DNA of 64,000 nucleotides from Kribbella monticola (GTDB lineage: Bacteria; Actinomycetota; Actinomycetes; Propionibacteriales; Kribbellaceae), in NCBI RefSeq assembly GCF_003261635.1, contig NZ_QFXK01000034.1, forward strand, positions 186,001-250,000. The letters run 5' to 3'. A program made the translations under genes and the position numbers. Shown here one piece after another: positions 1-64,000 of the stretch. Positions within the stretch are counted from its first letter, which is position 1, and every line of letters begins with the position of its first letter. The notes under the pieces were generated by a model. It had not been told where the DNA came from. It was given only the letters and a program-made list of their open reading frames with translations, and did no database searches.

Positions 1-385
1 CCGTCACGTTCGGCCGCGCCTCGTAGATGATGCCGACCACGCCGAAGGGCACGCGGACCTGGCGAAGCTCCAGCCCGTTCGGCAGGGTGTACCCGCGGAC
101 CACTTCGCCGACCGGGTCGACCAGACCGGCGAGCTGCTCGAGCCCGGCGGCCATCGCGTGAACCCGGGCCGCGTCGAGCGCCAGGCGGTCCACCGTCGAC
201 TCCGGCGTACCGGCTTCGCGTGCGGCGGCGACATCCTTCGCGTTCGCCGCGACGATCGTGTCCGTGTTCTCCCGCAACGCGGCCGCCATGGCGTGCAGGG
301 CGGCGTCCTTGGTCGCACGTGACGCCGCGGACAACGCGTACGACGCCTCGCGGGCCTGCCGGCACAGCTCGATGATCTCGCTCAC
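1..385 (-). CDS. proA: gamma-glutamyl phosphate reductase, N-terminal part (cut by window edge)
   Basis: The second proline-biosynthesis enzyme: NADPH-dependent reduction of glutamyl-5-phosphate to the semialdehyde, in the cytoplasm. Only about 128 N-terminal residues lie in the window; the gene runs off the left edge. The translation from GTG at 385 begins [19 protein letters not shown] and carries the ProA features [24 protein letters not shown] and, at the edge, ARPNVT. An ATG at 393 is out of frame, so GTG 385 is the likely start. It lies 43 nt after proB in the same direction, so the two are probably co-transcribed. Confidence 0.95.
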
Positions 386-428
386 GAACCCATCGTAGGA
401 CGCGGTACCGCCCGGCTGCGAAGTCGTC

Positions 429-1550
429 TCAGAGCAGGACGAGGTCGTCACGGTGGACCACCTCACGTTCGTACGCCGCGCCGAGCTCGCGAGCCAGGTC
501 GCGGGTGGAGCGGCCGAGAAGGTCAGGGAGCTCGGCGGCGTCGTAGTTGACCAGGCCGCGCGCGATCACCACCCCCGCCGGCGACACGAGATCGACCGGA
601 TCGCCCGCGGAGAAGGTGCCCTCGACCGCGCTGATGCCGGCCGGGAGCAGCGACGACCTGCGTTCCGTGACAGCACGGACCGCGCCGTCGTCGAGCTGGA
701 GACGGCCTTGTCCCGAAGTGGCGTGGGCCAACCAGAGCAGCCGGGTCTTGCGACGGCGCCCGGTCGGGTGGAAGAGCGTGCCGACCGGCTCGCCGCGCAA
801 CGCCTCGCCGACCCGGGCCGCCGAGGTGAGAACGACCGGAATCCCTGCCTCGGTAGCGATTGCGGCCGCTTCGACCTTGGTCTGCATTCCGCCGGTGCCG
901 ACGCCGGACGAGCCGGTGCGACCGATCTTGAGCGGTACCAGGTCAGCCGGACCGCGGACATCGGTGATCATCGTCGTACCGGGTTTGCGCGGATCCCCGT
1001 CGTACAAGCCGTCCACGTCCGAGAGCAGGACCAGCAGGTCGGTGTGCACCAAGTGGCTGGTCAACGCAGCCAGGCGATCGTTGTCGCCGAAGCGGATCTC
1101 GGTGGTCGCGACCGTGTCGTTCTCGTTCACGATCGGGACGACGCCGAGCTCCAGCAGGCGCGCGAAAGTCCGGTAGGCATTGCGATAGTGGCTGCGTCGG
1201 GTGACATCGTCGACGGTCAGCAAGACCTGGCCGACCTTGAGGCCGTGCGCTGCGAAGGCGTCGCTGTAGCGAGCCATCAGCAGTCCTTGGCCGACCGAGG
1301 CCGCCGCCTGCTGAGTGGCGAGATCCTTCGGTCGCGAGCGCAACCCCATCGGGGCCAGCCCGGCTGCGATCGCACCGGACGAGACGAGCACGACCTCCGT
1401 GCCCTCGACGCGCCGGGCGGCGATCGCGTCCACCAGCAGACGCAACCGCTCCAGGTCGATCCGGCCGCGCTGGGTCAAGGACGACGAGCCGACCTTCACC
1501 ACGATCCGCCCGGCCTTCACGACCTCTGGGCGGTGCAACACGTCCTGCAT
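429..1550 (-). CDS. proB: glutamate 5-kinase
   Basis: Phosphorylates glutamate to glutamyl-5-phosphate, the committed and normally proline-inhibited step of proline synthesis. The 373-aa protein has an amino-acid-kinase domain ([10 protein letters not shown] at residues 17-26, SSGAIAAG at 57-64, then NENDTV and GDND) and a C-terminal PUA domain from about residue 285. This is the full two-domain length of the family. It follows obgE by 57 nt and precedes proA, the usual actinobacterial order. Start ATG 1550. Confidence 0.97.
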
Positions 1551-1607
1551 CAGTTGTCCTGACTCAGTGGGCGCATCAGCGGGGCCGGCGTCGTCGACGG
1601 CCTCCGG

Positions 1608-3248
1608 TCATGCGTTCTGGTTGTTGCTCTCGGCATCGATATCGATGATCTCACCGGCGGCGAACCTGCGCTCGGCCTCCAGCTCTTCGGCAGCGGCCAG
1701 CTCGCGAGCCTGTTTGCGCGCGAGCCGCTCGGCGGCCTTCTGAGCCGCCTTCGCCTCCGCCGGGGTAAGGTCGACCTCGTCCTCGACCCAGCCCTTCCCG
1801 TACTCCGACAGGTCGGCCGGGCGCTCGATCTCGCCCTCCCGCCGCAGGTGGTACTGGTAGTCCTTCTCCTTACGGCGCTGTGCCGCGGGACGGTCCTCGT
1901 CCAGCCGCTGGTCCTCGCCGCGGCGCGCCAGCAGCTCCGCGCCTGCCTGGACCTCGGGGGCGAAGTCGAAGACGACCGCGTTCGGGCCGTCACCGATCGA
2001 CACCGCGTCGCCCGCCACCGCGCCCAGCTCGAGCAGTTGGCGCTCGACCCCGAGCCGGTTCAGCCGGTCCGCAAGGTATCCGGTCGCTTCCGCGTTGTTG
2101 AAGTCGGTCTGCCGGACCCAGCGCTCGGGCTTCTCACCCTGAATGAGCCAGCCGTCGGGCGTCTTCTTGACCTTGAACTCCTGGCCGCCGGTCGCCCGCG
2201 GACGAAGGATGATCCGGGTGTTGTCCGGCTTCTCCTCCTCAGCGCGGCGCTTCGCGACGATCTCGGCCATCGCGAACTTCAGCGCGTCCAGGCCCTCGTG
2301 GCTCGCGGTCGAGATCGAGAACACCTTCAGACCGCGCTCCTCGAGCTCGGTCGTCACCATCTCGGCGATCTCCTTGGCGTCCGGCACGTCCACCTTGTTC
2401 AGCGCGACCAGCCGCGGCCGGTCCTCCAGGCCACCGTGCGCCGCGAGCTCGGCCTCGATCACGTCGAGGTCGCTCAGCGGGTCCCGGCCAGGCTCGTAGG
2501 TCGCGCAGTCGATCACGTGCACCAGCGCGGCGCACCGCTCCACGTGCCGCAGGAAGTCGTGGCCGAGCCCGCGTCCCTCGCTCGCACCCTCGATCAGGCC
2601 TGGTACGTCGGCGACCGTGAACGTGTGCTCACCGGCGACGACGACGCCCAGGTTCGGGATCAGGGTGGTGAAGGGGTAGTCGGCGATCTTCGGGCGGGCC
2701 CGGCTGATCGAGGCGATCAGCGACGACTTGCCCGCGCTCGGGAAGCCGACCAGACCGATATCGGCGACGACCTTGAGCTCGAGGACGATCGTCCGCTCTT
2801 CGCCGTCCTCACCGAGCAGGGCGAAACCGGGGGCCTTGCGGCTCGAACTCGCCAGCGCCGCGTTTCCCAGGCCGCCCTTGCCGCCCGCGGCCGCGACGTA
2901 CTCCGCGCCGTGGCCGACCAGGTCGGCGAGCACCTCGCCTTCCGGCGTACTGACCACGGTGCCGTCGGGGACGGGCAGGATGATGTCGGCGCCCTTGCTG
3001 CCGGCCTGGTGATCGCCCTTGCCCTGCGTGCCGTTCGTAGCGGAACGGTGGGAAGAGCGGTGGTAGTCCACCAGCGTGGTCTGGTCGAGATCGACGCGCA
3101 GGATGACGCTGCCGCCGTCACCGCCGTTGCCGCCGTCCGGGCCGCCGAGGGGTTTGAACTTCTCGCTGTGCACCGAGGCGCAGCCGTTTCCGCCGTTGCC
3201 ACCGGTGACGTGCACCGTGACCCGGTCGACAAAGCTGGGAATCGCCAT
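1608..3248 (-). CDS. obgE: Obg/CgtA family GTPase
   Basis: Essential GTPase of late 50S ribosome assembly and stress response. The order is a glycine-rich Obg fold (residues 1-160, e.g. GGNGGNG and GGNGGDGG), a G domain (G1 GFPSAGKSS at 168-176, G3 DVPG at 214-217, G4 NKVD), an OCT domain ([19 protein letters not shown]), and a long charged tail rich in Lys, Glu and Ala. At 546 aa it is longer than the minimal bacterial Obg because of the tail, as in other actinobacteria. It follows rpmA as usual, but about 450 bp of repeats separate the two. Start ATG 3248. Confidence 0.97.
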
Positions 3249-3299
3249 CGGTGTTCAACTTCCTGCTGGGTGAATGCTGTACCACGCCCGCCAGGCGAG

Positions 3300-3605
3300 C
3301 GCCCTTCGAACCTTCGTACTGCGCTTCGCTGGAGCGGCGCGCTTTCGTGCTTACCTTCGTACTGCGCTCCGCCGGGGCGGCGCGCCTTCGTACTGCGCTC
3401 CGCCGGGGCGGCGCGCCTTCGTACTGCGCTCCGCCGGGGCGACGCGCTTTCGTGCTTACCTCGTGCTGCGCTTCGCCAGGGCGGCGCGCTTTCCTGCTTA
3501 CCTTCGTACTGCGCTTCGCCGGGGCGGCGCGCTTTCGTGCTTACCTTCGTACTGCGCTTCGCCGAGGCGGCGCGCTTTGGTGCTTACCGTCGTGGTCCGC
3601 TCTGG
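3300..3605. repeat. intergenic tandem repeats, 31-bp and 43-bp units
   Basis: This fills the gap between rpmA and obgE; I see no gene in 3249-3701. Units start with TTCGTACTGCGC and continue with (C/T)TCGCCGGGGCGGCGCG. Successive starts at 3313, 3356, 3387 and 3418 give steps of 43, 31 and 31 bp; the longer form carries an extra TTTCGTGCTTAC-like insert. Degraded copies continue to about 3600. Open frames across the array are artefacts of the repeat. Confidence 0.85.
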
Positions 3606-3630
3606 GTGAGCGGGGTACTTCCTACATAGC

Positions 3631-3668
3631 CGAAGGGCGGGTCGCGCTATTCCGCGACCCGCCCTTCG
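3631..3668 (-). terminator. strong hairpin downstream of rpmA
   Basis: A perfect 16-bp stem (3631-3646 with 3653-3668) around a 6-nt loop, 33 nt past the rpmA stop. It probably ends or attenuates the rplU-rpmA transcript before the repeat array, so obgE may need its own promoter. There is no long U tract, as is common in actinobacteria. Confidence 0.8.
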
Positions 3669-3701
3669 AGAAGGCTCTTGTAACTCGTCCGGGTGGCGGT
3701 G

Positions 3702-3962
3702 TTACTCCGCCGGGGCCGGGACGATGTTGACGACGCGACGCCCGCGACGGGTGCCGAACTCGACGTGCCCCTCGGCCAGCGCGAACAGGGTGTCGTCGCC
3801 GCCACGGCCGACCAGGTTGCCCGGGTGGAAGTGGGTACCGCGCTGGCGAACGATGATCTCGCCGGCGTTGACCAGCTGGCCACCGAAGCGCTTCACGCCG
3901 AGCCGCTGTGCGTTGGAGTCGCGACCGTTACGGGTCGACGCTGCTCCCTTTTTGTGTGCCAT
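3702..3962 (-). CDS. rpmA: 50S ribosomal protein L27
   Basis: Component of the large ribosomal subunit whose N-terminus reaches towards the peptidyl-transferase centre. The 86-aa sequence starts [20 protein letters not shown] and contains the family block [20 protein letters not shown]. It begins directly with the mature-type N-terminus, with no Firmicute-type cleaved extension. It lies 12 nt after rplU in the invariant rplU-rpmA pair. Confidence 0.98.
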
Positions 3963-3974
3963 GTCTGTCTCAGC

Positions 3975-4292
3975 TCACTTCTTCTTGGCGTCGATCGCGG
4001 TGACCTTGACCTGGGTGTAGTGCTGACGGTGCCCCTGGCGCTTGCGGTAACCGGTCTTGTTCTTGTACTTGAGGATGTTGATCTTCGGGCCCTTGGTGCG
4101 GCCGAGGACCTCGGCCGATACGGCCACCTTGGACAAAGCGGCGGCATCGGCCGTCACGGTGTCGCCATCGACGACGAGGACTGCGGGCAACGACACCGTG
4201 TCGCCGACCTGATCAGTCAGGCTGTCGATCTCGATGACATCGCCGACGGCGACCTTCTGCTGGGTGCCGCCACTGCGCACGATCGCGTACAC
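3975..4292 (-). CDS. rplU: 50S ribosomal protein L21
   Basis: Large-subunit protein that binds 23S rRNA. From GTG 4292 the translation is M(V)[17 protein letters not shown], the normal L21 N-terminus. The open frame extends upstream to 4361, but the added residues are not family-like, so I chose the internal GTG. The C-terminal block [23 protein letters not shown] is diagnostic. The length of 105 aa is typical. It is first in the rplU-rpmA pair, 128 nt after rne. Confidence 0.96.
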
Positions 4293-4376
4293 CGTGGATC
4301 TCACTCTCTGTTTGTTCGGAAGTCTTACGGGGCTGGTGCCACACTTACGCACCGCCCACACAAAGGAGGCACGCGA

Positions 4377-4411
4377 GACGCGCGCCGAATGACAAGAATA
4401 CGGCGCGCGTC
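4377..4411 (-). terminator. GC-rich hairpin between rne and rplU
   Basis: A perfect 11-bp stem (4377-4387 with 4401-4411) with a 13-nt loop, just past the rne stop and 85 nt ahead of the rplU start. It could end the rne transcript or be part of a structured rplU leader; the sequence alone does not decide. Confidence 0.6.
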
Positions 4412-4420
4412 ACGAGTGGG

Positions 4421-7400
4421 TCAAACCGGGGTGGACGCCAGCTCCGCGGCACCGACCTGCTGGTCTGTCCCATTGTTGCCTGCGTCACCTTCAGTACTGC
4501 TCGCATTGCTCCGGCTACGGCTGCTCCGCCGCCTCCGGGAACTACCGTTCCGCCCCGAGCTGTTCTGCTCGGACTTCTCCTCCGAGCCGCTCTGATCGTC
4601 CGCTGAGGCACTCTGAGCGTCGGCTGAGGCGTTCTGGCCGTCCGCTGCGGCGGTCGGAGCGACCGTCGAAGGCTCGCTGTCGAGCACCGCGCTCTCACCT
4701 TCGGCACCGGACCGCTGGTTGCGACGACGGCGCCCGCTGCCCCGGCCGGCTTCGCGGTGCTCCTCGGATGGCTGGTCCGCAGCCGGGGTGGCCTGATCGC
4801 CCTGCTCAGTTCCGCCTCGGGCAGCGCTGAGGTTGCTGTCGTCGCCGTGCGCCTTCTCGCTGTCCGCGTGGCCGGCGGTGTGCTTCTCACCGTTGGCGTG
4901 GTCGCCGGTGTGCTTCTCGCCTCCTGCGAGGGTGGCGGCGGCGATCTGGGCCAGCTTCTGGGCGGCGTCGCCGTTCGACGGGGTCTCGGCCGGTTCGGCG
5001 TGCTCGGCGACGTTCTCGCCCCGGCCACGACCGCGGCCACGGCCCCGGCTGCGGGAGCTCTTCTTCGCGCCCTCACCGTCACCGCCCTGGTCGCCACCAT
5101 GACCGTTCTGGCCCTGCTGACCGCCTTGGCTCTGACCGCCAGAGTTCTGACCGCCAGAGTTCTGACCGCCCGAGTTCTGACCGCCAGAGTTCTGGCTACC
5201 AGAGTTCTGACCGCCCGAGTTCTGGCGGCTGCGGCCGTCGTCCGCGCGGCGGCGCGATTCCTTCGGCTCGTCGTGCAGGATCAGCCCGCGGCCACCGCAG
5301 TGGTCGCAGTTCTCGCTGAACGCCTCCAGCAGGCCGGTCCCGATCCGCTTCCGCGTCATCTGGACCAACCCGAGCGACGTCACCTCGGCGACCTGGTGCT
5401 TGGTCCGGTCGCGGCCCAGGCACTCGACCAGCCGGCGCAGTACGAGGTCGCGGTTGAGTTCCAGCACCATGTCGATGAAGTCGATCACGATGATGCCGCC
5501 GATGTCGCGCAGCCGCAGCTGGCGGACGATCTCCTCGGCCGCTTCCAGGTTGTTCTTGGTGACCGTCTCCTCGAGGTTGCCCCCGGAGCCGGTGAACTTG
5601 CCGGTGTTGACGTCGACGACGGTCATCGCCTCGGTCCGGTCGATGATCAGCGAACCACCCGACGGTAGCCAGACCTTGCGGTCGAGCGCCTTCTTGATCT
5701 GCTCGTCGATCCGGTAGTTGGAGAACACGTCCCCGTCACCGGCCCACTTCTCGACCCGCTCGGCCAGGTGCGGCGCGACGGACGCGACGTACTCCTTGAC
5801 CTGGTCGAAGGCGTCGTCGCCGGAGATGACCAGCTTGGTGAAGTCCTCGGTGAACAGGTCGCGGACGACCCGGATCAGCAGGTCCGGCTCGCCGTGCAGC
5901 AACTGCGGCGCCTGGCCGGACTTCGACTTCTTGTCGATGTCCTCCCAGTACGCCTGCAGGCGGCTGACGTCGGCGGTCAGCTCCTCCTCGGTGGCGCCCT
6001 CGGCCGCGGTGCGGACGATCACGCCCGCCTCGTCCGGGACGATGTCCTTGAGGATGGTCTTCAGCCGGTTCCGCTCGGTGTCGGGCAGCTTGCGGCTGAT
6101 CCCGCCGTTGCCGCCGCGCGGTACGTACACGACGTACCGGCCGGGCAGGCTGATCTGGTTGGTGAGCCGGGCGCCCTTGTGGCCGATCGGGTCCTTGGTC
6201 ACCTGGACCAGGACGGCCTGGCCGGACTTGAGCACCGACTCGATCTTGCGCGGGCCGTTGCCGGCACCGAGGGTGGCCCAGTCGACCTCACCGGCGTACA
6301 GGACGGCGTTGCGGCCCTTGCCGATGTCGATGAACGCGGCCTCCATGCTCGGCAGCACGTTCTGCACGCGGCCGAGGTACACGTTGCCGATCAGCGAACT
6401 CTGCTCGGCCGTGGTCACGTAGTGCTCGACCAGCACGTTGTCCTCGGACACCGCGATCTGGGTCAGGTCGTCGCGGGCCCGGATCACCATCGTCCGCTCG
6501 ACCGACTCGCGCCGGGCCAGGAACTCGGCCTCGGTGACGATCGGCGCGCGGCGGCGGCCGGCGGCGCGACCCTCACGGCGGCGCTGCTTCTTCGCCTCCA
6601 GCCGGGTCGAGCCCTCGACTGCGGTGATCTCGTTCGAGGTGTTCTTGCTGCGCGGCTCGCGGACCCGAACGACGATCTCGTCCGGGTCGTCCGGTGCGGA
6701 CGCGGCTTCCTCGCCCTTGCGGCGACGGCGACGGCGACGACGGCGCGACGAGCTGCCCGCGCCTTCCGCGTCGTCCTCGGCGTCGTTGTGGTCGTCGGCG
6801 TCGTCCGCGTCGGACTGGTTCTCGGCGTCGTCCTCGGAGTCGTCGTCGTTCTCGTCGGCGCTGTCCTCGGAACCGTCCGCGTCCCCGGCCTTGCGGCGGC
6901 GACGGCCACCGCGGCGACGGCGGCGGCGACGGGTGCCCTCAGCACCGTCCTCGCCGTCAGCGTCATCCGCCTCGGCGTCGGACTCGGTGCCCTCGTGGTC
7001 GGTGACGTCTTCGGGGTCGATCCGGCGGGCCTCTTCGAGGACCGGCTCGGCGCGGTCGGCGGCGACCTCTTCGGCGTCGCGCGTGCGACGGCTGCGGCGA
7101 CGGTTCCTGGTGGTCGGCTGCTCGTCCTCGACCTCGACCGGCTCGGCCGCTACGGCCTCGGTCTCGGTGGTCTGGGTTGCTTCGGCCGCACGCTCGGCGG
7201 CGGTCGAGCGACGCCTGGTACGACGTCCGCTCGGCGCGACGGCGTCGTCGGTGTCCGCGCCGGCCGGGACTGCCTCGACCGGGCTGGTCGCAGCGGCCTG
7301 CGCCGGTACTTCGGTCGGTGCCTGGAAGAGCACGGCGGCAGCGGCAGGCGCCCGGCGGCGGCGACGGGTAGAGGTCTCGGCGGGTGCTGCGAGGGCTGCG

Positions 7401-8101
7401 GCCTCAGCGGCCAGCGCCTCAGCGGCGGCGGCTTCGGCAGCCGCGGCGGCCTCGGCCTCGGCCAACGCCTCCTCGTCGACCTCGGCTTCGACTCCAGAGC
7501 CGTCAGCGCCAGAGCCGGAACCGTCACTGACCGGGCTGGTCTCCGCGTCGGCGACCGGGCCGTCGGTGACGGGGGTGTCCTGGGCCTGCAGGTCGGCCTT
7601 GCGGGCGGCGGCGCTCTTGCGGGTGCTGCGCTTACGCGTGGTCTTCGCCGGCGGGGCGCCCTCAGCAACGACGTCAGCGCCGGCCTCAGCAGCAGTCTCA
7701 GGCGCAGGCTCGGCCGGCGAAGTGGCTGATTCGTCAGTCAGTTCGGGGAAGGCGTCCTGCGACGCGGCGGCCTTCTTGGCCGGGCGCTTGGCAGCAGCTT
7801 TCTTCACGGTCCGCTTGGCGGCCGTCTTCTTCGCGGCCCGCTTCGCCGGGGCGGGCGCCGGATCGGCGGACTCGGCATCGGACTGCGTGCTGATCGCGGT
7901 CTCGACCGGCTCCGCGTTCTGGACGCCGGCCGTGCTGTCGGCAAGCTGCGCACCGGCGTCGGTCGGGGCGGCCTTCGCGCCAGCGGCCTTCTTGGCTGGG
8001 CGCTTGCGGGCCGTCTTCTTGGCAGACGCCTTGGCGGGCTGCTCGGGGGCGGTGGCAGCCGTGTCGGCTGTCTGGGTGTCGTTCGGCTCGTTTTCGAGCA
8101 T
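4421..8101 (-). CDS. rne: ribonuclease E/G family endoribonuclease
   Basis: Endoribonuclease for rRNA/tRNA maturation and mRNA decay. The protein has 1226 aa from ATG 8101 (MLENEPNDTQTADT). The catalytic core lies in the middle: an S1 domain near residues 565-650 (NVYLGRVQNVLPSMEAAFID), DNase-I-like catalytic segments TVVDVNTGKF (about 828) and IVIDFIDM (about 873), and the zinc-link CDHCGGRG near 931. About 530 residues before it and 290 after are low complexity: Ala/Lys histone-like blocks, runs of Arg, acidic Asp/Glu stretches and NSGGQ repeats. This flanking layout, with the core in the centre, is typical of actinobacterial RNase E. Confidence 0.95.
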   Translation of the reverse strand: MLENEPNDTQTADTAATAPEQPAKASAKKTARKRPAKKAAGAKAAPTDAGAQLADSTAGVQNAEPVETAISTQSDAESADPAPAPAKRAAKKTAAKRTVKKAAAKRPAKKAAASQDAFPELTDESATSPAEPAPETAAEAGADVVAEGAPPAKTTRKRSTRKSAAARKADLQAQDTPVTDGPVADAETSPVSDGSGSGADGSGVEAEVDEEALAEAEAAAAAEAAAAEALAAEAAALAAPAETSTRRRRRAPAAAAVLFQAPTEVPAQAAATSPVEAVPAGADTDDAVAPSGRRTRRRSTAAERAAEATQTTETEAVAAEPVEVEDEQPTTRNRRRSRRTRDAEEVAADRAEPVLEEARRIDPEDVTDHEGTESDAEADDADGEDGAEGTRRRRRRRGGRRRRKAGDADGSEDSADENDDDSEDDAENQSDADDADDHNDAEDDAEGAGSSSRRRRRRRRRKGEEAASAPDDPDEIVVRVREPRSKNTSNEITAVEGSTRLEAKKQRRREGRAAGRRRAPIVTEAEFLARRESVERTMVIRARDDLTQIAVSEDNVLVEHYVTTAEQSSLIGNVYLGRVQNVLPSMEAAFIDIGKGRNAVLYAGEVDWATLGAGNGPRKIESVLKSGQAVLVQVTKDPIGHKGARLTNQISLPGRYVVYVPRGGNGGISRKLPDTERNRLKTILKDIVPDEAGVIVRTAAEGATEEELTADVSRLQAYWEDIDKKSKSGQAPQLLHGEPDLLIRVVRDLFTEDFTKLVISGDDAFDQVKEYVASVAPHLAERVEKWAGDGDVFSNYRIDEQIKKALDRKVWLPSGGSLIIDRTEAMTVVDVNTGKFTGSGGNLEETVTKNNLEAAEEIVRQLRLRDIGGIIVIDFIDMVLELNRDLVLRRLVECLGRDRTKHQVAEVTSLGLVQMTRKRIGTGLLEAFSENCDHCGGRGLILHDEPKESRRRADDGRSRQNSGGQNSGSQNSGGQNSGGQNSGGQNSGGQSQGGQQGQNGHGGDQGGDGEGAKKSSRSRGRGRGRGRGENVAEHAEPAETPSNGDAAQKLAQIAAATLAGGEKHTGDHANGEKHTAGHADSEKAHGDDSNLSAARGGTEQGDQATPAADQPSEEHREAGRGSGRRRRNQRSGAEGESAVLDSEPSTVAPTAAADGQNASADAQSASADDQSGSEEKSEQNSSGRNGSSRRRRSSRSRSNASSTEGDAGNNGTDQQVGAAELASTPV

Positions 8102-8248
8102 GTGGTGCGGGTCTCCTCTGGCCCTCCGGCGCATCCTGCGACCCCTGTCACGGGTCCGGCGCAGCCAGAAAGCGGTCTCGGTCTCGCCGCTCCCGGCAGT
8201 CGATGCCCGGTCCGGCGGAAGCCTCCTGGTCCCGCTCCCCCGCGCTCG

Positions 8249-9076
8249 TCAGGGCACAGATGGAGCGGCGGCGTCGCCCTCCGCTACATGCGTCTGGTGG
8301 TCGACCGCCTGGCCGGTCGCGGTCGCCTGGGTGGCGTCGCGGTCACGAGCGAGCGGATCGTCCACAGTGCCGGTTGCCGCCAGAAGCGGGCCCTGGGCGA
8401 GCCTGGTCAGAAGAGCCGGGCCCGTCACCGGAAGCGTCGCTACGTCGAGCACGCCGGCGAGAACGTCGTCGGGTCTCACGGCCGGGGTTCCGTGCCGTAA
8501 CACCACTTGCAGTATCGCACACGTCGCAACCGGCACCGGTTCACTGCCGACCGCGAGTCGGAGTACGGCGTCCCGACAGTCGAACGAGCGAAGTCCCCGC
8601 TTGGTCATGCGCTCGACCAGAATTTCCTCCCGGGCCAGGAACGCCTCGACCGCTCGCTGGGCGTCGGCCGGATCCACGCCTGGCAACGAGATCAGCCACT
8701 CGCTCGCCTCCAGCCGGTCGGCCAGCGAGCCGGCGCCCGCGACCACCACCTCGAGGATGTCCAGTCCGGGCGGCAGCGCCGCGTCCAGGTCGGCCTTGAC
8801 CTGCTCGGGATCTCGCTGCTGTGTGAGCGAGATCTCCAAGTACTCCGCCTCCGAGGCGGCCCCGGTCGGCGCGGCACCGGCGTACGAGATCTTCGGGTGC
8901 GGGCTGAAGCCGTGCGAGAACGCGACCGGCAGGTCCGCCCGCCGGACGGCGCGCTCGAACGCCCGCTGGAAGTCGCGGTGCGAGGTGAACCGCAGCCGGC
9001 CGCGCTTGGCGAAGCGGATCCGCAGCTTCTGGACGGCGGGAAGCTGCTGGGACGGCGGAGCCTGAACTGGTGCCAC
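8249..9076 (-). CDS. TIGR03936/DUF2344 family protein (partner of a radical-SAM protein)
   Basis: A 275-aa protein with the DUF2344 opening LRIRFAKRGRLRFTSHRDFQR, followed by SHGFSPHPKISY and EYLEISLT. In other genomes it is encoded next to, or fused with, a TIGR03960 radical-SAM protein; the molecular function is unsettled. I chose GTG 9076 because homology starts there and a CAGAAT box sits 6 nt upstream, suggesting a leaderless message. It heads the rne-rplU-rpmA chain. Here the radical-SAM partner is not adjacent but lies at 17871-19802. Confidence 0.88.
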   Translation of the reverse strand: MAPVQAPPSQQLPAVQKLRIRFAKRGRLRFTSHRDFQRAFERAVRRADLPVAFSHGFSPHPKISYAGAAPTGAASEAEYLEISLTQQRDPEQVKADLDAALPPGLDILEVVVAGAGSLADRLEASEWLISLPGVDPADAQRAVEAFLAREEILVERMTKRGLRSFDCRDAVLRLAVGSEPVPVATCAILQVVLRHGTPAVRPDDVLAGVLDVATLPVTGPALLTRLAQGPLLAATGTVDDPLARDRDATQATATGQAVDHQTHVAEGDAAAPSVP

Positions 9077-9119
9077 GCGATCATTCTGGCAGCACCACCC
9101 ACCCCGAGAGGAATCACCG

Positions 9120-10100
9120 ATGCGCGCGCTGCTCTTCGACGAACCCGCTGCCGACACCGCGACCACCCGGGTCGCGGAGGTCCCCACGCCGGAACCGGGG
9201 CCGGGAGAGCTGTCGATCGACGTCCGCGCGGCCGGGGTGAACTTCATCGACGTGATGGCCCGGCGGGGCGATCCCGGGTACGCGACCAGCTGGCCGTTCG
9301 TCCCCGGTCTGGAGGTCGCCGGAACGGTCCGCGCGCTCGGCCCCGACGTCAGCGGCCCGGCCGTCGGTACGCCGGTGGCCGCGTTCACCGGATCAGGTGG
9401 CCTCGCCGAAGTCGCCGTCGTGCGGGCGGAGCGGGTCGTCGCGATACCGGAAGGGCTGTCGTACGAGCAGGCCGCTGTGGCTCCGGGGACGCTCACCACT
9501 GCCGCTCTCCTGCTCGGACCCGCCGGCCGGCTGCGCAAGGGCGACATCGTGCTCGTCCACTCGGCAGCAGGCGGCGTCGGTCAGGCGCTCGCCTCGCTGG
9601 CTCGCCTCAACGGAGCCGGCCTGCTTCTCGGAACCGTAGGCGGCGCGAGCCGGGTGGCCGCCGCCGAAGCGAGCGGGTACGACGCCGCGCTGGTCCGTGG
9701 CGACGGTCTCGCGGATGCTGTCCGCGAGAAGACCGGCGGCCGCCGGGTGGACCTCATCCTCGATCCGCAAGGCACGGAATGGCTCGAGACCGATCTCGAA
9801 CTCGTCGCCGCGGGCGGCCGGATCGTGCTGTTCGGCAACGCGGGCGGTACGGCGCTGACGTTGCCGCCGGCCGGCCGGTTGTTCGGCGGCAACGTCTCGA
9901 TCGGTGGCTTCAGCGTCCGCGGGTACGCCGCGAACGCGCCGCACCTGATCGCCGAGGCCCTGGCGGACGTGCTGGCGAAGGTGAGCGCGGGCGACCTGTC
10001 GATCGAACTCACGGCCGTCGACGGTCTCGACAGGGCCGCTGACGCCCAGCAGGCGCTGGCCGAAGGACGCGGCGAGGGGAAGTACGTCGTACGGATCTGA
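9120..10100 (+). CDS. zinc-type alcohol dehydrogenase / NADPH:quinone oxidoreductase family
   Basis: Medium-chain dehydrogenase/reductase of the quinone oxidoreductase branch, 326 aa. It has a GroES-like N-terminal half (GVNFIDVMARRGDPGY, PFVPGLEVAGTV) and a Rossmann half with VHSAAGGVGQALASLARL. The Cys/His ligands of zinc-dependent alcohol dehydrogenases are absent, which favours an NADPH-dependent quinone or enone reductase. The substrate cannot be told. Divergent from the DUF2344 gene with 43 nt between starts. Confidence 0.88.
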   Translation: MRALLFDEPAADTATTRVAEVPTPEPGPGELSIDVRAAGVNFIDVMARRGDPGYATSWPFVPGLEVAGTVRALGPDVSGPAVGTPVAAFTGSGGLAEVAVVRAERVVAIPEGLSYEQAAVAPGTLTTAALLLGPAGRLRKGDIVLVHSAAGGVGQALASLARLNGAGLLLGTVGGASRVAAAEASGYDAALVRGDGLADAVREKTGGRRVDLILDPQGTEWLETDLELVAAGGRIVLFGNAGGTALTLPPAGRLFGGNVSIGGFSVRGYAANAPHLIAEALADVLAKVSAGDLSIELTAVDGLDRAADAQQALAEGRGEGKYVVRI

Positions 10101-10213
10101 CCGGAGACGCGTGTCCCCGCACAAGTTCCGCGAGCGATCGCCGCGCTGGCCACGCGCCTACCGGGCGTCGTACGGCATCATGAGGGCTCGGGGAACGTGA
10201 GGAGAGGACATCG

Positions 10214-11017
10214 ATGACGGAACCGGCGCAGTCGCCGCGGCCCGAACCGGACCGCACCACCGGAGTCGACGACCCTGGTGAAGGCGACGGCAAGGGCATC
10301 TACTGGGTGCTGAAGCACGTGATCGTCGGCCCGCCGGTGAAGCGGTTGTTCCGCCCGAAGGTCGAGGGCGCGGAGAACATCCCCGTCACCGGCCCCGCGA
10401 TCATCGCCAGCAACCACCTGTCGTACGCCGACTGGATCTTCATGCCGCTGGTACTGCGCCGCCGCGTCACCTTCGTCGCCAAGTCCGACTACTTCACCGG
10501 TGCCGGGATCAAGGGCACCTTCCAGCGCGGGTTCTTCAAGGGCACCGGCCAGGTGCCGATCGACCGGTCCGGCGGTTCGGCGTCCGAGGGCGCGATCCGG
10601 GCCGGGATGAAGGTGCTCGAGCGCGGCGACCTGTTCGGCATCTACCCCGAGGGCACCCGCTCGCACGACGGGAAGCTGTACAAGGGCCGGACCGGCGTCG
10701 CCCGGCTGGCGCTGGAGGCCAAGGTGCCGGTGATCCCGTGCGGCGTGATCGGGACCGACGTGGTCGCCCCGCCCGGCAAGATCGTCGCCTCGCTCGCCTC
10801 CCCGACGGTCAAGTTCGGCGAGCCGCTGGACTTCTCGCGGTACGACGGGATGGAAGGCGACCGGCTGATCCTGCGGGCCGTCACCGACGAGATCATGTAC
10901 CGGATCATGGAACTGTCCGGCCAGGAGTACGTCGACATGTACGCCACCAAGGCCAAGGCGCTGGAGGGCCGGGCGACCACCGGCGCCCCGAAGAAGGTCC
11001 GCAAGTCGGACACCTGA
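10214..11017 (+). CDS. 1-acylglycerol-3-phosphate acyltransferase family (PlsC-like)
   Basis: Membrane-associated acyltransferase of phospholipid synthesis, adding the second acyl chain to lysophosphatidate or a related acceptor. The catalytic H-x4-D motif is NHLSYAD (H68, D73) and the acceptor-phosphate motif is YPEGTRS. The length of 267 aa is normal. A GGAGAGGA ribosome-binding site precedes ATG 10214. pheA starts 18 nt after its stop, so they may be co-transcribed although unrelated in function. Confidence 0.92.
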   Translation: MTEPAQSPRPEPDRTTGVDDPGEGDGKGIYWVLKHVIVGPPVKRLFRPKVEGAENIPVTGPAIIASNHLSYADWIFMPLVLRRRVTFVAKSDYFTGAGIKGTFQRGFFKGTGQVPIDRSGGSASEGAIRAGMKVLERGDLFGIYPEGTRSHDGKLYKGRTGVARLALEAKVPVIPCGVIGTDVVAPPGKIVASLASPTVKFGEPLDFSRYDGMEGDRLILRAVTDEIMYRIMELSGQEYVDMYATKAKALEGRATTGAPKKVRKSDT

Positions 11018-11035
11018 TCCAGAGGGTGAGACAGC

Positions 11036-11935
11036 ATGGCGCTAGGCTGGGAAACCGTGGACGGACCGATCGCGTACCAGGGTGAGCCAGGGGCCAATTC
11101 GGCGATGGCGTGCACCGAGATGTTCCCCGAGCGGGAACAGTTGCCCTGCACAACGTTCGAGGACGCGCTGGAGGCGGTCAGCACCGGGCGGGCCGGGCTG
11201 GCGATGATCCCGGTCGACAACTCGATCGCCGGCCGGGTCGCCGACATCCATCACCTGCTGCCGGACTCCGGGCTGCACATCATCGGCGAGTTCTTCCTGC
11301 CGATCCACTTCCAGCTGATGGCGACGCCGGGGACGTCGATCGAGTCGATCCGGACCGTTCGCAGTCACGTGCACGCGCTCGGGCAGTGCCGCAAGATCAT
11401 CCGCGAGCACGGCTGGTCGACGGTCGTCGCCGATGACACGGCCGGCTCGGCGCGCGAAGTCTCCGAGCTGCAGGACCCGACGATCGCCGCCCTGTCGCCG
11501 CTCGCCGCCGCCGAGCTCTACGGACTGGACATCCTGGCTCGCGATGTCGAGGACGAGCACCACAACACGACCCGGTTCCTGGTGCTGTCCCGCGAACCGC
11601 ACGTGCCGCCGGTGGGTTCGGGGCCGACGATCACGAGCTTCGTCTACCGGGTCCGCAACGTGCCGGCCGCGCTGTACAAGGCGATGGGCGGCTTCGCGAC
11701 CAACGGCGTCAACATGACGAAACTGGAGAGCTACCAGCTCGGCGGCTCGTTCTTCGCCACCCAGTTCTACGCCGACGTCGAAGGCCACCCCGAGGACCCG
11801 AACGTCGCGCTCGCCCTGGAGGAGCTCGCTTTCTTCTCGGTCGAGGTCCGCCTCCTCGGCGTCTACCCGGCCCACCCCTTCCGCGAACAGATCGCCGAAC
11901 CGGCCGCCAACCGAGCCCTCCGCCCCCACCACTGA
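11036..11935 (+). CDS. pheA: prephenate dehydratase
   Basis: Converts prephenate to phenylpyruvate in phenylalanine synthesis. The catalytic domain opens IAYQGEPGANSAMA and contains HHNTTRFLVLS with the conserved TRF; the C-terminal ACT domain (ITSFVYRVRNVPAALYKAMG) should bind phenylalanine for feedback control. The start is ambiguous: ATG 11036 has a good ribosome-binding site (GAGGGTGAG), but in-frame GTG 11057 lies 8 nt after a TAGGCT box, fits a leaderless start, and better matches family N-termini. Confidence 0.95.
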   Translation: MALGWETVDGPIAYQGEPGANSAMACTEMFPEREQLPCTTFEDALEAVSTGRAGLAMIPVDNSIAGRVADIHHLLPDSGLHIIGEFFLPIHFQLMATPGTSIESIRTVRSHVHALGQCRKIIREHGWSTVVADDTAGSAREVSELQDPTIAALSPLAAAELYGLDILARDVEDEHHNTTRFLVLSREPHVPPVGSGPTITSFVYRVRNVPAALYKAMGGFATNGVNMTKLESYQLGGSFFATQFYADVEGHPEDPNVALALEELAFFSVEVRLLGVYPAHPFREQIAEPAANRALRPHH

Positions 11936-11972
11936 CACTCGGTTGCCAGAGCCGCTTGCGTACGGTCGTGGG

Positions 11973-12956
11973 ATGGAGATCGTCAGCGTCGGTGAGCAGG
12001 GGTTGTTCCGGGCCACGTACGCGGTGATCCAGGCCGCGTCCCGGCGGGAGTTCCCCTCGGCGATCCCGGCGGACGAGGCGTGGAAGCTGGTGGAGTCGCC
12101 GCCCGCGGAGTACAGGTTCAGTTGTCTTGCGGCTGTCGAAGACGCCGAGGTTGTCGGCGGCGCGTGGCTGACGTGGTCGCTGGCCGAGAACCGGCAACTG
12201 CTCGTCGCCGAACTCGGCGTCGAGGCCGGACATCGTAGGCAGGGCACTGGGTCGGCGCTGCTGGACGCAGCGAAGGCCGCGGGTCTCGCCGATGGCCGAA
12301 ACGCCTTGCTGTGCGAGATATTCAGCCCGTACGGCGAGGGCCCGGGCGCCGGCCCCGCCTTCGCCGAAGCGCGCGGATTCACTCAGCAGTACGCCGCATT
12401 GCACCAGGTGCTCGACTTTCCAGTGGCCGGCCTGGCCGAGATGGCCGCCGAGGTCGCTCAACACCACCGCGACTACTCCCTCGCCACCTGGCCGAACGGA
12501 TGCCCGGACGAGTACGTCGAGCAGTACTGCGGATTGCTCAGCCTCATCGACGACGAGGTCCCCCTCGACGACCTGGAGATCGAGGCGAAGCGCTGGACGC
12601 CCGAACGCCTCCGCTCGGTCGAAGCGCGTCGGCGTACGGCCGGTCACCTCACCAGTACGACGGTCGCCATCGCGCCGGACGGAACTCTCGCCGGCTACAC
12701 CGAACTGACCGGCAAGCCCCAGCAGCCCGACCGCCTCGATCAGCACGACACCCTGGTCCGCCCCGAACATCGCGGGCAACGTCTCGGTCTGGCACTCAAG
12801 ATCGCCAACCTGCAGGCTTTGCAGGCGCGCATCGCCGGACCCGCCACGATCCACACCACGAACGCGATCGCCAACACCCCGATGATCGCGGTCAACACCC
12901 AACTGGGCTTCCGCCCGGTCGAACACCAGCAAGTCTGGGTCGCCACTCTCGACTGA
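11973..12956 (+). CDS. tandem GNAT-domain N-acetyltransferase
   Basis: A 327-aa protein with two GNAT folds. The first has the acetyl-CoA loop signature AELGVEAGHRRQGTGSALLDAA; the second has TLVRPEHRGQRLGLALKIANL followed by NTQLGFRPVEHQQVWVA. The acceptor substrate is unknown; two-domain GNATs include mycothiol synthase, but I see nothing specific to it. ATG 11973 follows a TACGGT box by 6 nt, suggesting leaderless translation; an upstream in-frame ATG at 11943 is less likely. A truncated copy of the second domain follows at once. Confidence 0.85.
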   Translation: MEIVSVGEQGLFRATYAVIQAASRREFPSAIPADEAWKLVESPPAEYRFSCLAAVEDAEVVGGAWLTWSLAENRQLLVAELGVEAGHRRQGTGSALLDAAKAAGLADGRNALLCEIFSPYGEGPGAGPAFAEARGFTQQYAALHQVLDFPVAGLAEMAAEVAQHHRDYSLATWPNGCPDEYVEQYCGLLSLIDDEVPLDDLEIEAKRWTPERLRSVEARRRTAGHLTSTTVAIAPDGTLAGYTELTGKPQQPDRLDQHDTLVRPEHRGQRLGLALKIANLQALQARIAGPATIHTTNAIANTPMIAVNTQLGFRPVEHQQVWVATLD

Positions 12957-12980
12957 CCCGAAGGTAGGGGCTTCTCGTGA

Positions 12981-13319
12981 TACGCCGCATGGCGAACTGG
13001 AGCAAGAGGGCGGTTCTGTCACACCACGGTGGCGGTGGACGGAAACGGCCGGCTGGCGGCGTACACGCAGATGGGTGGCGCGGGCGACGAGCCCGGCCGG
13101 CTCTACCAATGGGACACCTTCGTCTGGCCGGAGCATCGCGGTAAGGGGCTCGGCATGGCGGTGAAGGTTCCGAACCTGCGTTCGTTGCAGGCCGGCCTCG
13201 ACCGTCCCGCCGTGCTGCACACCTGGAACGCGCCGGAGAACGGCCCAATGATCCGCGTGAACGAACAGCTCGGCTTTCGTGCCGTCGATCGGCGCAGCAG
13301 CTGGGAACGGGCCTGCTAG
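12981..13319 (+). pseudogene. truncated copy of the C-terminal GNAT domain
   Basis: The frame ending at 13319 reads HTTVAVDGNGRLAAYTQMGG, then WDTFVWPEHRGKGLGMAVK and NEQLGFRAVDRRSSW. It parallels the second GNAT domain of the upstream gene (STTVAIAPDGTLAGYTELTG, TLVRPEHRGQRLGLALKIAN, NTQLGFRPVEHQQVW). Similarity starts before the first possible start codon (GTG 13029) and the N-terminal domain is missing. It looks like the remains of a tandem duplication or related gene. The TAG stop shares CTAG with the stop of the convergent gene. Confidence 0.75.
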
Positions 13320-13867
13320 CGGAGGAACTTCCAAGACGGGTAGGCCGCGCTCAGTACGTCGTGATGGCCGGACCAGTCGGTGGGGTCTCGGCGTACGGGG
13401 TCGAGGGTGTCCGGGTGGCCGCCGACGATGCGGTAGCCCCAGCTGAAGGCGGCGATCGGTTCGAGGGCGCGGGTGTGGATGACGTCGGGGGCGATCACCA
13501 GGAAGGTGTCGGCGTGCCACTCGCCGTCGGGGTGCCCTGGGTTGGCCGGGGCGTCGAAGAACGTGGGCAGGTAGCCGTAGGCGTAGAGCGGTCCGGCTTC
13601 GGCGAGGAACGGGAGTACGTCGACGGACACGTCGCCGTCGAAGCTCCTGGTGATCACCTGCACCCAGCCCATGATCGCGTTGAGTCCCTGCCCGTAGTAC
13701 CGCAGCGTCGCCAGGCAGATCGGGAACCCACGGAACGCTTCCGCGTCGAGCCCCGGTACGACGAGCCGGTGCCCGGACGCCCACGGGTCGTCGTTGGGCT
13801 GCACCCGGACGTTGATCAGCCCGCGCTCGCCCCTGACCTCGAACGGCACTGAGACCTCACGTCGCAT
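13316..13867 (-). CDS. conserved hypothetical protein
   Basis: 183 aa from ATG 13867 (MRREVSVPFEVRGERGLINV). I do not recognise the family. The sequence looks real: balanced composition, no low complexity, a hydrophobic block FRGFPICLATLRYYGQGLNA and a His/Asp-rich stretch HADTFLVIAPDVIHTRALEP. No signal peptide or membrane segment. Its stop overlaps that of the convergent GNAT remnant at CTAG 13316-13319. Confidence 0.6.
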   Translation of the reverse strand: MRREVSVPFEVRGERGLINVRVQPNDDPWASGHRLVVPGLDAEAFRGFPICLATLRYYGQGLNAIMGWVQVITRSFDGDVSVDVLPFLAEAGPLYAYGYLPTFFDAPANPGHPDGEWHADTFLVIAPDVIHTRALEPIAAFSWGYRIVGGHPDTLDPVRRDPTDWSGHHDVLSAAYPSWKFLR

Positions 13868-13997
13868 CGGTCGCCCTCCCCTCGCACTTCGCAGCAATTC
13901 TCCTCGCCCGGCCCAACTAGTTGCCTGAGGCCCCGAATCCGGAGCGGCGCACCTGGTCGGCCGACGAAGGCCCCCGAGGAGTAATAGGCTAGCGGGG

Positions 13998-15332
13998 GTG
14001 ACTCACCTGGACTGGAGTGGTTGTTCGAATGCCCGGGATGTCGGGGGGCTGCCGACGCGGTACGGCGGGCGGACGCGGGCCGGGGCGGTGATCCGGACCG
14101 ACTCGCTGCACCTGCTCGACGATGCGGGACGGGCCGCCGTCGCCGACCTCGGACCCGGGCTCGTGCTCGATCTCCGGTCGGATTGGGAGCTCTCCGAGCC
14201 TCACCCGCTCGCGGGCGATCCGGCGTACCGGCACATCCCCTGGATCGATCCGGTCCGCGACCAGGAGTTCGTGCCGACGCCCGACCTCGCCGAGGTGTAT
14301 CGCGGCAGCCTCGGGCGGAACCGCGCACAGATCGTGCAGGTACTGCGTGCCGTCGCCGAGGCGCCGGTCGGCCTGCCGGTCGTGGTGCACTGCCAGGCCG
14401 GCAAGGACCGGACCGGCCTGCTGATCGCGTTGCTGCTCGAGCTGGCCGGGGTGCCGCGCGACGTGATCGCGGCCGACTATGCGGTGAGCGAGATCCGGCT
14501 CGGTCTGCAGGACGGCGACCCGTTCCGGCGGACGATGCCCGAGACGATCCTGGACTCGCTGGCGCACGTGGATTCGCAGTACGGCGGGATTCGCGCGTAC
14601 CTCGGTTGGCTGGGGCTGACGGCGGGCGAGATTCATCGGCTGGTGGCCCGGCTCGTGCACGTGCTGATCGAGGCGGTGGTGTTCGACTTCGACGGGTTGC
14701 TGATGGACACCGAGACGACGCTGGTGGCGAGCTGGCAGGCGGAGTGGCGGCATCACGGGCTCGAACTGGATCTGGACGACGGGTTCTGGCCGGGTCATGG
14801 CGGTGACACCTTCGAGTCACACCTCAGTCAGCTGGCCGAGGCGGTCGGGCCGTCGTTCGATCGGGACGAGAGCGTGGCGCGGCGTACGGCGTACCGCGAG
14901 GATCTGCATCGCGAGCTGGACTTCCTGCCGGGGATCCGCGACTGGATCGCCGAGGCGCGCTCAGGCGGCTTGAAGGTCGCGATCGCCAGCAGCTCGGACC
15001 GCGACTGGGTGGCCGGCCATCTCACCCGGGTCGGCGCCCTCGACCTGTTCGACCTCGTCGTGACCGGCGACGAGGTGTCGCGGCACAAGCCGGATCCGGA
15101 GATCTACCAACTGGCGCTGAAGCGGCTCGGGCTGAAGGGCGAGCAGGCGGTCGCCGTCGAGGACACCGCCCACGGCACGGCCGCAGCCGCAGCCGCGGGG
15201 ATGTGGACGGTCGCCATTCCCAACCCGTTCGTCGCTGCCGAGGCTGTGAGGCATGCCGACCTGGTGCTGGGCAGCGCAGCGGACCTGCCCCTCAGCGAGG
15301 TCGTCCTGACGGTCTCGTCGACCAAGGGCTGA
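13998..15332 (+). CDS. tyrosine phosphatase-HAD hydrolase in-frame fusion
   Basis: A 444-aa open frame with two phosphatase domains. Residues 1-220 are a Y_phosphatase3-type protein tyrosine/serine phosphatase with the P-loop HCQAGKDRTG (Cys132). Residues 222-444 are a HAD-IA hydrolase (phosphoglycolate phosphatase/beta-phosphoglucomutase-like) with VFDFDGLLMDTE (Asp230, Asp232), IASSSD and RHKPDPE. No stop separates them, but GTG codons at 14655 and 14661 could also start a separate HAD protein. GTG 13998 follows a TAGGCT box by 7 nt (leaderless type). Substrates unknown. Confidence 0.85.
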   Translation: MTHLDWSGCSNARDVGGLPTRYGGRTRAGAVIRTDSLHLLDDAGRAAVADLGPGLVLDLRSDWELSEPHPLAGDPAYRHIPWIDPVRDQEFVPTPDLAEVYRGSLGRNRAQIVQVLRAVAEAPVGLPVVVHCQAGKDRTGLLIALLLELAGVPRDVIAADYAVSEIRLGLQDGDPFRRTMPETILDSLAHVDSQYGGIRAYLGWLGLTAGEIHRLVARLVHVLIEAVVFDFDGLLMDTETTLVASWQAEWRHHGLELDLDDGFWPGHGGDTFESHLSQLAEAVGPSFDRDESVARRTAYREDLHRELDFLPGIRDWIAEARSGGLKVAIASSSDRDWVAGHLTRVGALDLFDLVVTGDEVSRHKPDPEIYQLALKRLGLKGEQAVAVEDTAHGTAAAAAAGMWTVAIPNPFVAAEAVRHADLVLGSAADLPLSEVVLTVSSTKG

Positions 15333-15411
15333 TAACAGAATCCACCGATGGTCGGCGAGGTGAGCCGTCGGTCGGACGCGATGGTGAAGATCGCTCGGCA
15401 GACTCCCTGGC

Positions 15412-17874
15412 ATGCCTCCATCACTCAGTCGCCGTGGCTTCGTCGCGTCCTCCCTCGCCATCGTCGCGTCGGCCCGCGCTGTCGTCCCGACGGCCGGCTC
15501 TGTCATCCCGACGGCCGGCTCTGTCGCGTCGGCCGGCGGCGCCAAGGCCGGCGCCGGGGCCGAGACCGAGGCCGAGGTCGAGGTCGAGGTCGCCCAGGCT
15601 GCGCAGTCGTCCGGACCGCTCCCCCGCGGCGTCGACCTCGGGCGGATCAGGCAGCTGCTGAGCCGGATGTCGCCGGCCGACAAGATCGCCCAGCTGAACA
15701 TCCCGGTGGTACTGCCGCAGTTCCTGCACGGTGACGACTCGACCGACCCGACCGGGACACCGGAGAACCAGGAGAAGTACGTCCGGGGCGGCGTGGAGGT
15801 CGGTGACCTCAAACTCGGTCCGGGCGGCGGCTTCTTCGGCCTAGTGAACGAATCGCTGTTCGGATCCTTCCCGCTGCCCGATGCGAAGACCCCACGCGAA
15901 CAGGCACTCCGGCACAACGCGCTGCAGAAGATTGCCCTCGGCACCGAACTCGGCATCCCCTTGCTGCAGCTCAGCGAGGGTACGCACGGCTCGGTCGGCC
16001 CCGGCTCGACCGTCTTCCCCGAAGGACTCGGCCTCGGCGCGACCTGGAACCCTGCGCTGATCGGGCAGGTCTTCGCCGTGGTCGCCACCGAGGCCCGCGC
16101 GGTAGGCATCCACGCCGTCAGCACGGTGATGGCCGAACTCACCCGCGATCCCCGCTACGGCCGGGCGATCTGGTCGTTCAGCGAGGATCCCTGGCTCACC
16201 AGCCAGTACGTCGCGTCGCTGGTTCCCGCGTTGCAGGGCGACGACCTGCGCGCGGACGACGCAGTGATCGCCTCCCTGTGCACGTTCCCGCTCGAGTCGC
16301 CGAACGTCGGCGGGCTGGAAGGGTCAGCCATCGAACTCGGCGAGCGGGAACTCCGCTCCGTCCATCTGCCGCCGTGGCGCGCCGGTTTCGCAGCCGGTGC
16401 GCTGATGACAGAGGCGAGCGAGCAGGTGATCGACGGGATCGCGGTGCACGGCTCCCCGGAGTACCTGACCGGGCTTCTCCGCGAGGAACTCGGGTTCGCC
16501 GGCGCGGTGATCGGGATCGGGTTCGACGGGCTGACCCGCGACCGCGTGGCCGCCGACGACGTCGAGGCTGGCGCGCTGGCCCTAAAGGCCGGGCTGGACA
16601 TCAACGTCGGCTGGCGCGACGCCTATCTGCACTCGCTGAAGATCGCGATCGAACGCGGCCTGGTGTCCGAGCGCTTCCTCGACCGAGCGGTGACGCGGGT
16701 GCTCGCCCTCAAACAGGCCCTCGGGCTCTTCGACAATCCGTATGTCGACGCCGAGCGGGCGCAGCGAATCGTCAACCAGCCGTCGCATCGGGCAATCGCC
16801 GCCCGGGTGGCGCGCGAGTCGATGGTCCTGCTCCGGAACGAGGGCGGCCTGCTGCCGATCAAGCCCGGCGTACGGCGGATCGCCGTGATCGGCCCGAACG
16901 CGGACGATGCCCAAAACCTGCTCGGGGACTACGCGGCTGCTCCGCAGTTGCACGACGTACCGTCGATCCTGGCCGGAGTCAGGGCCGTCGCGGGCTCGCG
17001 CTCGATCAGCTACGCGAAGGGCTGCGAGGTGACTGGGGACGATCGGTCCGGGTTCGCCGCGGCTGTCAAAGCGGCGAAGCAGTCCGAGCTGGCCATCGTC
17101 GTGCTGGGCGAGCAGACCAAAGGCGGCTATCTCGGTCCACGCACCAACGGCGAACTCGCCGACGTCTCCAGTCTCGACCTGTCCGGGGTGCAGCAGGAAC
17201 TGCTCGAAGCAGTGTCTGCGAGTGGAACCCCCGTCGTGCTTGTCCTGGTGAACGGGCGGGCGCTGTCGGTGCGCTGGGCGGCCGAACACGTCCCGGCGAT
17301 CCTCGAGGCCTGGCTTCCTGGTGAGCAAGGCGGTCGGGCCGTCGCCGACGTCCTGTTCGGGGTAGCCGAGCCGGGTGGCCGGTTGCCGGTGACGTTCCCG
17401 CGCAGCGTCGGCCAGTTGCCGATGTACTACAACCAGAAAGGCTCGCGGTTCCACTCGGACGGCTATCTGGATCTGCCCGGGTCACCGCTGTATCCCTTCG
17501 GATTCGGGCTCAGCTACACGACCTTCTCCTGGGGCAAGCCGCGGTTGACCGCCGCACGCATCGGCCGGTCGGGGCAGACCGAAGTACAGGTCGAGGTCAC
17601 CAACGTCGGAAAGCGTTCAGGTACTGAGGTCGTGCAGTTGTACGTGACCGATGTGACGGCATCCGTGGCGTTGCCAGAGATCCAGCTGAAGGGCGCGCAG
17701 AAGGTCACGCTGAAGCCAGGAGCCAAGGCCACCGTGCGCCTCGTAGTACGGGCTGAAGACCTTGCCCTGGTGAACGCTGCCGGTTCGCTGGTTGTCGAGC
17801 CGGGCCACTTCGAGCTGCACGTCGGAACGTCGTCCACGTCGTTTGCCGCGACGCTGCGGCTGACGGTTCGCTAG
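15412..17874 (+). CDS. secreted glycoside hydrolase family 3-like protein, catalytic residues apparently lost
   Basis: 820 aa with a Tat-type signal (SRRGFVASSLAIVASA, residues 6-21), a low-complexity linker (PTAGSV twice, then Glu/Val-rich), a GH3 barrel (SEGTHG at 188-193, RDPRYGRAIWSFSEDPW), a GH3 C-terminal domain (SMVLLRNEGGLLPI) and a fibronectin-III-like end. Three conserved sites look replaced. The substrate-binding Lys-His is Cys290-Thr291 (IASLCTFPL). The SFN-type segment is TEASEQVIDG. The nucleophile SDW/SDY position reads IGIG (367-370). It may bind sugars without cleaving them. Its stop overlaps the convergent radical-SAM gene by CTAG. Confidence 0.85.
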   Translation: MPPSLSRRGFVASSLAIVASARAVVPTAGSVIPTAGSVASAGGAKAGAGAETEAEVEVEVAQAAQSSGPLPRGVDLGRIRQLLSRMSPADKIAQLNIPVVLPQFLHGDDSTDPTGTPENQEKYVRGGVEVGDLKLGPGGGFFGLVNESLFGSFPLPDAKTPREQALRHNALQKIALGTELGIPLLQLSEGTHGSVGPGSTVFPEGLGLGATWNPALIGQVFAVVATEARAVGIHAVSTVMAELTRDPRYGRAIWSFSEDPWLTSQYVASLVPALQGDDLRADDAVIASLCTFPLESPNVGGLEGSAIELGERELRSVHLPPWRAGFAAGALMTEASEQVIDGIAVHGSPEYLTGLLREELGFAGAVIGIGFDGLTRDRVAADDVEAGALALKAGLDINVGWRDAYLHSLKIAIERGLVSERFLDRAVTRVLALKQALGLFDNPYVDAERAQRIVNQPSHRAIAARVARESMVLLRNEGGLLPIKPGVRRIAVIGPNADDAQNLLGDYAAAPQLHDVPSILAGVRAVAGSRSISYAKGCEVTGDDRSGFAAAVKAAKQSELAIVVLGEQTKGGYLGPRTNGELADVSSLDLSGVQQELLEAVSASGTPVVLVLVNGRALSVRWAAEHVPAILEAWLPGEQGGRAVADVLFGVAEPGGRLPVTFPRSVGQLPMYYNQKGSRFHSDGYLDLPGSPLYPFGFGLSYTTFSWGKPRLTAARIGRSGQTEVQVEVTNVGKRSGTEVVQLYVTDVTASVALPEIQLKGAQKVTLKPGAKATVRLVVRAEDLALVNAAGSLVVEPGHFELHVGTSSTSFAATLRLTVR

Positions 17875-19802
17875 ACCACGGACAGCGGTAGCAGCTTCTT
17901 GCCGGTGGGGCCGATCTGGATCTCGGTGCCCATCTGCGGGCAGACGCCGCAGTCGAAGCACGGGGTCCAGCGGCAGTCCTCGACCTCGATCGCGCCGTCC
18001 TCCTCGAGGGCGTCCTGCCAGTCCTCCCAGAGCCACTCGCGGTCGAGGCCGGAGTCCAGGTGGTCCCAGGGCAGTACCTCGGCGTACTCGCGTTCGCGGG
18101 TGGTGTACCAGGCGAGGTCCACCGGCTCGTCGGCGAGTGCGGTGTCGGCGGCGGCGATCCAGCGCTCGTACGAGAAGTGCTCGCTCCAGCCGTCGAACCG
18201 GCCGCCGTCGCGCCAGACCCGCTCGATGATCCGGCCGACCCGGCGGTCACCGCGCGACAGCAGTCCCTCGATGATGCCCGGCTTGCCGTCGTGGTACCGG
18301 AAGCCGATCGCCTTGGCGTACTTCTTGTCCGAGCGGATCGCCGAGTTCAGCTTCGCCAGCCGCGCGTCGGTCTCCTCGACGCCGAGCTGCGAGGCCCACT
18401 GGAACGGCGTGTGCGGCTTCGGCACAAACCCGCCGATCGACACCGTGCAACGAATGTCGTTGCGCCCGGTCACCTCGCGGCCGGTCGCGATCACCCGCTT
18501 GGCCAGATCGGCGATCGCGAGCACGTCCTCGTCGGTCTCGGTCGGCAGCCCGCACATGAAGTACAGCTTCACCTGCCGCCAGCCGTGGCTGTACGCCGCC
18601 GCGACCGTGCGGATCAGGTCCTCCTCGCTGACCATCTTGTTGATCACCTTGCGCATCCGGTCCGAGCCTCCCTCGGGGGCGAACGTCAGACCGCTGCGCC
18701 GGCCGTTGCGGGAGAACTCGTTGGCCAGCGTGATGTTGAACGCGTCGACCCTTGTCGAAGGCAACGACAGCGACACGTTGCTGCCCTCGTACCGGTCGCC
18801 CAGGCCCTTGGCCACCTCGGCGATCTCACTGTGGTCGGCCGAGCTCAGGCTGAGCAGGCCGACCTCCTCGAAACCGGACTGCTTGAGACCGTTCTCGACC
18901 ATGTCGCCGATGGTGGTGATGCTGCGCTCGCGGACCGGCCGGGTGATCATCCCGGCCTGGCAGAACCGGCAGCCCCGGGTGCAGCCGCGGAAGATCTCCA
19001 CGGAGTACCGCTCGTGCACGGTCTCGGCCAGCGGCACCAGCGGCTTCTTCGGGTACGGCCAGGCGTCCAGGTCCATCACCGTGTGCTTGGCGGTCCGCCA
19101 CGGTACGCCGGGCTTGTTCGGCGCGACCCGCTTGATCCGGCCGTCCTCGAGGTAGTCGACGGTGAAGAACTTCGGGATGTAGACGCCGCCCGACTTCGCC
19201 AGCCGCAGCAGCACCTCGTCCCGGCCGCCCGGCTCGCCCTCTTCCTTCCATTCCCGGATCACCTCGGAGACCGCGAGCACGATCTCCTCGCCGTCACCGA
19301 GTACGGCCGCGTCGATGAAGTCCGCGATCGGCTCGGGGTTGAAGGCGCTGTGGCCGCCGACGAGCACGATCGGGTCCTCGTCGGTCCGGTCCACGGCGTA
19401 CAGCGGGATCCCGGCGAGATCGATCGCGTTGAGCATGTTGGTGTAGCCGAGCTCGGTCGACAACGACATCCCGAACACGTCGAACGCCCGGACCGGCCGG
19501 TGGCTGTCCAGCGTGAACTGCGGGATCTTGTGCTCCCGCATGACCGCTTCCATGTCCGGCCAGACGGCGTACGTGCGCTCGGCGAGCGTGTGCTCGCGCT
19601 CGTTCAGCACCTCGTACAGGATCTGGACGCCCTGGTTCGGCAGGCCGACCTCGTACGCGTCCGGGTACATGAGCGCCCAGCGGACACTGACCGAGTCCCA
19701 GTCCTTGCTGACCGAGTTGAGCTCACCCCCGACGTACTGGATGGGCTTCTGCACAGTGGGCAGCAGCGACTCCAGGCGGGGGAACAAGGACTCAACAGTC
19801 AT
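17871..19802 (-). CDS. TIGR03960 family radical SAM protein
   Basis: A 643-aa radical-SAM enzyme with a B12-binding-like N-terminal region (LMYPDAYEVGLPNQGVQILY) and the cluster motif CTRGCRFC in EIFRGCTRGCRFCQAGMITR. Further blocks are LTFAPEGGSDRMRKVINK and a C-terminal Cys set CRWTPCFDCGVCPQMG, a possible second metal site. The reaction is not established; the usual partner is a DUF2344 protein, here 8.8 kb away. GTG 19805 is an alternative start next to ATG 19802; GGAAG upstream serves either. Confidence 0.9.
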   Translation of the reverse strand: MTVESLFPRLESLLPTVQKPIQYVGGELNSVSKDWDSVSVRWALMYPDAYEVGLPNQGVQILYEVLNEREHTLAERTYAVWPDMEAVMREHKIPQFTLDSHRPVRAFDVFGMSLSTELGYTNMLNAIDLAGIPLYAVDRTDEDPIVLVGGHSAFNPEPIADFIDAAVLGDGEEIVLAVSEVIREWKEEGEPGGRDEVLLRLAKSGGVYIPKFFTVDYLEDGRIKRVAPNKPGVPWRTAKHTVMDLDAWPYPKKPLVPLAETVHERYSVEIFRGCTRGCRFCQAGMITRPVRERSITTIGDMVENGLKQSGFEEVGLLSLSSADHSEIAEVAKGLGDRYEGSNVSLSLPSTRVDAFNITLANEFSRNGRRSGLTFAPEGGSDRMRKVINKMVSEEDLIRTVAAAYSHGWRQVKLYFMCGLPTETDEDVLAIADLAKRVIATGREVTGRNDIRCTVSIGGFVPKPHTPFQWASQLGVEETDARLAKLNSAIRSDKKYAKAIGFRYHDGKPGIIEGLLSRGDRRVGRIIERVWRDGGRFDGWSEHFSYERWIAAADTALADEPVDLAWYTTREREYAEVLPWDHLDSGLDREWLWEDWQDALEEDGAIEVEDCRWTPCFDCGVCPQMGTEIQIGPTGKKLLPLSVV

Positions 19803-19898
19803 CACAGAACTTCCAGCTCGAGGTCAAAGCGCCTACCAGCCTAACTCCGCCCTCCCCTGCGCCCATCATTGCGGGGACGGCTCAATCTGCTCTCTCGG

Positions 19899-20657
19899 TC
19901 AGGTCAGGTGGGCGAGGAGAAGGGGGTTGATGAGGTCCGGGTGGCTGTAGGTGACCAGATGGGCGGCGTCCGGGATGATCTCGAGGTGGGCGCCGGGGAT
20001 CTGTGAGGCCAGCGGGACGACGGTTTCCGGTGGGATCGAGGTGTCGCCCTCGGCGGTGACCAGGAGGACGGGAGCGGTGATGTCGCCGAGCTTGTCGCGC
20101 AGGTCCATCGCGCCGAGTGCCTCGCAGCAGGCGGCGTAGCCCTCGTCGGAGGTGTTGAGAAGTTGCTGGCGGATCTGTTCGACCTCGTCGGCATGCGCAT
20201 CGGCGTACTCCGGCAGGAACCAGCGCTTCAGGGTCGCCTCGGTGATCGCCTTGGTGCCTTCGGCGCGAACCTGGGCCGCTCGGTCGGTCCACATCTGCGC
20301 GCCCGTCGCCGGGTACGCCGGTGGGCAGAACAGCGCGAACCGGCTGAACCGGTCGGGCGCGTTCTCGGCCAGCCAGAGCCCGACCGCGCCGCCGAGTGAG
20401 ATCCCGACGTACGCCGCCTGTTCCACCAGCAGCTCGTTCAGGAGCTCGACCACGTCACCGCCGAGGTCCTCAATCGAGTAAGGCCCAGGCGGCGCTTCGG
20501 AGCCGCCGTGGCCGCGATGGTCGAAGGCGATCACCCGGAACCGCTCCGACAGGGTCTCGAGTTGTGGCGCCCACATCGCCCGCGTCGCCCCGAGCGACGT
20601 ACCGAGCAGGACGACGGGCGCCTTCTCCGGTCCACTCACCTGATAGTCGAGTCGCAT
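19899..20657 (-). CDS. alpha/beta hydrolase (3-oxoadipate enol-lactonase-like)
   Basis: 252 aa from ATG 20657 (MRLDYQVSG). The fold is clear: VVLLGTSLGATRAMW, FDHRGHGGSE, nucleophile elbow GISLGG, acid strand PVLLVTAEGDTSIP and catalytic His in IPDAAHL. It resembles PcaD-type lactonases, but no other beta-ketoadipate gene is near, so the substrate is open. Divergent from the asparaginase with 36 bp between starts, so the two promoters must overlap. Confidence 0.85.
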   Translation of the reverse strand: MRLDYQVSGPEKAPVVLLGTSLGATRAMWAPQLETLSERFRVIAFDHRGHGGSEAPPGPYSIEDLGGDVVELLNELLVEQAAYVGISLGGAVGLWLAENAPDRFSRFALFCPPAYPATGAQMWTDRAAQVRAEGTKAITEATLKRWFLPEYADAHADEVEQIRQQLLNTSDEGYAACCEALGAMDLRDKLGDITAPVLLVTAEGDTSIPPETVVPLASQIPGAHLEIIPDAAHLVTYSHPDLINPLLLAHLT

Positions 20658-20693
20658 GATTCCTACCCTACGGACGTTGTTAGCCTGCGCCAC

Positions 20694-21659
20694 ATGAGCA
20701 ACGGTGTCCCCGGCCTGGATCAAGTCGTCGAGCTGGCCGAGGTGGTGCGGAACGGGTTCGTCGAGAGCCGGCACTTCGGGCTGGCGGTGGCGCTGGATCC
20801 GGACGGGACGCAGGTGTACGCCGCGGGACAGGTCGACGCGGTGGTGTTGCCTCGGTCAACAGCCAAGCCGCTGCAGGCGGTCGGGAGCATCGCGGCCGGG
20901 GCCGAGCTGGAGGACGAGGAGGCGGCGATCGCGGCCGGCAGCCATACGGGTGAGGATCTGCACGTCGCGCTGGTGGACCGGATGCTGGCGTCGGTCGGGC
21001 TGGGTCGCGATGCGCTGGGCTGCCCGCCGGACCGACCGGAGGACGAGCCGACCCGATTCCGTTTGATTGCCGAGGGCATCGAACCGGAAAGGGTCCGGAT
21101 GAACTGTTCGGGCAAACACGCTGCGATGCTGATGGCGACCGTTGCTATGGGCAATGATGTTTCGTCCTACCTGGATGCCGATTCTCCCGTGCAGCGGGTG
21201 ATCGCGGGTGAGATCGAACGCCTCACCGGCGCGTCAACGGGCATCGTCACCGTCGACGGTTGCGGCGCTCCCCTGCTCGGCATGCCACTCGACGGCCTGG
21301 CCCGAGCCTTCGGCCGCCTGGCGACAGCACCAGCCGGTACGCCGGACAACCGCGTGGCGACCGCGATGCGGCAGCACCCGTACCTCGTCGGCGGGCAAGG
21401 CCATCTGAACAGCGAGGTGATGCGCCTGCTCCCCGGCGTCATCGCGAAGGGTGGCGCCGAGGGTGTGATCGGTATGGCCGCGCCAGATGGGCACGCGGTC
21501 GCGGTGAAGGTGATCGACGGGAACCCGCGCGCCACCACCGCACTCGGCCTGACCCTCCTCGCCAAGTGCGGAGTCGACATCTCGGCAGCCGACTCCCTAC
21601 TGAGAGTGCCAGTCCTCGGCGGCGGCCGCCCAGTAGGCCAACTCGAACTAACGATCTAG
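20694..21659 (+). CDS. asparaginase (L-asparaginase II family)
   Basis: 321 aa of the PF06089 asparaginase family, probably hydrolysing asparagine to aspartate and ammonia in the cytoplasm. Family blocks include RNGFVESRHFG, PRSTAKPLQA, SHTGEDLH, NCSGKHAAML and DGCGAPLLGMPL. No signal peptide. ATG 20694 lies 7 nt after a TAGCCT box, consistent with a leaderless message; a longer open frame to 20508 would overlap the divergent gene and is rejected. Confidence 0.9.
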   Translation: MSNGVPGLDQVVELAEVVRNGFVESRHFGLAVALDPDGTQVYAAGQVDAVVLPRSTAKPLQAVGSIAAGAELEDEEAAIAAGSHTGEDLHVALVDRMLASVGLGRDALGCPPDRPEDEPTRFRLIAEGIEPERVRMNCSGKHAAMLMATVAMGNDVSSYLDADSPVQRVIAGEIERLTGASTGIVTVDGCGAPLLGMPLDGLARAFGRLATAPAGTPDNRVATAMRQHPYLVGGQGHLNSEVMRLLPGVIAKGGAEGVIGMAAPDGHAVAVKVIDGNPRATTALGLTLLAKCGVDISAADSLLRVPVLGGGRPVGQLELTI

Positions 21660-21675
21660 CTCAGCCTCGGCTTCA

Positions 21676-22074
21676 AGCGGCGGGCTTCGGCCGCGCGCCT
21701 CGGCTTCGGCCACGGGGCTCGGCGTCGGCTCCAGCGGCGGGCTTCGGCCGCGCGACTCGGCTTCGCCCACGGGGCTCGGCTTCGGCTCCAGCGGCAGGCT
21801 TCGGCTGCGCGACTCGGCTTCGCCCACGGGGCTCGGCTTCGGCTCCAGCGGCAGGCTTCGGCTGCGCGAATCGGCTTCGCCCGCAGGACTCGGCTTCGGC
21901 TCCAGCGGCAGGCTTCGGCTGCGCGAATCGGCTTCGACCGCAGGACTCGGCTTCGGCTCCAGCGGCAGGCTTCGGCCGCGCGAATCGGCTTCGACCGCAG
22001 GACTCGGCTTCGGCTCCAGCGGCAGGCTTCGGCCGCGCGACTCGGCTGCGGGGTTCGGCTGCGGCTTCGGCCTT
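21676..22074. repeat. 57-bp tandem repeat, about 7 copies
   Basis: Fills the 432-bp gap between two convergent genes; no gene seen in 21660-22091. The anchor AGCGGC recurs at 21676, 21733, 21790, 21847, 21904, 21961 and 22018, exactly 57 bp apart. Units contain GGCTTCGGCTCCAGCGGCAG and CGCGCGA(A/C)TCGGCTTCG and differ by a few bases. 57 is a multiple of 3, so open frames run through it (19-aa unit), but no start, ribosome-binding site or domain supports translation. Confidence 0.95.
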
Positions 22075-22091
22075 GGGGTTCGCCGGGTGAG

Positions 22092-22502
22092 CTAGCGGTA
22101 GAGGGCGAGGGCGCCGGTCAGCGAGTCGATCGTGGCGCGTGGGCCGTAGAGGGCGAGGCCTAGGTATTCGATGTCCTCCGCCTTCGTTCCGCTGATGGTG
22201 GCCGACATCTGGTCGTACGTGCGGGATTTCTGCGCGACCTGGTTCATGTCGTGAACCGTCACGCTGTCGCGGGCCGCCGCCTGGATCCGGAGCTCATGGA
22301 GTCGCTCGGCGGCTGCTCGCAGTACGGGGATCGGGTGGGCGCACATGCCGGTGTGGACGGCGCCGGAGCCGTCGACGGTATCCGCTCCGACAACCTCATC
22401 GTGATGGTGGCCGAGTGCGACGCCGAGCAGCGCGGCGGTGTTGAGTGCGACGCCGATCGGCGCCTCGTCGGCGATCACGACGACCATTTTGTTCGCCAGC
22501 AT
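22092..22502 (-). CDS. DUF2000 family protein
   Basis: 136 aa, MLANKMVVVIADEAPIGVALNTAALLGVALG, with GADTVDGSGAVH and DMNQVAQKSRTYD. The family has a PTH2-like fold and no settled function. A strong ribosome-binding site (AAGGAGAG) precedes ATG 22502. Divergent from an Lrp/AsnC regulator with a 105-bp shared control region, so it is the likely target of that regulator. Confidence 0.85.
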   Translation of the reverse strand: MLANKMVVVIADEAPIGVALNTAALLGVALGHHHDEVVGADTVDGSGAVHTGMCAHPIPVLRAAAERLHELRIQAAARDSVTVHDMNQVAQKSRTYDQMSATISGTKAEDIEYLGLALYGPRATIDSLTGALALYR

Positions 22503-22556
22503 TTCTCTCCTTGAGTGCACGGTTTGACGTGGTGAAGAGTAGGCAAATGCGCGGCT

Positions 22557-22583
22557 GAAATTCTTGGGCGCCGAACGAAATTC
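22557..22583. promoter_or_regulatory. candidate Lrp/AsnC operator (direct repeats GAAATTC)
   Basis: GAAATTC occurs at 22557-22563 and 22577-22583, exactly 20 bp apart (two helical turns), in the control region between the divergent DUF2000 and Lrp genes and 24 bp ahead of the Lrp start. AT-rich half-sites at this spacing would suit an Lrp-type octamer. Inference from position and periodicity only. Confidence 0.5.
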
Positions 22584-22607
22584 GGCCGCTGTGCCAAACT
22601 GGCGGAT

Positions 22608-23066
22608 ATGGACGAACTTGATACGGCGCTGCTGCGGCTCCTGCAGAACGACGCGCGCCGCACCAACCGCGAGATGGCGGCCGAGCTCGGCATCGCGCCG
22701 TCGACCTGCCTGGAACGGATCCGAGGGCTGCGCGACCGGGGCGTGATCAGCGGGTATCACGCCGAGGTCGACCTGCAGGCGATCGACCGGTCGACCCAGG
22801 CGATCATTTCGATCAAGCTCCGCCCGCAGGCGATGGCAGTCGCCACGACCTTCCAGGACTACGTGCAGAGCCTGCCGCAGACACTCGCGATGTTCATGGT
22901 CTCGGGCGCCTCCGACTTCCTCGCGCACGTCGCCGTCAAGGACACGGCCGCCCTCCGCGATTTCGTCCTCGACCTGGCGAAGCGCCAAGAGATCGGCGAC
23001 ATCCGCAGCTCAGTCGTCTTCGAACACCACCGCCGCACCACGGTCATGCCCCTCCCCGACCGCTGA
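22608..23066 (+). CDS. Lrp/AsnC family transcriptional regulator
   Basis: 152 aa with an N-terminal winged helix (MDELDTALLRLLQNDARRTNREMAAELGIAPST cut here by length; recognition part STCLERIRGLRDRGVISGY) and a C-terminal RAM/ACT-like ligand domain (VSGASDFLAHVAVKDTAALR). Members form octamers responding to amino acids. Divergent from the DUF2000 gene, its likely target; the ligand is unknown. Confidence 0.92.
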   Translation: MDELDTALLRLLQNDARRTNREMAAELGIAPSTCLERIRGLRDRGVISGYHAEVDLQAIDRSTQAIISIKLRPQAMAVATTFQDYVQSLPQTLAMFMVSGASDFLAHVAVKDTAALRDFVLDLAKRQEIGDIRSSVVFEHHRRTTVMPLPDR

Positions 23067-23084
23067 CAGCTCCTCCAACCTCGC

Positions 23085-23838
23085 CACCACCCGCACGCCG
23101 ACAGCTTCCGCCGGGTCGCCCACGGCGCCGACAACTTCTCCGGATTCGCCGGCCCCGTACGCCGAGCGCTTCTCCGAGTTCGCCACAACCCGCACGCCGA
23201 GCGCTTCCCCCAACTCGCCACTACCCGTACGCCGACAGCTTCCTCCGGTTCGCCCCACAGCGCGACAACTTTCTCCGGATTCGCCGGCCCCATACGCCGA
23301 GCGCTTCTCCGAGTTCGCCACAACCCGCACGCCGAGCGCTTCCCCCAATTCGCCACTACCCGTGCGCCGAGCGCTTCTCCGAGCTCGCACTGCCCCCAGC
23401 ACCAAGAGCTTCGCCAGACTCGCCACGACCCCAGCGCCGACAGCTCCGCGACCACCCAGCGCAGAGAGCTTCACCGGGTTCCACAACCCGCACACCGAGC
23501 GCTTCTCGAGCTCGCACTGCCCCTAGCGCCGACAGCTTCGCCAGACTCGCCACCACCCCAGCGCCGACAGCTTCGCGACTACCCAGCGCCCAGAGCTTCA
23601 CCGTGCTCGCACTGCCGCCAGCGCCGAGAGCTTCGCCAGGATCGCCACGACCCCAGCGCTGACAGCTTCGTGACTACCCAGCGCCCAGAGCTTCACCGGG
23701 TTCGCCACAACCCGCACACCGAGCGCTTCTCCGAACTCGCCACAACCCGCACGCCGACCGCTTCTCCGAGCTCGCACTACCCCCAGCACCAACAGCTTCG
23801 CCAGACTCGCCACGACCCCAGCGCCGACAGCTTTGCGA
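23085..23838. repeat. degenerate array derived from the 3' end of the ECF41 sigma gene
   Basis: About 23 imperfect copies of a roughly 33-nt unit (GCCGA(C/G)(A/C)GCTTC.. then TTCGCCAC(A/G)ACCCGCAC) fill the whole 772-bp gap between the Lrp gene and the sigma gene; no gene seen. Read on the minus strand, copies encode versions of the sigma C-terminus: 23676-23720 gives GVRVVANPVKLWALG against GVRVVANPDKLSALG at 23842-23886, 13 of 15 residues and about 70% of bases. Others read GVRVVANSEKRSAYG and AGVVASLAKLSALG. The array abuts the sigma stop codon. Confidence 0.85.
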
Positions 23839-24708
23839 CTAGCCGAGCGCTGACAGCTTGTCTGGGTTTGCCACGACTCGTACGCCGGTCACCTGGCCGG
23901 CCTCGATCTGCAGGGTCAGGAGGTGGCGCGTGCGGTCGAGTTGCAGGTAGATGGCCGGGCCGGTGATCAGGTCGACCGGCTTTTGGATGAACCGGGTGCG
24001 CCGGGAGTACACGTGGGTGAAGTAGTGCGCCACCTTTTCGCTGCCGTGGATCGGCTTGCGAGCCGTCGGTGCCTTGCCGCCACCGTCGCTCCAGGCGGTG
24101 ACGTCGTCGCGCAGCATCGCTTGCAGTCTGGGCAAATCACCTTCGCGGGCAGCAGCAACGAAGTCTTCGAGCAATCGCTGCTGCTCGGCTCTGGTCGGCT
24201 CAAAGCGCGACCGGCCCTTCTCCAGGGCAGCCGCAGCCCGTTTGTGGAGCTGCCTGCAGTCCTCTGCGGTTCTGCCCAGGATGCCGGCGATCTCGTCGTA
24301 CGGGAGGACGAAGGCCGTTCGTAGTACGTAGACAGCGCGCTGCGGCGGGGTGAGCTGTTCCATCAGGTGAAGCATCGCCATGGAGAGGTCTGACTCGACT
24401 GCACTGTGTGGATCCGACAGCGCCGGCTCGGGGAGCCAGTCACCGGCGTAGCTCTCGCGGCGAGCCTGTCGAGCGCGCAGTGAGTCGACAGCGAGCCGCG
24501 TCACCACCCTGGTGAGGTAGCGACGCGGCTCGGCCACGCTGTCGTGGTCGACGCCGGACCAACGGACATATGCCTCCTGCAGCACGTCCTCCGCGTCGTG
24601 CCAGCTCCCCAGCATCCGGTACGCCAGTCCCGCCAGGAACTGCCGGTGCTGAACGAACTCGTCGACGCTCAGGCCGGTACCCGGCACGCGACCATCATCC
24701 TGTTCCAC
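23839..24708 (-). CDS. ECF41-type RNA polymerase sigma factor
   Basis: 289 aa. Sigma region 2 is FLAGLAYRMLGSWHDAEDVLQEAYVRW (shown here as FLAGLAYRMLGSWHDAEDVL), the linker holds WLPEP, and region 4 is LTPPQRAVYVLR to EIAGILGRTAEDCRQLHKRA. A SnoaL-like C-terminal domain ends in NPDKL. WLPEP plus NPDKL mark ECF41, in which the C-terminal domain replaces an anti-sigma factor. GTG 24708 overlaps the AhpD-like gene by 40 nt; GTG 24687 is an alternative. The partner gene upstream has an ECF41-type promoter, predicting autoregulation. Confidence 0.93.
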   Translation of the reverse strand: MEQDDGRVPGTGLSVDEFVQHRQFLAGLAYRMLGSWHDAEDVLQEAYVRWSGVDHDSVAEPRRYLTRVVTRLAVDSLRARQARRESYAGDWLPEPALSDPHSAVESDLSMAMLHLMEQLTPPQRAVYVLRTAFVLPYDEIAGILGRTAEDCRQLHKRAAAALEKGRSRFEPTRAEQQRLLEDFVAAAREGDLPRLQAMLRDDVTAWSDGGGKAPTARKPIHGSEKVAHYFTHVYSRRTRFIQKPVDLITGPAIYLQLDRTRHLLTLQIEAGQVTGVRVVANPDKLSALG

Positions 24709-25100
24709 ACGTTGATGGTCGCAATCGCGAGGAGCAAGTCGGCCGTCCCCTCCTCGCCCCAGTGCTTCACCGCGTCGTCCCAGACATCATCCGGTACGCC
24801 GTGCTCGCCCAGGGTGGTCACCGCATCGGTCAGCGCGAGTGCGGCCCGCTCCCGCTCGTCGTAGAACGTCGACTCGTACCAGGCAGCGAGGCCTGTGAGC
24901 CGGCGCGCGGTCTCACCCCGCTTGAGCGCCTGCTCGGTGTGCATGTCGATGCAGTAGGCGCAGCCGTTCGTCATGGACGCCCGGATCTTCACCAATTTCA
25001 GTACGGTCGGATCGACCTTCGCCGACGTGTACTTCTCCAGCCCCAGCACGGCCTGATACCCATCCGGCACCAACTCGGCCCACGAAATCCTCTTAGTCAT
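24669..25100 (-). CDS. carboxymuconolactone decarboxylase/AhpD-like protein
   Basis: 143 aa from ATG 25100 (MTKRISWAELVPDGY). The redox motif CAYCIDMH (C-x2-C with His) lies in SMTNGCAYCIDMHTEQALKR, the AhpD-type alkylhydroperoxidase signature. ECF41 sigma genes are typically next to such a gene, an oxidoreductase or an epimerase, and here the sigma gene overlaps its end. Probable role in redox detoxification under sigma control; the substrate is unknown. Confidence 0.9.
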   Translation of the reverse strand: MTKRISWAELVPDGYQAVLGLEKYTSAKVDPTVLKLVKIRASMTNGCAYCIDMHTEQALKRGETARRLTGLAAWYESTFYDERERAALALTDAVTTLGEHGVPDDVWDDAVKHWGEEGTADLLLAIATINVWNRMMVACRVPA

Positions 25101-25108
25101 GCCAACAC

Positions 25109-25136
25109 GACGGCCCACGCACTCGCCGGCGTGACA
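25109..25136 (-). promoter_or_regulatory. ECF41-type promoter (TGTCAC - 18 nt - CGTC)
   Basis: Read on the minus strand, TGTCAC (25136-25131) is followed after 18 nt by CGTC (25112-25109), 8 nt before the start codon of the AhpD-like gene. This matches the reported ECF41 consensus TGTCACA with CGTC at about this spacing. Transcription would start almost at the ATG and cover both the AhpD-like gene and the sigma gene. Confidence 0.8.
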
Positions 25137-25246
25137 CCCGGAGATGTGACCCCGCTCACGTTCGGCATGCCCATCGGCACCATTCTGCGGGGCTGCTCGC
25201 CACTGGTACGCCCGTCGGCGCCGCCGATCCGTCCCCGCTGCCACCG

Positions 25247-25445
25247 CTTCCGCGAGTCCGCGCTGTCGCCGTTCCCGCGAGTCCGCGCTGCCGCCGTTCC
25301 CGCGAGTCCGCGCTTCCACCGTTCCCGCGAGCCCGCGCTGCCGCGTTTCCGCGCTGCCGCCGCTAACGCGAGGCCGCGCTTCCGCGAGCCCGCGTTTCCG
25401 CGAGTCCGCGCTGCCACCGCTTCCGCGGTCCGGGCTGCCGGTGCT
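25247..25445. repeat. 25-bp tandem repeat array
   Basis: Lies between the ECF41 promoter and the lipoprotein gene; no gene seen in 25137-25477. Units TTCCCGCGAGTCCGCGCTGC + CGCCG start at 25272, 25297 and 25322, 25 bp apart; outer copies are degraded, with CGCGAG and CCGCGCT cores persisting to about 25445. Open frames here are Arg/Ala-rich and not credible. Confidence 0.85.
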
Positions 25446-25477
25446 TCCGCGGTTCTCTGCCAGTGTCCTGGGGTCGG

Positions 25478-26239
25478 TCAGGTGCCGCTCTTGGTGCCGA
25501 GGACCTTCTTGGCCTTGTCGACGGCGAGTTTCATGGCGCCGTCGAGCTCACCGGGCTGACCCGCATAGATGAAGACGGAGAGGATCACGTCATTCACCCC
25601 GGCGAGGGCCGCCGTGGCCTCACTCCCCTCCTGCGGTCCGCTGAGACCTGTCATCCGGAACGCGAACGGGCGCTCGCCGAGCTTAGGCGCGGAGATCTCC
25701 TCCACCCCCATCGACGACGTGCCCTGACCGGGAACCTTGAGCGTGACCTTCCGGCAGGAATTCACCGCAGCCCTGTACGCCGACTGCAGCGCGGCCACCT
25801 TCTTCGCCTCACCCATCGCGTCCAGACCGTAGTCGATGTCCGGCCCTTCCTGCCCGGCCGAGAACGAGCGGGAGACACTCACCGTCGAACCAGGCGCGGA
25901 GTCAGCGTTCAGGTACTGCACAAGCGTCTTGCACTTGGCGTCCTTGGACGAGAACGGCTTGACCCCAGCATCCGACGGATCTTCCGGCACGACCGACAAG
26001 CCGCTGGGCAGATCCGCGAGCACCAGCAGCGCCCTCGTCAACTGAGCTTTGGTCCGCTGCACCGGCTGGTCGCTGGTCGAGGGAGCGACGGTCGGCGTAC
26101 TCGAGACAACCGGCGTACTGGAAGTCGACACCGAGGGGGTTACCGAAGGCGCCGGCGTACCACTCTTCTTGTCGCCCCCACAGGAGACGAGCGAGAGAGT
26201 CATCACCGCAGCAAGCGACAACGAAACGATTTTCGACAT
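25478..26239 (-). CDS. predicted lipoprotein of unknown function
   Basis: 253 aa from ATG 26239, with a GGAGGG ribosome-binding site. A signal peptide with lipobox LVSC (MSKIVSLSLAAVMTLSLVSC) predicts lipid attachment outside the membrane. A Ser/Thr/Pro/Val-rich linker of about 45 residues follows, then a folded domain (RALLVLADLPSGLSVVPEDP to GELDGAMKLAVDKAKKVLG) with two cysteines that could pair. Resembles the many actinobacterial sensor-type lipoproteins; family not recognised. Confidence 0.8.
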   Translation of the reverse strand: MSKIVSLSLAAVMTLSLVSCGGDKKSGTPAPSVTPSVSTSSTPVVSSTPTVAPSTSDQPVQRTKAQLTRALLVLADLPSGLSVVPEDPSDAGVKPFSSKDAKCKTLVQYLNADSAPGSTVSVSRSFSAGQEGPDIDYGLDAMGEAKKVAALQSAYRAAVNSCRKVTLKVPGQGTSSMGVEEISAPKLGERPFAFRMTGLSGPQEGSEATAALAGVNDVILSVFIYAGQPGELDGAMKLAVDKAKKVLGTKSGT

Positions 26240-26526
26240 GGTCCCTCCAGGCCCGATCCCCCAACACAACCGCTGCAGCCTACAACCACCCCCGACGGCC
26301 CCCTGTCAGCCGCACCGCTGGTCGATCCATCGATCCCCAAACGTCACCTCACACAGAACCCGACCACGGAGGCACCCAGCGCAGCCCCGCGTGCCATCGC
26401 CGCGTGGGGCGTCTCCGATATGGGCCTGGGCGAGCGACAAGGCGGAGTGGGGGCGTGACCTGCGCCACCGACCAGTCCTTGCTGCCCAGCTAGCTGTTGA
26501 GTAGAAACACCGCGCGTGGCTGGGGG

Positions 26527-27696
26527 TTAGACCTCGTGGGTCCGGAGGTGGATGTTTTGGAGGAGGCCGACGGCCAGGAGGCCGGCGAACATTGAGGAGC
26601 CGCCGTAGGAGACGAACGGGAGCGGGAGGCCGGTGACGGGCATGATGCCGAGGGTCATGCCGATGTTCTCGAAGGCCTGGAAGGCGAACCAGCAGACGAT
26701 GCCGGTGGCGATCAGCCGGCCGAAGGCGTCGCGGGCGTTGACGGCGATCCGCAGGCCGCGCCAGAGGATTAACGCGAACAAAATGATGATCGCGCCGGCG
26801 CCGATCAGTCCGAGCTCTTCTCCGGCGACGGTGAAGACGAAGTCGGTGTGTTGCTCGGGCACGAACGCGTTCTGTGTCTGCGAGCCGTGGAACAGGCCCT
26901 GACCGAAGACACCGCCGTTGCCGATCGCGATCCGTGCCTGCGCGACGTTGTAGCCGATGCCTTGCGGATCCTGCGACGGATCGGCGAACGCGGCGAACCG
27001 CGCCAGCTGGTATTTCTTCAGCACGTTGAACTGGATCGCGAGCACAGCAACCACCGTCGCCGCGGTGACGATGCCGAGCATCCATCGCTTCGGAACACCG
27101 GAGACGGCGATGATCCCGAACACGATCGAGCCGAGCACCATCACCGTGCCGAGGTCGGGTTGCAGCATCACCAGCATGACCGGCACCGCCGCCACCGCGA
27201 TCGCCTGGAGGATGTCGATCGTGCGAGCGTTCTCGCGATGGTTGGTCTCGCCCTTCTCGGCGATCAGCAGAGCCATCCCGACGATCACGGCAAGCTTCGC
27301 GAACTCGCTCGGCTGCACCGACATCCACGGCAACTGGATCCACGACCGGGATCCGTTGATCACCGCGCCGACGCCAGGCACCAGCACGAGAATCAGGCCG
27401 ACCACGGACCCGGCGTACAGGACCGGTGCCAGGATGCGGACCCGGCGGTGGTCTGTCAGCGCGGCGCCGACGGCGAGCACCAGGCCGATGGCGAAGTTGA
27501 GCGCGTGCCGGACCAGGAACTCGTGGTGGTTGCCGCCGTTGAGCGAGTTGCGATGGTAGGTCGCGGACCAGATCAGCAGGCTGCCGATCGCCGCCAGCGC
27601 GAGCACGCCGATGACCAGCACCCAGTCGGCCTGCCACAACGCCGACCGCCGATCCACCCGCGGCCGCACACCCCGCGACATCGTCAACAAACTCAT
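26527..27696 (-). CDS. rodA: rod-shape-determining peptidoglycan polymerase RodA (SEDS)
   Basis: SEDS-family glycosyltransferase that polymerises lipid II with its partner PBP2 during lateral wall growth. 389 aa, about ten membrane segments. Diagnostic blocks: SRSWIQLPWMSVQPSEFAKL, MLQPDLGTVMV, GEELGLIGA and GLPLPFVSYGGSSM. Start ATG 27696 overlaps the mrdA stop by 4 nt (ATGA), showing translational coupling with the enzyme it works with. Last gene of the mre operon. Confidence 0.96.
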   Translation of the reverse strand: MSLLTMSRGVRPRVDRRSALWQADWVLVIGVLALAAIGSLLIWSATYHRNSLNGGNHHEFLVRHALNFAIGLVLAVGAALTDHRRVRILAPVLYAGSVVGLILVLVPGVGAVINGSRSWIQLPWMSVQPSEFAKLAVIVGMALLIAEKGETNHRENARTIDILQAIAVAAVPVMLVMLQPDLGTVMVLGSIVFGIIAVSGVPKRWMLGIVTAATVVAVLAIQFNVLKKYQLARFAAFADPSQDPQGIGYNVAQARIAIGNGGVFGQGLFHGSQTQNAFVPEQHTDFVFTVAGEELGLIGAGAIIILFALILWRGLRIAVNARDAFGRLIATGIVCWFAFQAFENIGMTLGIMPVTGLPLPFVSYGGSSMFAGLLAVGLLQNIHLRTHEV

Positions 27697-29750
27697 CGCT
27701 GCCCGGCCTTCTTCGCCGGTGGCGCGGCGGGCTTGATGTTGTAGAGAGTTTCGTAGATGTGGCGTACTGCGGTTCCGCCGGCGCCTGAGCCGGTGCCGGC
27801 CTGGCTGAGCATCATGACGACGGCATAGCGGTCGGTGTAGCTGGCCAGCCAGGATGTCGTCTGCTTGCCGTAGACCTCGGCCGTTCCGGTCTTGGCACGA
27901 ACGGGCACCTGGTCCAGTGGGAAGCCGACGAACTTCCAGGCCGCCGTTCCGGTCCGCGCAGTCTCCTTCAACGCCTTGTCGATGTAGTGGAGCGTGGCGG
28001 CCGGCACCGGGAGCCGGGCGGCGATCTTGGACGGGATGACCTTCGCCTTGCCGTTCGGGCCGATGACCTTCTTCGCCACCCGTGGCTCCCACAGGATGCC
28101 GCCGTTCGACAGGGCCGAATAGGCCGTTGCCAACTGCAACGGTGTGAGTGTGGTGTCGCCCTGGCCGATCGCGAAGTTGACCGCGTCGCCGGCCCGGTAG
28201 CGGTATCCGTCCACACAGAACTCCCGGGAGAACTGCTTCAGGAAGCTCGACGTCCCGGCCGGCGGGTTGTCGGCCAGCTTGCAGTAGTAGTCCTTCTGCG
28301 CGTCGTAGTACTCCTTCTTCCACGTCCGGTCCGCGATCCGGCCGGAGACCTCGCCGGGCAGGTCGATCCCGGTCGGCCGGCCGAGGCCGAACTTCTTCGC
28401 CATCTCGACGATCGGATCGCGGGCGTCGATGTTGCCGGACTGGCCGCCCTCCTTGAGCCACAGGTCGTAGGCGATCCGGTAGAAGAACGTGTCGCAGGAG
28501 ATCGCCAGCGCCTGGTCGAAGCCGATCATCCCGTAGGAGGCGGATTCGTAGTTCTTGAACTTGCGGTTGCCGACGACGAAGTTCGACGAGCAGTCCAGTT
28601 TGGTCTTGGTGCTGTAGCCGTTGGCCATGGCGGCCGCGGTGGTGATCGGCTTGAAGGTCGAACCGGGCGCGAGCTGTCCCTGCAGCGCCCGCGACAGCAG
28701 CGGCGTACCGGAGCCTGGTGAGTAGAGGGCGTCCAGCTCGCGTTGGGAGATGCCGCCGACCCAGACACCCGGGTCGTACGTCGGGTAGCTGGCCATCGCG
28801 ACGATCTGGCCGGTCTTGGTGTCCATCACCACGGCCGCGCCCGAATCGGCCACGTACTTCCGCTTGGTCACCGGATCGAACTGCTTCCGCGCGGTCATGA
28901 TCGCGCCACGGAGCTCCTTCTCGACCGATGCCTGGACCCGGGCGTCGATGCTCGTCACCAGCGTCGATCCCGGCACCGGTGCGGTCTGACTCTGCACGCC
29001 GGTGGTGTAGCCGACGGCGTCGACGATGACGTTCTTGACACCGGGAGATCCGCGCAGCATCGCGTCGTACGTGCGCTCGAGCCCGGCCCGGCCGACCAGG
29101 TCCGATCGGTGCCCGACCGAGTCCTGACCTGCCTTGTCGAGCGCGTCCAGCTCGGTCGTGGTGATGGGCGAGAGATACCCGAGCATGTGCGCGGCATTCA
29201 CGCCGTACGGCGCCGGGTAGGCGCGCAGTGCGGTCGAGTCGGCGGCCACGCCGGGGAAGTCCTCGCGGCGCTCCATCACCTCGATCGCGACCTGCTCGCT
29301 GACGTCCTTCGCGACCGGGATCGGCTGGTACGGCGTACCGTTCCAGCAGGCCGGCGGCTTCGAGGCGCCGGGCTCCCCGCAGAGCATCGTGCGGGCCTTG
29401 AGATCGGCCGGTTTCTGGCCGAGCACCTTGGCGAGCCGGATCAGCATCGCCTGCTGCTGGTCGTCGGGCAGCTTGGCCAGCACCGAGCGGTCGACCGTGA
29501 TCACCAGGGACACCCTGTTGCCGACCAGCGTCCGGCCGGCCGCGTCGACGATCGTTCCGCGCGGCGCCGGGATGAGCACCTCACGGGTGTGGTTCTCAGT
29601 GGCGGCCTGGGAGTAGTCGTCCGACGAGAGCACCTGCATGTACACGAGCCTGGCCAGCAGCGTGCTGAGCAGCGAGAAGACCAGCACGCCGATCACGAAG
29701 AGGCGCAGTCGTGGCTTCAGCGGAGCCGGGTTGAAGCTGTCGAAACTCAC
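27693..29750 (-). CDS. mrdA: penicillin-binding protein 2 (class B transpeptidase)
   Basis: Cross-links peptidoglycan in the elongation machinery with RodA. 685 aa from GTG 29750, which overlaps the mreD stop by 4 nt; a longer frame to 29801 would run into mreD and is less likely. One N-terminal membrane anchor (LRLFVIGVLVFSLLSTLLA), a PBP dimerisation domain, then the active site STFK (Ser364), SCD (SxN variant) and KTGTAE. The dimer-domain block RGTIVDAAGRTL is conserved. Confidence 0.96.
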   Translation of the reverse strand: MSFDSFNPAPLKPRLRLFVIGVLVFSLLSTLLARLVYMQVLSSDDYSQAATENHTREVLIPAPRGTIVDAAGRTLVGNRVSLVITVDRSVLAKLPDDQQQAMLIRLAKVLGQKPADLKARTMLCGEPGASKPPACWNGTPYQPIPVAKDVSEQVAIEVMERREDFPGVAADSTALRAYPAPYGVNAAHMLGYLSPITTTELDALDKAGQDSVGHRSDLVGRAGLERTYDAMLRGSPGVKNVIVDAVGYTTGVQSQTAPVPGSTLVTSIDARVQASVEKELRGAIMTARKQFDPVTKRKYVADSGAAVVMDTKTGQIVAMASYPTYDPGVWVGGISQRELDALYSPGSGTPLLSRALQGQLAPGSTFKPITTAAAMANGYSTKTKLDCSSNFVVGNRKFKNYESASYGMIGFDQALAISCDTFFYRIAYDLWLKEGGQSGNIDARDPIVEMAKKFGLGRPTGIDLPGEVSGRIADRTWKKEYYDAQKDYYCKLADNPPAGTSSFLKQFSREFCVDGYRYRAGDAVNFAIGQGDTTLTPLQLATAYSALSNGGILWEPRVAKKVIGPNGKAKVIPSKIAARLPVPAATLHYIDKALKETARTGTAAWKFVGFPLDQVPVRAKTGTAEVYGKQTTSWLASYTDRYAVVMMLSQAGTGSGAGGTAVRHIYETLYNIKPAAPPAKKAGQR

Positions 29751-30280
29751 GGCAGCACCCGACGCCGCTCGCGGACCGGGACGAACCGGCGCATCACCCA
29801 CAGCACCAGCGGAATCACCACGATCGCGCCGACCACGTCGTACCCGGCGGAGATGCCGAGCCGGACGCCGAACTCGCCCCAGTCGACCGAAGGATCGTGC
29901 AGCAGCGAGCCGGTCGCGCAGTACACGACGAGAGACACAGCTGCAGCCAGGACGACGGTCAGCGCGACGCCCAGGGGGCCCACCGGTCCGGCCGAGGCCT
30001 CGCGCCGGATCATGCCCGCGATATAGCCCGCCAGAGCCAGCGCAAGCGCCCAGCGACCGGCGGTGTGGTCAGCAGGTGGTGCGATATCAAGCAGCAGACC
30101 GCCCGCGAACCCGGCGATCGCGCCCCACTCAGAACCGCGCGCCAGGCCGAGCGCGACGACCACGATCATCACCAGGTCACAGGTGACGCCGGCGACTGCC
30201 AACTGCGGCAGCACCGAGGTCTGCACGGTGACGGCGATCAGCAGGAAGACCGCCGCGACCGCAATCCGGAGCGACGTCAT
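29747..30280 (-). CDS. mreD: rod shape-determining protein MreD
   Basis: Integral membrane scaffold of the elongation complex. 177 aa, about five to six hydrophobic segments (TSLRIAVAAVFLLIAVTVQT, CDLVMIVVVALGLARG, AIAGFAGGLLLDIAPP). The GLLLDIAPP motif is typical. ATG 30280 lies just after the mreC stop and its own stop overlaps mrdA, so the operon is tightly coupled. Confidence 0.93.
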   Translation of the reverse strand: MTSLRIAVAAVFLLIAVTVQTSVLPQLAVAGVTCDLVMIVVVALGLARGSEWGAIAGFAGGLLLDIAPPADHTAGRWALALALAGYIAGMIRREASAGPVGPLGVALTVVLAAAVSLVVYCATGSLLHDPSVDWGEFGVRLGISAGYDVVGAIVVIPLVLWVMRRFVPVRERRRVLP

Positions 30281-30281
30281 G

Positions 30282-31205
30282 TCAGCCGCCGCCCTTCTCG
30301 GGCGGCACAATGCCACGCGGCGGCCGGGCCGGCGGGCCGGTCACCACCCCGACCAGGTCGATACGAGTCGGGTCGACGAAGGGCTTCACTACTGCGGTCG
30401 AGCCGAGGGTGCCCTGGTTCGGCGTGACGGTGGTGATCTCGCCGATCGGGACGCCGGGCACGTACGGCGCGTTGCCGCTCGAACCCCAGGTGACGATCCG
30501 GTCGCCGACCTTGGGCCGGGCCCGCAGGTCGACCAGCTTGTAGTCGAGCGAACCGGCGACGTCGCCCCGGCCGGAGACGAACCCGAGCGCCATCGTGGAG
30601 TTCAGCCGACCGCCGACGGTCGACTCGCGATCGCCGATCAGCAGCACGGTCGCCGTGCCCTGCGTCGTACGGACCACGCGGCCGACGAGGCCGTCCCCGT
30701 TCAGTACTGTCATGTCCGGTCTCACCCCGTCCGCTGTTCCGGCGTCGATGGTCACTGTGTGGTTGAAGCTCTGCGCTCCCCCGATCCCGATCACCCGGGC
30801 CGGCGTGATCGTGTAGGTCGGCGCAACCTTGAGCAGCCGGTCCAGCTCCGCGGCCCGGTTCCGGGCGTAGTCGGTGGATCGCAGCTCGGTGGTCAGTTTC
30901 TCGTTGTCCGCTTGGAGTTTTTCGTTCTCAGCTTTCAATCTATCCACTTCGGCGAACCGGTCCCGCAGGTTGTCCACAGGCTGCCGGGCCGACGTACCGG
31001 CCGACTCCAGCGGACCGAAGACGGCGGCCGCCGCATGCCGCAGCGGCTCGACCGGCGAACCGGCCGAGCGGCGTGCGTCGAGCACGATCAGCGTGAACGA
31101 GGCCAGGATGACCAGCGTCAGGATCGCCCGGCGGCGGCGGATCTCCCGCGGCAGGCCGGCCGACCTGACCAGGCCCTTGGCGGGAGTACCGAGGTCTTTG
31201 AGCAT
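30282..31205 (-). CDS. mreC: rod shape-determining protein MreC
   Basis: Periplasm-facing bitopic protein linking MreB filaments to the wall enzymes and activating PBP2. 307 aa: one membrane helix (ILTLVILASFTLIVLDA), a coiled coil (VDRLKAENEKLQADNEKLTT), then the beta domain (ARVIGIGGAQSFNHTVTIDA, GLVGRV). A short Pro/Gly-rich tail ends it. 13 nt after mreB. Confidence 0.95.
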   Translation of the reverse strand: MLKDLGTPAKGLVRSAGLPREIRRRRAILTLVILASFTLIVLDARRSAGSPVEPLRHAAAAVFGPLESAGTSARQPVDNLRDRFAEVDRLKAENEKLQADNEKLTTELRSTDYARNRAAELDRLLKVAPTYTITPARVIGIGGAQSFNHTVTIDAGTADGVRPDMTVLNGDGLVGRVVRTTQGTATVLLIGDRESTVGGRLNSTMALGFVSGRGDVAGSLDYKLVDLRARPKVGDRIVTWGSSGNAPYVPGVPIGEITTVTPNQGTLGSTAVVKPFVDPTRIDLVGVVTGPPARPPRGIVPPEKGGG

Positions 31206-31218
31206 GCGCAGTACCGGT

Positions 31219-32244
31219 TCAGCGGCGGTCGGTGACGAGGATGCGGTTCAGCGTCTCGATGTTGTCGACGCACTTGCCGGCACCCAGTACGACGGCGTCC
31301 AGCGGGTTGTCGGCGACGTGGATCGGGATACCGGTCTCGTGCCGGAGCCGCTCGTCCATCCCCTTCAGCAGCGCGCCGCCACCGGTCAGCACGATGCCCC
31401 GGTCGACGATGTCGCCGGCCAGCTCCGGCGGAGTCTTGTCCAGCGTCGCCTTGACCGCGTCGACGATCGCGGTGATCGGCTCCTCGATCGCCTGCCGGAT
31501 CGCTGCCGACGACACCTTCACGGTCCGAGGCAGCCCGGAGACCATGTCGCGGCCGCGGATCTCGGAGTCCGGACCGTCCGACGACGGGTACGCCGAGCCG
31601 ATGGTCATCTTGATCTGCTCGGAGGTGGCCTCGCCGAGCATCAGCGAGTACTCCTTCTTGCAGTAGTTCACGACGGCCTTGTCGATCGCGTCACCGGCCA
31701 CCCGGATGGACTGCGACGTGACGATCCCGCCGAACGAGATCACCGCGACCTCCGTCGTACCACCGCCGATGTCGACCACCATGTTGCCGGTGGCGTCGCG
31801 GACCTCGAGGTTGGACCCGAGCGCCGCGGCCATCGGCTCCTCGATGATGTAGACCTTGCGGGCCCCGGCCATGTAGCCGGCGTCGCGGACCGCGCGCTGC
31901 TCGACGGCCGTGATCCCGGACGGAACGCAGACCACGATCCGCGGCTTGGCGAAGTACCGGCGCCGGTGCACCCGCTGGATGAAGTAGCGCAGCATCTGCT
32001 CGGCGGCGTCGAAGTCGGCGATCACGCCGTCCTTGAGCGGCCGGATCGCGGTGATGTTGCCCGGCGTACGGCCGATCATCTTCTTCGCCTCGTGCCCGAA
32101 CGCGACCGCCTCGCGCGGTTCGTCGGTCCGGGTGGCGACCACCGAGGGCTCGTTGAGTACGACGCCGCGCCCCCGGACGTAGACGAGGGTGTTTGCCGTG
32201 CCGAGGTCGACCGCCATGTCGCGGCCGAGCATGCTGTTCGCCAT
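31219..32244 (-). CDS. mreB: rod shape-determining protein MreB (bacterial actin)
   Basis: Actin-like ATPase guiding lateral wall synthesis. 341 aa with the phosphate loops DLGTANTLVYV and DIGGGTTEVAV, adenosine motif TGGGALLKG, and MIGRTPGNI. First gene of mreB-C-D-mrdA-rodA; ATG 32244 has GGAGG upstream. Present in rod-shaped or mycelial sporulating actinobacteria. Confidence 0.97.
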   Translation of the reverse strand: MANSMLGRDMAVDLGTANTLVYVRGRGVVLNEPSVVATRTDEPREAVAFGHEAKKMIGRTPGNITAIRPLKDGVIADFDAAEQMLRYFIQRVHRRRYFAKPRIVVCVPSGITAVEQRAVRDAGYMAGARKVYIIEEPMAAALGSNLEVRDATGNMVVDIGGGTTEVAVISFGGIVTSQSIRVAGDAIDKAVVNYCKKEYSLMLGEATSEQIKMTIGSAYPSSDGPDSEIRGRDMVSGLPRTVKVSSAAIRQAIEEPITAIVDAVKATLDKTPPELAGDIVDRGIVLTGGGALLKGMDERLRHETGIPIHVADNPLDAVVLGAGKCVDNIETLNRILVTDRR

Positions 32245-32380
32245 CGCAGGCGCCTCCTGCTGCTCGTAGATCTCAGGCTAAGCGCGCAGCCGGCGCCACC
32301 GAGGGACCGACACGTCCCCGTCCGCCCGGCACTGATCGTATCGGGCGTCTCACTGCAGGCGACGCCCGGGTGAGAAGTAT

Positions 32381-32419
32381 CGAGTGGTACCGCTGCTGCC
32401 CGTGCAGCGGCACCACTCG
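32381..32419. other. long inverted repeat in the mreB/SARP intergenic region
   Basis: CGAGTGGTACCGCTGC (32381-32396) pairs with 32404-32419 at 15 of 16 positions around a 7-nt loop. It lies in the 440-bp gap between the divergent mreB and SARP genes, otherwise free of genes. It could be the terminator of a short antisense or leader transcript, or an operator. Confidence 0.6.
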
Positions 32420-32600
32420 CCCCCAGAGCTCGCCCCTCCCCTGACGGGCGAGCACTGTTCCTCCCACTGTGTGGCGGAGGCCGGTCCGGTACGCCGACCT
32501 GGTCACTCGCCCCGCGTCGGCAAGCTTGACCCGGCGTCCCTTCACCACGCTTTCGCGCCGCTTTCACGGCGACCGGAGGCGCCCCGAGGACTTCCTGGGC

Positions 32601-32633
32601 CGGTCCAGGGGCGGTCCAGGGGCGGTCCACGGG
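32601..32633 (+). promoter_or_regulatory. three 11-bp direct repeats ahead of the SARP gene
   Basis: CGGTCCAGGGG occurs at 32601 and 32612 and as CGGTCCACGGG at 32623, in perfect 11-bp register, 52-84 bp before the SARP start. SARP regulators bind heptamer direct repeats on an 11-bp pitch, so this is a good candidate autoregulatory site. A GACAAT box (32674-32679) 5 nt from the ATG may be the -10 of a leaderless message. Confidence 0.7.
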
Positions 32634-32684
32634 CCTTTCGCGCGGATCCGAGGCGCGGTTGCCCTTTCCCGGTGACAATGGCCC

Positions 32685-35450
32685 ATGGAGTTTCGGCTGC
32701 TGGGTCCGGTGGAGGTCCTCGACGACTCCGGCCGTCGGATCGAGCTGGCCGCGAACAGGCTGCGAGTGCTGCTGGCCGCTCTCCTGCTGCAGCCAAACCG
32801 CGTGGTGGGGGCCCAGGCGCTGGTCGACACCCTGTGGGAGGACGACCTGCCCGCCCGTCCGCGGTCAGCCCTCCAGACCTACATCTCCCGGCTACGGACG
32901 ACGCTCGGTACGCCGATCATCAGCACCGAGTCGGCCGGCTACCTGATCAGCGTGGAACCCGAGCAGATCGACCTGACCCGGTTCCGCGCCTTGGTCTCGG
33001 CGTCCGCGGCGACGAGCGACCCACACGAGCGGACCCGCCTGCTGTCGGACGCGCTGAACCTCTGGCGCGGAGAGCCCCTCACTGGGCTCGCTGCCGGCGC
33101 CCTGATCCGGGAAGCCGTGCCTGTGCTGGCAGAGGAACGCCTGCACGCCATAGAACTGCTGCTGGGAGCGCGGCTAGAGCTGGGCGAACACGCTCAGGTG
33201 ATGTCCGAGCTGAGCGGTCTCACCAAGCGTCACCCTCTGCGCGAGCCGCTCTGGGCGCTCCTGATGGAGGCACAGATCCGAGCCGAGCGCCCCGCCGACG
33301 CGCTGGCCACCTACAGCGACGCTTCCCGCAGACTCGCGGACGAACTCGGTCTGGATCCCGGACCGGCCCTGCGACGACTCCACCAGGCCGTACTCGCTAC
33401 AGATGCGCGAGCGGCCGCAGTACGGACCTCTCGCGACGTTGTGCCCCATCAGCTGCCTTCTGTCGGGCGCAGCTTTGTGGGACGGACCAGGGAGCTTGCA
33501 GAGCTGGATCAGGCGCTGCTGGGCTCGATCGGGCCGACTGCCTCGATCGCTGTGATCTCCGGGACCGCAGGAGTCGGCAAGACCGCGTTGGCGGTCGCGT
33601 GGGGTGAGCGGGTGGCCGCGGAGTTCCCCGATGGGCAGCTGTATGTGAACCTGCGTGGCTTCGACCCGTCAGGCGACCTGGTGTCGCCGGAGGACGCAGT
33701 ACGGGGGTTTCTTGATGCTCTGCAGACTGCGCCCAGTCGCATTCCGTTCGGGGCGGCAGCTCAGGCAGCGCTCTACCGAACGCTCCTAGCGGACCGACGG
33801 CTGTTGATCGTTCTCGACAACGCCCGTTCGGCAGAGCAGGTGCGGCCGTTGTTGCCTGGCGGGCGAGGCTGTCGCGTACTGGTGACCAGCAGGAACCGCC
33901 TGCCCGGCTTGCTGGCCAGCGAAGGTGCGCGGCCGGTGTCCCTGGACCTGATGGACTGGGAGCAAGCGCACTCGCTCCTGGTGGGTGCGCTCGGTGCTGC
34001 ACGCGTCGCAGCCGAGCCCGCGGCCGCCGAGTCGCTCATAGCGCTCTCCGCACGGCTGCCGCTCGCTCTGTCGCTGGTCGCGGCGCACGCTGCGGCTCAC
34101 CCGGCCTGGCCGCTCGAAACTGTTGCGTTGGACCTACGACGTACCAAACAAGGCCTGGACGCCTTCACCGGTGAGGATCAGATGACAGACCTGCGTGCGG
34201 TGTTCTCGTGGTCGTACCAGTTGGCCACCGGCAGCGCCGCCCGCGTCTTCAGGCTGTCCGGCCTGCACCCCGGCCCCTACCTCTCCGTCGCCGCAGCAGC
34301 AGCCCTCGCCGGTACTACGCCGGAGCGGGTCCGTGTCGCGCTTGACGAGCTGGAGCGAGCTCACCTGATGAGCCAGGTGGCTCCGGAGCAGTACACCTCC
34401 CACGACCTCCTCCGCGTGTACGCCGCTGAGCTGGCCGGCTCCGTCGACAAGGAGCAGGAGTGCCGGCAGGCCTTGTGGCGACTACTCGACCACTACCTGC
34501 GTACTGCGGACGCCGGCGACCAGTGGCTACGCCCGCACCGCGACCCCGACGTACTGCCTGCCGCGTCCGGTTCGCCGTACGTGCTGAGCTTCGGCGGCTA
34601 TCAGGAGGCTTTCGACTGGTTCGAAGCCGAGCACCCCAACCTGGTCGTGCTGATCGAGCACGCTGCACGGCAGGGGTTCGACGGCCACGCGACCCACCTC
34701 GCCCGGACGATCACAGGCTTCCTGGAACGGCGTGGGCTGTGGAACACCTGGGTCGACGTCATGCGCACGGCCATCGAGGCGTCCCGACGGTCCGGGGACC
34801 TCCCAGGCCAGGTGATGGCACACCGCTACCGGGCGCACGCTCTGGCGAGGCAGGGGCGTCTGGACGAAGCCCTGGCCGAATCGGAGGCCGCGTTGGACCT
34901 CGCAGTACGGTCTGGCGATCGAGTGGCCGAGGCGTGGTGCCAGCGGGTGGTGGCGTTCGTGCTGGCGCAGCAGGAGCGGCTGAAGGAGTCGTACGACCAC
35001 GACGTGATCGCGTCCGAGCTGTTCAAGGCCAGCGGGCATCGGACCGGACAGGCACTCGCGCTGAACTCACTCGGGTGGCTGCACGCTTCAACGTTCGCTG
35101 AGTACGACCAGGCGGTCGAGTACTGCACGCAGGCACAGCGGCTCTACCAGGAGGTCGACCACAAGCTCGGTGAAGCAGCCACCTGGGACCACCTGGGCTA
35201 CGCCCACCGTGGACTTGGGAACCTCCCAGTGGCCGCACAGTGCTATCGAAAGGCACTGGAGCTCTACCAGGAGCTCAATGACCTCTACTACCAAGCTCTG
35301 ATGCTCCAGAACCTCGGGGACATCGAGCACGAGCTGGGCGACCTCGAATCGGCCGGCGGCTGGTGGGAGCAGGCGCTGGACCTGCTGACCGAGCTCAACC
35401 ACCCCACTGCCGAGGTAGTGGACAGCAAACTGCGCTCGATCGATTCCTGA
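32685..35450 (+). CDS. AfsR/SARP family transcriptional regulator
   Basis: 921 aa. An OmpR-type winged helix (EFRLLGPVEVLDDSGRRIEL; SALQTYISRLRTTLG) and a BTAD domain to about residue 245 (LDPGPALRRLHQAVL) form the SARP module. An NB-ARC ATPase follows (P-loop SGTAGVGKTAL, LLIVLDNA) and then TPR repeats (e.g. LGEAATWDHLGYAHRGLGNL). Full-length AfsR layout. Such proteins activate secondary-metabolite or developmental genes, but no biosynthetic cluster is nearby, so targets are unknown. It splits mreB from ndk, and its stop is 27 nt from the convergent ndk stop. Confidence 0.93.
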   Translation: MEFRLLGPVEVLDDSGRRIELAANRLRVLLAALLLQPNRVVGAQALVDTLWEDDLPARPRSALQTYISRLRTTLGTPIISTESAGYLISVEPEQIDLTRFRALVSASAATSDPHERTRLLSDALNLWRGEPLTGLAAGALIREAVPVLAEERLHAIELLLGARLELGEHAQVMSELSGLTKRHPLREPLWALLMEAQIRAERPADALATYSDASRRLADELGLDPGPALRRLHQAVLATDARAAAVRTSRDVVPHQLPSVGRSFVGRTRELAELDQALLGSIGPTASIAVISGTAGVGKTALAVAWGERVAAEFPDGQLYVNLRGFDPSGDLVSPEDAVRGFLDALQTAPSRIPFGAAAQAALYRTLLADRRLLIVLDNARSAEQVRPLLPGGRGCRVLVTSRNRLPGLLASEGARPVSLDLMDWEQAHSLLVGALGAARVAAEPAAAESLIALSARLPLALSLVAAHAAAHPAWPLETVALDLRRTKQGLDAFTGEDQMTDLRAVFSWSYQLATGSAARVFRLSGLHPGPYLSVAAAAALAGTTPERVRVALDELERAHLMSQVAPEQYTSHDLLRVYAAELAGSVDKEQECRQALWRLLDHYLRTADAGDQWLRPHRDPDVLPAASGSPYVLSFGGYQEAFDWFEAEHPNLVVLIEHAARQGFDGHATHLARTITGFLERRGLWNTWVDVMRTAIEASRRSGDLPGQVMAHRYRAHALARQGRLDEALAESEAALDLAVRSGDRVAEAWCQRVVAFVLAQQERLKESYDHDVIASELFKASGHRTGQALALNSLGWLHASTFAEYDQAVEYCTQAQRLYQEVDHKLGEAATWDHLGYAHRGLGNLPVAAQCYRKALELYQELNDLYYQALMLQNLGDIEHELGDLESAGGWWEQALDLLTELNHPTAEVVDSKLRSIDS

Positions 35451-35477
35451 CCGACCGAGCGCAGTACCTCCCCTGTA

Positions 35478-35888
35478 CTACGGCAGGTCGGGGAACCAGA
35501 TCTTGATCTCGCGGGAGGCCGACTCGGGCGAGTCCGAGCCGTGCACGAGGTTCTCGCGGTTGGACAGCGACAGGTCGCCGCGAATCGTGCCGGGGGCTGC
35601 CTTCCGGCCGTCGGTCGCGCCGTTCAGGCCACGGACCACCTCGACCGCCTCGTCGCCCTCGAGTACCAGCGCCACCAGCGGGCCACTGGTGACGAACTCG
35701 CGCAGCGGCGGGTAGAAGTCGCGCTCGACGTGCTCGGCGTAGTGCTGGTCGGCCAGCTCGCCGTCGATCGTGCGCAGGTCCATCGCGACGATGCTCAGGC
35801 CCTTCGCCTCGAACCGGCCGAGGATCTCGCCGACCAGGCCACGGCGTACCGTGTCGGGCTTCAGCAGGACCAGGGTGCGCTGCGACAT
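35478..35888 (-). CDS. ndk: nucleoside-diphosphate kinase
   Basis: Balances NTP pools by ping-pong phosphotransfer through a histidine. 136 aa, MSQRTLVLLKPDTVRRGLVG, with catalytic His116 in NLVHGSDS. Full length. Downstream of folC and the DUF4233 gene, as in other actinobacteria. Confidence 0.98.
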   Translation of the reverse strand: MSQRTLVLLKPDTVRRGLVGEILGRFEAKGLSIVAMDLRTIDGELADQHYAEHVERDFYPPLREFVTSGPLVALVLEGDEAVEVVRGLNGATDGRKAAPGTIRGDLSLSNRENLVHGSDSPESASREIKIWFPDLP

Positions 35889-35961
35889 GTCTCCACTCTT
35901 TCCATCTTCGGGGTACTGCGACTTGGGCGGCAGTTCTTTGCCGATATTGCGGCGGCCGAGC

Positions 35962-36297
35962 CTAACCGGCCTGGGCCTGCTGTGCCTTCTTCGCTTCGTC
36001 GATGCGCTTGCCGAGCACGTACGCCATCACCCAGAACGCGGCGAACGCGAGGCCCAGCAGGAACATCACCGGTACGACGAAGCCGAGGCCGACCGCGGCG
36101 ACCTGGATCACCCAGCCGAGGATGTAGCCGACCTGGTTGCGCAACAGCCCGGCCGCGACCACGGCCAGCACTGCGAGACCGAGGCACACCGGGAGCGCAG
36201 TACTGGGTTTCACATCGGCGACCGAGATCATCACCGGCGTGACGAGGGCCAGCACGAGCGCCTCGAAGCCGAGCACGATCGAGGCGAGCGACCTCAT
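35962..36297 (-). CDS. DUF4233 membrane protein
   Basis: 111 aa with four hydrophobic segments and a short Lys/Gln/Ala tail. Function unknown. The family is nearly always between folC and ndk in actinobacteria, as here. ATG 36297 overlaps the folC stop by 4 nt (ATGA), so translation is coupled. Confidence 0.85.
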   Translation of the reverse strand: MRSLASIVLGFEALVLALVTPVMISVADVKPSTALPVCLGLAVLAVVAAGLLRNQVGYILGWVIQVAAVGLGFVVPVMFLLGLAFAAFWVMAYVLGKRIDEAKKAQQAQAG

Positions 36298-37670
36298 CGC
36301 TCGACCTCGTACGGGTTCGGCGCGCCCTTCTGCTTGCGGACCAGCAGCGTCCGGGCCTCGCCTGCGGTGATCACGCTGCCGGTGATCAGTACGCCACCGG
36401 TGCCCATCGCGATCGCGTTCTCCTCGGCCAGCCGGATCGCGTCGTCGATCGCGTCGATCAGCTTCGGCCGGACCAGCACCCGGTCCTCGCCGAACACCTC
36501 GGCCGCGATCTCGCCCAGTTCCTCGGCCGGCATCGACCGCTCGAACGAGTTCCGGGTACAGACGACGGTCTCCATGATCGGCTCGTACGCCTCGAGGATC
36601 GCGTAGACGTCCTTGTCCTTCATACAGCCCAGTACGCCGATCAGCGGGTTGAACGCGAACGCCTCGGTCACCGCGGCCGCGGTCGCCTCGGCGCCGTGCG
36701 GGTTGTGCGCGGCGTCGACGATGACGGTCGGGCTGGTGCGCACGACCTCGAGCCGCCCCGGACTGGTCGCCTCGGCGAAGCCGGCCTGGACCAGCTCGGT
36801 GTCGATCCGGCCCTCGGTCTGCGCGGTCGCACCGAGCAGCGCCTCGACCGCCGCGAGCGCAGTGGCCGCGTTGTGCGCCTGGTACTCGCCGTGCAATGGC
36901 AGGAAGATCTCCTCGTACGTGCCGCCGAGCCCCTGGATCGAGATCAGCTGGCCGCCGACCGCGACCGTCCTGCTGGTGACGCCGAACTCGAGTCCCTCGC
37001 GGGCGACCTGCGCGCCCACCTCGGCGGCCCGGCGCTGCAGCACCTCGAGCACCTCGAGGCTCTGCTGCGAGATCACCGCCGTACCGCCGGGCTTGATGAT
37101 GCCGGCCTTGTCCTTGGCGATGGTGACCGGATCGGGGCCGAGGATGTGCGCGTGGTCGACCGCCACCGGGGTGATCACCGAAACGATGCCGTCGGCAACG
37201 TTCGTGGAGTCCCAGGTGCCGCCGAGGCCGACCTCGACGATCGCCACGTCGACCGGTGCGTCCGCGAACGCGGCGAACGCCATCGCGGTCATCACCTCGA
37301 AGAACGACAGCGGGTGCTCGTTCTCGGAGTCGACGACATCGACGTACGGCTCGATCTCGGCGTACACCTCGACGAAGCGCTGCTCCTCGATCGGTTCACC
37401 GTTCAGCGTGATCCGCTCCCGGACGGACTCCAGGTGCGGGCTGGTGAACCGGCCCGTGCGCAGACCGGCCTCGCGCAGCAGCGCGTCCACCATCCGCGCG
37501 GTCGACGTCTTGCCGTTGGTGCCGGTCAGGTGCACCACCGGATAGGTCTTCTGCGGGTCGCCGAGCAGCTCGACCAGCCGCCGGACCCGGTCCAGGGTGG
37601 GGTCGATCTTGGACTCCGGCCAGCGGGCCTGGAGCTTGGCCGACACTTCGGCGTACGAGAGATCACTCAT
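36294..37670 (-). CDS. folC: folylpolyglutamate/dihydrofolate synthase
   Basis: Adds glutamate to dihydropteroate and folates. 458 aa from ATG 37670 (MSDLSYAEVSAKLQARWPES). Mur-ligase-type P-loop HLTGTNGKTSTARM, then TSPHLESVRERI, FFEVMTAMAF and VDAAHNPHGA. An upstream extension to 37736 lacks homology. Divergent from valS over an 82-bp shared promoter region. Confidence 0.96.
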   Translation of the reverse strand: MSDLSYAEVSAKLQARWPESKIDPTLDRVRRLVELLGDPQKTYPVVHLTGTNGKTSTARMVDALLREAGLRTGRFTSPHLESVRERITLNGEPIEEQRFVEVYAEIEPYVDVVDSENEHPLSFFEVMTAMAFAAFADAPVDVAIVEVGLGGTWDSTNVADGIVSVITPVAVDHAHILGPDPVTIAKDKAGIIKPGGTAVISQQSLEVLEVLQRRAAEVGAQVAREGLEFGVTSRTVAVGGQLISIQGLGGTYEEIFLPLHGEYQAHNAATALAAVEALLGATAQTEGRIDTELVQAGFAEATSPGRLEVVRTSPTVIVDAAHNPHGAEATAAAVTEAFAFNPLIGVLGCMKDKDVYAILEAYEPIMETVVCTRNSFERSMPAEELGEIAAEVFGEDRVLVRPKLIDAIDDAIRLAEENAIAMGTGGVLITGSVITAGEARTLLVRKQKGAPNPYEVER

Positions 37671-37752
37671 CAGGCTGCCCAGTCTAGGGTGGCCGCCCCG
37701 GCCTGTGGATAACCGGTCGTTAGCACCCCTTGACAACCACTAGGATTGCCGT

Positions 37753-40293
37753 ATGAGCGAAGCGTCCCGTGTTCCTGACAAGCCCACCCTCGAAGGCCTC
37801 GAGGAGAAGTGGGCTGCGGTATGGAAGGAGCAGCAGACCTACGCCTTCGACCGGACCGCTTCGCGCGAAGAGGTCTACTCGATCGACACCCCGCCGCCGA
37901 CGGTCTCGGGGAAGCTGCACGTCGGGCACATCTTCAGCTACACGCACACCGACCTGATCGCGCGGTTCCAGCGGATGCGGGGCAAGAAGGTCTTCTACCC
38001 GATCGGCTGGGACGACAACGGCCTGCCGACCGAGCGCCGCGTCCAGAACTACTACGGCGTCCGCTGCGACCCGACCCTGCCGTACGACGCGTCCTTCGAG
38101 CCGCCGGAGAAGCCGGACCCGAAGAAGCAGATCCCGGTCTCGCGGCAGAACTTCGTCGAGCTGTGCGGCGAGCTGACGCACATCGACGAGCAGGCGTTCG
38201 AGCGGATGTGGCGCCAGGTCGGCCTGAGCGTCGACTGGTCGTACCTCTACACGACCATCTCCGCCGACTCCCGCCGTACGTCGCAGCGTGCCTTCCTGCG
38301 CAACTACGCCCGCGGCGAGGCGTACCTGGCCGAGGCCCCCACGATGTGGGACGTCACCTTCCAGACGGCGGTCGCCCAGGCCGAGATGGAGCCCCGCGAC
38401 TACCCGGGCGCGTTCCACCGGATCGCCTTCCACGGCACCGGCAACCCGATCTACATCGAGACCACCCGGCCGGAGCTGCTGCCGGCCTGCGTCGCGCTGA
38501 TCGCCCACCCGGACGACGAGCGGTACCAGGCCCTGTTCGGCACGATGGTCCGCACGCCGCTGTTCGACGTCGAGGTTCCGGTCCTCGCGCACCGGCTGGC
38601 CGAGCCGGACAAGGGCGCCGGCATCGCGATGGTCTGCACCTTCGGTGACCCCACCGACGTCATCTGGTGGCGCGAGCTGCAGCTGCCGACCCGGACGGTC
38701 ATCGGCCGCGACGGCCGTCTGCTGCGCGACACCCCGGAATGGCTCTCGGGCTCTGCTCTGTACGAGGAGCTGGCCGGTAAGACCATCTTCAGCGCCCGTG
38801 AGCTGATCGTCGAGAAACTCCGCGAGAGTGGCGACCTGGACGGTGAGCCGAAGAAGACCGAGCGGAAGGCGAACTTCTTCGAGAAGGGCGACAAGCCGCT
38901 CGAGATCGTCTCCACCCGGCAGTGGTACATCACCAACGGCGGCCGCAGCGAGGACCTCCGCAACGAGTTCATCGAGCTCGGTGAGCGGGAGGAGTTCGTC
39001 CCGGAGCACATGCGGCACCGGTACCTGAACTGGGTCAACGGCCTTAACGGCGACTGGCTGATCTCCCGCCAGCGCTTCTTCGGCGTCCCCTTCCCGGTCT
39101 GGTATCCGATCGACGCCGACGGCGAGCCGGACTACGATCACCCGCTGCTGCCCCGCGAGGAGGATCTCCCGATCGACCCGACCTCGGACGTCCCGAGCGG
39201 GTACGACGAGTCCCAGCGCGGCAAGCCGGGCGGCTTCCAGGCCGACCCGGATGTGATGGACACCTGGGCGACGTCGTCCCTGTCGCCGCAGATCGTCACC
39301 GGCTGGGAGCGCGATCCGGATCTGTTCGCCCGGACCTTCCCGATGGACCTGAACACGCACGCGCACGACATCATCCGCACCTGGCTGTTCTCCCGCATCG
39401 TCCGCGCGCAGTTCGAGAACGGCACGCTGCCGTGGAAGCGCTCGATGATCTCCGGCTTCGTCGTCGACCCGGACCGGAAGAAGTTCAGCAAGTCCAAGGG
39501 CAATGCGGCGCTGCCGGACGACATCCTGCACAAGTTCGGCTCGGACGCGGTTCGCTGGCGGGCCGCGATGGCCCGGCCGGGGCTGGACTCGCCGTTCGAC
39601 GAGTCGCAGATGAAGGTCGGCCGGCGGCTGGCGATCAAGGTCCTGAACGCGTCGAAGTTCGTCCTGAGCTTCGGAGCCACCTCGGCCGACGCCTCCGCTG
39701 TCACCGAGCCCGTCGACCTGGCGATGCTGGCGCAGCTGCGCACAGTCGTCGAGGACGCGACGGCAGCCTTCGACCGGTACGACTACACGGGTGCGCTGGA
39801 GGTCACGGAGCGGTTCTTCTGGACCTTCTGCGACGACTACGTCGAGCTCGTCAAGGAGCGCGCGTACGGCGGTCACGGTGAGGCCGGGGCTGCCTCGGCG
39901 AAGGCCGCGCTCGCGGTTGCACTGTCGGTCCAGTTGCGGCTGCTCGCGCCGTATTTGCCGTTCGCGACCGAAGAGGTCTGGTCGTGGTGGCAGGACGGGT
40001 CGATCCACCTAACCTCGTGGCCTGTCGCTGACGTCGACGTCGCTTCCACTGCGCACGACCCGGCGGTGCTGGACGCGGTGGCCGAGGTTCTCGCCGGGAT
40101 CCGCGGCGCCAAGTCGACCGCGCAGGTCTCGATGAAGACCGAGGTCTCCAAGGTCGAGGTCAGCGGCCCCGCCGACCGGCTCGCCCTGGCCGAACAGGCC
40201 GAGGTCGACCTCCGCGCAGCCGGCCGCATCATCGGCGAGATCGTCTGGAGCCCCGACGAGTCCGACACCATCTCAGTCATCGCGGCCCTCTGA
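37753..40293 (+). CDS. valS: valine--tRNA ligase, archaeal/rickettsial-like type
   Basis: Charges tRNA-Val and edits mischarged threonine. 846 aa. Class I motifs HVGH (residues 57-60, in [16 protein letters not shown]) and KFSKSKGNA. The segment [20 protein letters not shown] and [17 protein letters not shown] are the archaeal-like form; the usual bacterial enzyme reads DHAGIATQ at the first site. The C-terminal coiled-coil arm of bacterial ValRS is missing. Elsewhere in actinobacteria valS usually reads in line with folC; here it is divergent. ATG 37753 lies 6 nt after TAGGAT, suggesting a leaderless message. Confidence 0.95.
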
Positions 40294-40362
40294 CAGCCTG
40301 CTGATCTACCGGTGTGGGACACCCCGGCGACCGACCGGTGAGTTCTACCACCTGTGACCCTC

Positions 40363-40394
40363 GTAGCGCCCGCTTCTTCGGAGGCGGGCGCTAC
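40363..40394 (+). terminator. valS terminator with UUCG tetraloop
   Basis: A 14-bp stem with one G-U pair (40363-40376 with 40381-40394) closed by TTCG, 70 nt after the valS stop. The right arm and its flank (GGCGGGCGCTACTTGCGTGA) are partly repeated just downstream. Confidence 0.8.
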
Positions 40395-40515
40395 TTGCGT
40401 GAGGCGGGGGCTACTTGCGTGAACCGAACGGCTACGCTGCGGAGCCGGTTGTCCCGATGTGAAACCATCAGGACGGCACTGGCTAGACCGTGACTTGTCC
40501 CGAGGAGCATGCCTG

Positions 40516-42611
40516 ATGAGCGACCCGAACACCCCGGCCGATTCGGACCGCACCCCCGCGTCCGACACCCCGCCCGAGGTCGCTCCAGCCAAGAAGACTC
40601 CCGCCAAGAAGTCAGCCACACCCCGCAAACGCACCCCCCGAAAAACCACCACGGCGAAGTCGGCCACCACTGCTGCGGACACCCGCAAAAGCACCCCCAA
40701 AAAGCCCGCCCAGCCCCAGCCTGCCGAAGAACTCCCCTTCGCTGCGGAACACCCCACCTCAAAGGCAACCGCCCCCAGCACTCCCCCATCCAGTGCGAGC
40801 ACGTCCACCCCCACACCGGCAACACCCGCGGACACACCCACCACCGCCTCAACGCCGCCCACCGACGCAACCCCCGGCACCTCAGCTCCACCCACCGAGG
40901 CAACCCCCGCCGCCTCAGCTCCGCCAGCCGACGCACCCGCCACCGCCGCCTCAGCTCCGCCAGCCGACGCACCCGCCACCGCCTCAGCTCCGCCAGCCGA
41001 CGCCGCGTCCACGACTCCTTCCACCCGTTCCCAGCCGTCCGCACCAAGCGGACCCACAGGTCGAGCCGCGAAGTCACCCTCCCAACAAACCCCCATGCCC
41101 GCTCAAACGCCCCTCCCGAAGCAAACGCCTCTCCCCGCCCAAACCCCTTTCCCCAAACAAACCCCCCTCCGCCCCGCCCCCACCTCCAACGACACCGCTC
41201 CTCCGTCCGCCAACGCCCCCACTCCACAACCCACACCCGCCAACACCACAACCACCCCGAGCCCGGCAACCCCCAGCCCCACGCCAAGCTCACCCGCTGA
41301 CCACCCGCGGCCACCTCAGCAACCCCCACCCCGCCCGCAACCACCGCACCAAGCACACCTCCTGCACCCACTGCGCCCGATTCCCCCAGCGACCCGTCCA
41401 AGCCCGGCTCACCAACCGCGCCTTCGGCCAAAGCCCCCGCCAACTCGACAAACTCCGGAACCACACCCAGCGCACCACCAGCAACCACCGCACCTACCTC
41501 ACCCCCGTCGACGCCCCCGACTGGCTCCCCCACCGGTACTCCGACCAGCGCAACCGCCACCCCAAACACCACCAGCACAACAACACCTGGCTCGACCGGC
41601 GAAACCACCAAGCCCAGCTCACCCGCCGGCACACCGACCAGCACAACCGCCACCCCAAACACCACCAGCACAACAACACCTGGCACGGCCAGCGAAACCA
41701 CCAAGCCCGACTCACCCGCCGGCACACCGACCAGCACAACCGCCATCCCAAACACCACCAGCACAACAACGCCAGGCTCGACCGGCGAAACCACCAAGCC
41801 GGGCTCGCCTGCTGGGGTTGGAGGTGGCGCTATCGCCGGTGCTGCAGCTGGAGCGTCGCAGGGTAAGGCTGGCGGGGTTGGCGGTGCGACGACAGCGCCT
41901 GCTAAAGCCGGAGGGGCGCCGGGCAAGGCTGGTGGGGTTGGCGGGGCGACGACAGCGGGAGCTAAAGCCGGAGGGTCGCAGGGTAAGGCTGGTGGGGTTG
42001 GCGGGGCGACGACAGCCGGTGCTGGGGCTGGGGCTGGAGGGGCGAAGAGTAAGGCTGGGGAGGGTGAGGGGAAGGGCAAGAAGAAGGTGCAGTTGCGGAG
42101 GAATCCGTGGGTGACTGTGGGGGGTGTGGTGCTGGTTTTGCTGTTGCTTGCTGGGTTCGGGTACTTCGGTGGGTTCGGGCCGTTGAGTCGGTTGAATACG
42201 GCGCGGGGGATCACGCCGCCGGCGAAGTTGGCGGGGTTGGAGCGGATCACGGATCCGGACATTCGCGGGCAGTTGCAGTTGGACCAGACGCGGCAGGCGC
42301 TGAGCAGGATCAACGACGGCAAGCAGGTGACGGTCGAGGCGTACGGGAATCTTGACGGCAAGCGGCTGTTCGTACTGATCGCGTTGCGCGGCAAGGTCGA
42401 CATCGACAAGACGATCAAGGACTCGGGGGCGACACCGGACAAGGTGAAGACGGTCGGCAAGTCCACCTGCGTCGAGTCGATCGGCAACCTGCCTGCGCAG
42501 TGCTACCGGGGATCCCAACGCCTGACAGTCATCGCCCAGGCGGCGAACGACGGAGCAACCGTCGACGACGTTGGAGCAGTCTCCAACGAAGCCTTCGACG
42601 CAATGAAGTAG
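40516..42611 (+). CDS. Pro/Thr/Ala-rich single-pass membrane protein, frameshifted near 41300
   Basis: The N-terminus (MSDPNTPADSDRTPASDTPP, then Lys/Ala/Pro- and Ala/Pro/Ser-rich) reads in frame from ATG 40516 to about 41295. Beyond that the credible frame is the one entered at 41301: Pro/Thr/Ser-rich, three 31-aa repeats, a Gly/Ala/Lys stretch, then RRNPWVTVGGVVLVLLLLAG as a membrane anchor and a C-terminal domain of about 150 aa with two Cys, ending at 42611. One missing base would restore a 698-aa protein. Either a sequencing error or a real mutation. Family not recognised; probably an envelope protein with a long disordered cytoplasmic side. Alternatively only the C-terminal part (GTG 42087-42611) is made. 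Confidence 0.6.
41532..41810 (+). repeat. 93-bp in-frame coding repeat, 3 copies
   Basis: ACCAGCACAA recurs at 41571, 41664 and 41757, 93 bp apart, i.e. 31 codons. In the restored frame the unit reads like TTKPSSPAGTPTSTTATPNT followed by TSTTTPG. It is extracellular-linker-like or disordered sequence. Confidence 0.85.
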
Positions 42612-42891
42612 CAGGCACGGTTTGGATGACTAACAGGCAGAGTGGAACTAGCAGGCAGGGTTTGCGCGGCTCGACCGAGGACGATGCCAAAGGCAACCTT
42701 CTCGGTCGGCCGACCCCGGCGAAGCTACGAGGTCATGTCTCAAGCGGCTCCGAGCGGGTCGCGGAGCACACCGGAGTACGCCTTCCTGCGCGAGCTAGGC
42801 AGGTTCATCACGCTCGACAACTAGGTCAGCAAGGAAATCGCGGCCGCGGACAGCCGGCACCAGCTCGCCGTGAACAACATCTGCCTGTGAA
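42612..42891. other. non-coding stretch before the clpX terminator
   Basis: No convincing gene. AGCAGGCA(C/G)GGTTT occurs twice (about 42610 and 42650). A 29-codon frame at 42735-42824 (MSQAAPSGSRSTPEYAFLRE...) has no ribosome-binding site or family support and may be a gene remnant. Confidence 0.4.
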
Positions 42892-42929
42892 AGGAGGCCG
42901 GGCCCACCTTGCGGCGGATCCGGCCTCCT
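42892..42929 (-). terminator. clpX terminator hairpin
   Basis: AGGAGGCCGG (42892-42901) pairs perfectly with 42920-42929 around an 18-nt loop, 34 nt beyond the clpX stop. Confidence 0.65.
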
Positions 42930-42962
42930 CACGCGATTGTGTGAAGCTCCCTCGAGAGAGCG

Positions 42963-44258
42963 TCAGGCGGTCTTCTCGCGGCGTTCGCGTTTGCGCTCGA
43001 TCTGGTCGCGGGGAATCAGGGTCGGGTTGACGTTCTCCAGCACGACCTCGCCGGTGACGACGACCTTCGCGACATCCTCACGGCTGGGCACCTCGTACAT
43101 CACGTTGAGGAGCACCTCCTCCATGATGGCGCGCAAACCGCGAGCGCCGGTGCCGCGAAGGAGTGCCTGGTCGGCGATCGCCTCGACCGCGTCGTCGCTG
43201 AACTCCAGCTCGACGTTGTCGATTTCGAAGAGCCGCCGGTACTGCTTGACCAGCGCGTTCTTCGGCTCGGACAGGATCTTGATCAACGCGTCCCGGTCGA
43301 GCGGGGACACGGTGGTGATGACCGGGAGACGGCCGATGAACTCGGGGATCAGCCCGAACTTGAGCAGATCCTCCGGCATCACGTCGGCGTACGTTCCGGC
43401 TTCGCGCGGCTTCTCGGTCTCGCGCGACATGCTGAACCCGAGCGTCTTCTTGCCGACCCGCTGCTCCACCATGTGGTCCAGTCCGGCGAACGCGCCGCCG
43501 ACGATGAACAGCACGTTGGTGGTGTCGATCTGGATGAACTCCTGGTGCGGGTGCTTGCGACCGCCTTGGGGCGGGACGCTGGCCGTCGTACCTTCCAGGA
43601 TCTTCAGCAGCGCCTGCTGGACGCCTTCGCCGGAGACATCGCGGGTGATCGACGGGTTCTCGCTCTTGCGGGCGATCTTGTCGACCTCGTCGATGTAGAT
43701 GATGCCGGTCTCGGCCTTCTTGACGTCGTAGTCAGCGGCCTGGATCAGCTTCAGCAGGATGTTTTCGACGTCCTCACCGACGTAACCCGCCTCGGTGAGG
43801 GCGGTGGCGTCGGCGATCGCGAACGGCACGTTGAGCATCCGGGCCAGGGTCTGCGCCAGGTAGGTCTTGCCGCAGCCGGTCGGGCCGATCAGCAGGATGT
43901 TCGACTTCGCGAGCTCGACTGCCTCGTCCTTGGCGTGCCGGCCGGCCGTCGACGAGGCCTGCCCGTCGCGCACCCGCTTGTAGTGGTTGTAGACAGCCAC
44001 CGCGAGGGCTTTCTTCGCCACGTCCTGTCCGACGACGTAGGCGTTGAGGAAGTCATAGATCTCGCGGGGCTTCGGCAGCTCCGTCAGACCGACCTCGGAG
44101 CCCTCGTTCAGCTCTTCCTCGATGATCTCGTTGCAGAGATCGATGCACTCGTCGCAGATGTAGACGCCGGGACCGGCGATGAGCTTCTTGACCTGCTTCT
44201 GGCTCTTCCCGCAGAACGAGCACTTGAGCAAGTCGCCGCCGTCACCTATGCGTGCCAC
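42963..44258 (-). CDS. clpX: ATP-dependent Clp protease ATP-binding subunit ClpX
   Basis: AAA+ unfoldase feeding substrates to ClpP. 431 aa from GTG 44258. Zinc-binding domain with Cys13, Cys16, Cys35 and Cys38 (CSFC, CDEC), Walker A GPTGCGKT, Walker [12 protein letters not shown], pore and IGF-loop region (RHLPVIT-like [10 protein letters not shown]). The full family length. Downstream of clpP1-clpP2, with 177 nt before it. Confidence 0.97.
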
Positions 44259-44435
44259 CGGGACAGATCCCTTCTCTCACTAGCTGAGGCCGGGTCGAGC
44301 CGAGTTCGTCTCGAACCTAGATTCCGACGGTACCGCGCCTGGAGTCCGAACGCTGCCCTCTCGCACGCGTCGTGACTACGCCCGTGGCGAACGTGCAGCA
44401 CTCCAGGCGGCGGCACCACCGCACTGTCGAGAAAC

Positions 44436-45047
44436 TCAGGCGCCGACGCCGACCGGAGTCTTCCGCGACTCCAGGACCGAGTCGATCAGACCGTACTGGA
44501 CGGCCTGCTCGGCGGTGAGGAACTTGTCCCGCTCGATGTCACGGGAGACCTCTTCCAGCGACTTCCCGCTGGCGTCGGACAGCATCTTCTCCAGCAGCGA
44601 GCGCAACCGCAGGATCTCGTTCGCCTGGATCTCGATGTCGCTCGACTGGCCGTAGGTGCCCTCGGTGGCCGGCTGGTGGATGATGATCCGGCTGTTCGGC
44701 AGGGCCATCCGCTTACCCGGCGTACCGGCGGCGAGCAGTACCGCGGCAGCGGAGGCCGCCTGGCCGAGGCACACCGTCTGGACGTCGGCCTTGATGTAGC
44801 GGATCGTGTCGTAGATCGCCGTCAGCGCCGTGAAGGAGCCGCCCGGCGAGTTGATGTAGATGCTGATGTCGCGGTCGGGATCCATCGACTCCAGGCAGAG
44901 CAGCTGCGCCATCACGGCGTTCGCGATCTCGTCGGAGATCGGCGTGCCGAGGAAGATCGTGCGCTCCTCGAACAGCTTGGTGTAGGGGTCGACGCGGCGC
45001 ATGCCGTACGACGTGCGCTCCTCCCACTGCGGGATGAAGTAGTTCAT
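44436..45047 (-). CDS. clpP2: ATP-dependent Clp protease proteolytic subunit (ClpP2)
   Basis: Serine peptidase subunit of the hetero-oligomeric ClpP1P2 barrel. 203 aa. Catalytic Ser99 in GQAASAAA and His124 in IIIHQPA, with the Asp in the C-terminal helix region. Second gene of the clpP pair, 28 nt after clpP1. Confidence 0.96.
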   Translation of the reverse strand: MNYFIPQWEERTSYGMRRVDPYTKLFEERTIFLGTPISDEIANAVMAQLLCLESMDPDRDISIYINSPGGSFTALTAIYDTIRYIKADVQTVCLGQAASAAAVLLAAGTPGKRMALPNSRIIIHQPATEGTYGQSSDIEIQANEILRLRSLLEKMLSDASGKSLEEVSRDIERDKFLTAEQAVQYGLIDSVLESRKTPVGVGA

Positions 45048-45075
45048 GGGTTTGTCCTTACTACGGAGTGGGAGA

Positions 45076-45699
45076 TCAGGAGTTCGGGCTGCCGCTGCTC
45101 AGCTGAGCGGCGCTCGCCACGACGTGGTCGATGAAGCCGTAGTCCTTCGCCTGGTCAGCGGTGAACCAGCGGTCGCGGTCGGCGTCGGTCTCGACCTGCT
45201 CGAGCGCCTGGCCGGTGTGCTCGGCGATCAGCTTGAACAGCTGCGCCTTGATGTGCAGCGACTGCTGGGCCTGGATCTTGATGTCGGAGGCCGTTCCACC
45301 CATCCCGCCGGACGGCTGGTGCATCATGATCCGCGCGTGCGGGAGGGCGAAGCGCTTGTCCTTCGCGCCGGCGCAGAGCAGGAACTGCCCCATCGACGCG
45401 GCCAGGCCCATCCCGACGGTGGCGACGTCGTTGGAGATCCACTGCATGGTGTCGTAGATCGCCATGCCGGAGTCCACCGAACCACCCGGCGAGTTGATGT
45501 ACAGCCAGATGTCCTTGTTGGGGTCCTCTGCGTTGAGGAGCAGCATCTGAGCACAGATCGCGTTCGCGTTGTCGTCGCGAACCTCGGACCCCAAGAAGAT
45601 GATCCGGTTGCTCAGCAGGCGCTGATAGATGTGGTCGTCGAGTCCGCCGGATCCGTTGCCGCCCGCTGCGGTGGGGCTGGCTGCAAATGTCTCGTTCAC
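45076..45699 (-). CDS. clpP1: ATP-dependent Clp protease proteolytic subunit (ClpP1)
   Basis: Partner peptidase subunit. 207 aa from GTG 45699 with a Gly/Ser-rich N-terminal segment (AAGGNGSGG) that may be processed. Catalytic Ser102 in GLAASMG and His127 in MMHQPSGG. A ClgR box lies about 50 bp upstream, as for clpP1P2 in other actinobacteria. Confidence 0.96.
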
Positions 45700-45750
45700 G
45701 AAGCCGACATTACTGGTCGCCGTCGACAGACCGGAGGCCGGTCGGCAAGT

Positions 45751-45767
45751 GTTCGCTCACGGCGCAC
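45751..45767. promoter_or_regulatory. ClgR-type operator ahead of clpP1
   Basis: GTTCGCTCACGGCGCAC contains CGC-TCACG-GCG, matching the published ClgR core CGCYNANRGCG at every defined position. It sits 52-68 bp before the clpP1 start. ClgR activates clpP1P2 under protein stress; clgR itself is not in the window. Confidence 0.75.
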
Positions 45768-45814
45768 TGTGTCTGCCCTCAGCGAATTCCCACCCACCCC
45801 ACCAGCCTCGCACT

Positions 45815-46078
45815 ACGAAGCCGCACCCCGGGGTCACCCGCTGCAACAGGTGGCAGAGCACCACGCAGTACAGGCTGCATCTTCCCTCGTACTACGTGCC
45901 GCCGCGCACCTCCGCTGCAACGTGCGGCAGGGCAACGCAGTACGAGCGCAATCTTCCTCGTACTGCGTGACGTCGCCCCCTCCGCTGCGACCTGCAGCAG
46001 GGCAACGCATTACGTGCGTCACCGTCCTCGTACTGCGTGGCGTCGCGCACCGTTCGCTGCGACGTGCGGCAGGACGTA
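45815..46078. repeat. about 70-bp tandem repeat array with internal inverted repeats
   Basis: Fills most of the clpP1/tig gap; no gene seen in 45768-46090. CTCGTACT recurs at 45886, 45957 and 46027 (71 and 70 bp). Units hold TCCGCTGCRACSTGCRGCAG and arms CTCGTACTGCGT and ACGCAGTACGAG, which are inverted copies, so each unit can fold. Confidence 0.85.
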
Positions 46079-46090
46079 GTACGGGAAAGG

Positions 46091-46125
46091 CAGCGGCCCG
46101 GATCCGTAAGGGATCCGGGCCGTTG
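46091..46125 (-). terminator. tig terminator
   Basis: A 15-bp stem with one wobble (46091-46105 with 46111-46125) and a GTAAG loop, 17 nt beyond the tig stop. Confidence 0.85.
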
Positions 46126-46142
46126 CGGGTGTTTCGGGGCTG

Positions 46143-47531
46143 TCAGGCCTTGGCGGGCTCTTCGGCCGGGGTCTCGTCGGCGGCGACCTCAGCCTCGGGG
46201 TCGGCGTAGGTGCCGTCCGGCTGCAGGGTCTTGAGCTCGACCACGTTGCCGGAGGCGTCGGTGACCTTGGCGTTCTCGACCAGGTGCGCGAGCGCCTTGC
46301 CGCGGACGACCTCGGACACCAGGCTCGGGACGAGGTTGTTCTCGACCGCGTGCTGGGCGAACTGGTCCGGGCTGACACCGGAACGCTGCGCGTGCCGGAC
46401 GATGTGCTCGGTCAGCTCCTGGTCGTTGACGCTCAGCTGCTGCTGCTCGGCGACCATGTCGAGCACGAACTGGGCCTTGATCGCGTCCTCGGAACGCTTC
46501 TTCAGGTCCTCGTCGAACTCTTCCTCGGTCTGCTCCTCACCCTCGAGGAACTGCGCGAAGGTCATCCCGGAGTACCCGAGCTGCTGCTCGAGGTTCTCCT
46601 TGCGGGCGGCCAGTTCGTCGGTCAGCAGGCCGTCGGGGACCGGCACGTCGACCATGGTCAGGATCTTCTCGAGCACCGCGTCGCGGGCGTCGCCGGCCTG
46701 CTCGAGGCGCTTGCCACGCTCCAGCCGGGCACGCACGTCGGCGGTCAGCTCGTCGGCGGTGTCGAACTCCGACGCGGTCTGCGCGAAGTCGTCGTCGTAC
46801 GCCGGCAGCTCCTGCTCCTTGACCGCGGTCACCGTGACCTCGACCTGGACGTCCTCGCCCTTCAGCTCACCACCGACCAACTGGGTGGTGAACGTGGCGG
46901 ACTCGCCGGCGGACAGGCCGATCACGGCCTCGTCGAGACCGTCCAGCAGCTGTCCGCTGCCGACCTGGTACGACAATCCGGTGGCCTGCGCCTCCTCGAT
47001 CTTCTCGCCGTCCTTGGTGGCGGACAGATCGATCGTGATGAAGTCCTTGTCGGCCACCGCGCGCTCGACCGGGTTCAGCGAACCGAACCGCTGCCGCAGC
47101 GCCTCGATCTGCTCGGTCACCTCGTCGTCGCTGATCGCGATGTCCTCGACGGACGCCTCGATCCCGTCCAGGTCCGGCAGCGTGATCTCCGGGCGGACCT
47201 CGACCTCGGCGGAGAACTGCAGGCTCTCCTTGTCGTTGAACTCGGTCACGTCGACCTCAGGCCGGCCGATCGCCTTGACCTGGTTGTCCTGGACAGCCTG
47301 CGAGTACAGCTTCGGCAGCGCGTCGTTGATCGCCTCTTCGAGCACCGGCCCGCGCCCGACCCGCTGGTCGATCACCTGCGGGGGGATCTTGCCCTTGCGG
47401 AAGCCCGGCACGACGATCTGGCTGCCAATGCTCTTGTACGCCGCGTCGAGGCTCGGCTTGAGCTCCTCGAACGGCACCTCGACGATGAGCTTGACCTTGG
47501 TCGGGCTCAAGGACTCGACGGTGCTCTTCAC
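46143..47531 (-). CDS. tig: trigger factor (ribosome-bound chaperone)
   Basis: Peptidyl-prolyl isomerase chaperone at the ribosome exit. 462 aa from GTG 47531. The ribosome-binding domain carries GFRKGKIP (in VVPGFRKGKIPPQVIDQRVG); a FKBP-type PPIase domain follows from about residue 150, then the helical C-terminal domain and an acidic Ala/Glu tail. Upstream of the clp genes in the usual order. Confidence 0.96.
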   Translation of the reverse strand: MKSTVESLSPTKVKLIVEVPFEELKPSLDAAYKSIGSQIVVPGFRKGKIPPQVIDQRVGRGPVLEEAINDALPKLYSQAVQDNQVKAIGRPEVDVTEFNDKESLQFSAEVEVRPEITLPDLDGIEASVEDIAISDDEVTEQIEALRQRFGSLNPVERAVADKDFITIDLSATKDGEKIEEAQATGLSYQVGSGQLLDGLDEAVIGLSAGESATFTTQLVGGELKGEDVQVEVTVTAVKEQELPAYDDDFAQTASEFDTADELTADVRARLERGKRLEQAGDARDAVLEKILTMVDVPVPDGLLTDELAARKENLEQQLGYSGMTFAQFLEGEEQTEEEFDEDLKKRSEDAIKAQFVLDMVAEQQQLSVNDQELTEHIVRHAQRSGVSPDQFAQHAVENNLVPSLVSEVVRGKALAHLVENAKVTDASGNVVELKTLQPDGTYADPEAEVAADETPAEEPAKA

Positions 47532-47608
47532 GGTGGCGGTTCTCCTTGGTTGGTGACGTTCACAGCCGTGACCGGGCAGGCCACGCTGCAGGGTGCTGCA
47601 GGGGTTTG

Positions 47609-47681
47609 TCGGGGCGACAGGACTCGAACCTGCGGTCTCCTGCTCCCAAAGCAGGCGCGCTAGCCACTACGCTACGCCCCG
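47609..47681 (-). tRNA. tRNA-Pro (anticodon UGG)
   Basis: The minus strand folds as a cloverleaf: 7-bp acceptor CGGGGCG/CGCCCCG, anticodon arm CCTGC-TTTGGGA-GCAGG with UGG, T loop TTCGAGT, discriminator A at 47609. No encoded CCA. Lies upstream of tig. Confidence 0.95.
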
Positions 47682-47788
47682 CAGTGACCGCACGAGTCTA
47701 GTGGACGAAAACCAGTGCTCGCGCCCCGACCCCTGAATTGGGCCCGGCGCCGAGGATGTGGAATCATGTCCGAGCGCTCAACACGCAC

Positions 47789-47862
47789 GCGGGTGTAGCT
47801 CAATGGTAGAGCCCCAGTCTTCCAAACTGGCTACGCGAGTTCGATTCTCGTCACCCGCTCCA
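47789..47862 (+). tRNA. tRNA-Gly (anticodon UCC)
   Basis: Acceptor GCGGGTG/CACCCGC, anticodon arm CCAGT-CTTCCAA-ACTGG with UCC, T loop TTCGATT, discriminator T and encoded CCA (47860-47862). Its 3' half (47819-47859) recurs downstream, so it looks like a past integration target. Confidence 0.95.
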
Positions 47863-47869
47863 CCCCGTC

Positions 47870-47906
47870 CGACGGAGGAGCATCCGCCCACGCGGCTCCT
47901 CCGTCG
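47870..47906 (+). terminator. tRNA-Gly terminator
   Basis: CGACGGAGGAGC (47870-47881) pairs perfectly with 47895-47906 around a 13-nt loop. A degraded copy lies near 48412-48450. Confidence 0.8.
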
Positions 47907-48079
47907 CACCTCCGCTGCCTTCGTCCGAACGCACGGGTTCATCTGTCGGACGGGTCTCCGATCCTCACGCCGCTAGAACTGCCGAGTTGGCTCTGATGGA
48001 TCAAGGCGCACCGTCCGGCGTACCCATGTGCCGGACAGGCCGCTTGGCAGCCCATCAGTGGGACGGGGCAGGCATGGCG

Positions 48080-48361
48080 TCAGTGCACCTCACCGGGAGA
48101 GTTTCTGCGGCGTCTGGGCATCGTCCACGGCCGACCTCGTTCGCCGAGTCGCCAACTGACGTGGAGTACCAGCGAAGCGACGAAAAGCACCGCCGCTGGT
48201 CCAGTGATGAAGTCGACTCCCACAAGGTCGAGGAGAGCCCACACGGCCAGAATCGCGATGGATGCCCAACGGGACCACCATGGTTCGCTGGGATAGCCGA
48301 TGGCCCGTACGAGGAGAACCAGTAAGAGCACCAGGACAATGACCGTGCCTTCAGGCTCCAC
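48080..48361 (-). CDS. small predicted membrane protein
   Basis: 93 aa from GTG 48361 (VEPEGTVIVLVLLLVLLVRA). Two to three hydrophobic helices (also WASIAILAVWALLDLVG and TGPAAVLFVASLVLHVS) and an Arg-rich C-terminus, positive-inside. GGAG precedes the start. Function unknown. It lies between the tRNA-Gly and the first partial tRNA copy, so may be cargo of a lost element. Confidence 0.5.
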   Translation of the reverse strand: MEPEGTVIVLVLLLVLLVRAIGYPSEPWWSRWASIAILAVWALLDLVGVDFITGPAAVLFVASLVLHVSWRLGERGRPWTMPRRRRNSPGEVH

Positions 48362-48393
48362 CGCTCCAGGGTAAGTTGCCCGGCCTCTCGGCG

Positions 48394-48516
48394 TCGTCAC
48401 CCGCTCCGCCTCGTACGCCGAGGAAGAGCCGCCCACGCGGCTCCTCCGTCGCCGCTGCCCACCCCGAGCTACGGCGCTCCTCCGTCGCACCTCCGCTGCC
48501 TTGTCCGAACGCACGG
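48394..48516. repeat. partial copy of the tRNA-Gly 3' end and its flank
   Basis: TCGTCACCCGCTCC at 48394-48407 is identical to 47848-47861 (tRNA T-arm and acceptor end). The following sequence repeats the tRNA's 3' flank: CGCCCACGCGGCTCCTCCGT, then CTCCGTCGCACCTCCGCTGC and TCCGAACGCACGG match 47886-47937 with an insertion. Direct duplication about 546 bp downstream of the original. Confidence 0.8.
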
Positions 48517-48644
48517 TGGGCTTGCCCAGATGCGTGGAGACCCTCACTGGCCGCGCGGGGGGCACGCGGGCGGTCTGCGGTCTCTCCTGCGACCTGTGTC
48601 GTCGTGTGCTGACGGATCAATGCCGCCGGCAGCGTCGACTGCCC

Positions 48645-48812
48645 TCAGCGTGGACTGCCCTCAGCCAGATGACCCGAGGCCGGCAGACGGGTGCCTAGGC
48701 AAAGAAGTCTCGCCCCTCCAGTCCAGTCGGGTCGGCTGTTGACCTCGTAGATGGAACGAATGTCCCGCCAGACGGCCCGCACGAGCCGGGCGCGAACGCT
48801 GTCATCGGTCAT
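48645..48812 (-). CDS. short uncertain open frame
   Basis: 55 aa from ATG 48812. The first 30 residues (MTDDSVRARLVRAVWRDIRS, then IYEVNSRPDW) look protein-like, the rest does not; possibly a truncated gene. Follows the next gene by 29 nt in the same direction. Function unknown. Confidence 0.3.
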   Translation of the reverse strand: MTDDSVRARLVRAVWRDIRSIYEVNSRPDWTGGARLLCLGTRLPASGHLAEGSPR

Positions 48813-48841
48813 GGCGGAACCCTGGGGCCTGCGGAGCGGCG

Positions 48842-49171
48842 TCAGGAGACGAGATCGTCGAGCAAGATGCCTTCACTCGCGAGGGTTTCCCGTATCCAGC
48901 GGCGCATTAGCTCGTTCGAGCTGTCCCACGCGTACTGCAGGCCTTCAGCGGGCGTCTGCCTTGTGTCAGCGCGGAGAGAACCAGGGAGACTGGCGGCAGT
49001 GTCCGCCAGCGATCGGATCAGCTCGTGGTAGTCGTCGACGACTACGCCCGAGAAGAGTCCGGGATCTCGGCGAAGATACGCAGTCGTGCGAATACTGGCC
49101 AACGCACACTGGATGAGGACCACGTTCGCCCGCGTGGCCAACTCCTCGCCGCGACGTTCTCTTCTTCGCAT
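48842..49171 (-). CDS. hypothetical protein
   Basis: 109 aa from ATG 49171, or 115 from GTG 49189. Helical, charged, no membrane segment (ATRANVVLIQCALASIRTTA; SSNELMRRWIRETLASEGIL). Family not recognised. Inside the segment bounded by the tRNA-Gly scars, with looser codon use than the core genes, so probably acquired. Confidence 0.5.
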   Translation of the reverse strand: MRRRERRGEELATRANVVLIQCALASIRTTAYLRRDPGLFSGVVVDDYHELIRSLADTAASLPGSLRADTRQTPAEGLQYAWDSSNELMRRWIRETLASEGILLDDLVS

Positions 49172-49195
49172 CCGGCAATCATCCAGCACGTCCTG

Positions 49196-49236
49196 CTTTC
49201 GAACTGGCTACACGAGTCCGAGTTTCGTCACCCGCT
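49196..49236. repeat. 41-nt copy of the tRNA-Gly 3' half (candidate attR scar)
   Basis: Matches 47819-47859, from anticodon loop to discriminator, at 35 of 41 positions without gaps. The 5' half of the tRNA is missing. The core from anticodon loop to 3' end is the typical att site of tRNA-integrating elements. It also supplies the stop codon of the next gene. Confidence 0.85.
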
Positions 49237-49521
49237 GACGCAGTGGGTCAGCAAGAATTCCCGCGTTGATTGTGTGGGTTCGTAGAAGGCCCAGACCGCG
49301 TTCGAGAACTCGCCTGCAGCGAAGAAGGTGGGCGGTTTTGCGCCGGAGAGCCGGTAGACGGTGATGGTGTGTTGCTGGGTGGGGTGGGCCGGGTCGGCGA
49401 CCACAACGCTTCCGACTGGCATGGGCTCCCATTCTGCCTGCCATGGGTTGACGCCGGCGATGTCCACGGGGGCGCCCTCAAGCACGATCGCTCGGAAATG
49501 CCAGCCGTTTGAGGTGTCCAC
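49228..49521 (-). CDS. conserved small protein with altered C-terminus
   Basis: 97 aa from GTG 49521 (VDTSNGWHFRAIVLEG). The body, with DPAHPTQQHTITVYRLSG and FAAGEFSNAVWAFYEP, resembles a short actinobacterial family of unknown function that ends soon after that last block. Here about 15 unrelated residues follow and the TGA (49228-49230) lies inside the tRNA-Gly-like scar, so the original end seems replaced. Confidence 0.55.
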   Translation of the reverse strand: MDTSNGWHFRAIVLEGAPVDIAGVNPWQAEWEPMPVGSVVVADPAHPTQQHTITVYRLSGAKPPTFFAAGEFSNAVWAFYEPTQSTREFLLTHCVSG

Positions 49522-49552
49522 GGCGTCAGTGTCTCCCGCTGCGTCGGGATGC

Positions 49553-50101
49553 TCAGCCGAAAGGAGAGTTCAGGTTGTAGCGGTGCATCAGGTCGGGGAC
49601 CCAAGTGGGGTCTATGAAGAGGCCGTAGGCGGTGGCGAGGGTTTCCAGGTCGGTGGGGTTCGGGGGGCCGGCTGCAACGAGTTCGGCTAGTTCGAAGAAG
49701 AAGTGTTCGAAGCCGGCGGGCGTGATGATCTCGATCATTCGCGCTTCGGTGTCGCCGGCGTTCCACATCGTGTGCAGTTCGCCGCGGGGCTTGGCGATGT
49801 AGCCGCCTGCTTCGAGGACGACCTCGTCGGGGCCGGAGCGGAATCCGATCGTGCCGGCGGTGACGATCGAGAACTCGTCCTCGCGGGTGTGCACGTGCGG
49901 CGGGACCAGAGCGCCGACCGGGAACGGATGTTCGACGATGGCCAGCTGACCGCCCGTCTCCTCGCCGCCCAGGCGGAAGCCGACGCCGATGGAACCGATG
50001 GACCTGTCGGGGGCGTGCGGACCCTGCAGCACCGTCAGTGGGAGCGCGCGGGCTGCCGCGGTGGCCTGTTCGAGGGTCGTCGGGACCGGTGATGAATTCA
50101 T
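49553..50101 (-). CDS. cupin domain protein
   Basis: 182 aa. Conserved cupin motif 1 PPHVHTREDEFSIVTAG (His, His, Glu ligands) and motif 2 PRGELHTMWNAG. Small cupins include dioxygenases and sugar-binding proteins; the reaction is unknown. GGGGGAG precedes ATG 50101. Divergent from a TetR regulator with a palindrome between, so it is probably the regulated gene. Confidence 0.85.
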   Translation of the reverse strand: MNSSPVPTTLEQATAAARALPLTVLQGPHAPDRSIGSIGVGFRLGGEETGGQLAIVEHPFPVGALVPPHVHTREDEFSIVTAGTIGFRSGPDEVVLEAGGYIAKPRGELHTMWNAGDTEARMIEIITPAGFEHFFFELAELVAAGPPNPTDLETLATAYGLFIDPTWVPDLMHRYNLNSPFG

Positions 50102-50117
50102 CTGCTTCTCCCCCGCT

Positions 50118-50150
50118 GATTTCGCTGAACAGCGATGTATAGTGAAATCA
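50118..50150. promoter_or_regulatory. palindromic operator between cupin and TetR genes
   Basis: TGATTTCGCT (50118-50127) and AGTGAAATCA (50141-50150) are inverted repeats at 9 of 10 positions around 13 nt. The right arm overlaps TATAGT (50138-50143), a good -10 for the TetR gene, so binding would block transcription. Confidence 0.7.
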
Positions 50151-50182
50151 GGTGTACGCCTCCCCGATCAAGGAGTCAATGC

Positions 50183-50797
50183 TTGGCTGCGCAGCCCGAC
50201 GTACCGGCACCCCGCGGTTACACCCTGCGGGCGCGCCAGGAGCGCGTCGACGAGACCCGCCTGCGCATCACCGAAGCGACGACGCGCTTACACGAACAGG
50301 TTGGGCCTGCCGCCACGACTGTGTCTGCCATCGCCGAACTGGCCGGTGTGACGCGTCTGACCGTCTATCGGCACTTCCCCGATGACGAGGCGTTGGTGAA
50401 GGCGTGCTCAGCACACTGGCGAGGCCTGCACCCGCGGCCGGATGCCGCGGCTTGGGTGTCCATCGACGACCCGATGAATCGACTGCGTACTGCGCTGTCG
50501 CAGACCTACCGGTGGGCTCGGGGCGCGGAGCCGATGATGACGAAGATCCACCGCGATCTGCACGTCATGCCCGAGTTCGTCAGCCGGTTCCTGGCTCAGG
50601 ATCAGCAGACGCGGGTGGAGATCCTCCGCCAGGGCTTTCGAGCACCTGGCAAGAAGAGCCGGCGACTCAAAGCCGCCCTCGCACACGCTGTGGACTTCCG
50701 GACCTGGCACTCCCTGTGCATCGTCGGCGGACTCAGCGACGACGAAGCCGCCCACCTCATGCTCGCCACCGTCGCGGCGGCAATCGAGAACGCCTGA
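50183..50797 (+). CDS. TetR family transcriptional regulator
   Basis: 204 aa. N-terminal helix-turn-helix TVSAIAELAGVTRLTVYRHF followed by a variable helical ligand domain. I chose TTG 50183 because AAGGAG sits 7 nt ahead; an in-frame ATG at 50135 lies upstream of the -10 box and ATG 50179 is out of frame. Likely represses itself and the cupin gene. Confidence 0.85.
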   Translation: MAAQPDVPAPRGYTLRARQERVDETRLRITEATTRLHEQVGPAATTVSAIAELAGVTRLTVYRHFPDDEALVKACSAHWRGLHPRPDAAAWVSIDDPMNRLRTALSQTYRWARGAEPMMTKIHRDLHVMPEFVSRFLAQDQQTRVEILRQGFRAPGKKSRRLKAALAHAVDFRTWHSLCIVGGLSDDEAAHLMLATVAAAIENA

Positions 50798-50936
50798 ACC
50801 CGCAGCTGAGTCGGGTTCTTCGGATCGCGGGCGGCCGCGACGGCCGCCTCGACGATACGGTTCAAGTTGAGGCAGCGGACCACGATTGGCGAGGATCTGG
50901 CCCCTTCATCGGGCAGCCGAATGAGCGGGGAGCGAG

Positions 50937-51131
50937 ATGGACAGGCGCAAAGCTCAGGGCTGGCGAGGGGTCGTTGTGGGTGGCGTCGTGATCGTCGTGG
51001 GCGTGGTGCTGATAGCCAACGACGTTCCAGTATTCGGCGTGTCAGCGTTGCCGGTCGTAGGCGCGGGAATCGCCGCGCTCACAACGGGCCTCTACCGGCT
51101 CTTCACCACTCGTCAAGATCGCGGCAGGTAG
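50937..51131 (+). CDS. small two-helix membrane protein
   Basis: 64 aa: GVVVGGVVIVVGVVLIAND and VSALPVVGAGIAALTTGLY are hydrophobic helices flanked by Arg/Lys. GGGGAGCG precedes ATG 50937. Function unknown; no close neighbour in the same direction. Confidence 0.55.
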   Translation: MDRRKAQGWRGVVVGGVVIVVGVVLIANDVPVFGVSALPVVGAGIAALTTGLYRLFTTRQDRGR

Positions 51132-51252
51132 AGACCAAGGGCAGGTGATGCCTGTAATCCCGCATCCGTTTTCGATCGCCCCATCTGGGTCGATCCGCTG
51201 TAGCCCGACGGCTCGAGGCGGAACCTTCACGTGGTCCGGCGTGGGCTCGAGG

Positions 51253-51753
51253 TCAGCGGGGGAGGTTGAGGCGGTGGACTGTGACCTCGATGTCGTTGAC
51301 GGTTTCGTGGCGGGAGGGAGTGAAGCCGAGGCGGGCGGCGAGGCGGAGGCTGGGGGTGTTGAGGGGGTTGATGACTGCGATCAGGTGGTCGTCGGGGAGG
51401 TTTGTGGCAGCCCAGTCGATCCAGGCTCGGCAACCCTCTTGGGCCAGGCCTTGGCCCTGGGAAGAGCGCAACAGGGCGTAGCCGAGTTCCGTCTCGTTCC
51501 AGTCGGGCCAGATGGACAAGCCGATGCGGCCCAGAAACGCACCGGTCGACCGCAGGATGACTGCGCTCTGGCCGTAGCCGTGGTCGGTCCACGTTCGGGC
51601 CCAGCGCTCGGTTTGCTCGCGGGTGGTGTCGGGGGTCAACGAGTCGCCGCCGACATAGCGCGCGACCAAGGGATCGGAGTACACGTTCCAAAGGGCGACA
51701 GCGTGCTCCGGCCCCAACGGCATCAGTCGAAGACGTGGGGTCTCCAGGATCAT
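51253..51753 (-). CDS. GNAT acetyltransferase (RimJ/RimL type)
   Basis: 166 aa: ETPRLRLMPLGPEHAVALW at the start, FLGRIGLSIWPDW, acetyl-CoA loop RSSQGQGLAQEG, and INPLNTPSLRLAARLGF near the end. Acceptor unknown (protein N-termini or small amines in the family). ATG 51753 overlaps the upstream gene's stop by 4 nt, so the two are translated together. Confidence 0.88.
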   Translation of the reverse strand: MILETPRLRLMPLGPEHAVALWNVYSDPLVARYVGGDSLTPDTTREQTERWARTWTDHGYGQSAVILRSTGAFLGRIGLSIWPDWNETELGYALLRSSQGQGLAQEGCRAWIDWAATNLPDDHLIAVINPLNTPSLRLAARLGFTPSRHETVNDIEVTVHRLNLPR

Positions 51754-52472
51754 GCGGGCGGGGCGACGGTGGCGTCGGGGCGGTTGGAGCGGGTCAGCGA
51801 GGCGGCGATGAAACCGGTTGATTTCAGCTCTTCGACCAAGGCCCGCAGAAAGGCGATCGTCTCCGGCGAGCGGGACTTCGTCGTACCGACTGCTTGCTGG
51901 ATCTGCATGAAGCGGTCGGGGATGACGCGGAGGTCGGGGTGCGAGGCCACGTAGTCGGTGATCGGCTGGCGGATGCCGGCGGCGACCTCGAGGTTGTGGG
52001 TACGGAAGGCGGTGGTGCCCTCCTCGTCCTGGACGACGGTCGCGTGCTGGAGCGTGCGGGACAGATACAAGTCGTACGCCGATCCGCGCTTCACGCCGAC
52101 CCGGATCCCGGGCCGATCCACGTCGGCGGCGGAGCGGATCGACGACTCCCGCGGTACGGCGTACACGCCTTCGATCACCACGTACGGCGCGGTGAAGGCG
52201 ACCTCCGCCTCGCGAGCCGGGTCGATCGCGAGGAAGCAGATGTCCGCCCGGCCCGATGTCATCGCCTCGAACGACTTGCGCGCCGCGTCGAAGCAGATCA
52301 GCTCGACCGGTACGCCGAGCCGGGAACCGATCTCGCGCGCGATGTCGACGGTCACCCCGGCCGGCTGCTCGGCCGTCCCCTGGGCCAGCACCGGATTCCC
52401 CAGATTGATCGAAGCTCGCAGCACACCGTCCGCAGCCAGATCCTTGACCACCGCGTCACTCCCATTCAGCAT
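51750..52472 (-). CDS. family 3 solute-binding-like protein without signal peptide
   Basis: 240 aa with the amino-acid-binding fold: GVLRASINLGNPVLAQ, GVTVDIAREIGSRLGVPVEL, ADICFLAIDPAREAEVAFTA, GIRVGVKRGSAYDLYLSRTL. The N-terminus (MLNGSDAVVKDLAADGVLRA) has no signal peptide or lipobox, and no ABC permease or ATPase is adjacent. It may act in the cytoplasm, for example as a sensor or lyase-like protein, with the overlapping acetyltransferase. Confidence 0.8.
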   Translation of the reverse strand: MLNGSDAVVKDLAADGVLRASINLGNPVLAQGTAEQPAGVTVDIAREIGSRLGVPVELICFDAARKSFEAMTSGRADICFLAIDPAREAEVAFTAPYVVIEGVYAVPRESSIRSAADVDRPGIRVGVKRGSAYDLYLSRTLQHATVVQDEEGTTAFRTHNLEVAAGIRQPITDYVASHPDLRVIPDRFMQIQQAVGTTKSRSPETIAFLRALVEELKSTGFIAASLTRSNRPDATVAPPA

Positions 52473-52732
52473 GCCGCCGACCCTACAAGCGAGCCGCCGG
52501 GGCCGAACGGGTGCGGCAGAAGCCGGCCGCAGTACTGATCACGACTCGTAATGACTGAGAGCCCGGTCACCGCTAGTTGCCGCGGCTACCCATGCAGGAA
52601 GCGGCAATCGTTCACCGGGGAATGGAATTCGGGGGACAGCGGTTACCCATCTGGGGGATACTTGAAATTGCGCCGTTTTCCGGCCGCAGACCCCCTTCCG
52701 TGCCGAGCATGTTGGGAAGTGCGCCCCTCCAG

Positions 52733-54523
52733 ATGCCCTCAGAGCCACCTGTCAAAGCGCCGTCGATTGCTGCCCCTTCGAAACGTAACCACCGGCGGAG
52801 CCAGAATCTCTGGCGACTCCGCCCCTATCTGCGCCCGCACCGCTGGCGCCTGCTGACGATGTTCTCGACCGCCATTCTCGGCGTCGGTGTCAGCCTGACC
52901 GTTCCACTCGTCACCCGGGCGATCATCGACGGGCCGGTCACCCGCCGCGAGATCAGCCTGCTCCTCCCGCTCGGGCTGCTGGCCCTCGGCCTCAGCATCA
53001 GCGAGGTCCTGCTGGTCTGGATGCGCCGGTGGGCCCAGTCCAAGACCGTCAGCGACCTCGAGGCCACCCTGCGGCACGACCTGTACGTCCGGTTGCAAGC
53101 GCTCCCGATGGAGTTCCACAGCCGCTGGCAGAGCGGGCAACTGCTCTCCCGGGTTACCTCGGACCTGTCGATCATCCGCCGGTTCATGGGCTTCGGCCTG
53201 CTGTTCCTGGTGATCAACATCCTGCAGCTGGTGGTCGTCACCATCTTGCTGCTCCGGCTCTACTGGCCGCTCGGTGTCGTCGTCCTGGTGGCCGCGGCGC
53301 CGATCATCATCGTGTCGCTGAAGTTCGAGAAGAAGTACCTGGCGATCTCCCGCCGGGTGCAGGACCAGCAGGGCGACCTGGCCACCCGGATCGAGGAGTC
53401 CGCGGTCGGTTTCCGGGTGATCAAGGCCTTCGGCCGTCGTGAGCACGTGAAGAAGCAGTTCGACGACGGCGCGGTGAAGCTCTACGAGACGTCGGTGGAC
53501 AAGGTCCGGCTGGCGTCGCGGTTCTGGACCTTCCTGGAGGTGATCCCGAACCTGACCCTGGTGATCGTGCTGCTGCTCGGCGCACTCGCCGTCGGCCGGC
53601 ACTCGATCACGCTGGGCACGCTGGTCGCCTTCATCACGCTGATGCTGTCGCTGATCTGGCCGGTCGAATCGCTCGGCACGATCCTGGCGATGGCCCAGGA
53701 GGCGATGACGTCGGCAGACCGGATCAGCGAGATCCTGGACACCGAGTCGACCATCACCGACGGCCCGGACGAACTGGTGAACCCGCGCGGCCACCTGCGG
53801 TTCGAGAACGTCAGCTTCCGGTTCTCCCCCGACTCCGACGACGTCCTGCACGACATCAACCTGGACCTGCCACCCGGTACGACGCTGGCCCTCGTCGGCG
53901 CGACCGGATCCGGCAAGACCACCCTGACCGCCCTGGTCCCCCGGCTGTACGACGTGACCGGCGGGCGGATCACCATCGACGGCCACGACGTACGCGACCT
54001 CACTCTCGCGTCACTCCGCAGCGCGGTGGCGTCGGCGTTCGACGACCCCACGCTGTTCTCCATGAGCGCTCGGGAGAACATCACGCTGGGCCGGCCGGAC
54101 GCCTCCGAGGAGGACGTGCAGCAGGCGCTGGAGATCGCGCAGGCGACCTTCGCCAACGACCTGCCGTGGGGACTGGACACCCGCGTCGGCGAGCAGGGCA
54201 TGTCGTTGTCCGGTGGCCAGCGGCAACGACTCGCGCTTGCTCGTGCGGTGCTCGCGCGACCCGCAGTACTGGTGCTCGACGACACGCTGTCCGCGCTGGA
54301 CGTCCACACCGAGGCCCTGGTCGAGGAGGCGCTGCGCAACGTGCTCGCCGCGACCACCGGCATCGTGGTGGCGCACCGGGCGTCGACGGTGATGCTGGCC
54401 GATCAGGTGGCGCTGCTGCAGGACGGCACGATCACCCACGTCGGTACTCATGGCGAACTGCTCGCGACCGTTCCGGCGTACCGGACGCTGCTCGCGGCCG
54501 AAGAGGAGGAGGTGCACGCATGA
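52733..54523 (+). CDS. ABC exporter half-transporter, degenerate NBD subunit
   Basis: 596 aa from ATG 52733 (MPSEPPVKAPSIAAP); ATG 52709 and 52577 are in-frame alternatives. Six-helix exporter domain, then an NBD with Walker A GATGSGKTT and LSGGQRQRLALARA. The Walker B is LVLDDTLSALD: the catalytic Glu is Asp, and the Q-loop reads AFDDPTLFS instead of a Gln. It therefore supplies the degenerate site of a heterodimer. The next gene overlaps by 4 nt and is the partner. Substrate unknown. Confidence 0.9.
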   Translation: MPSEPPVKAPSIAAPSKRNHRRSQNLWRLRPYLRPHRWRLLTMFSTAILGVGVSLTVPLVTRAIIDGPVTRREISLLLPLGLLALGLSISEVLLVWMRRWAQSKTVSDLEATLRHDLYVRLQALPMEFHSRWQSGQLLSRVTSDLSIIRRFMGFGLLFLVINILQLVVVTILLLRLYWPLGVVVLVAAAPIIIVSLKFEKKYLAISRRVQDQQGDLATRIEESAVGFRVIKAFGRREHVKKQFDDGAVKLYETSVDKVRLASRFWTFLEVIPNLTLVIVLLLGALAVGRHSITLGTLVAFITLMLSLIWPVESLGTILAMAQEAMTSADRISEILDTESTITDGPDELVNPRGHLRFENVSFRFSPDSDDVLHDINLDLPPGTTLALVGATGSGKTTLTALVPRLYDVTGGRITIDGHDVRDLTLASLRSAVASAFDDPTLFSMSARENITLGRPDASEEDVQQALEIAQATFANDLPWGLDTRVGEQGMSLSGGQRQRLALARAVLARPAVLVLDDTLSALDVHTEALVEEALRNVLAATTGIVVAHRASTVMLADQVALLQDGTITHVGTHGELLATVPAYRTLLAAEEEEVHA

Positions 54524-56376
54524 CGACGACCCAGCAAACACCTCAGCCGACGGTCGAACAGCAGAACGATTCCTGGCGCGGGTACGCCGAAGAGGGCAAC
54601 GACGAGTTGTCGAGGGCAACGACTCTCCGCTTGAAGGAACAGTCGCGCAAGCTGCTCGGTGAACTGCTGCGGCCCTACAAGAAGATGATCTGGCTGCTGA
54701 TCGTCATCGTTGTCGTGGAGAACGCGGCCCGGCTGTCGGTGCCGTACCTGGTCCACCTCGGCATCGACAAGGGCATCCCGCCGATCCTGGCTGGGGAGGG
54801 CAGCAAGACCCTCGTCACGATCGTGTTCGTCGTGCTGGCCTCCGCGCTGATCCAGGCCGGCGCCCGGCAGGTGTTCCTGATGCGGTCCGGCCGGCTCGGG
54901 CAGACGATCCTGCTCGGCCTGCGGCGACGGGTGTTCGACCACTTCCAGCGGCTCAGCCCGTCGTTCCACGACAAGTACACCTCGGGCCGGGTGATCTCCC
55001 GGCTGACCTCGGATGTCGATGTCATCGACGAGATGCTGGAGACCGGCTTCGACGGTCTGGTGACCGCGCTGCTGACTCTGGTCGGTACGGCGGTTCTCCT
55101 GCTCACGCTGGACATCAGGCTCGGCCTGCTTGCGCTGTTGTCGTTCCCGGTGCTGTTCCTGTTGACGGCCTGGTTTCGTCGCAGGTCGGCCGTGGTCTAC
55201 CGGCGGACGCGCGAGGCCGTCGTACTGGTGATCGTGCACTTCGTCGAGTCGATGCAGGGCATCCGCGCGGTACAGGCGTTCCGCCGGGAGCCGCGCAACG
55301 AGGAGATCTTCCACGAGGTCAACGACAAGTACCGCGAGGCGAACCTCGAGTCGTTCCGGATCAACGCGATCTTCATGCCGTCGATCAAGGGCGTCGGCAA
55401 CATCACGATCGTCGCGATCCTCGCGTACGGCGGTTGGCAGGCGTACCACGGTCACGTCACCGTCGGCGTGCTGACCGCGTTCCTGCTCTACCTGCGGCAG
55501 TTCTTCGAGCCGCTGCAGGACATCTCGCAGTTCTACAACACCTTCCTGTCCGCGAGTGCCGCGCTGGAGAAGCTGTCCGGCGTACTCAACGAGAAGCCCG
55601 ACGTCGCCGAACCGCTCGAGCCCGCGCGGCCCGGCAACGCCCGGGGTCACCTCGAACTGCGCAACGTGCAGTTCTCGTACGTCGACGGCGTACCGATCCT
55701 GCCCGGGCTCGACCTCGACGTACCGGCCGGGCAGACGCTGGCACTGGTCGGTACGACGGGCGCCGGCAAGACCACGATCGCCAAGCTGGTGTCCAGGTTC
55801 TACGACCCGACCGGTGGCCACGTGCTGCTCGACGGTGTCGACCTGCGCGATCTGACCGAGGACGATCTGCGCACCAGGGTCGTGATGGTGACGCAGGAGA
55901 ACTTCCTGTTCACCGGCACGGTCGCCGACAACATCCGGTTCGGCAAGCCGACGGCCACCATGGACGAGATCGTCGAGGCGGCCAAGGTGATCGGCGCGCA
56001 CGAGTTCATCACCAAGCTGCCGAATGGCTACGAGACCGCGGTCGAGAAGCGCGGTAACCGGCTGTCCGCGGGGCAGCGTCAGCTGGTCGCGTTCGCCCGG
56101 GCGTTCCTGGCGGACCCGGCCGTACTGATCCTGGACGAGGCGACCTCCAGCCTGGACATCCCGAGCGAGCGGCTGATCCAGCGCGCGCTGCGGACCATCC
56201 TGGCTGAACGCACCGCCATCGTGATCGCCCACCGCCTGTCCACCGTGGAGACGGCCGACCGGGTGATCGTCCTCGAACACGGCCACATCATCGAGGACGG
56301 CTCCCCCGCCGACCTCATCACCACCGGCGGCAACTACGCCGGCCTCCACCAGGCCTGGGAAGAGTCCCTGGCCTGA
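54520..56376 (+). CDS. ABC exporter half-transporter, canonical NBD subunit
   Basis: 618 aa from ATG 54520. Exporter membrane domain, then Walker A GTTGAGKTT, Q-loop VTQENFLF, Walker B LILDEATSSLD with catalytic Glu, and H-switch IVIAHRLST. Its signature is LSAGQRQ, not LSGGQ, so it pairs with the degenerate Walker site of the first subunit while its own Walker site pairs with the intact signature there. This is the layout of heterodimeric multidrug-type exporters. Confidence 0.92.
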   Translation: MTTTQQTPQPTVEQQNDSWRGYAEEGNDELSRATTLRLKEQSRKLLGELLRPYKKMIWLLIVIVVVENAARLSVPYLVHLGIDKGIPPILAGEGSKTLVTIVFVVLASALIQAGARQVFLMRSGRLGQTILLGLRRRVFDHFQRLSPSFHDKYTSGRVISRLTSDVDVIDEMLETGFDGLVTALLTLVGTAVLLLTLDIRLGLLALLSFPVLFLLTAWFRRRSAVVYRRTREAVVLVIVHFVESMQGIRAVQAFRREPRNEEIFHEVNDKYREANLESFRINAIFMPSIKGVGNITIVAILAYGGWQAYHGHVTVGVLTAFLLYLRQFFEPLQDISQFYNTFLSASAALEKLSGVLNEKPDVAEPLEPARPGNARGHLELRNVQFSYVDGVPILPGLDLDVPAGQTLALVGTTGAGKTTIAKLVSRFYDPTGGHVLLDGVDLRDLTEDDLRTRVVMVTQENFLFTGTVADNIRFGKPTATMDEIVEAAKVIGAHEFITKLPNGYETAVEKRGNRLSAGQRQLVAFARAFLADPAVLILDEATSSLDIPSERLIQRALRTILAERTAIVIAHRLSTVETADRVIVLEHGHIIEDGSPADLITTGGNYAGLHQAWEESLA

Positions 56377-56389
56377 TCCATCCACGACT

Positions 56390-56416
56390 GGCCCCTCCCG
56401 GCAATCGGGAGGGGCC
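56390..56416. terminator. bidirectional terminator between convergent genes
   Basis: Perfect 11-bp stem GGCCCCTCCCG/CGGGAGGGGCC with loop GCAAT, 14 nt past the ABC stop and 10 nt past the stop of the convergent oxidoreductase. Confidence 0.85.
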
Positions 56417-56425
56417 GGTGTCATT

Positions 56426-57364
56426 TCACGGGATCAGGAGCACCTTGCCTGTTGTGGTGCGGGCTTCGAGTGCGGCGTGGGCTTCGGCTGTGTGGGTCAG
56501 GGGGTAGGTGGCGCCGATGCGAAGGCGTAGGCGGCCGGTCGCTAGCCAGTTGAAGACGGCGGAGGTGCGGTCGTGGAGTTCGGTGGGGGTGCTGACGAAA
56601 TCGCTCAAGGTGGGGCGGGTGATGGTGAGGGAGCCGAGGCGGCCGAGGCGGCTGAGGTCGAAGGGGGGCACTGGTCCGCTGGACTGGCCCAACAATACGA
56701 GAGTGCCTCGTTTCTTCAAGCAGGCCAGGGAGTCCTCGAAGGTCGCCTGACCGACACTGTCGTAGACGACTGCTGCGTTGCCGGCGGCAACGGCCGGCAG
56801 TTCCTCGTACGGGACTGCCAGGTCGGCGCCTGCCTCAAGCGACAGCACCGCCTTTGCAGTGCTGGAGACAGTGGTGATGACGCGGGCGCCGCAGAGTTTG
56901 GCGACCTGGGTGAGAAGCAGCCCGAGGCCGCCCGCGCCGGCATGGATCACCACCACATCTCCGGGCTGGATCGCATACGAGGTGGTGGCCAAGTACTGCG
57001 CGGTCAGCCCCTGCAGCAGAATCGCGGCCGCCTCCTGGTCGCTCACCTCGTCGGGTACCGGTAGCACCTTCCAAGCCGGCGCGACCACCTCCTCGGCGTA
57101 CGAGCCTCGAACGCCTTGCCAGCAAACGCGTTGGCCGACTCGCAGGCCGGTGACGTCGTCCGCGATCTCGGTGACAGTGCCGCTGCCTTCACCACCCGGC
57201 ACATACGGGAACTCCCGCGGATAAAGGCCGATGCGCTCCTGGACATCGAGATAGTTGACCCCGATCGCCGCGACCTCGATCCGCACCTCGCCGGACGTGA
57301 GCGCCCTCGACGGCCGATGGACGATCCTCAAGTCGTCCGGACCATGGACCTCGACCTGCCTCAT
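56426..57364 (-). CDS. quinone oxidoreductase family protein
   Basis: 312 aa, zinc-free MDR type: GVNYLDVQERIGLYP, PYVPGGEGSGTV, IHAGAGGLGLLLTQVAKLCG and LLGQSSGPVPPFDLSRL, as in bacterial NADPH:quinone reductases. ATG 57364 overlaps the stop of the upstream Gfo/Idh gene by 4 nt, so the two form an operon. Divergent LysR regulator nearby. Confidence 0.88.
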   Translation of the reverse strand: MRQVEVHGPDDLRIVHRPSRALTSGEVRIEVAAIGVNYLDVQERIGLYPREFPYVPGGEGSGTVTEIADDVTGLRVGQRVCWQGVRGSYAEEVVAPAWKVLPVPDEVSDQEAAAILLQGLTAQYLATTSYAIQPGDVVVIHAGAGGLGLLLTQVAKLCGARVITTVSSTAKAVLSLEAGADLAVPYEELPAVAAGNAAVVYDSVGQATFEDSLACLKKRGTLVLLGQSSGPVPPFDLSRLGRLGSLTITRPTLSDFVSTPTELHDRTSAVFNWLATGRLRLRIGATYPLTHTAEAHAALEARTTTGKVLLIP

Positions 57365-58311
57365 CGCTGCCCGTGAAACGACTCGACAACGTGCTGAACC
57401 CGTTCTGCAGCGGCGAAATCGGCCAGATCAGTGGACGGCCTCCCATCCATGAGCTCGGCGAAGAGCGAGAGCCTGCTGTACTCCGAACCCTCCTCGCCGG
57501 CCAGCTCGACCGGCACCCATTCGTAGCCCTCGGCAACGAAAAGCTCGCGCCAGTCGCGAAGCAGGAAAGACCGACGACTACCGCGCAGGATCCACTCGTA
57601 CGTCGTGGGCCCCGGCGCGCCGGCCGATCCGGTCAGCACCACCGGGACGTCGCCCGCCAGCATCAGCCCGTACGCCGTGGCTTCGCTCGGGCCGTCGCGA
57701 TGATCGAGCCGCGTCTGCACCACCGAGAGCGGGCCTAGCAGCCGATCGGTCAGGTAGGCGAAGTGTGAGAACACCTCGCGCACGAACCCACCCTGCTCAC
57801 GTCCGGCCACCCACGTCGCGTCCGCCTGGAACTTCCGCGGCCAGACCGGGAAATGCAACCGGATCTCCACCCCGAGCACGTCACCGACGAGGCCGTCCGC
57901 CAGCGCCTGCTCGATGTGGCGGGTGGCGCGTCGATCCGAGAGCGCGAAGTTGACCGCGGTCGGCCGTCCGACCGACGCCGACATCATCGCCTCCGCGTCC
58001 GCCGCCGAGATGGCCAACGGCTTCTCGCAGAACACCGCCTTCCCGCCTTCGAGCGCCGGTACTACGAGACCCGCGTGGGTCGCCGGCGGCGTCGCGACAT
58101 AAACGGCGTCGACGTCTGCCTCGAGCACAGCGGCGGGCGCCGTACTGAAGAGGACGCCCGGGTGCGCCGCCTGCAACCGCGAGACGGTCGCGGAGTCGAG
58201 ATCGGCGGCGTGCGTGACGGCGTACCGGGGATGGCACAAAGCGACTTCGAGGATGCGGTGGCCCATCGCGCCGAGGCCGACGATGCCGAGCCGGATCGGA
58301 TCTGTGCTCAT
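57361..58311 (-). CDS. Gfo/Idh/MocA family oxidoreductase
   Basis: 316 aa. NAD(P)-binding GIVGLGAMGHRILEVAL, AVYVATPPATHAGLV, and the diagnostic CEKPLAISAADAEAMM. Substrates in this family are sugars, inositols or related polyols; not resolvable here. First gene of a two-gene operon with the quinone reductase; divergent from a LysR gene 51 bp away. Confidence 0.9.
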   Translation of the reverse strand: MSTDPIRLGIVGLGAMGHRILEVALCHPRYAVTHAADLDSATVSRLQAAHPGVLFSTAPAAVLEADVDAVYVATPPATHAGLVVPALEGGKAVFCEKPLAISAADAEAMMSASVGRPTAVNFALSDRRATRHIEQALADGLVGDVLGVEIRLHFPVWPRKFQADATWVAGREQGGFVREVFSHFAYLTDRLLGPLSVVQTRLDHRDGPSEATAYGLMLAGDVPVVLTGSAGAPGPTTYEWILRGSRRSFLLRDWRELFVAEGYEWVPVELAGEEGSEYSRLSLFAELMDGRPSTDLADFAAAERVQHVVESFHGQR

Positions 58312-58333
58312 GTCTCCATCGTCGGGCGCCAAC

Positions 58334-58349
58334 GATGGTTCAGTCCATC
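58334..58349. promoter_or_regulatory. candidate LysR-type operator
   Basis: GATGG (58334-58338) and CCATC (58345-58349) form an inverted repeat around TTCAGT in the 50-bp region between the divergent Gfo/Idh and LysR genes. Short, so only a suggestion. Confidence 0.4.
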
Positions 58350-58361
58350 TACAGTTTGTGC

Positions 58362-59273
58362 ATGGATAAGTTAAGTCCGGACTTCATGGACGATCTGCGC
58401 CGGCTGCGGGTGCTGCGCGAGTTCCGTGAACGTGGCACGGTGACCGCCACGGCCGAGGCGCTGCACCTGACGCCGTCGGCGGTCTCTCAGCAGCTGTCCG
58501 GCCTCTCGCACGATCTCGGCTTTCCGGTCACCCGTCGCAGCGGCCGGCGGATCGTGCTGACGCCCCGCGGCGACGCTCTGCTGAGCCACGCGGACGTGGT
58601 CTTCGCGCACCTCGAACACGCGCGCCACGACCTGCAGACCTGGGACGAGGCACTCCGCGGGACGGTCACGATCGGCGCCTTCTCCACAGCGCTCGCCGGT
58701 CTCCTACCGACAGCTCTGGAAAGCCTCGCCACCGAGGCGCCCGAATTGGTGGTCAAACTTCGGCAATCTGAACCGCCAGTGCTGTTCGATCAGCTCGACG
58801 CGGGCCAGGTCGATCTCGCCATCGCGGTCAGTTTCGACGGCTCACCGACACTCGGTGACCCGCGCTATCACCGGGTCGAACTAGGACCCGATGTGCTGGA
58901 CGTCGCCGTACCGGCATCCCATCCGCACGCCGCCGATCGCACCATCGACCTGCGCGACCTCGCCTCCGATGCCTGGATCACCGGCAGTCCGAACAGCTGC
59001 TGCGCCACCATCACCGCGACGGCCTGCGCCGCTGCCGGCTTCACCCCTGACGTCCGCTATCAGGTGGACGACTGGCTGGCCGTCACCCAACTGGTCGCCC
59101 ACGGCCACGGCGTCGCCCTCCTCCCCCGCCTCGCCCAACGAGACCTGCCCCCGACCCTCGTACTACGGCCAGTCGCGCGCCAGCAGCCCCGCCGCCACCT
59201 CTTCGCCGCTATCCCGGCCGGCGCCCAGGGTTCGCCGCTTCTGCAGAAGATCCTCAGCCACCTGACCCACTGA
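58362..59273 (+). CDS. LysR family transcriptional regulator
   Basis: 303 aa from ATG 58362 (MDKLSPDFMDDLRRLRVLRE); ATG 58386 is an alternative. Helix-turn-helix GTVTATAEALHLTPSAVSQQ, then a periplasmic-binding-like effector domain (VTIGAFSTALAGLLPTALES). Divergent from the Gfo/Idh-quinone reductase operon, which it probably controls. Confidence 0.92.
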   Translation: MDKLSPDFMDDLRRLRVLREFRERGTVTATAEALHLTPSAVSQQLSGLSHDLGFPVTRRSGRRIVLTPRGDALLSHADVVFAHLEHARHDLQTWDEALRGTVTIGAFSTALAGLLPTALESLATEAPELVVKLRQSEPPVLFDQLDAGQVDLAIAVSFDGSPTLGDPRYHRVELGPDVLDVAVPASHPHAADRTIDLRDLASDAWITGSPNSCCATITATACAAAGFTPDVRYQVDDWLAVTQLVAHGHGVALLPRLAQRDLPPTLVLRPVARQQPRRHLFAAIPAGAQGSPLLQKILSHLTH

Positions 59274-59305
59274 TTCTGTCGGCGCGGCCCGGTAGCTTGG
59301 CCGGC

Positions 59306-60493
59306 ATGCTGACCACGCTGGCCATCGAGAACTACCGCTCGCTGCGGCGGCTCGTGCTGCCACTGGGCCGGTTGAACGTGGTGACCGGGGCGAACGGGAC
59401 CGGCAAATCGAGCTTGTACCGGGCGCTGAGATTGCTGGCGGACGCGTCGCGGAACGGCGCCGTGGCGGCGCTGGCCCGCGAGGGCGGATTGTCGTCGACC
59501 TTGTGGGCCGGCCCGGAGAACATCTCGCCGGCCGTCCGCCGGGGCGAGCAACCGTTGCAAGGCACCGTGCGCAGCAAGGCGGTCAGCCTGCGGATGGGGT
59601 TCGCCTCCGAGGACTACGGCTACGCGATGGATTTCGGGCTACCGCAGCCGCTGGGCGGCGAGCGCGGCCGGCCCTCGGCGTTCAGCCTCGATCCGGAGAT
59701 CAAGCGGGAGGCCCTGTGGGCCGGGCCGTTCCTGCGACCCGCGTCGCTGCTGGTCGAGCGCGGTGGCGGTGGGGTGCGGATCCGCGACGGCGACGGCAAG
59801 TGGCACGACGGCGGGCACGCATTGCAGCCGTTCGACAGCATGCTGAGCGAGTTCGCCGACCCGGAACGGGCGCCGGAGCTGCTGATGCTGCGGGAGCGGA
59901 TGCGGTCGTGGCGGTTCTACGACCACCTCCGCACAGACGTCGACGCACCAGCTCGTCAGGTGCAGATCGGCACCCGTACGACGATCCTCGGTCCGGAAGG
60001 CGCCGACGTCGCCGCCGCGCTCCAGACCATCCGCGAGATCGGCCCGCAAGGTGCCCTCGACGTCGCGATCGAGCAAGCCTTCCCGGGCAGCAAGGTGGAA
60101 ATCCGTAACAACGCCGGCCGGTTCGAGATCGCCTTCCACCAACACGGTCTACTCCGACCGCTCTCCGGCGCCGAACTCTCGGACGGCACGCTCAGATATC
60201 TGCTGTGGGTGGCCGCTCTGCTGACCCCGCGACCGCCCGCCCTGCTGGTCCTCAACGAACCCGAGACCAGTCTGCACCCGGATCTCCTGCCCGCGTTGGC
60301 GAATCTCGTCGCCACCGCCGCGAAGGACACCCAGGTCATCGTGGTCACGCACTCGCGCCCGTTCCTGGCCGCCCTGCAATCCGGGTCCGATCTCGACGTC
60401 CGCACGATCGAACTGGTGAAGTCCTTCGGCCAGACCGCCCTCGAAGGCCAGGGCCCGTTGGACGAACCACCCTGGAAGTGGCCGAGCCGCTGA
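59306..60493 (+). CDS. RecF/SMC-like AAA family ATPase
   Basis: 395 aa. LAIENYRSLRRLVLPLGRLN and Walker A GANGTGKSS, signature-like LSDGTLRYL, Walker B LLVLNEPETSLHP, then VVTHSRPFL: an AAA_21/OLD-type ABC ATPase head with a short insert instead of a long coiled coil. No TOPRIM or nuclease gene is attached. Such proteins occur alone or in phage-defence systems; role unknown. A TAGCTT box 7 nt before ATG 59306 suggests a leaderless message; ATG 59297 is less likely. Confidence 0.85.
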   Translation: MLTTLAIENYRSLRRLVLPLGRLNVVTGANGTGKSSLYRALRLLADASRNGAVAALAREGGLSSTLWAGPENISPAVRRGEQPLQGTVRSKAVSLRMGFASEDYGYAMDFGLPQPLGGERGRPSAFSLDPEIKREALWAGPFLRPASLLVERGGGGVRIRDGDGKWHDGGHALQPFDSMLSEFADPERAPELLMLRERMRSWRFYDHLRTDVDAPARQVQIGTRTTILGPEGADVAAALQTIREIGPQGALDVAIEQAFPGSKVEIRNNAGRFEIAFHQHGLLRPLSGAELSDGTLRYLLWVAALLTPRPPALLVLNEPETSLHPDLLPALANLVATAAKDTQVIVVTHSRPFLAALQSGSDLDVRTIELVKSFGQTALEGQGPLDEPPWKWPSR

Positions 60494-61363
60494 TCAGTGC
60501 AGGTTCTCGGCCGGGACCTGTTCCTCGGGATCCTTGACGCTTTCGAAGCGTACGAGGATGAGGGCGCCGATGGCGGTGACGATGAACCCGGCGACGGCAC
60601 CTAGCGTCCAGCCCGAGCGGACCTCGTCGCCGAGGAGGAAGACGCCCACCGCAGCCGGAGTGATGGTCTGCAACGCGATCATCGGCGTCGTCGCGAGCGT
60701 GACCGATCCACGCTGGAGAGCAAGCGAGTACAGGACGAAGGCGAGCGCACCGCTGACCGGGAGCGTGTACGTCGTGGGCCCGCTGAGCAAGTCGCTCAGC
60801 GAACCGTCCTGAAGCAGCCGGGCCGAGATCGCGACCCCGGCGTACCCGAGACCGGCCAGCAGGCCGAGCAGCGCGGTCGCGATGCCGTGCTTCGAGCGAC
60901 TCAGCAGCCCACCCAGTACGGCGATGCAGACCAATCCGATGATCAGCCCGATCGTCAGACCATGGTGGCGAGCACTGTCTCCCGCGTCACCGGCCGAGAC
61001 CGCGAGCAGGCCGAGTCCGACGCAGACGCCGATCACCGCGGACCACTCGACAGCGCTCAACTGATCGCTCATCAACCGGGTGGCCAGCAGCGCGGTGACG
61101 ACCAGACTCGCCGCGATCCCGGCCTGAGCCAGGTAGAGCGGGAGCAGTCGCAGCGCGACGAAGTGCAAACCGAAGCCGGCCAGGTTGAGCGCCAGCGCAC
61201 CGAGGAAAGCCGGCTGCCTGAGCAGTGCGCCGACGAAACCGGCCAGCCGGCGCGGGTCGAGTTCCGAACTCGTCGGCACCCGCCGCGAACCGACCGCCTG
61301 CAAGATCGCCGCGATGCCGAAGAGCACCGCGGCTCCGAGGGCCGCGCCCAGACCGAGTACCAC
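60494..61363 (-). CDS. DMT superfamily (EamA-like) transporter
   Basis: 289 aa, about nine to ten hydrophobic helices in two halves (GLGAALGAAVLFGIAAILQA; ISARLLQDGS; TPMIALQTITPAAVGVFLLG). Related to the EamA/MgtE-like proteins of actinobacteria; substrate unknown. GTG 61363 abuts the stop of the upstream phosphatidyltransferase (TGAGTG), so translation is probably coupled. Confidence 0.85.
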   Translation of the reverse strand: MVLGLGAALGAAVLFGIAAILQAVGSRRVPTSSELDPRRLAGFVGALLRQPAFLGALALNLAGFGLHFVALRLLPLYLAQAGIAASLVVTALLATRLMSDQLSAVEWSAVIGVCVGLGLLAVSAGDAGDSARHHGLTIGLIIGLVCIAVLGGLLSRSKHGIATALLGLLAGLGYAGVAISARLLQDGSLSDLLSGPTTYTLPVSGALAFVLYSLALQRGSVTLATTPMIALQTITPAAVGVFLLGDEVRSGWTLGAVAGFIVTAIGALILVRFESVKDPEEQVPAENLH

Positions 61364-62095
61364 TCAGACGGCCTTGGTCCGGCGCGGAGACACGAACGTG
61401 AGATAGAGGCTGAGCGCCGCGTAGTACACGAGGTACGCGAGCGAGATCGCGATCACGATCGAGTTCGGATTCGGCATCTGGGTCAGCAGTACGGCGTACG
61501 CGGCGAGCCAGACCAGCGTGGTCAGCAGGTTCATCGAGCGGAACGCCTTGGTGCGCGAGGGGTAGACGTACTTGACCGGGACGAAGACCAGGATCGAGCA
61601 GATCAACAGGATCAGCGCCGTCGCTGTGTGGCCGAGTCCGAGGATGACCACGTAGAACGCGACCACGTTCCAGTAGCTGGGGAAGCCGAGGAAGAAGTGG
61701 TCGTCGGTCTTCGCGTCGACCCGGCAGAACTGGTAGCTCGATGCAAGCAACGGCAGCGCCGCGAGCACCGCGCCGTACCAGCCGTGCGGCAGGTAGTTGC
61801 CGGTCCACAGCAACACGATCGGCGCGAAGGCGTAGGTCAGGTAGTCGACGATATTGTCGAGCATCGCCCCGTCGAACCACGGGATCGTCTCCTTGACCCG
61901 CAGGCGGCGCGCGATCATTCCGTCGGTGCCGTCGATCCACAGCGCGGCCAGGCCGAGCCAGAGCGCCCGGACCGCGTCGCCGTCGATCGCCGCGATCACG
62001 ATGAGCAGCGCGAGCACCGTTCCGCTCGCTGTGTAGGCATGCAGTGCAAGTCCGGCCAGACGCAACCGCGTCGAGTAGACGAACGGTTCCCGCAC
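61364..62095 (-). CDS. phosphatidylcholine synthase-like CDP-alcohol phosphatidyltransferase
   Basis: 243 aa from GTG 62095 (VREPFVYSTRLRLAGLALHA), or longer from TTG 62161. The motif DGMIAR, 12 residues, G-AML-D-NIV-D is the CDP-alcohol transferase site with the wider spacing of Pcs enzymes. VDAKTDDHFFLGFPSYWNVV also matches bacterial Pcs, which makes phosphatidylcholine from CDP-diacylglycerol and choline. About eight membrane helices. The alcohol is inferred, not shown. Confidence 0.78.
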   Translation of the reverse strand: MREPFVYSTRLRLAGLALHAYTASGTVLALLIVIAAIDGDAVRALWLGLAALWIDGTDGMIARRLRVKETIPWFDGAMLDNIVDYLTYAFAPIVLLWTGNYLPHGWYGAVLAALPLLASSYQFCRVDAKTDDHFFLGFPSYWNVVAFYVVILGLGHTATALILLICSILVFVPVKYVYPSRTKAFRSMNLLTTLVWLAAYAVLLTQMPNPNSIVIAISLAYLVYYAALSLYLTFVSPRRTKAV

Positions 62096-62223
62096 CGCGT
62101 CGTGTGTGGTCAGGAGGACTCCCAGAACTCGGTCGACGCAAGGCGTCGTGCCAGGTAACAAAAACCGGCCGCCGCCAGCGTCTCACAAGCGGGGTGCTCC
62201 TCCTGCCACCACCTGCCGTTGCG

Positions 62224-62661
62224 TTAGTCGACGGGCTCCAGCACGAACTGCGGGATCTTCCGGCTGGTCTTCTTCTGGTACTCCGCGTAGTCCGGGTACG
62301 CGGCTACGGACCGCTTCCACCACAGGTCGTACTCCTCGCCCTCGATCTCACGGGCGACGTACTCCTTGGTGGTGGTGCCGTCCTGCACCAGGACCTTCGG
62401 GTCCGCCTTGAGGTTGTTGTACCAGACCGGGTTCTTGGGCGCTCCGCCGAGCGACGCGACCGCGGCGTACACGCCGTCGTGCTCGACGCGCATCACCGGC
62501 ACCTTGCGGATCTTGCCGGACTTGGCGCCACGCATGGTCATCAGGATGACGCCCATACCGTTGAAGCCGGCGGTCTCGGTGCTGCCGGTCGTCTCGATCT
62601 TCTCGACCGTCTCGCGAACCCAATCGGTCGGGCTGGGGGCGTATTCGTTTTCGGTTGACAT
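62224..62661 (-). CDS. F420/deazaflavin-dependent nitroreductase family protein (paralogue 1)
   Basis: 145 aa from ATG 62661 (MSTENEYAPSPTDWVRETVE). PF04075 features: [40 protein letters not shown] and PVWYNNLKADPKV, a split-barrel fold that binds F420 in Ddn. An in-frame ATG at 62685 would add 8 residues. Closely related to the next gene and equal in length from the chosen start. Confidence 0.88.
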   Translation of the reverse strand: MSTENEYAPSPTDWVRETVEKIETTGSTETAGFNGMGVILMTMRGAKSGKIRKVPVMRVEHDGVYAAVASLGGAPKNPVWYNNLKADPKVLVQDGTTTKEYVAREIEGEEYDLWWKRSVAAYPDYAEYQKKTSRKIPQFVLEPVD

Positions 62662-62689
62662 GTCACCGATCGTAGCGGGTGACATGTCC
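62656..62689. promoter_or_regulatory. paired TGACATGTCA palindromes at the start of paralogue 1
   Basis: TGACATGTCA (62656-62665) covers the start codon, and TGACATGTCC (62680-62689) lies 24 bp further, over the upstream in-frame ATG. The same pair is present at paralogue 2. Confidence 0.6.
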
Positions 62690-62715
62690 CCGAAATGTCC
62701 GTGGCCGGTGGCCGC

Positions 62716-63153
62716 TCAGGCGTCGACCGGCTCCAGCACGAAGACCGGGATCAGACGGTCGGTCTTGGTCTGGTAGTTGGCGTAGTCGGGCCAGGCCTCG
62801 ACCGCGCGGTCCCACCAGAGCTCGCGCTCGGCGCCCTCGAGTTCGCGGGCCACGAAGTCGCGGGTGACGTCGCCGTCCATCAGCTGAACCTTGGGCTCGG
62901 CCTTCACGTTGAAGTACCAGACCGGGTGCTTCGGCGCTCCGCCGAGCGACGCGACCACGGCGTACCGGCCGTCGTGCTCGACGCGCATCAGCGGGGTCTT
63001 GCGGATCTTGCCGGTCTTGGCGCCGCGCGTGGTCAGCAGGATGACACCCTTGCCGTGCTCGATGACCGCGGTCGTTCCGGCCTTCTCGATCTGCTCCACC
63101 ATGTCGCGCACGAAGGGCGTCGGACTGGGGGCGTATTCCGTTTCGGTTGACAT
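62716..63153 (-). CDS. F420/deazaflavin-dependent nitroreductase family protein (paralogue 2)
   Basis: 145 aa from ATG 63153 ([20 protein letters not shown]). Same blocks as paralogue 1: [40 protein letters not shown] and [13 protein letters not shown]; both end FVLEPVD. Clearly a tandem duplication. Typical activity: reduction of quinones or nitro compounds with reduced F420; substrate unknown. Confidence 0.88.
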
Positions 63154-63178
63154 GTCACCAGCATAGGTTGACATGTCA
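63148..63178. promoter_or_regulatory. paired TGACATGTCA palindromes at the start of paralogue 2
   Basis: Perfect 10-bp palindromes at 63148-63157 (over the start codon) and 63169-63178, 21 bp apart. A dimeric regulator could bind both on one face of the helix. Confidence 0.6.
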
Positions 63179-63200
63179 CCACGCAAAAGCCGACGCGCGG

Positions 63201-63380
63201 TCAGGCGACCTGATGGGTGGCTCGCGCGCGGGCTACCCGGGCCGCGCGTTCGCGCTCCATGCGGCGGCGGGGGTCGAGGTGGTCAGGGAGGGTTGCGGGG
63301 CCGGCGACGTGCAGCAGGAGCCAGGTCAGGCGCCAGCGGAAACGGTACGCGAGGCTGAGGCCGGCGTTCTTGTCGGACAT
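63201..63380 (-). CDS. small basic protein of unknown function
   Basis: 59 aa from ATG 63380 with a good ribosome-binding site (AGGGGAGA). [20 protein letters not shown] then [14 protein letters not shown] and an Arg/Ala-rich helix. One weakly hydrophobic segment. Divergent from the OhrR-type gene over a 60-bp control region; could be its target. Confidence 0.5.
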
Positions 63381-63406
63381 GAGGTCTCCCCTGGTGCTTG
63401 GTGTGG

Positions 63407-63427
63407 CAATTGTTTGTACGCCAATTG
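63407..63427. promoter_or_regulatory. candidate OhrR/MarR operator (two CAATTG sites)
   Basis: CAATTG palindromes at 63407-63412 and 63422-63427, 15 bp apart, between divergent genes. OhrR sites are AT-rich and contain CAATT/AATTG. The second site adjoins TAGCAT (63429-63434), a likely -10 for the regulator gene. Confidence 0.6.
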
Positions 63428-63440
63428 ATAGCATACGGGC

Positions 63441-63908
63441 ATGGCTGAGAATTCCGAAGAGGTCGATCTGCTCGCGCTGGACCGTCAGGTCTGCTTCGCG
63501 CTGGCGGTGGCGTCCCGCAGCGTGATCGCGCTGTACCGGCCGCTGCTCGAGCCGATGGGGCTGACCCATCCGCAGTACCTCGTGATGCTCGCCTTGTGGG
63601 AGGAGTCACCGCTGTCGGTGAAACAACTCAGCGGACTGCTCCAACTCGACCCCGGCACGCTGTCCCCACTCCTGAAGCGGCTGGAGTCGGCCGGCTACCT
63701 CACCCGCCAGCGCGATCCGCGCGACGAACGCTCGCTGGCCGTCCGCCTCACCGACTCCGGTCAGGCACTCCGCACCGAGGCCCTGAAAATTCCGCCGGCC
63801 ATCATCGCCCGGCTGGGCATGTCCCTGAGCGAGCTCGAGTCTCTGCACAAGAACCTGACCCGAGTGATCGCGGCGGCGTCGACCGAGACGAGCCCGCCTC
63901 AGCGGTAG
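63441..63908 (+). CDS. MarR family regulator, OhrR-type
   Basis: 155 aa. LDRQVCFALAVASRSVIALY carries the N-terminal peroxide-sensing Cys (Cys18), followed by YRPLLEPMGLTHPQYLVMLA and winged helix LDPGTLSPLLKRLESAGYLT. In OhrR, Cys oxidation by organic peroxides releases DNA. No ohr peroxidase gene is in view. Likely leaderless from ATG 63441. Confidence 0.9.
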   Translation: MAENSEEVDLLALDRQVCFALAVASRSVIALYRPLLEPMGLTHPQYLVMLALWEESPLSVKQLSGLLQLDPGTLSPLLKRLESAGYLTRQRDPRDERSLAVRLTDSGQALRTEALKIPPAIIARLGMSLSELESLHKNLTRVIAAASTETSPPQR

Positions 63909-63926
63909 GAATGCGTTCCTACCGCT
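63901..63926. terminator. perfect hairpin overlapping the OhrR-type stop codon
   Basis: AGCGGTAGGAA (63901-63911) pairs perfectly with 63916-63926 around TGCG; the TAG stop is in the left arm and GCTATTGTTT follows. Terminator-like, but it also lies 16 nt before the next start and could be that gene's operator. Confidence 0.6.
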
Positions 63927-63941
63927 GCTATTGTTTGAGAC

Positions 63942-64000
63942 ATGACGGCGCGAAAGCTGTCGATCTCGGTGCCGCCCGAGGTCGAGGAAACGATCAAGGC
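63942..64000 (+). CDS. small ribbon-helix-helix-like protein, start only
   Basis: The first 19 codons (MTARKLSISVPPEVEETIK) run off the window. The strand KLSISVPPEV followed by a helix resembles CopG/RHH-type antitoxins. A TATTGT box lies 7 nt before the ATG. Too little to say more. Confidence 0.5.
   Translation, partial: MTARKLSISVPPEVEETIK

Follow-up and report, generated by a model that had tools for sequence, protein, structure and literature searches.

The intergenic DNA between an ECF41/SigJ-type sigma factor gene and a convergent Lrp/AsnC-family regulator gene of Kribbella monticola raises the question of how a long array of tandem repeats came to lie between two gene ends, from what it was made, and whether it does anything for its neighbors. 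The locus lies in a window of 64,000 nucleotides (contig NZ_QFXK01000034.1, positions 186,001–250,000), whose genome is designated G000, and comprises the following features, given in window coordinates.

22608–23066, plus strand: Lrp/AsnC-family regulator gene, convergent to the sigma gene, 152 aa, stop codon 23064–23066
23047–23105, no strand assigned: distal-most copy of the repeat with the presumed ancestral junction, including the Lrp stop codon (23064–23066)
23067–23838, no strand assigned: tandem array of ~23 degraded 35-nt units, running from stop codon to stop codon (772 bp)
23295–23457, no strand assigned: higher-order repeat, first copy, 163 bp, 89% identical to 23682–23844
23676–23720, minus strand: best coding-like internal copy, translated as GVRVVANPVKLWALG
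23682–23844, no strand assigned: second copy of the 163-bp higher-order repeat
23839–23886, minus strand: proximal copy of the amplified segment, which is the present 3′ end of the sigma gene
23839–24708, minus strand: ECF41/SigJ-type sigma factor gene, 289 aa, C-terminal end GVRVVANPDKLSALG, stop codon 23839–23841
24669–25100, minus strand: carboxymuconolactone decarboxylase (CMD)/AhpD-like gene upstream of the sigma gene, given for context

The DNA between the Lrp and sigma stop codons is nearly all tandem repeat. Wraparound alignment resolved 23.3 copies of a 35-nt unit, the sigma-sense consensus of which is GCTCTCGGCGTGCGGGTAGTGGCGAACTCGGAGAA, with 85% of the aligned bases equal to the consensus, and TRF gave a period of 35 and 21.4 copies. 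The array of ~23 degraded copies described in an earlier note on this DNA is thus real, and its extent is 23067–23838. With 21–23 head-to-tail copies of 35 bp at a single locus it is a minisatellite, defined as head-to-tail copies of 10–100 bp at one locus. The coding remnants reported in the same note were also recovered, where the minus-strand translation of 23676–23720 agrees with the sigma tail in 13 of 15 residues and GVRVVAN is kept by two further copies. The presence of the 163-bp block twice, at 89% identity, indicates that the units had already diverged when segments were re-duplicated.

The sigma factor carries sigma-70 regions 2 and 4 (PF04542, 49.8 bits, and PF08281, 36.4 bits, both over the cut-off) and a weak match to a SnoaL_2-type extension (PF12680, 20.9 bits, E 5.6e-4, below the cut-off of 27). 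It scored 273.5 against NF007214 (SigJ), over the cut-off of 271, and 282.7 against TIGR02957, below the cut-off of 323.25. An adjacent CMD-type gene, such as that found here, is presumably typical of ECF41. The translation contains an NPDKLSALG tail and a YAGDWLPEP linker and is assigned to ECF41/SigJ by these motifs, which correspond to the NPDKL tail and YVGPWLPEP-type linker given for ECF41 in PMC7730460.

To trace the source of the array, it was scored against the 3′ tails of 543 genes from two genomes or of 1932 genes. Under mild scoring (+1/−1) the sigma tail of G008, a close relative whose sigma factor is 96% identical, ranked first among the 543 tails with a score of 29, followed by the window's own sigma tail (20) and the next tail at 18, where the maxima over 300 shuffled arrays were 17 for the G008 tail and 15 for the own tail. 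Among the 1932 tails the G008 tail was again first (29; next 21), with the own tail in fourth place (20). Intermediate scoring (+1/−1.5) of the 543 tails also placed the G008 tail first (25), and here unrelated tails at 16 outranked the own tail at 14.5; in the tail test with the same scoring the own tail reached 15 against a shuffle maximum of 13. Under either of these scorings 9 of the 10 genus sigma tails tested beat their shuffles, the exception being that of G001. Strict scoring (+2/−3) gave the own tail 29, a value tied by one unrelated gene tail, where 500 shuffled arrays reached at most 27 and shuffled tails up to 28. The link between repeats and sigma tail, which the earlier note had proposed, lies above shuffled sequence under mild and intermediate scoring and barely above it (29 versus 27) under strict scoring.

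A blastn search of 38 genus genomes with the array, in which 14 candidates were scored per genome, gave as the best match outside the array itself the 3′ end of the G008 sigma gene (51.8 bits, E 1.6e-6), followed by a match elsewhere in G035 (49.1 bits), with the own sigma tail at 44.6 bits. The lead of G008 over G035 is small and the location of the match consequently tells more than its margin. The array consensus is likewise closer to the G008 sigma tail (33) than to the own tail (23). The present-day own tail is thus only a moderate match to the array at the DNA level, yet the link is above chance. The same array elsewhere in the genome would speak against descent from this gene; among the best 40 of 112 candidates in G000 only the array itself and the own sigma tail were found. 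Taken together, the first rank of the G008 tail among 1932 tails and its place as the best blastn match in the 38 genomes point to the sigma 3′ end as the source, as had been claimed.

That claim was, however, incomplete. The distal-most copy reads ...VRVVARLEELSAVGEGHDRGAAVVFEDD in the sigma sense and is collinear with the C-terminus ...VRVVANPEKLSAFEGHDGGSAVVFEDY of the sigma factor of G020, a relative without an array; the same copy holds the Lrp stop codon. The amplified segment would consequently have been the common end of both genes, including that of the convergent Lrp gene, which the earlier note had missed. The outer two copies now serve one gene each, the first ending the sigma gene and the last ending Lrp.

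The state of the junction in relatives was taken from the 18 of 38 genus genomes with a sigma ortholog at E ≤ 1e-90, of which 17 are other than G000. In G008 there is no array and the sigma and Lrp genes overlap tail-to-tail by 15 bp. None of the 17 other orthologs has a TRF array of score ≥ 80 at this junction, so that with one genome per species the copy number is ~23 in G000 versus no array in the 17 others. The sigma stop lies −72 to +10 bp from the stop of the facing gene in 13 of these 17 genomes, and in the remaining 4 a gap of 181–800 bp without an array is found. Lrp is the facing partner in 7 of the 17, with stop-to-stop distances of −54 to +10 bp (four overlaps of 8–54 bp and three gaps of 1–10 bp). 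The divergent DUF2000-Lrp pair (window 22092–23066) is inverted relative to sigma in 10 of the 18 genomes, in which DUF2000 then faces the sigma gene.

The array is probably a non-coding minisatellite that was born within the tail-to-tail junction by slippage or unequal exchange and grew neutrally; neutral expansion, offered in the earlier note as an alternative, is the outcome that we favor. The sigma and convergent Lrp genes would at first have had their last bases in common, or nearly so, as is seen in relatives. Two imperfect direct repeats at the sigma 3′ end, with a spacing of 35 bp, would then have allowed slippage or unequal exchange to duplicate the common segment, a step suggested by the matching period; recurrent events would have raised the number to ~23 copies, with the segmental re-duplications seen in the 163-bp blocks coming later. 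The middle copies are visibly decayed, presumably under neutrality. The net outcome would be two formerly touching genes that now lie 772 bp apart, with both proteins spared because the outermost copies still provide each gene's own stop.

The imperfect repeat is found at the G008 junction, where 15 of 20 bases match at an offset of 35; this is the best match among offsets 15–49, and 0 of 2000 shuffles reached 15 at offset 35. The corresponding match in the window is 13 of 20, extending past the sigma stop into the array, and in the 16 other relatives it is 2 to 11 of 20. The period of the array is thus equal to the spacing of the imperfect repeat in G008, which fits a birth by slippage. The G008 match may equally be the remnant of a contracted array.

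The strongest competing explanation keeps the same mechanism but places the origin of the array before the split of G000 and G008, with a later loss in G008 by recombination between the outer copies that restored the overlap. The divergence among seven ungapped units (mean 17%) is not below the divergence of G000 and G008 at fourfold sites (16.6%, 691 ortholog pairs), and consequently the array may predate the split and the empty site of G008 may be a contraction. The poorer match of the own sigma tail to the array, compared with that of G008, means that either the own tail has changed since the array arose or G008 once carried an array. The greater closeness of the G008 tail to the array consensus (33 versus 23), its self-match of 15 of 20 at offset 35, and three A- or C-ending codon sites common to the own tail and G020 and absent from G008 (compared by eye) all fit a loss. 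However, the 16 other orthologs also lack the array, so that one gain is required in any case, and array units may simply diverge faster than genes. We give an ancestral array a substantial chance, a little short of even, and regard gain in G000 as somewhat more probable than loss in G008 from the sequences compared.

Whether such expansion is confined to this junction was addressed by comparing 1.1 Mb of G000 with 1.2 Mb of G008, using simple gene calls made here, which yielded 133 convergent, 465 codirectional, and 144 divergent orthologous pairs. A pair was termed tight when its gap was ≤ 10 bp in at least one genome and opened when it was ≥ 20 bp longer in the other, thresholds chosen after the list of convergent pairs had been viewed. 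Tight pairs made up 76 of the 133 convergent pairs, and 12 of the 76 were opened by ≥ 20 bp in the other genome. For 9 of these 12 pairs the internal repetition of the longer gap exceeded that of every one of 100 shuffles, narrowly so for 2 of the 9, and all 9 are longer in G000 than in G008; no repeat was found in the other 3. Among 165 tight codirectional pairs 23 were apparently opened and 1 of these was repeated. Start-codon calls account for most of the 23 openings; a real change in length was anchored in 3, and for 2 more no anchor was found. Per tight pair, repeat-opened junctions are thus 9 of 76 convergent versus 1 of 165 codirectional (p 1.6e-4), and p is 0.004 when the two narrow cases and the sigma pair are left out. 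The share of repeats among real openings, 9 of 12 versus 1 of 5, does not differ significantly (p 0.10), the codirectional control being weak. A comparison of 9 of 12 with 1 of 23 (p 2.8e-5) was withdrawn, as most of the 23 reflect start-codon calls. Tight convergent pairs therefore open more often than tight codirectional ones, and array formation is not special to ECF41, since similar repeats open other tight convergent pairs in G000. Codirectional gaps were longer in G000 in 83 cases versus 50 longer in G008 (p 0.005), a count blurred by start-codon calls.

The individual cases vary in size and polarity. The pair G000:C81:166980/167022 has a 15-bp unit in ~4 copies and a gap of 41 bp versus −4 in G008; no polarity is given here, as only G000 and G008 match well beyond the junction. 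Similar cases, with gaps likewise longer in G000 than in G008, are the pairs 127629/127709 (79 versus 8 bp), 165530/165556 (25 versus 4 bp), and 305086/305131 (44 versus −4 bp). The tight state of the last pair is seen in G027 and G020, and G006 and G033 show it at lower identity. For 128213/128292 the junction in G027, the sole genome spanning the pair, is no longer than in G008. Pair 32024/32312 is mixed, being tight in G024, G004, and G032 and opened in G031 (~40 bp), in G027 (65 bp), and further in others. One G008 pair is opened by a 56-bp duplication, where the genes of G027 overlap by 20 bp (G020 was dropped because the left gene looks broken). Direct repeats spanning both stops with a score ≥ 16 occur in 5 of 212 convergent gaps, the sigma pair included, versus 0.43 expected; one of the five, g8C 30188/31318, has no tight sister, the sister gap being 459 bp.

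The excess at convergent junctions could reflect tolerance, with both gene ends copied and no operon broken, or a mutational effect of head-on transcription. It is conceivable, although we are doubtful, that tail-to-tail junctions are a hotspot for tandem duplication, perhaps through slippage provoked by head-on transcription or supercoiling, with the duplications retained because the copying includes both gene ends. Loss of NucS mismatch repair was considered as a cause of the more numerous arrays in G000 and rejected, the NucS family being present in 38 of 38 genomes.

The same comparison bears on the possibility that the array is a selected spacer, insulating each of the convergent genes from the transcription or antisense RNA of the other. 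The array does part two genes whose ends touch or overlap in relatives, and its location alone favors an insulator; the opening of 12 of 76 tight convergent versus 5 of 165 codirectional pairs points the same way, with the caveat that codirectional pairs have reasons of their own for closeness. However, the array contains no terminator-like site and no inverted repeats of ≥ 15 nt, the folding of its RNA is on neither strand stronger than that of 20 shuffles (z 0.49 and −0.21), no Rfam family exceeded its gathering score, and 13 of the 17 relatives keep their stops within −72 to +10 bp, making a selected spacer unlikely. The only Rfam match, to a microRNA whose gathering score is 84, reached 21.7 bits; it falls in the sigma gene and is noise. 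A structured RNA element or terminator array was likewise rejected, as inverted repeats, a terminator, and RNA structure beyond chance were not found.

Derivation from a flanking gene tail was also assessed for arrays in general. Arrays of ≥ 120 bp were found in 61 gaps, 46 of which are flanked by a gene 3′ end, and in 6 of the 46 the tail of the flanking gene itself ranks first of 1932, three of these in ties (two with an ortholog of the gene and one with an unrelated gene). These six arrays repeat the last codons and stop, as judged by eye, and for two of them the corresponding site in the sister genome is empty. Such derivation is therefore not general among arrays, and TRF arrays straddle stops not significantly more often than starts (15 versus 8 of 2217 genes, p 0.21).

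Several other length differences were observed within the window. The convergent asparaginase and DUF2000 genes are 432 bp apart, versus 91 bp in G008, and most of this gap is taken up by a second array at 21659–22092 (6.8 copies of a 57-bp unit, 95% matches), whose units match the tail of neither gene. The intergenic arrays at 3310–3593 (gap 453 versus 187 bp in G008), 25231–25439 (377 versus 183 bp), and 45838–46073 (443 versus 292 bp) were not traced to gene tails. A 201-bp (67-codon) difference from G008 lies near short repeats inside a 1237-aa open reading frame at 4421–8134, and ~1 kb at 9127–10123, with an open frame (9120–10100), is missing at the syntenic place in G008.

The earlier note had suggested that the array could supply alternative tails to the sigma factor. 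In favor of a reservoir of C-termini, recombined to tune NPDKL-dependent control, several copies do still encode VRVVAN or NP.KL-like words. However, a period of 35 rotates the reading frame between copies. In-register exchanges of the sigma tail were worked through on paper for all full units but one irregular one (22 of 23), and 4 of the 22 products ended within 5 residues of the normal length, 2 of these exactly at it. Similar stop-overlapping arrays also follow other gene ends, the products of which were annotated in part. The suggestion thus fares poorly, and a tail reservoir is very improbable. An assembly artefact with a wrong copy number is equally hard to credit: G000 is a draft assembly of 90 contigs, and the exact copy number may still be off, but an assembler would not produce copies ~15% from their consensus, and the fit of the outermost copies to the ancestral junction also speaks against an artefact. 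Least probable of all is the insertion of a dispersed mobile repeat family of the REP or MIRU type, which the intergenic, stop-adjacent position resembles, as no other copy was found in G000 (best 40 of 112 candidates), a scoring of 14 candidates per genome in the 37 other genus genomes yields only single short matches of 42.8–51.8 bits, with the G008 sigma tail as the highest, no unrelated locus was found to hold a related copy, and plasmid and phage collections hold no match to the array.

How touching genes separate, and where bacterial intergenic DNA originates, is hard to observe directly. The convergent pairs described here form a series of ~2, 4, and 6 copies (counted by eye) and ~23 copies, with a close relative showing the tight state, and suggest that tandem duplication of a common end can part convergent genes while sparing both. 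The hotspot reading, if true, would mean that convergent genes which touch or overlap separate by a general and directional route that also makes new intergenic DNA in bacteria. The present case gives a straightforward means of testing whether duplication is promoted by convergent transcription.

Minisatellites, slippage, and overlapping genes have each been described before. MIRU elements, a dispersed family in an actinobacterium, are tandem repeats of tens of bp that adjoin stop codons. The window array is likewise tandem, with a unit of tens of bp beside stop codons, but unlike MIRU its unit was found at its own locus only. In comparison with ECF41 (PMC3426412 and PMC7730460), the window sigma factor shares the NPDKL tail, the WLPEP linker, a weak SnoaL_2-like match, and the CMD-type neighbor, whereas the array belongs to this junction and not to the family, being absent from 17 of 18 genus orthologs. 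Overlap statistics of convergent (tail-to-tail) prokaryotic genes are given in PMC2174442, and the Lrp-partnered orthologs, with 4 of 7 overlapping by 8–54 bp and 3 of 7 lying 1–10 bp apart, are in keeping with such overlaps; neither "tandem" nor "duplication" occurs in the main text of that source, and a search of the open-access literature found no description of tandem duplication as a route separating convergent genes. The closest parallel is the Haber and Louis 1998 model, as outlined in PMC6947457, in which minisatellites are born by slippage or unequal exchange between short flanking repeats. The present array resembles it in that its period equals the distance between the imperfect direct repeats of the unexpanded junction, in later growth by duplication, and in its degraded copies. 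It departs from that model in that the amplified segment would be the common end of two convergent genes, each outer copy keeping one of them intact, and in that other convergent pairs of G000 show smaller cases.
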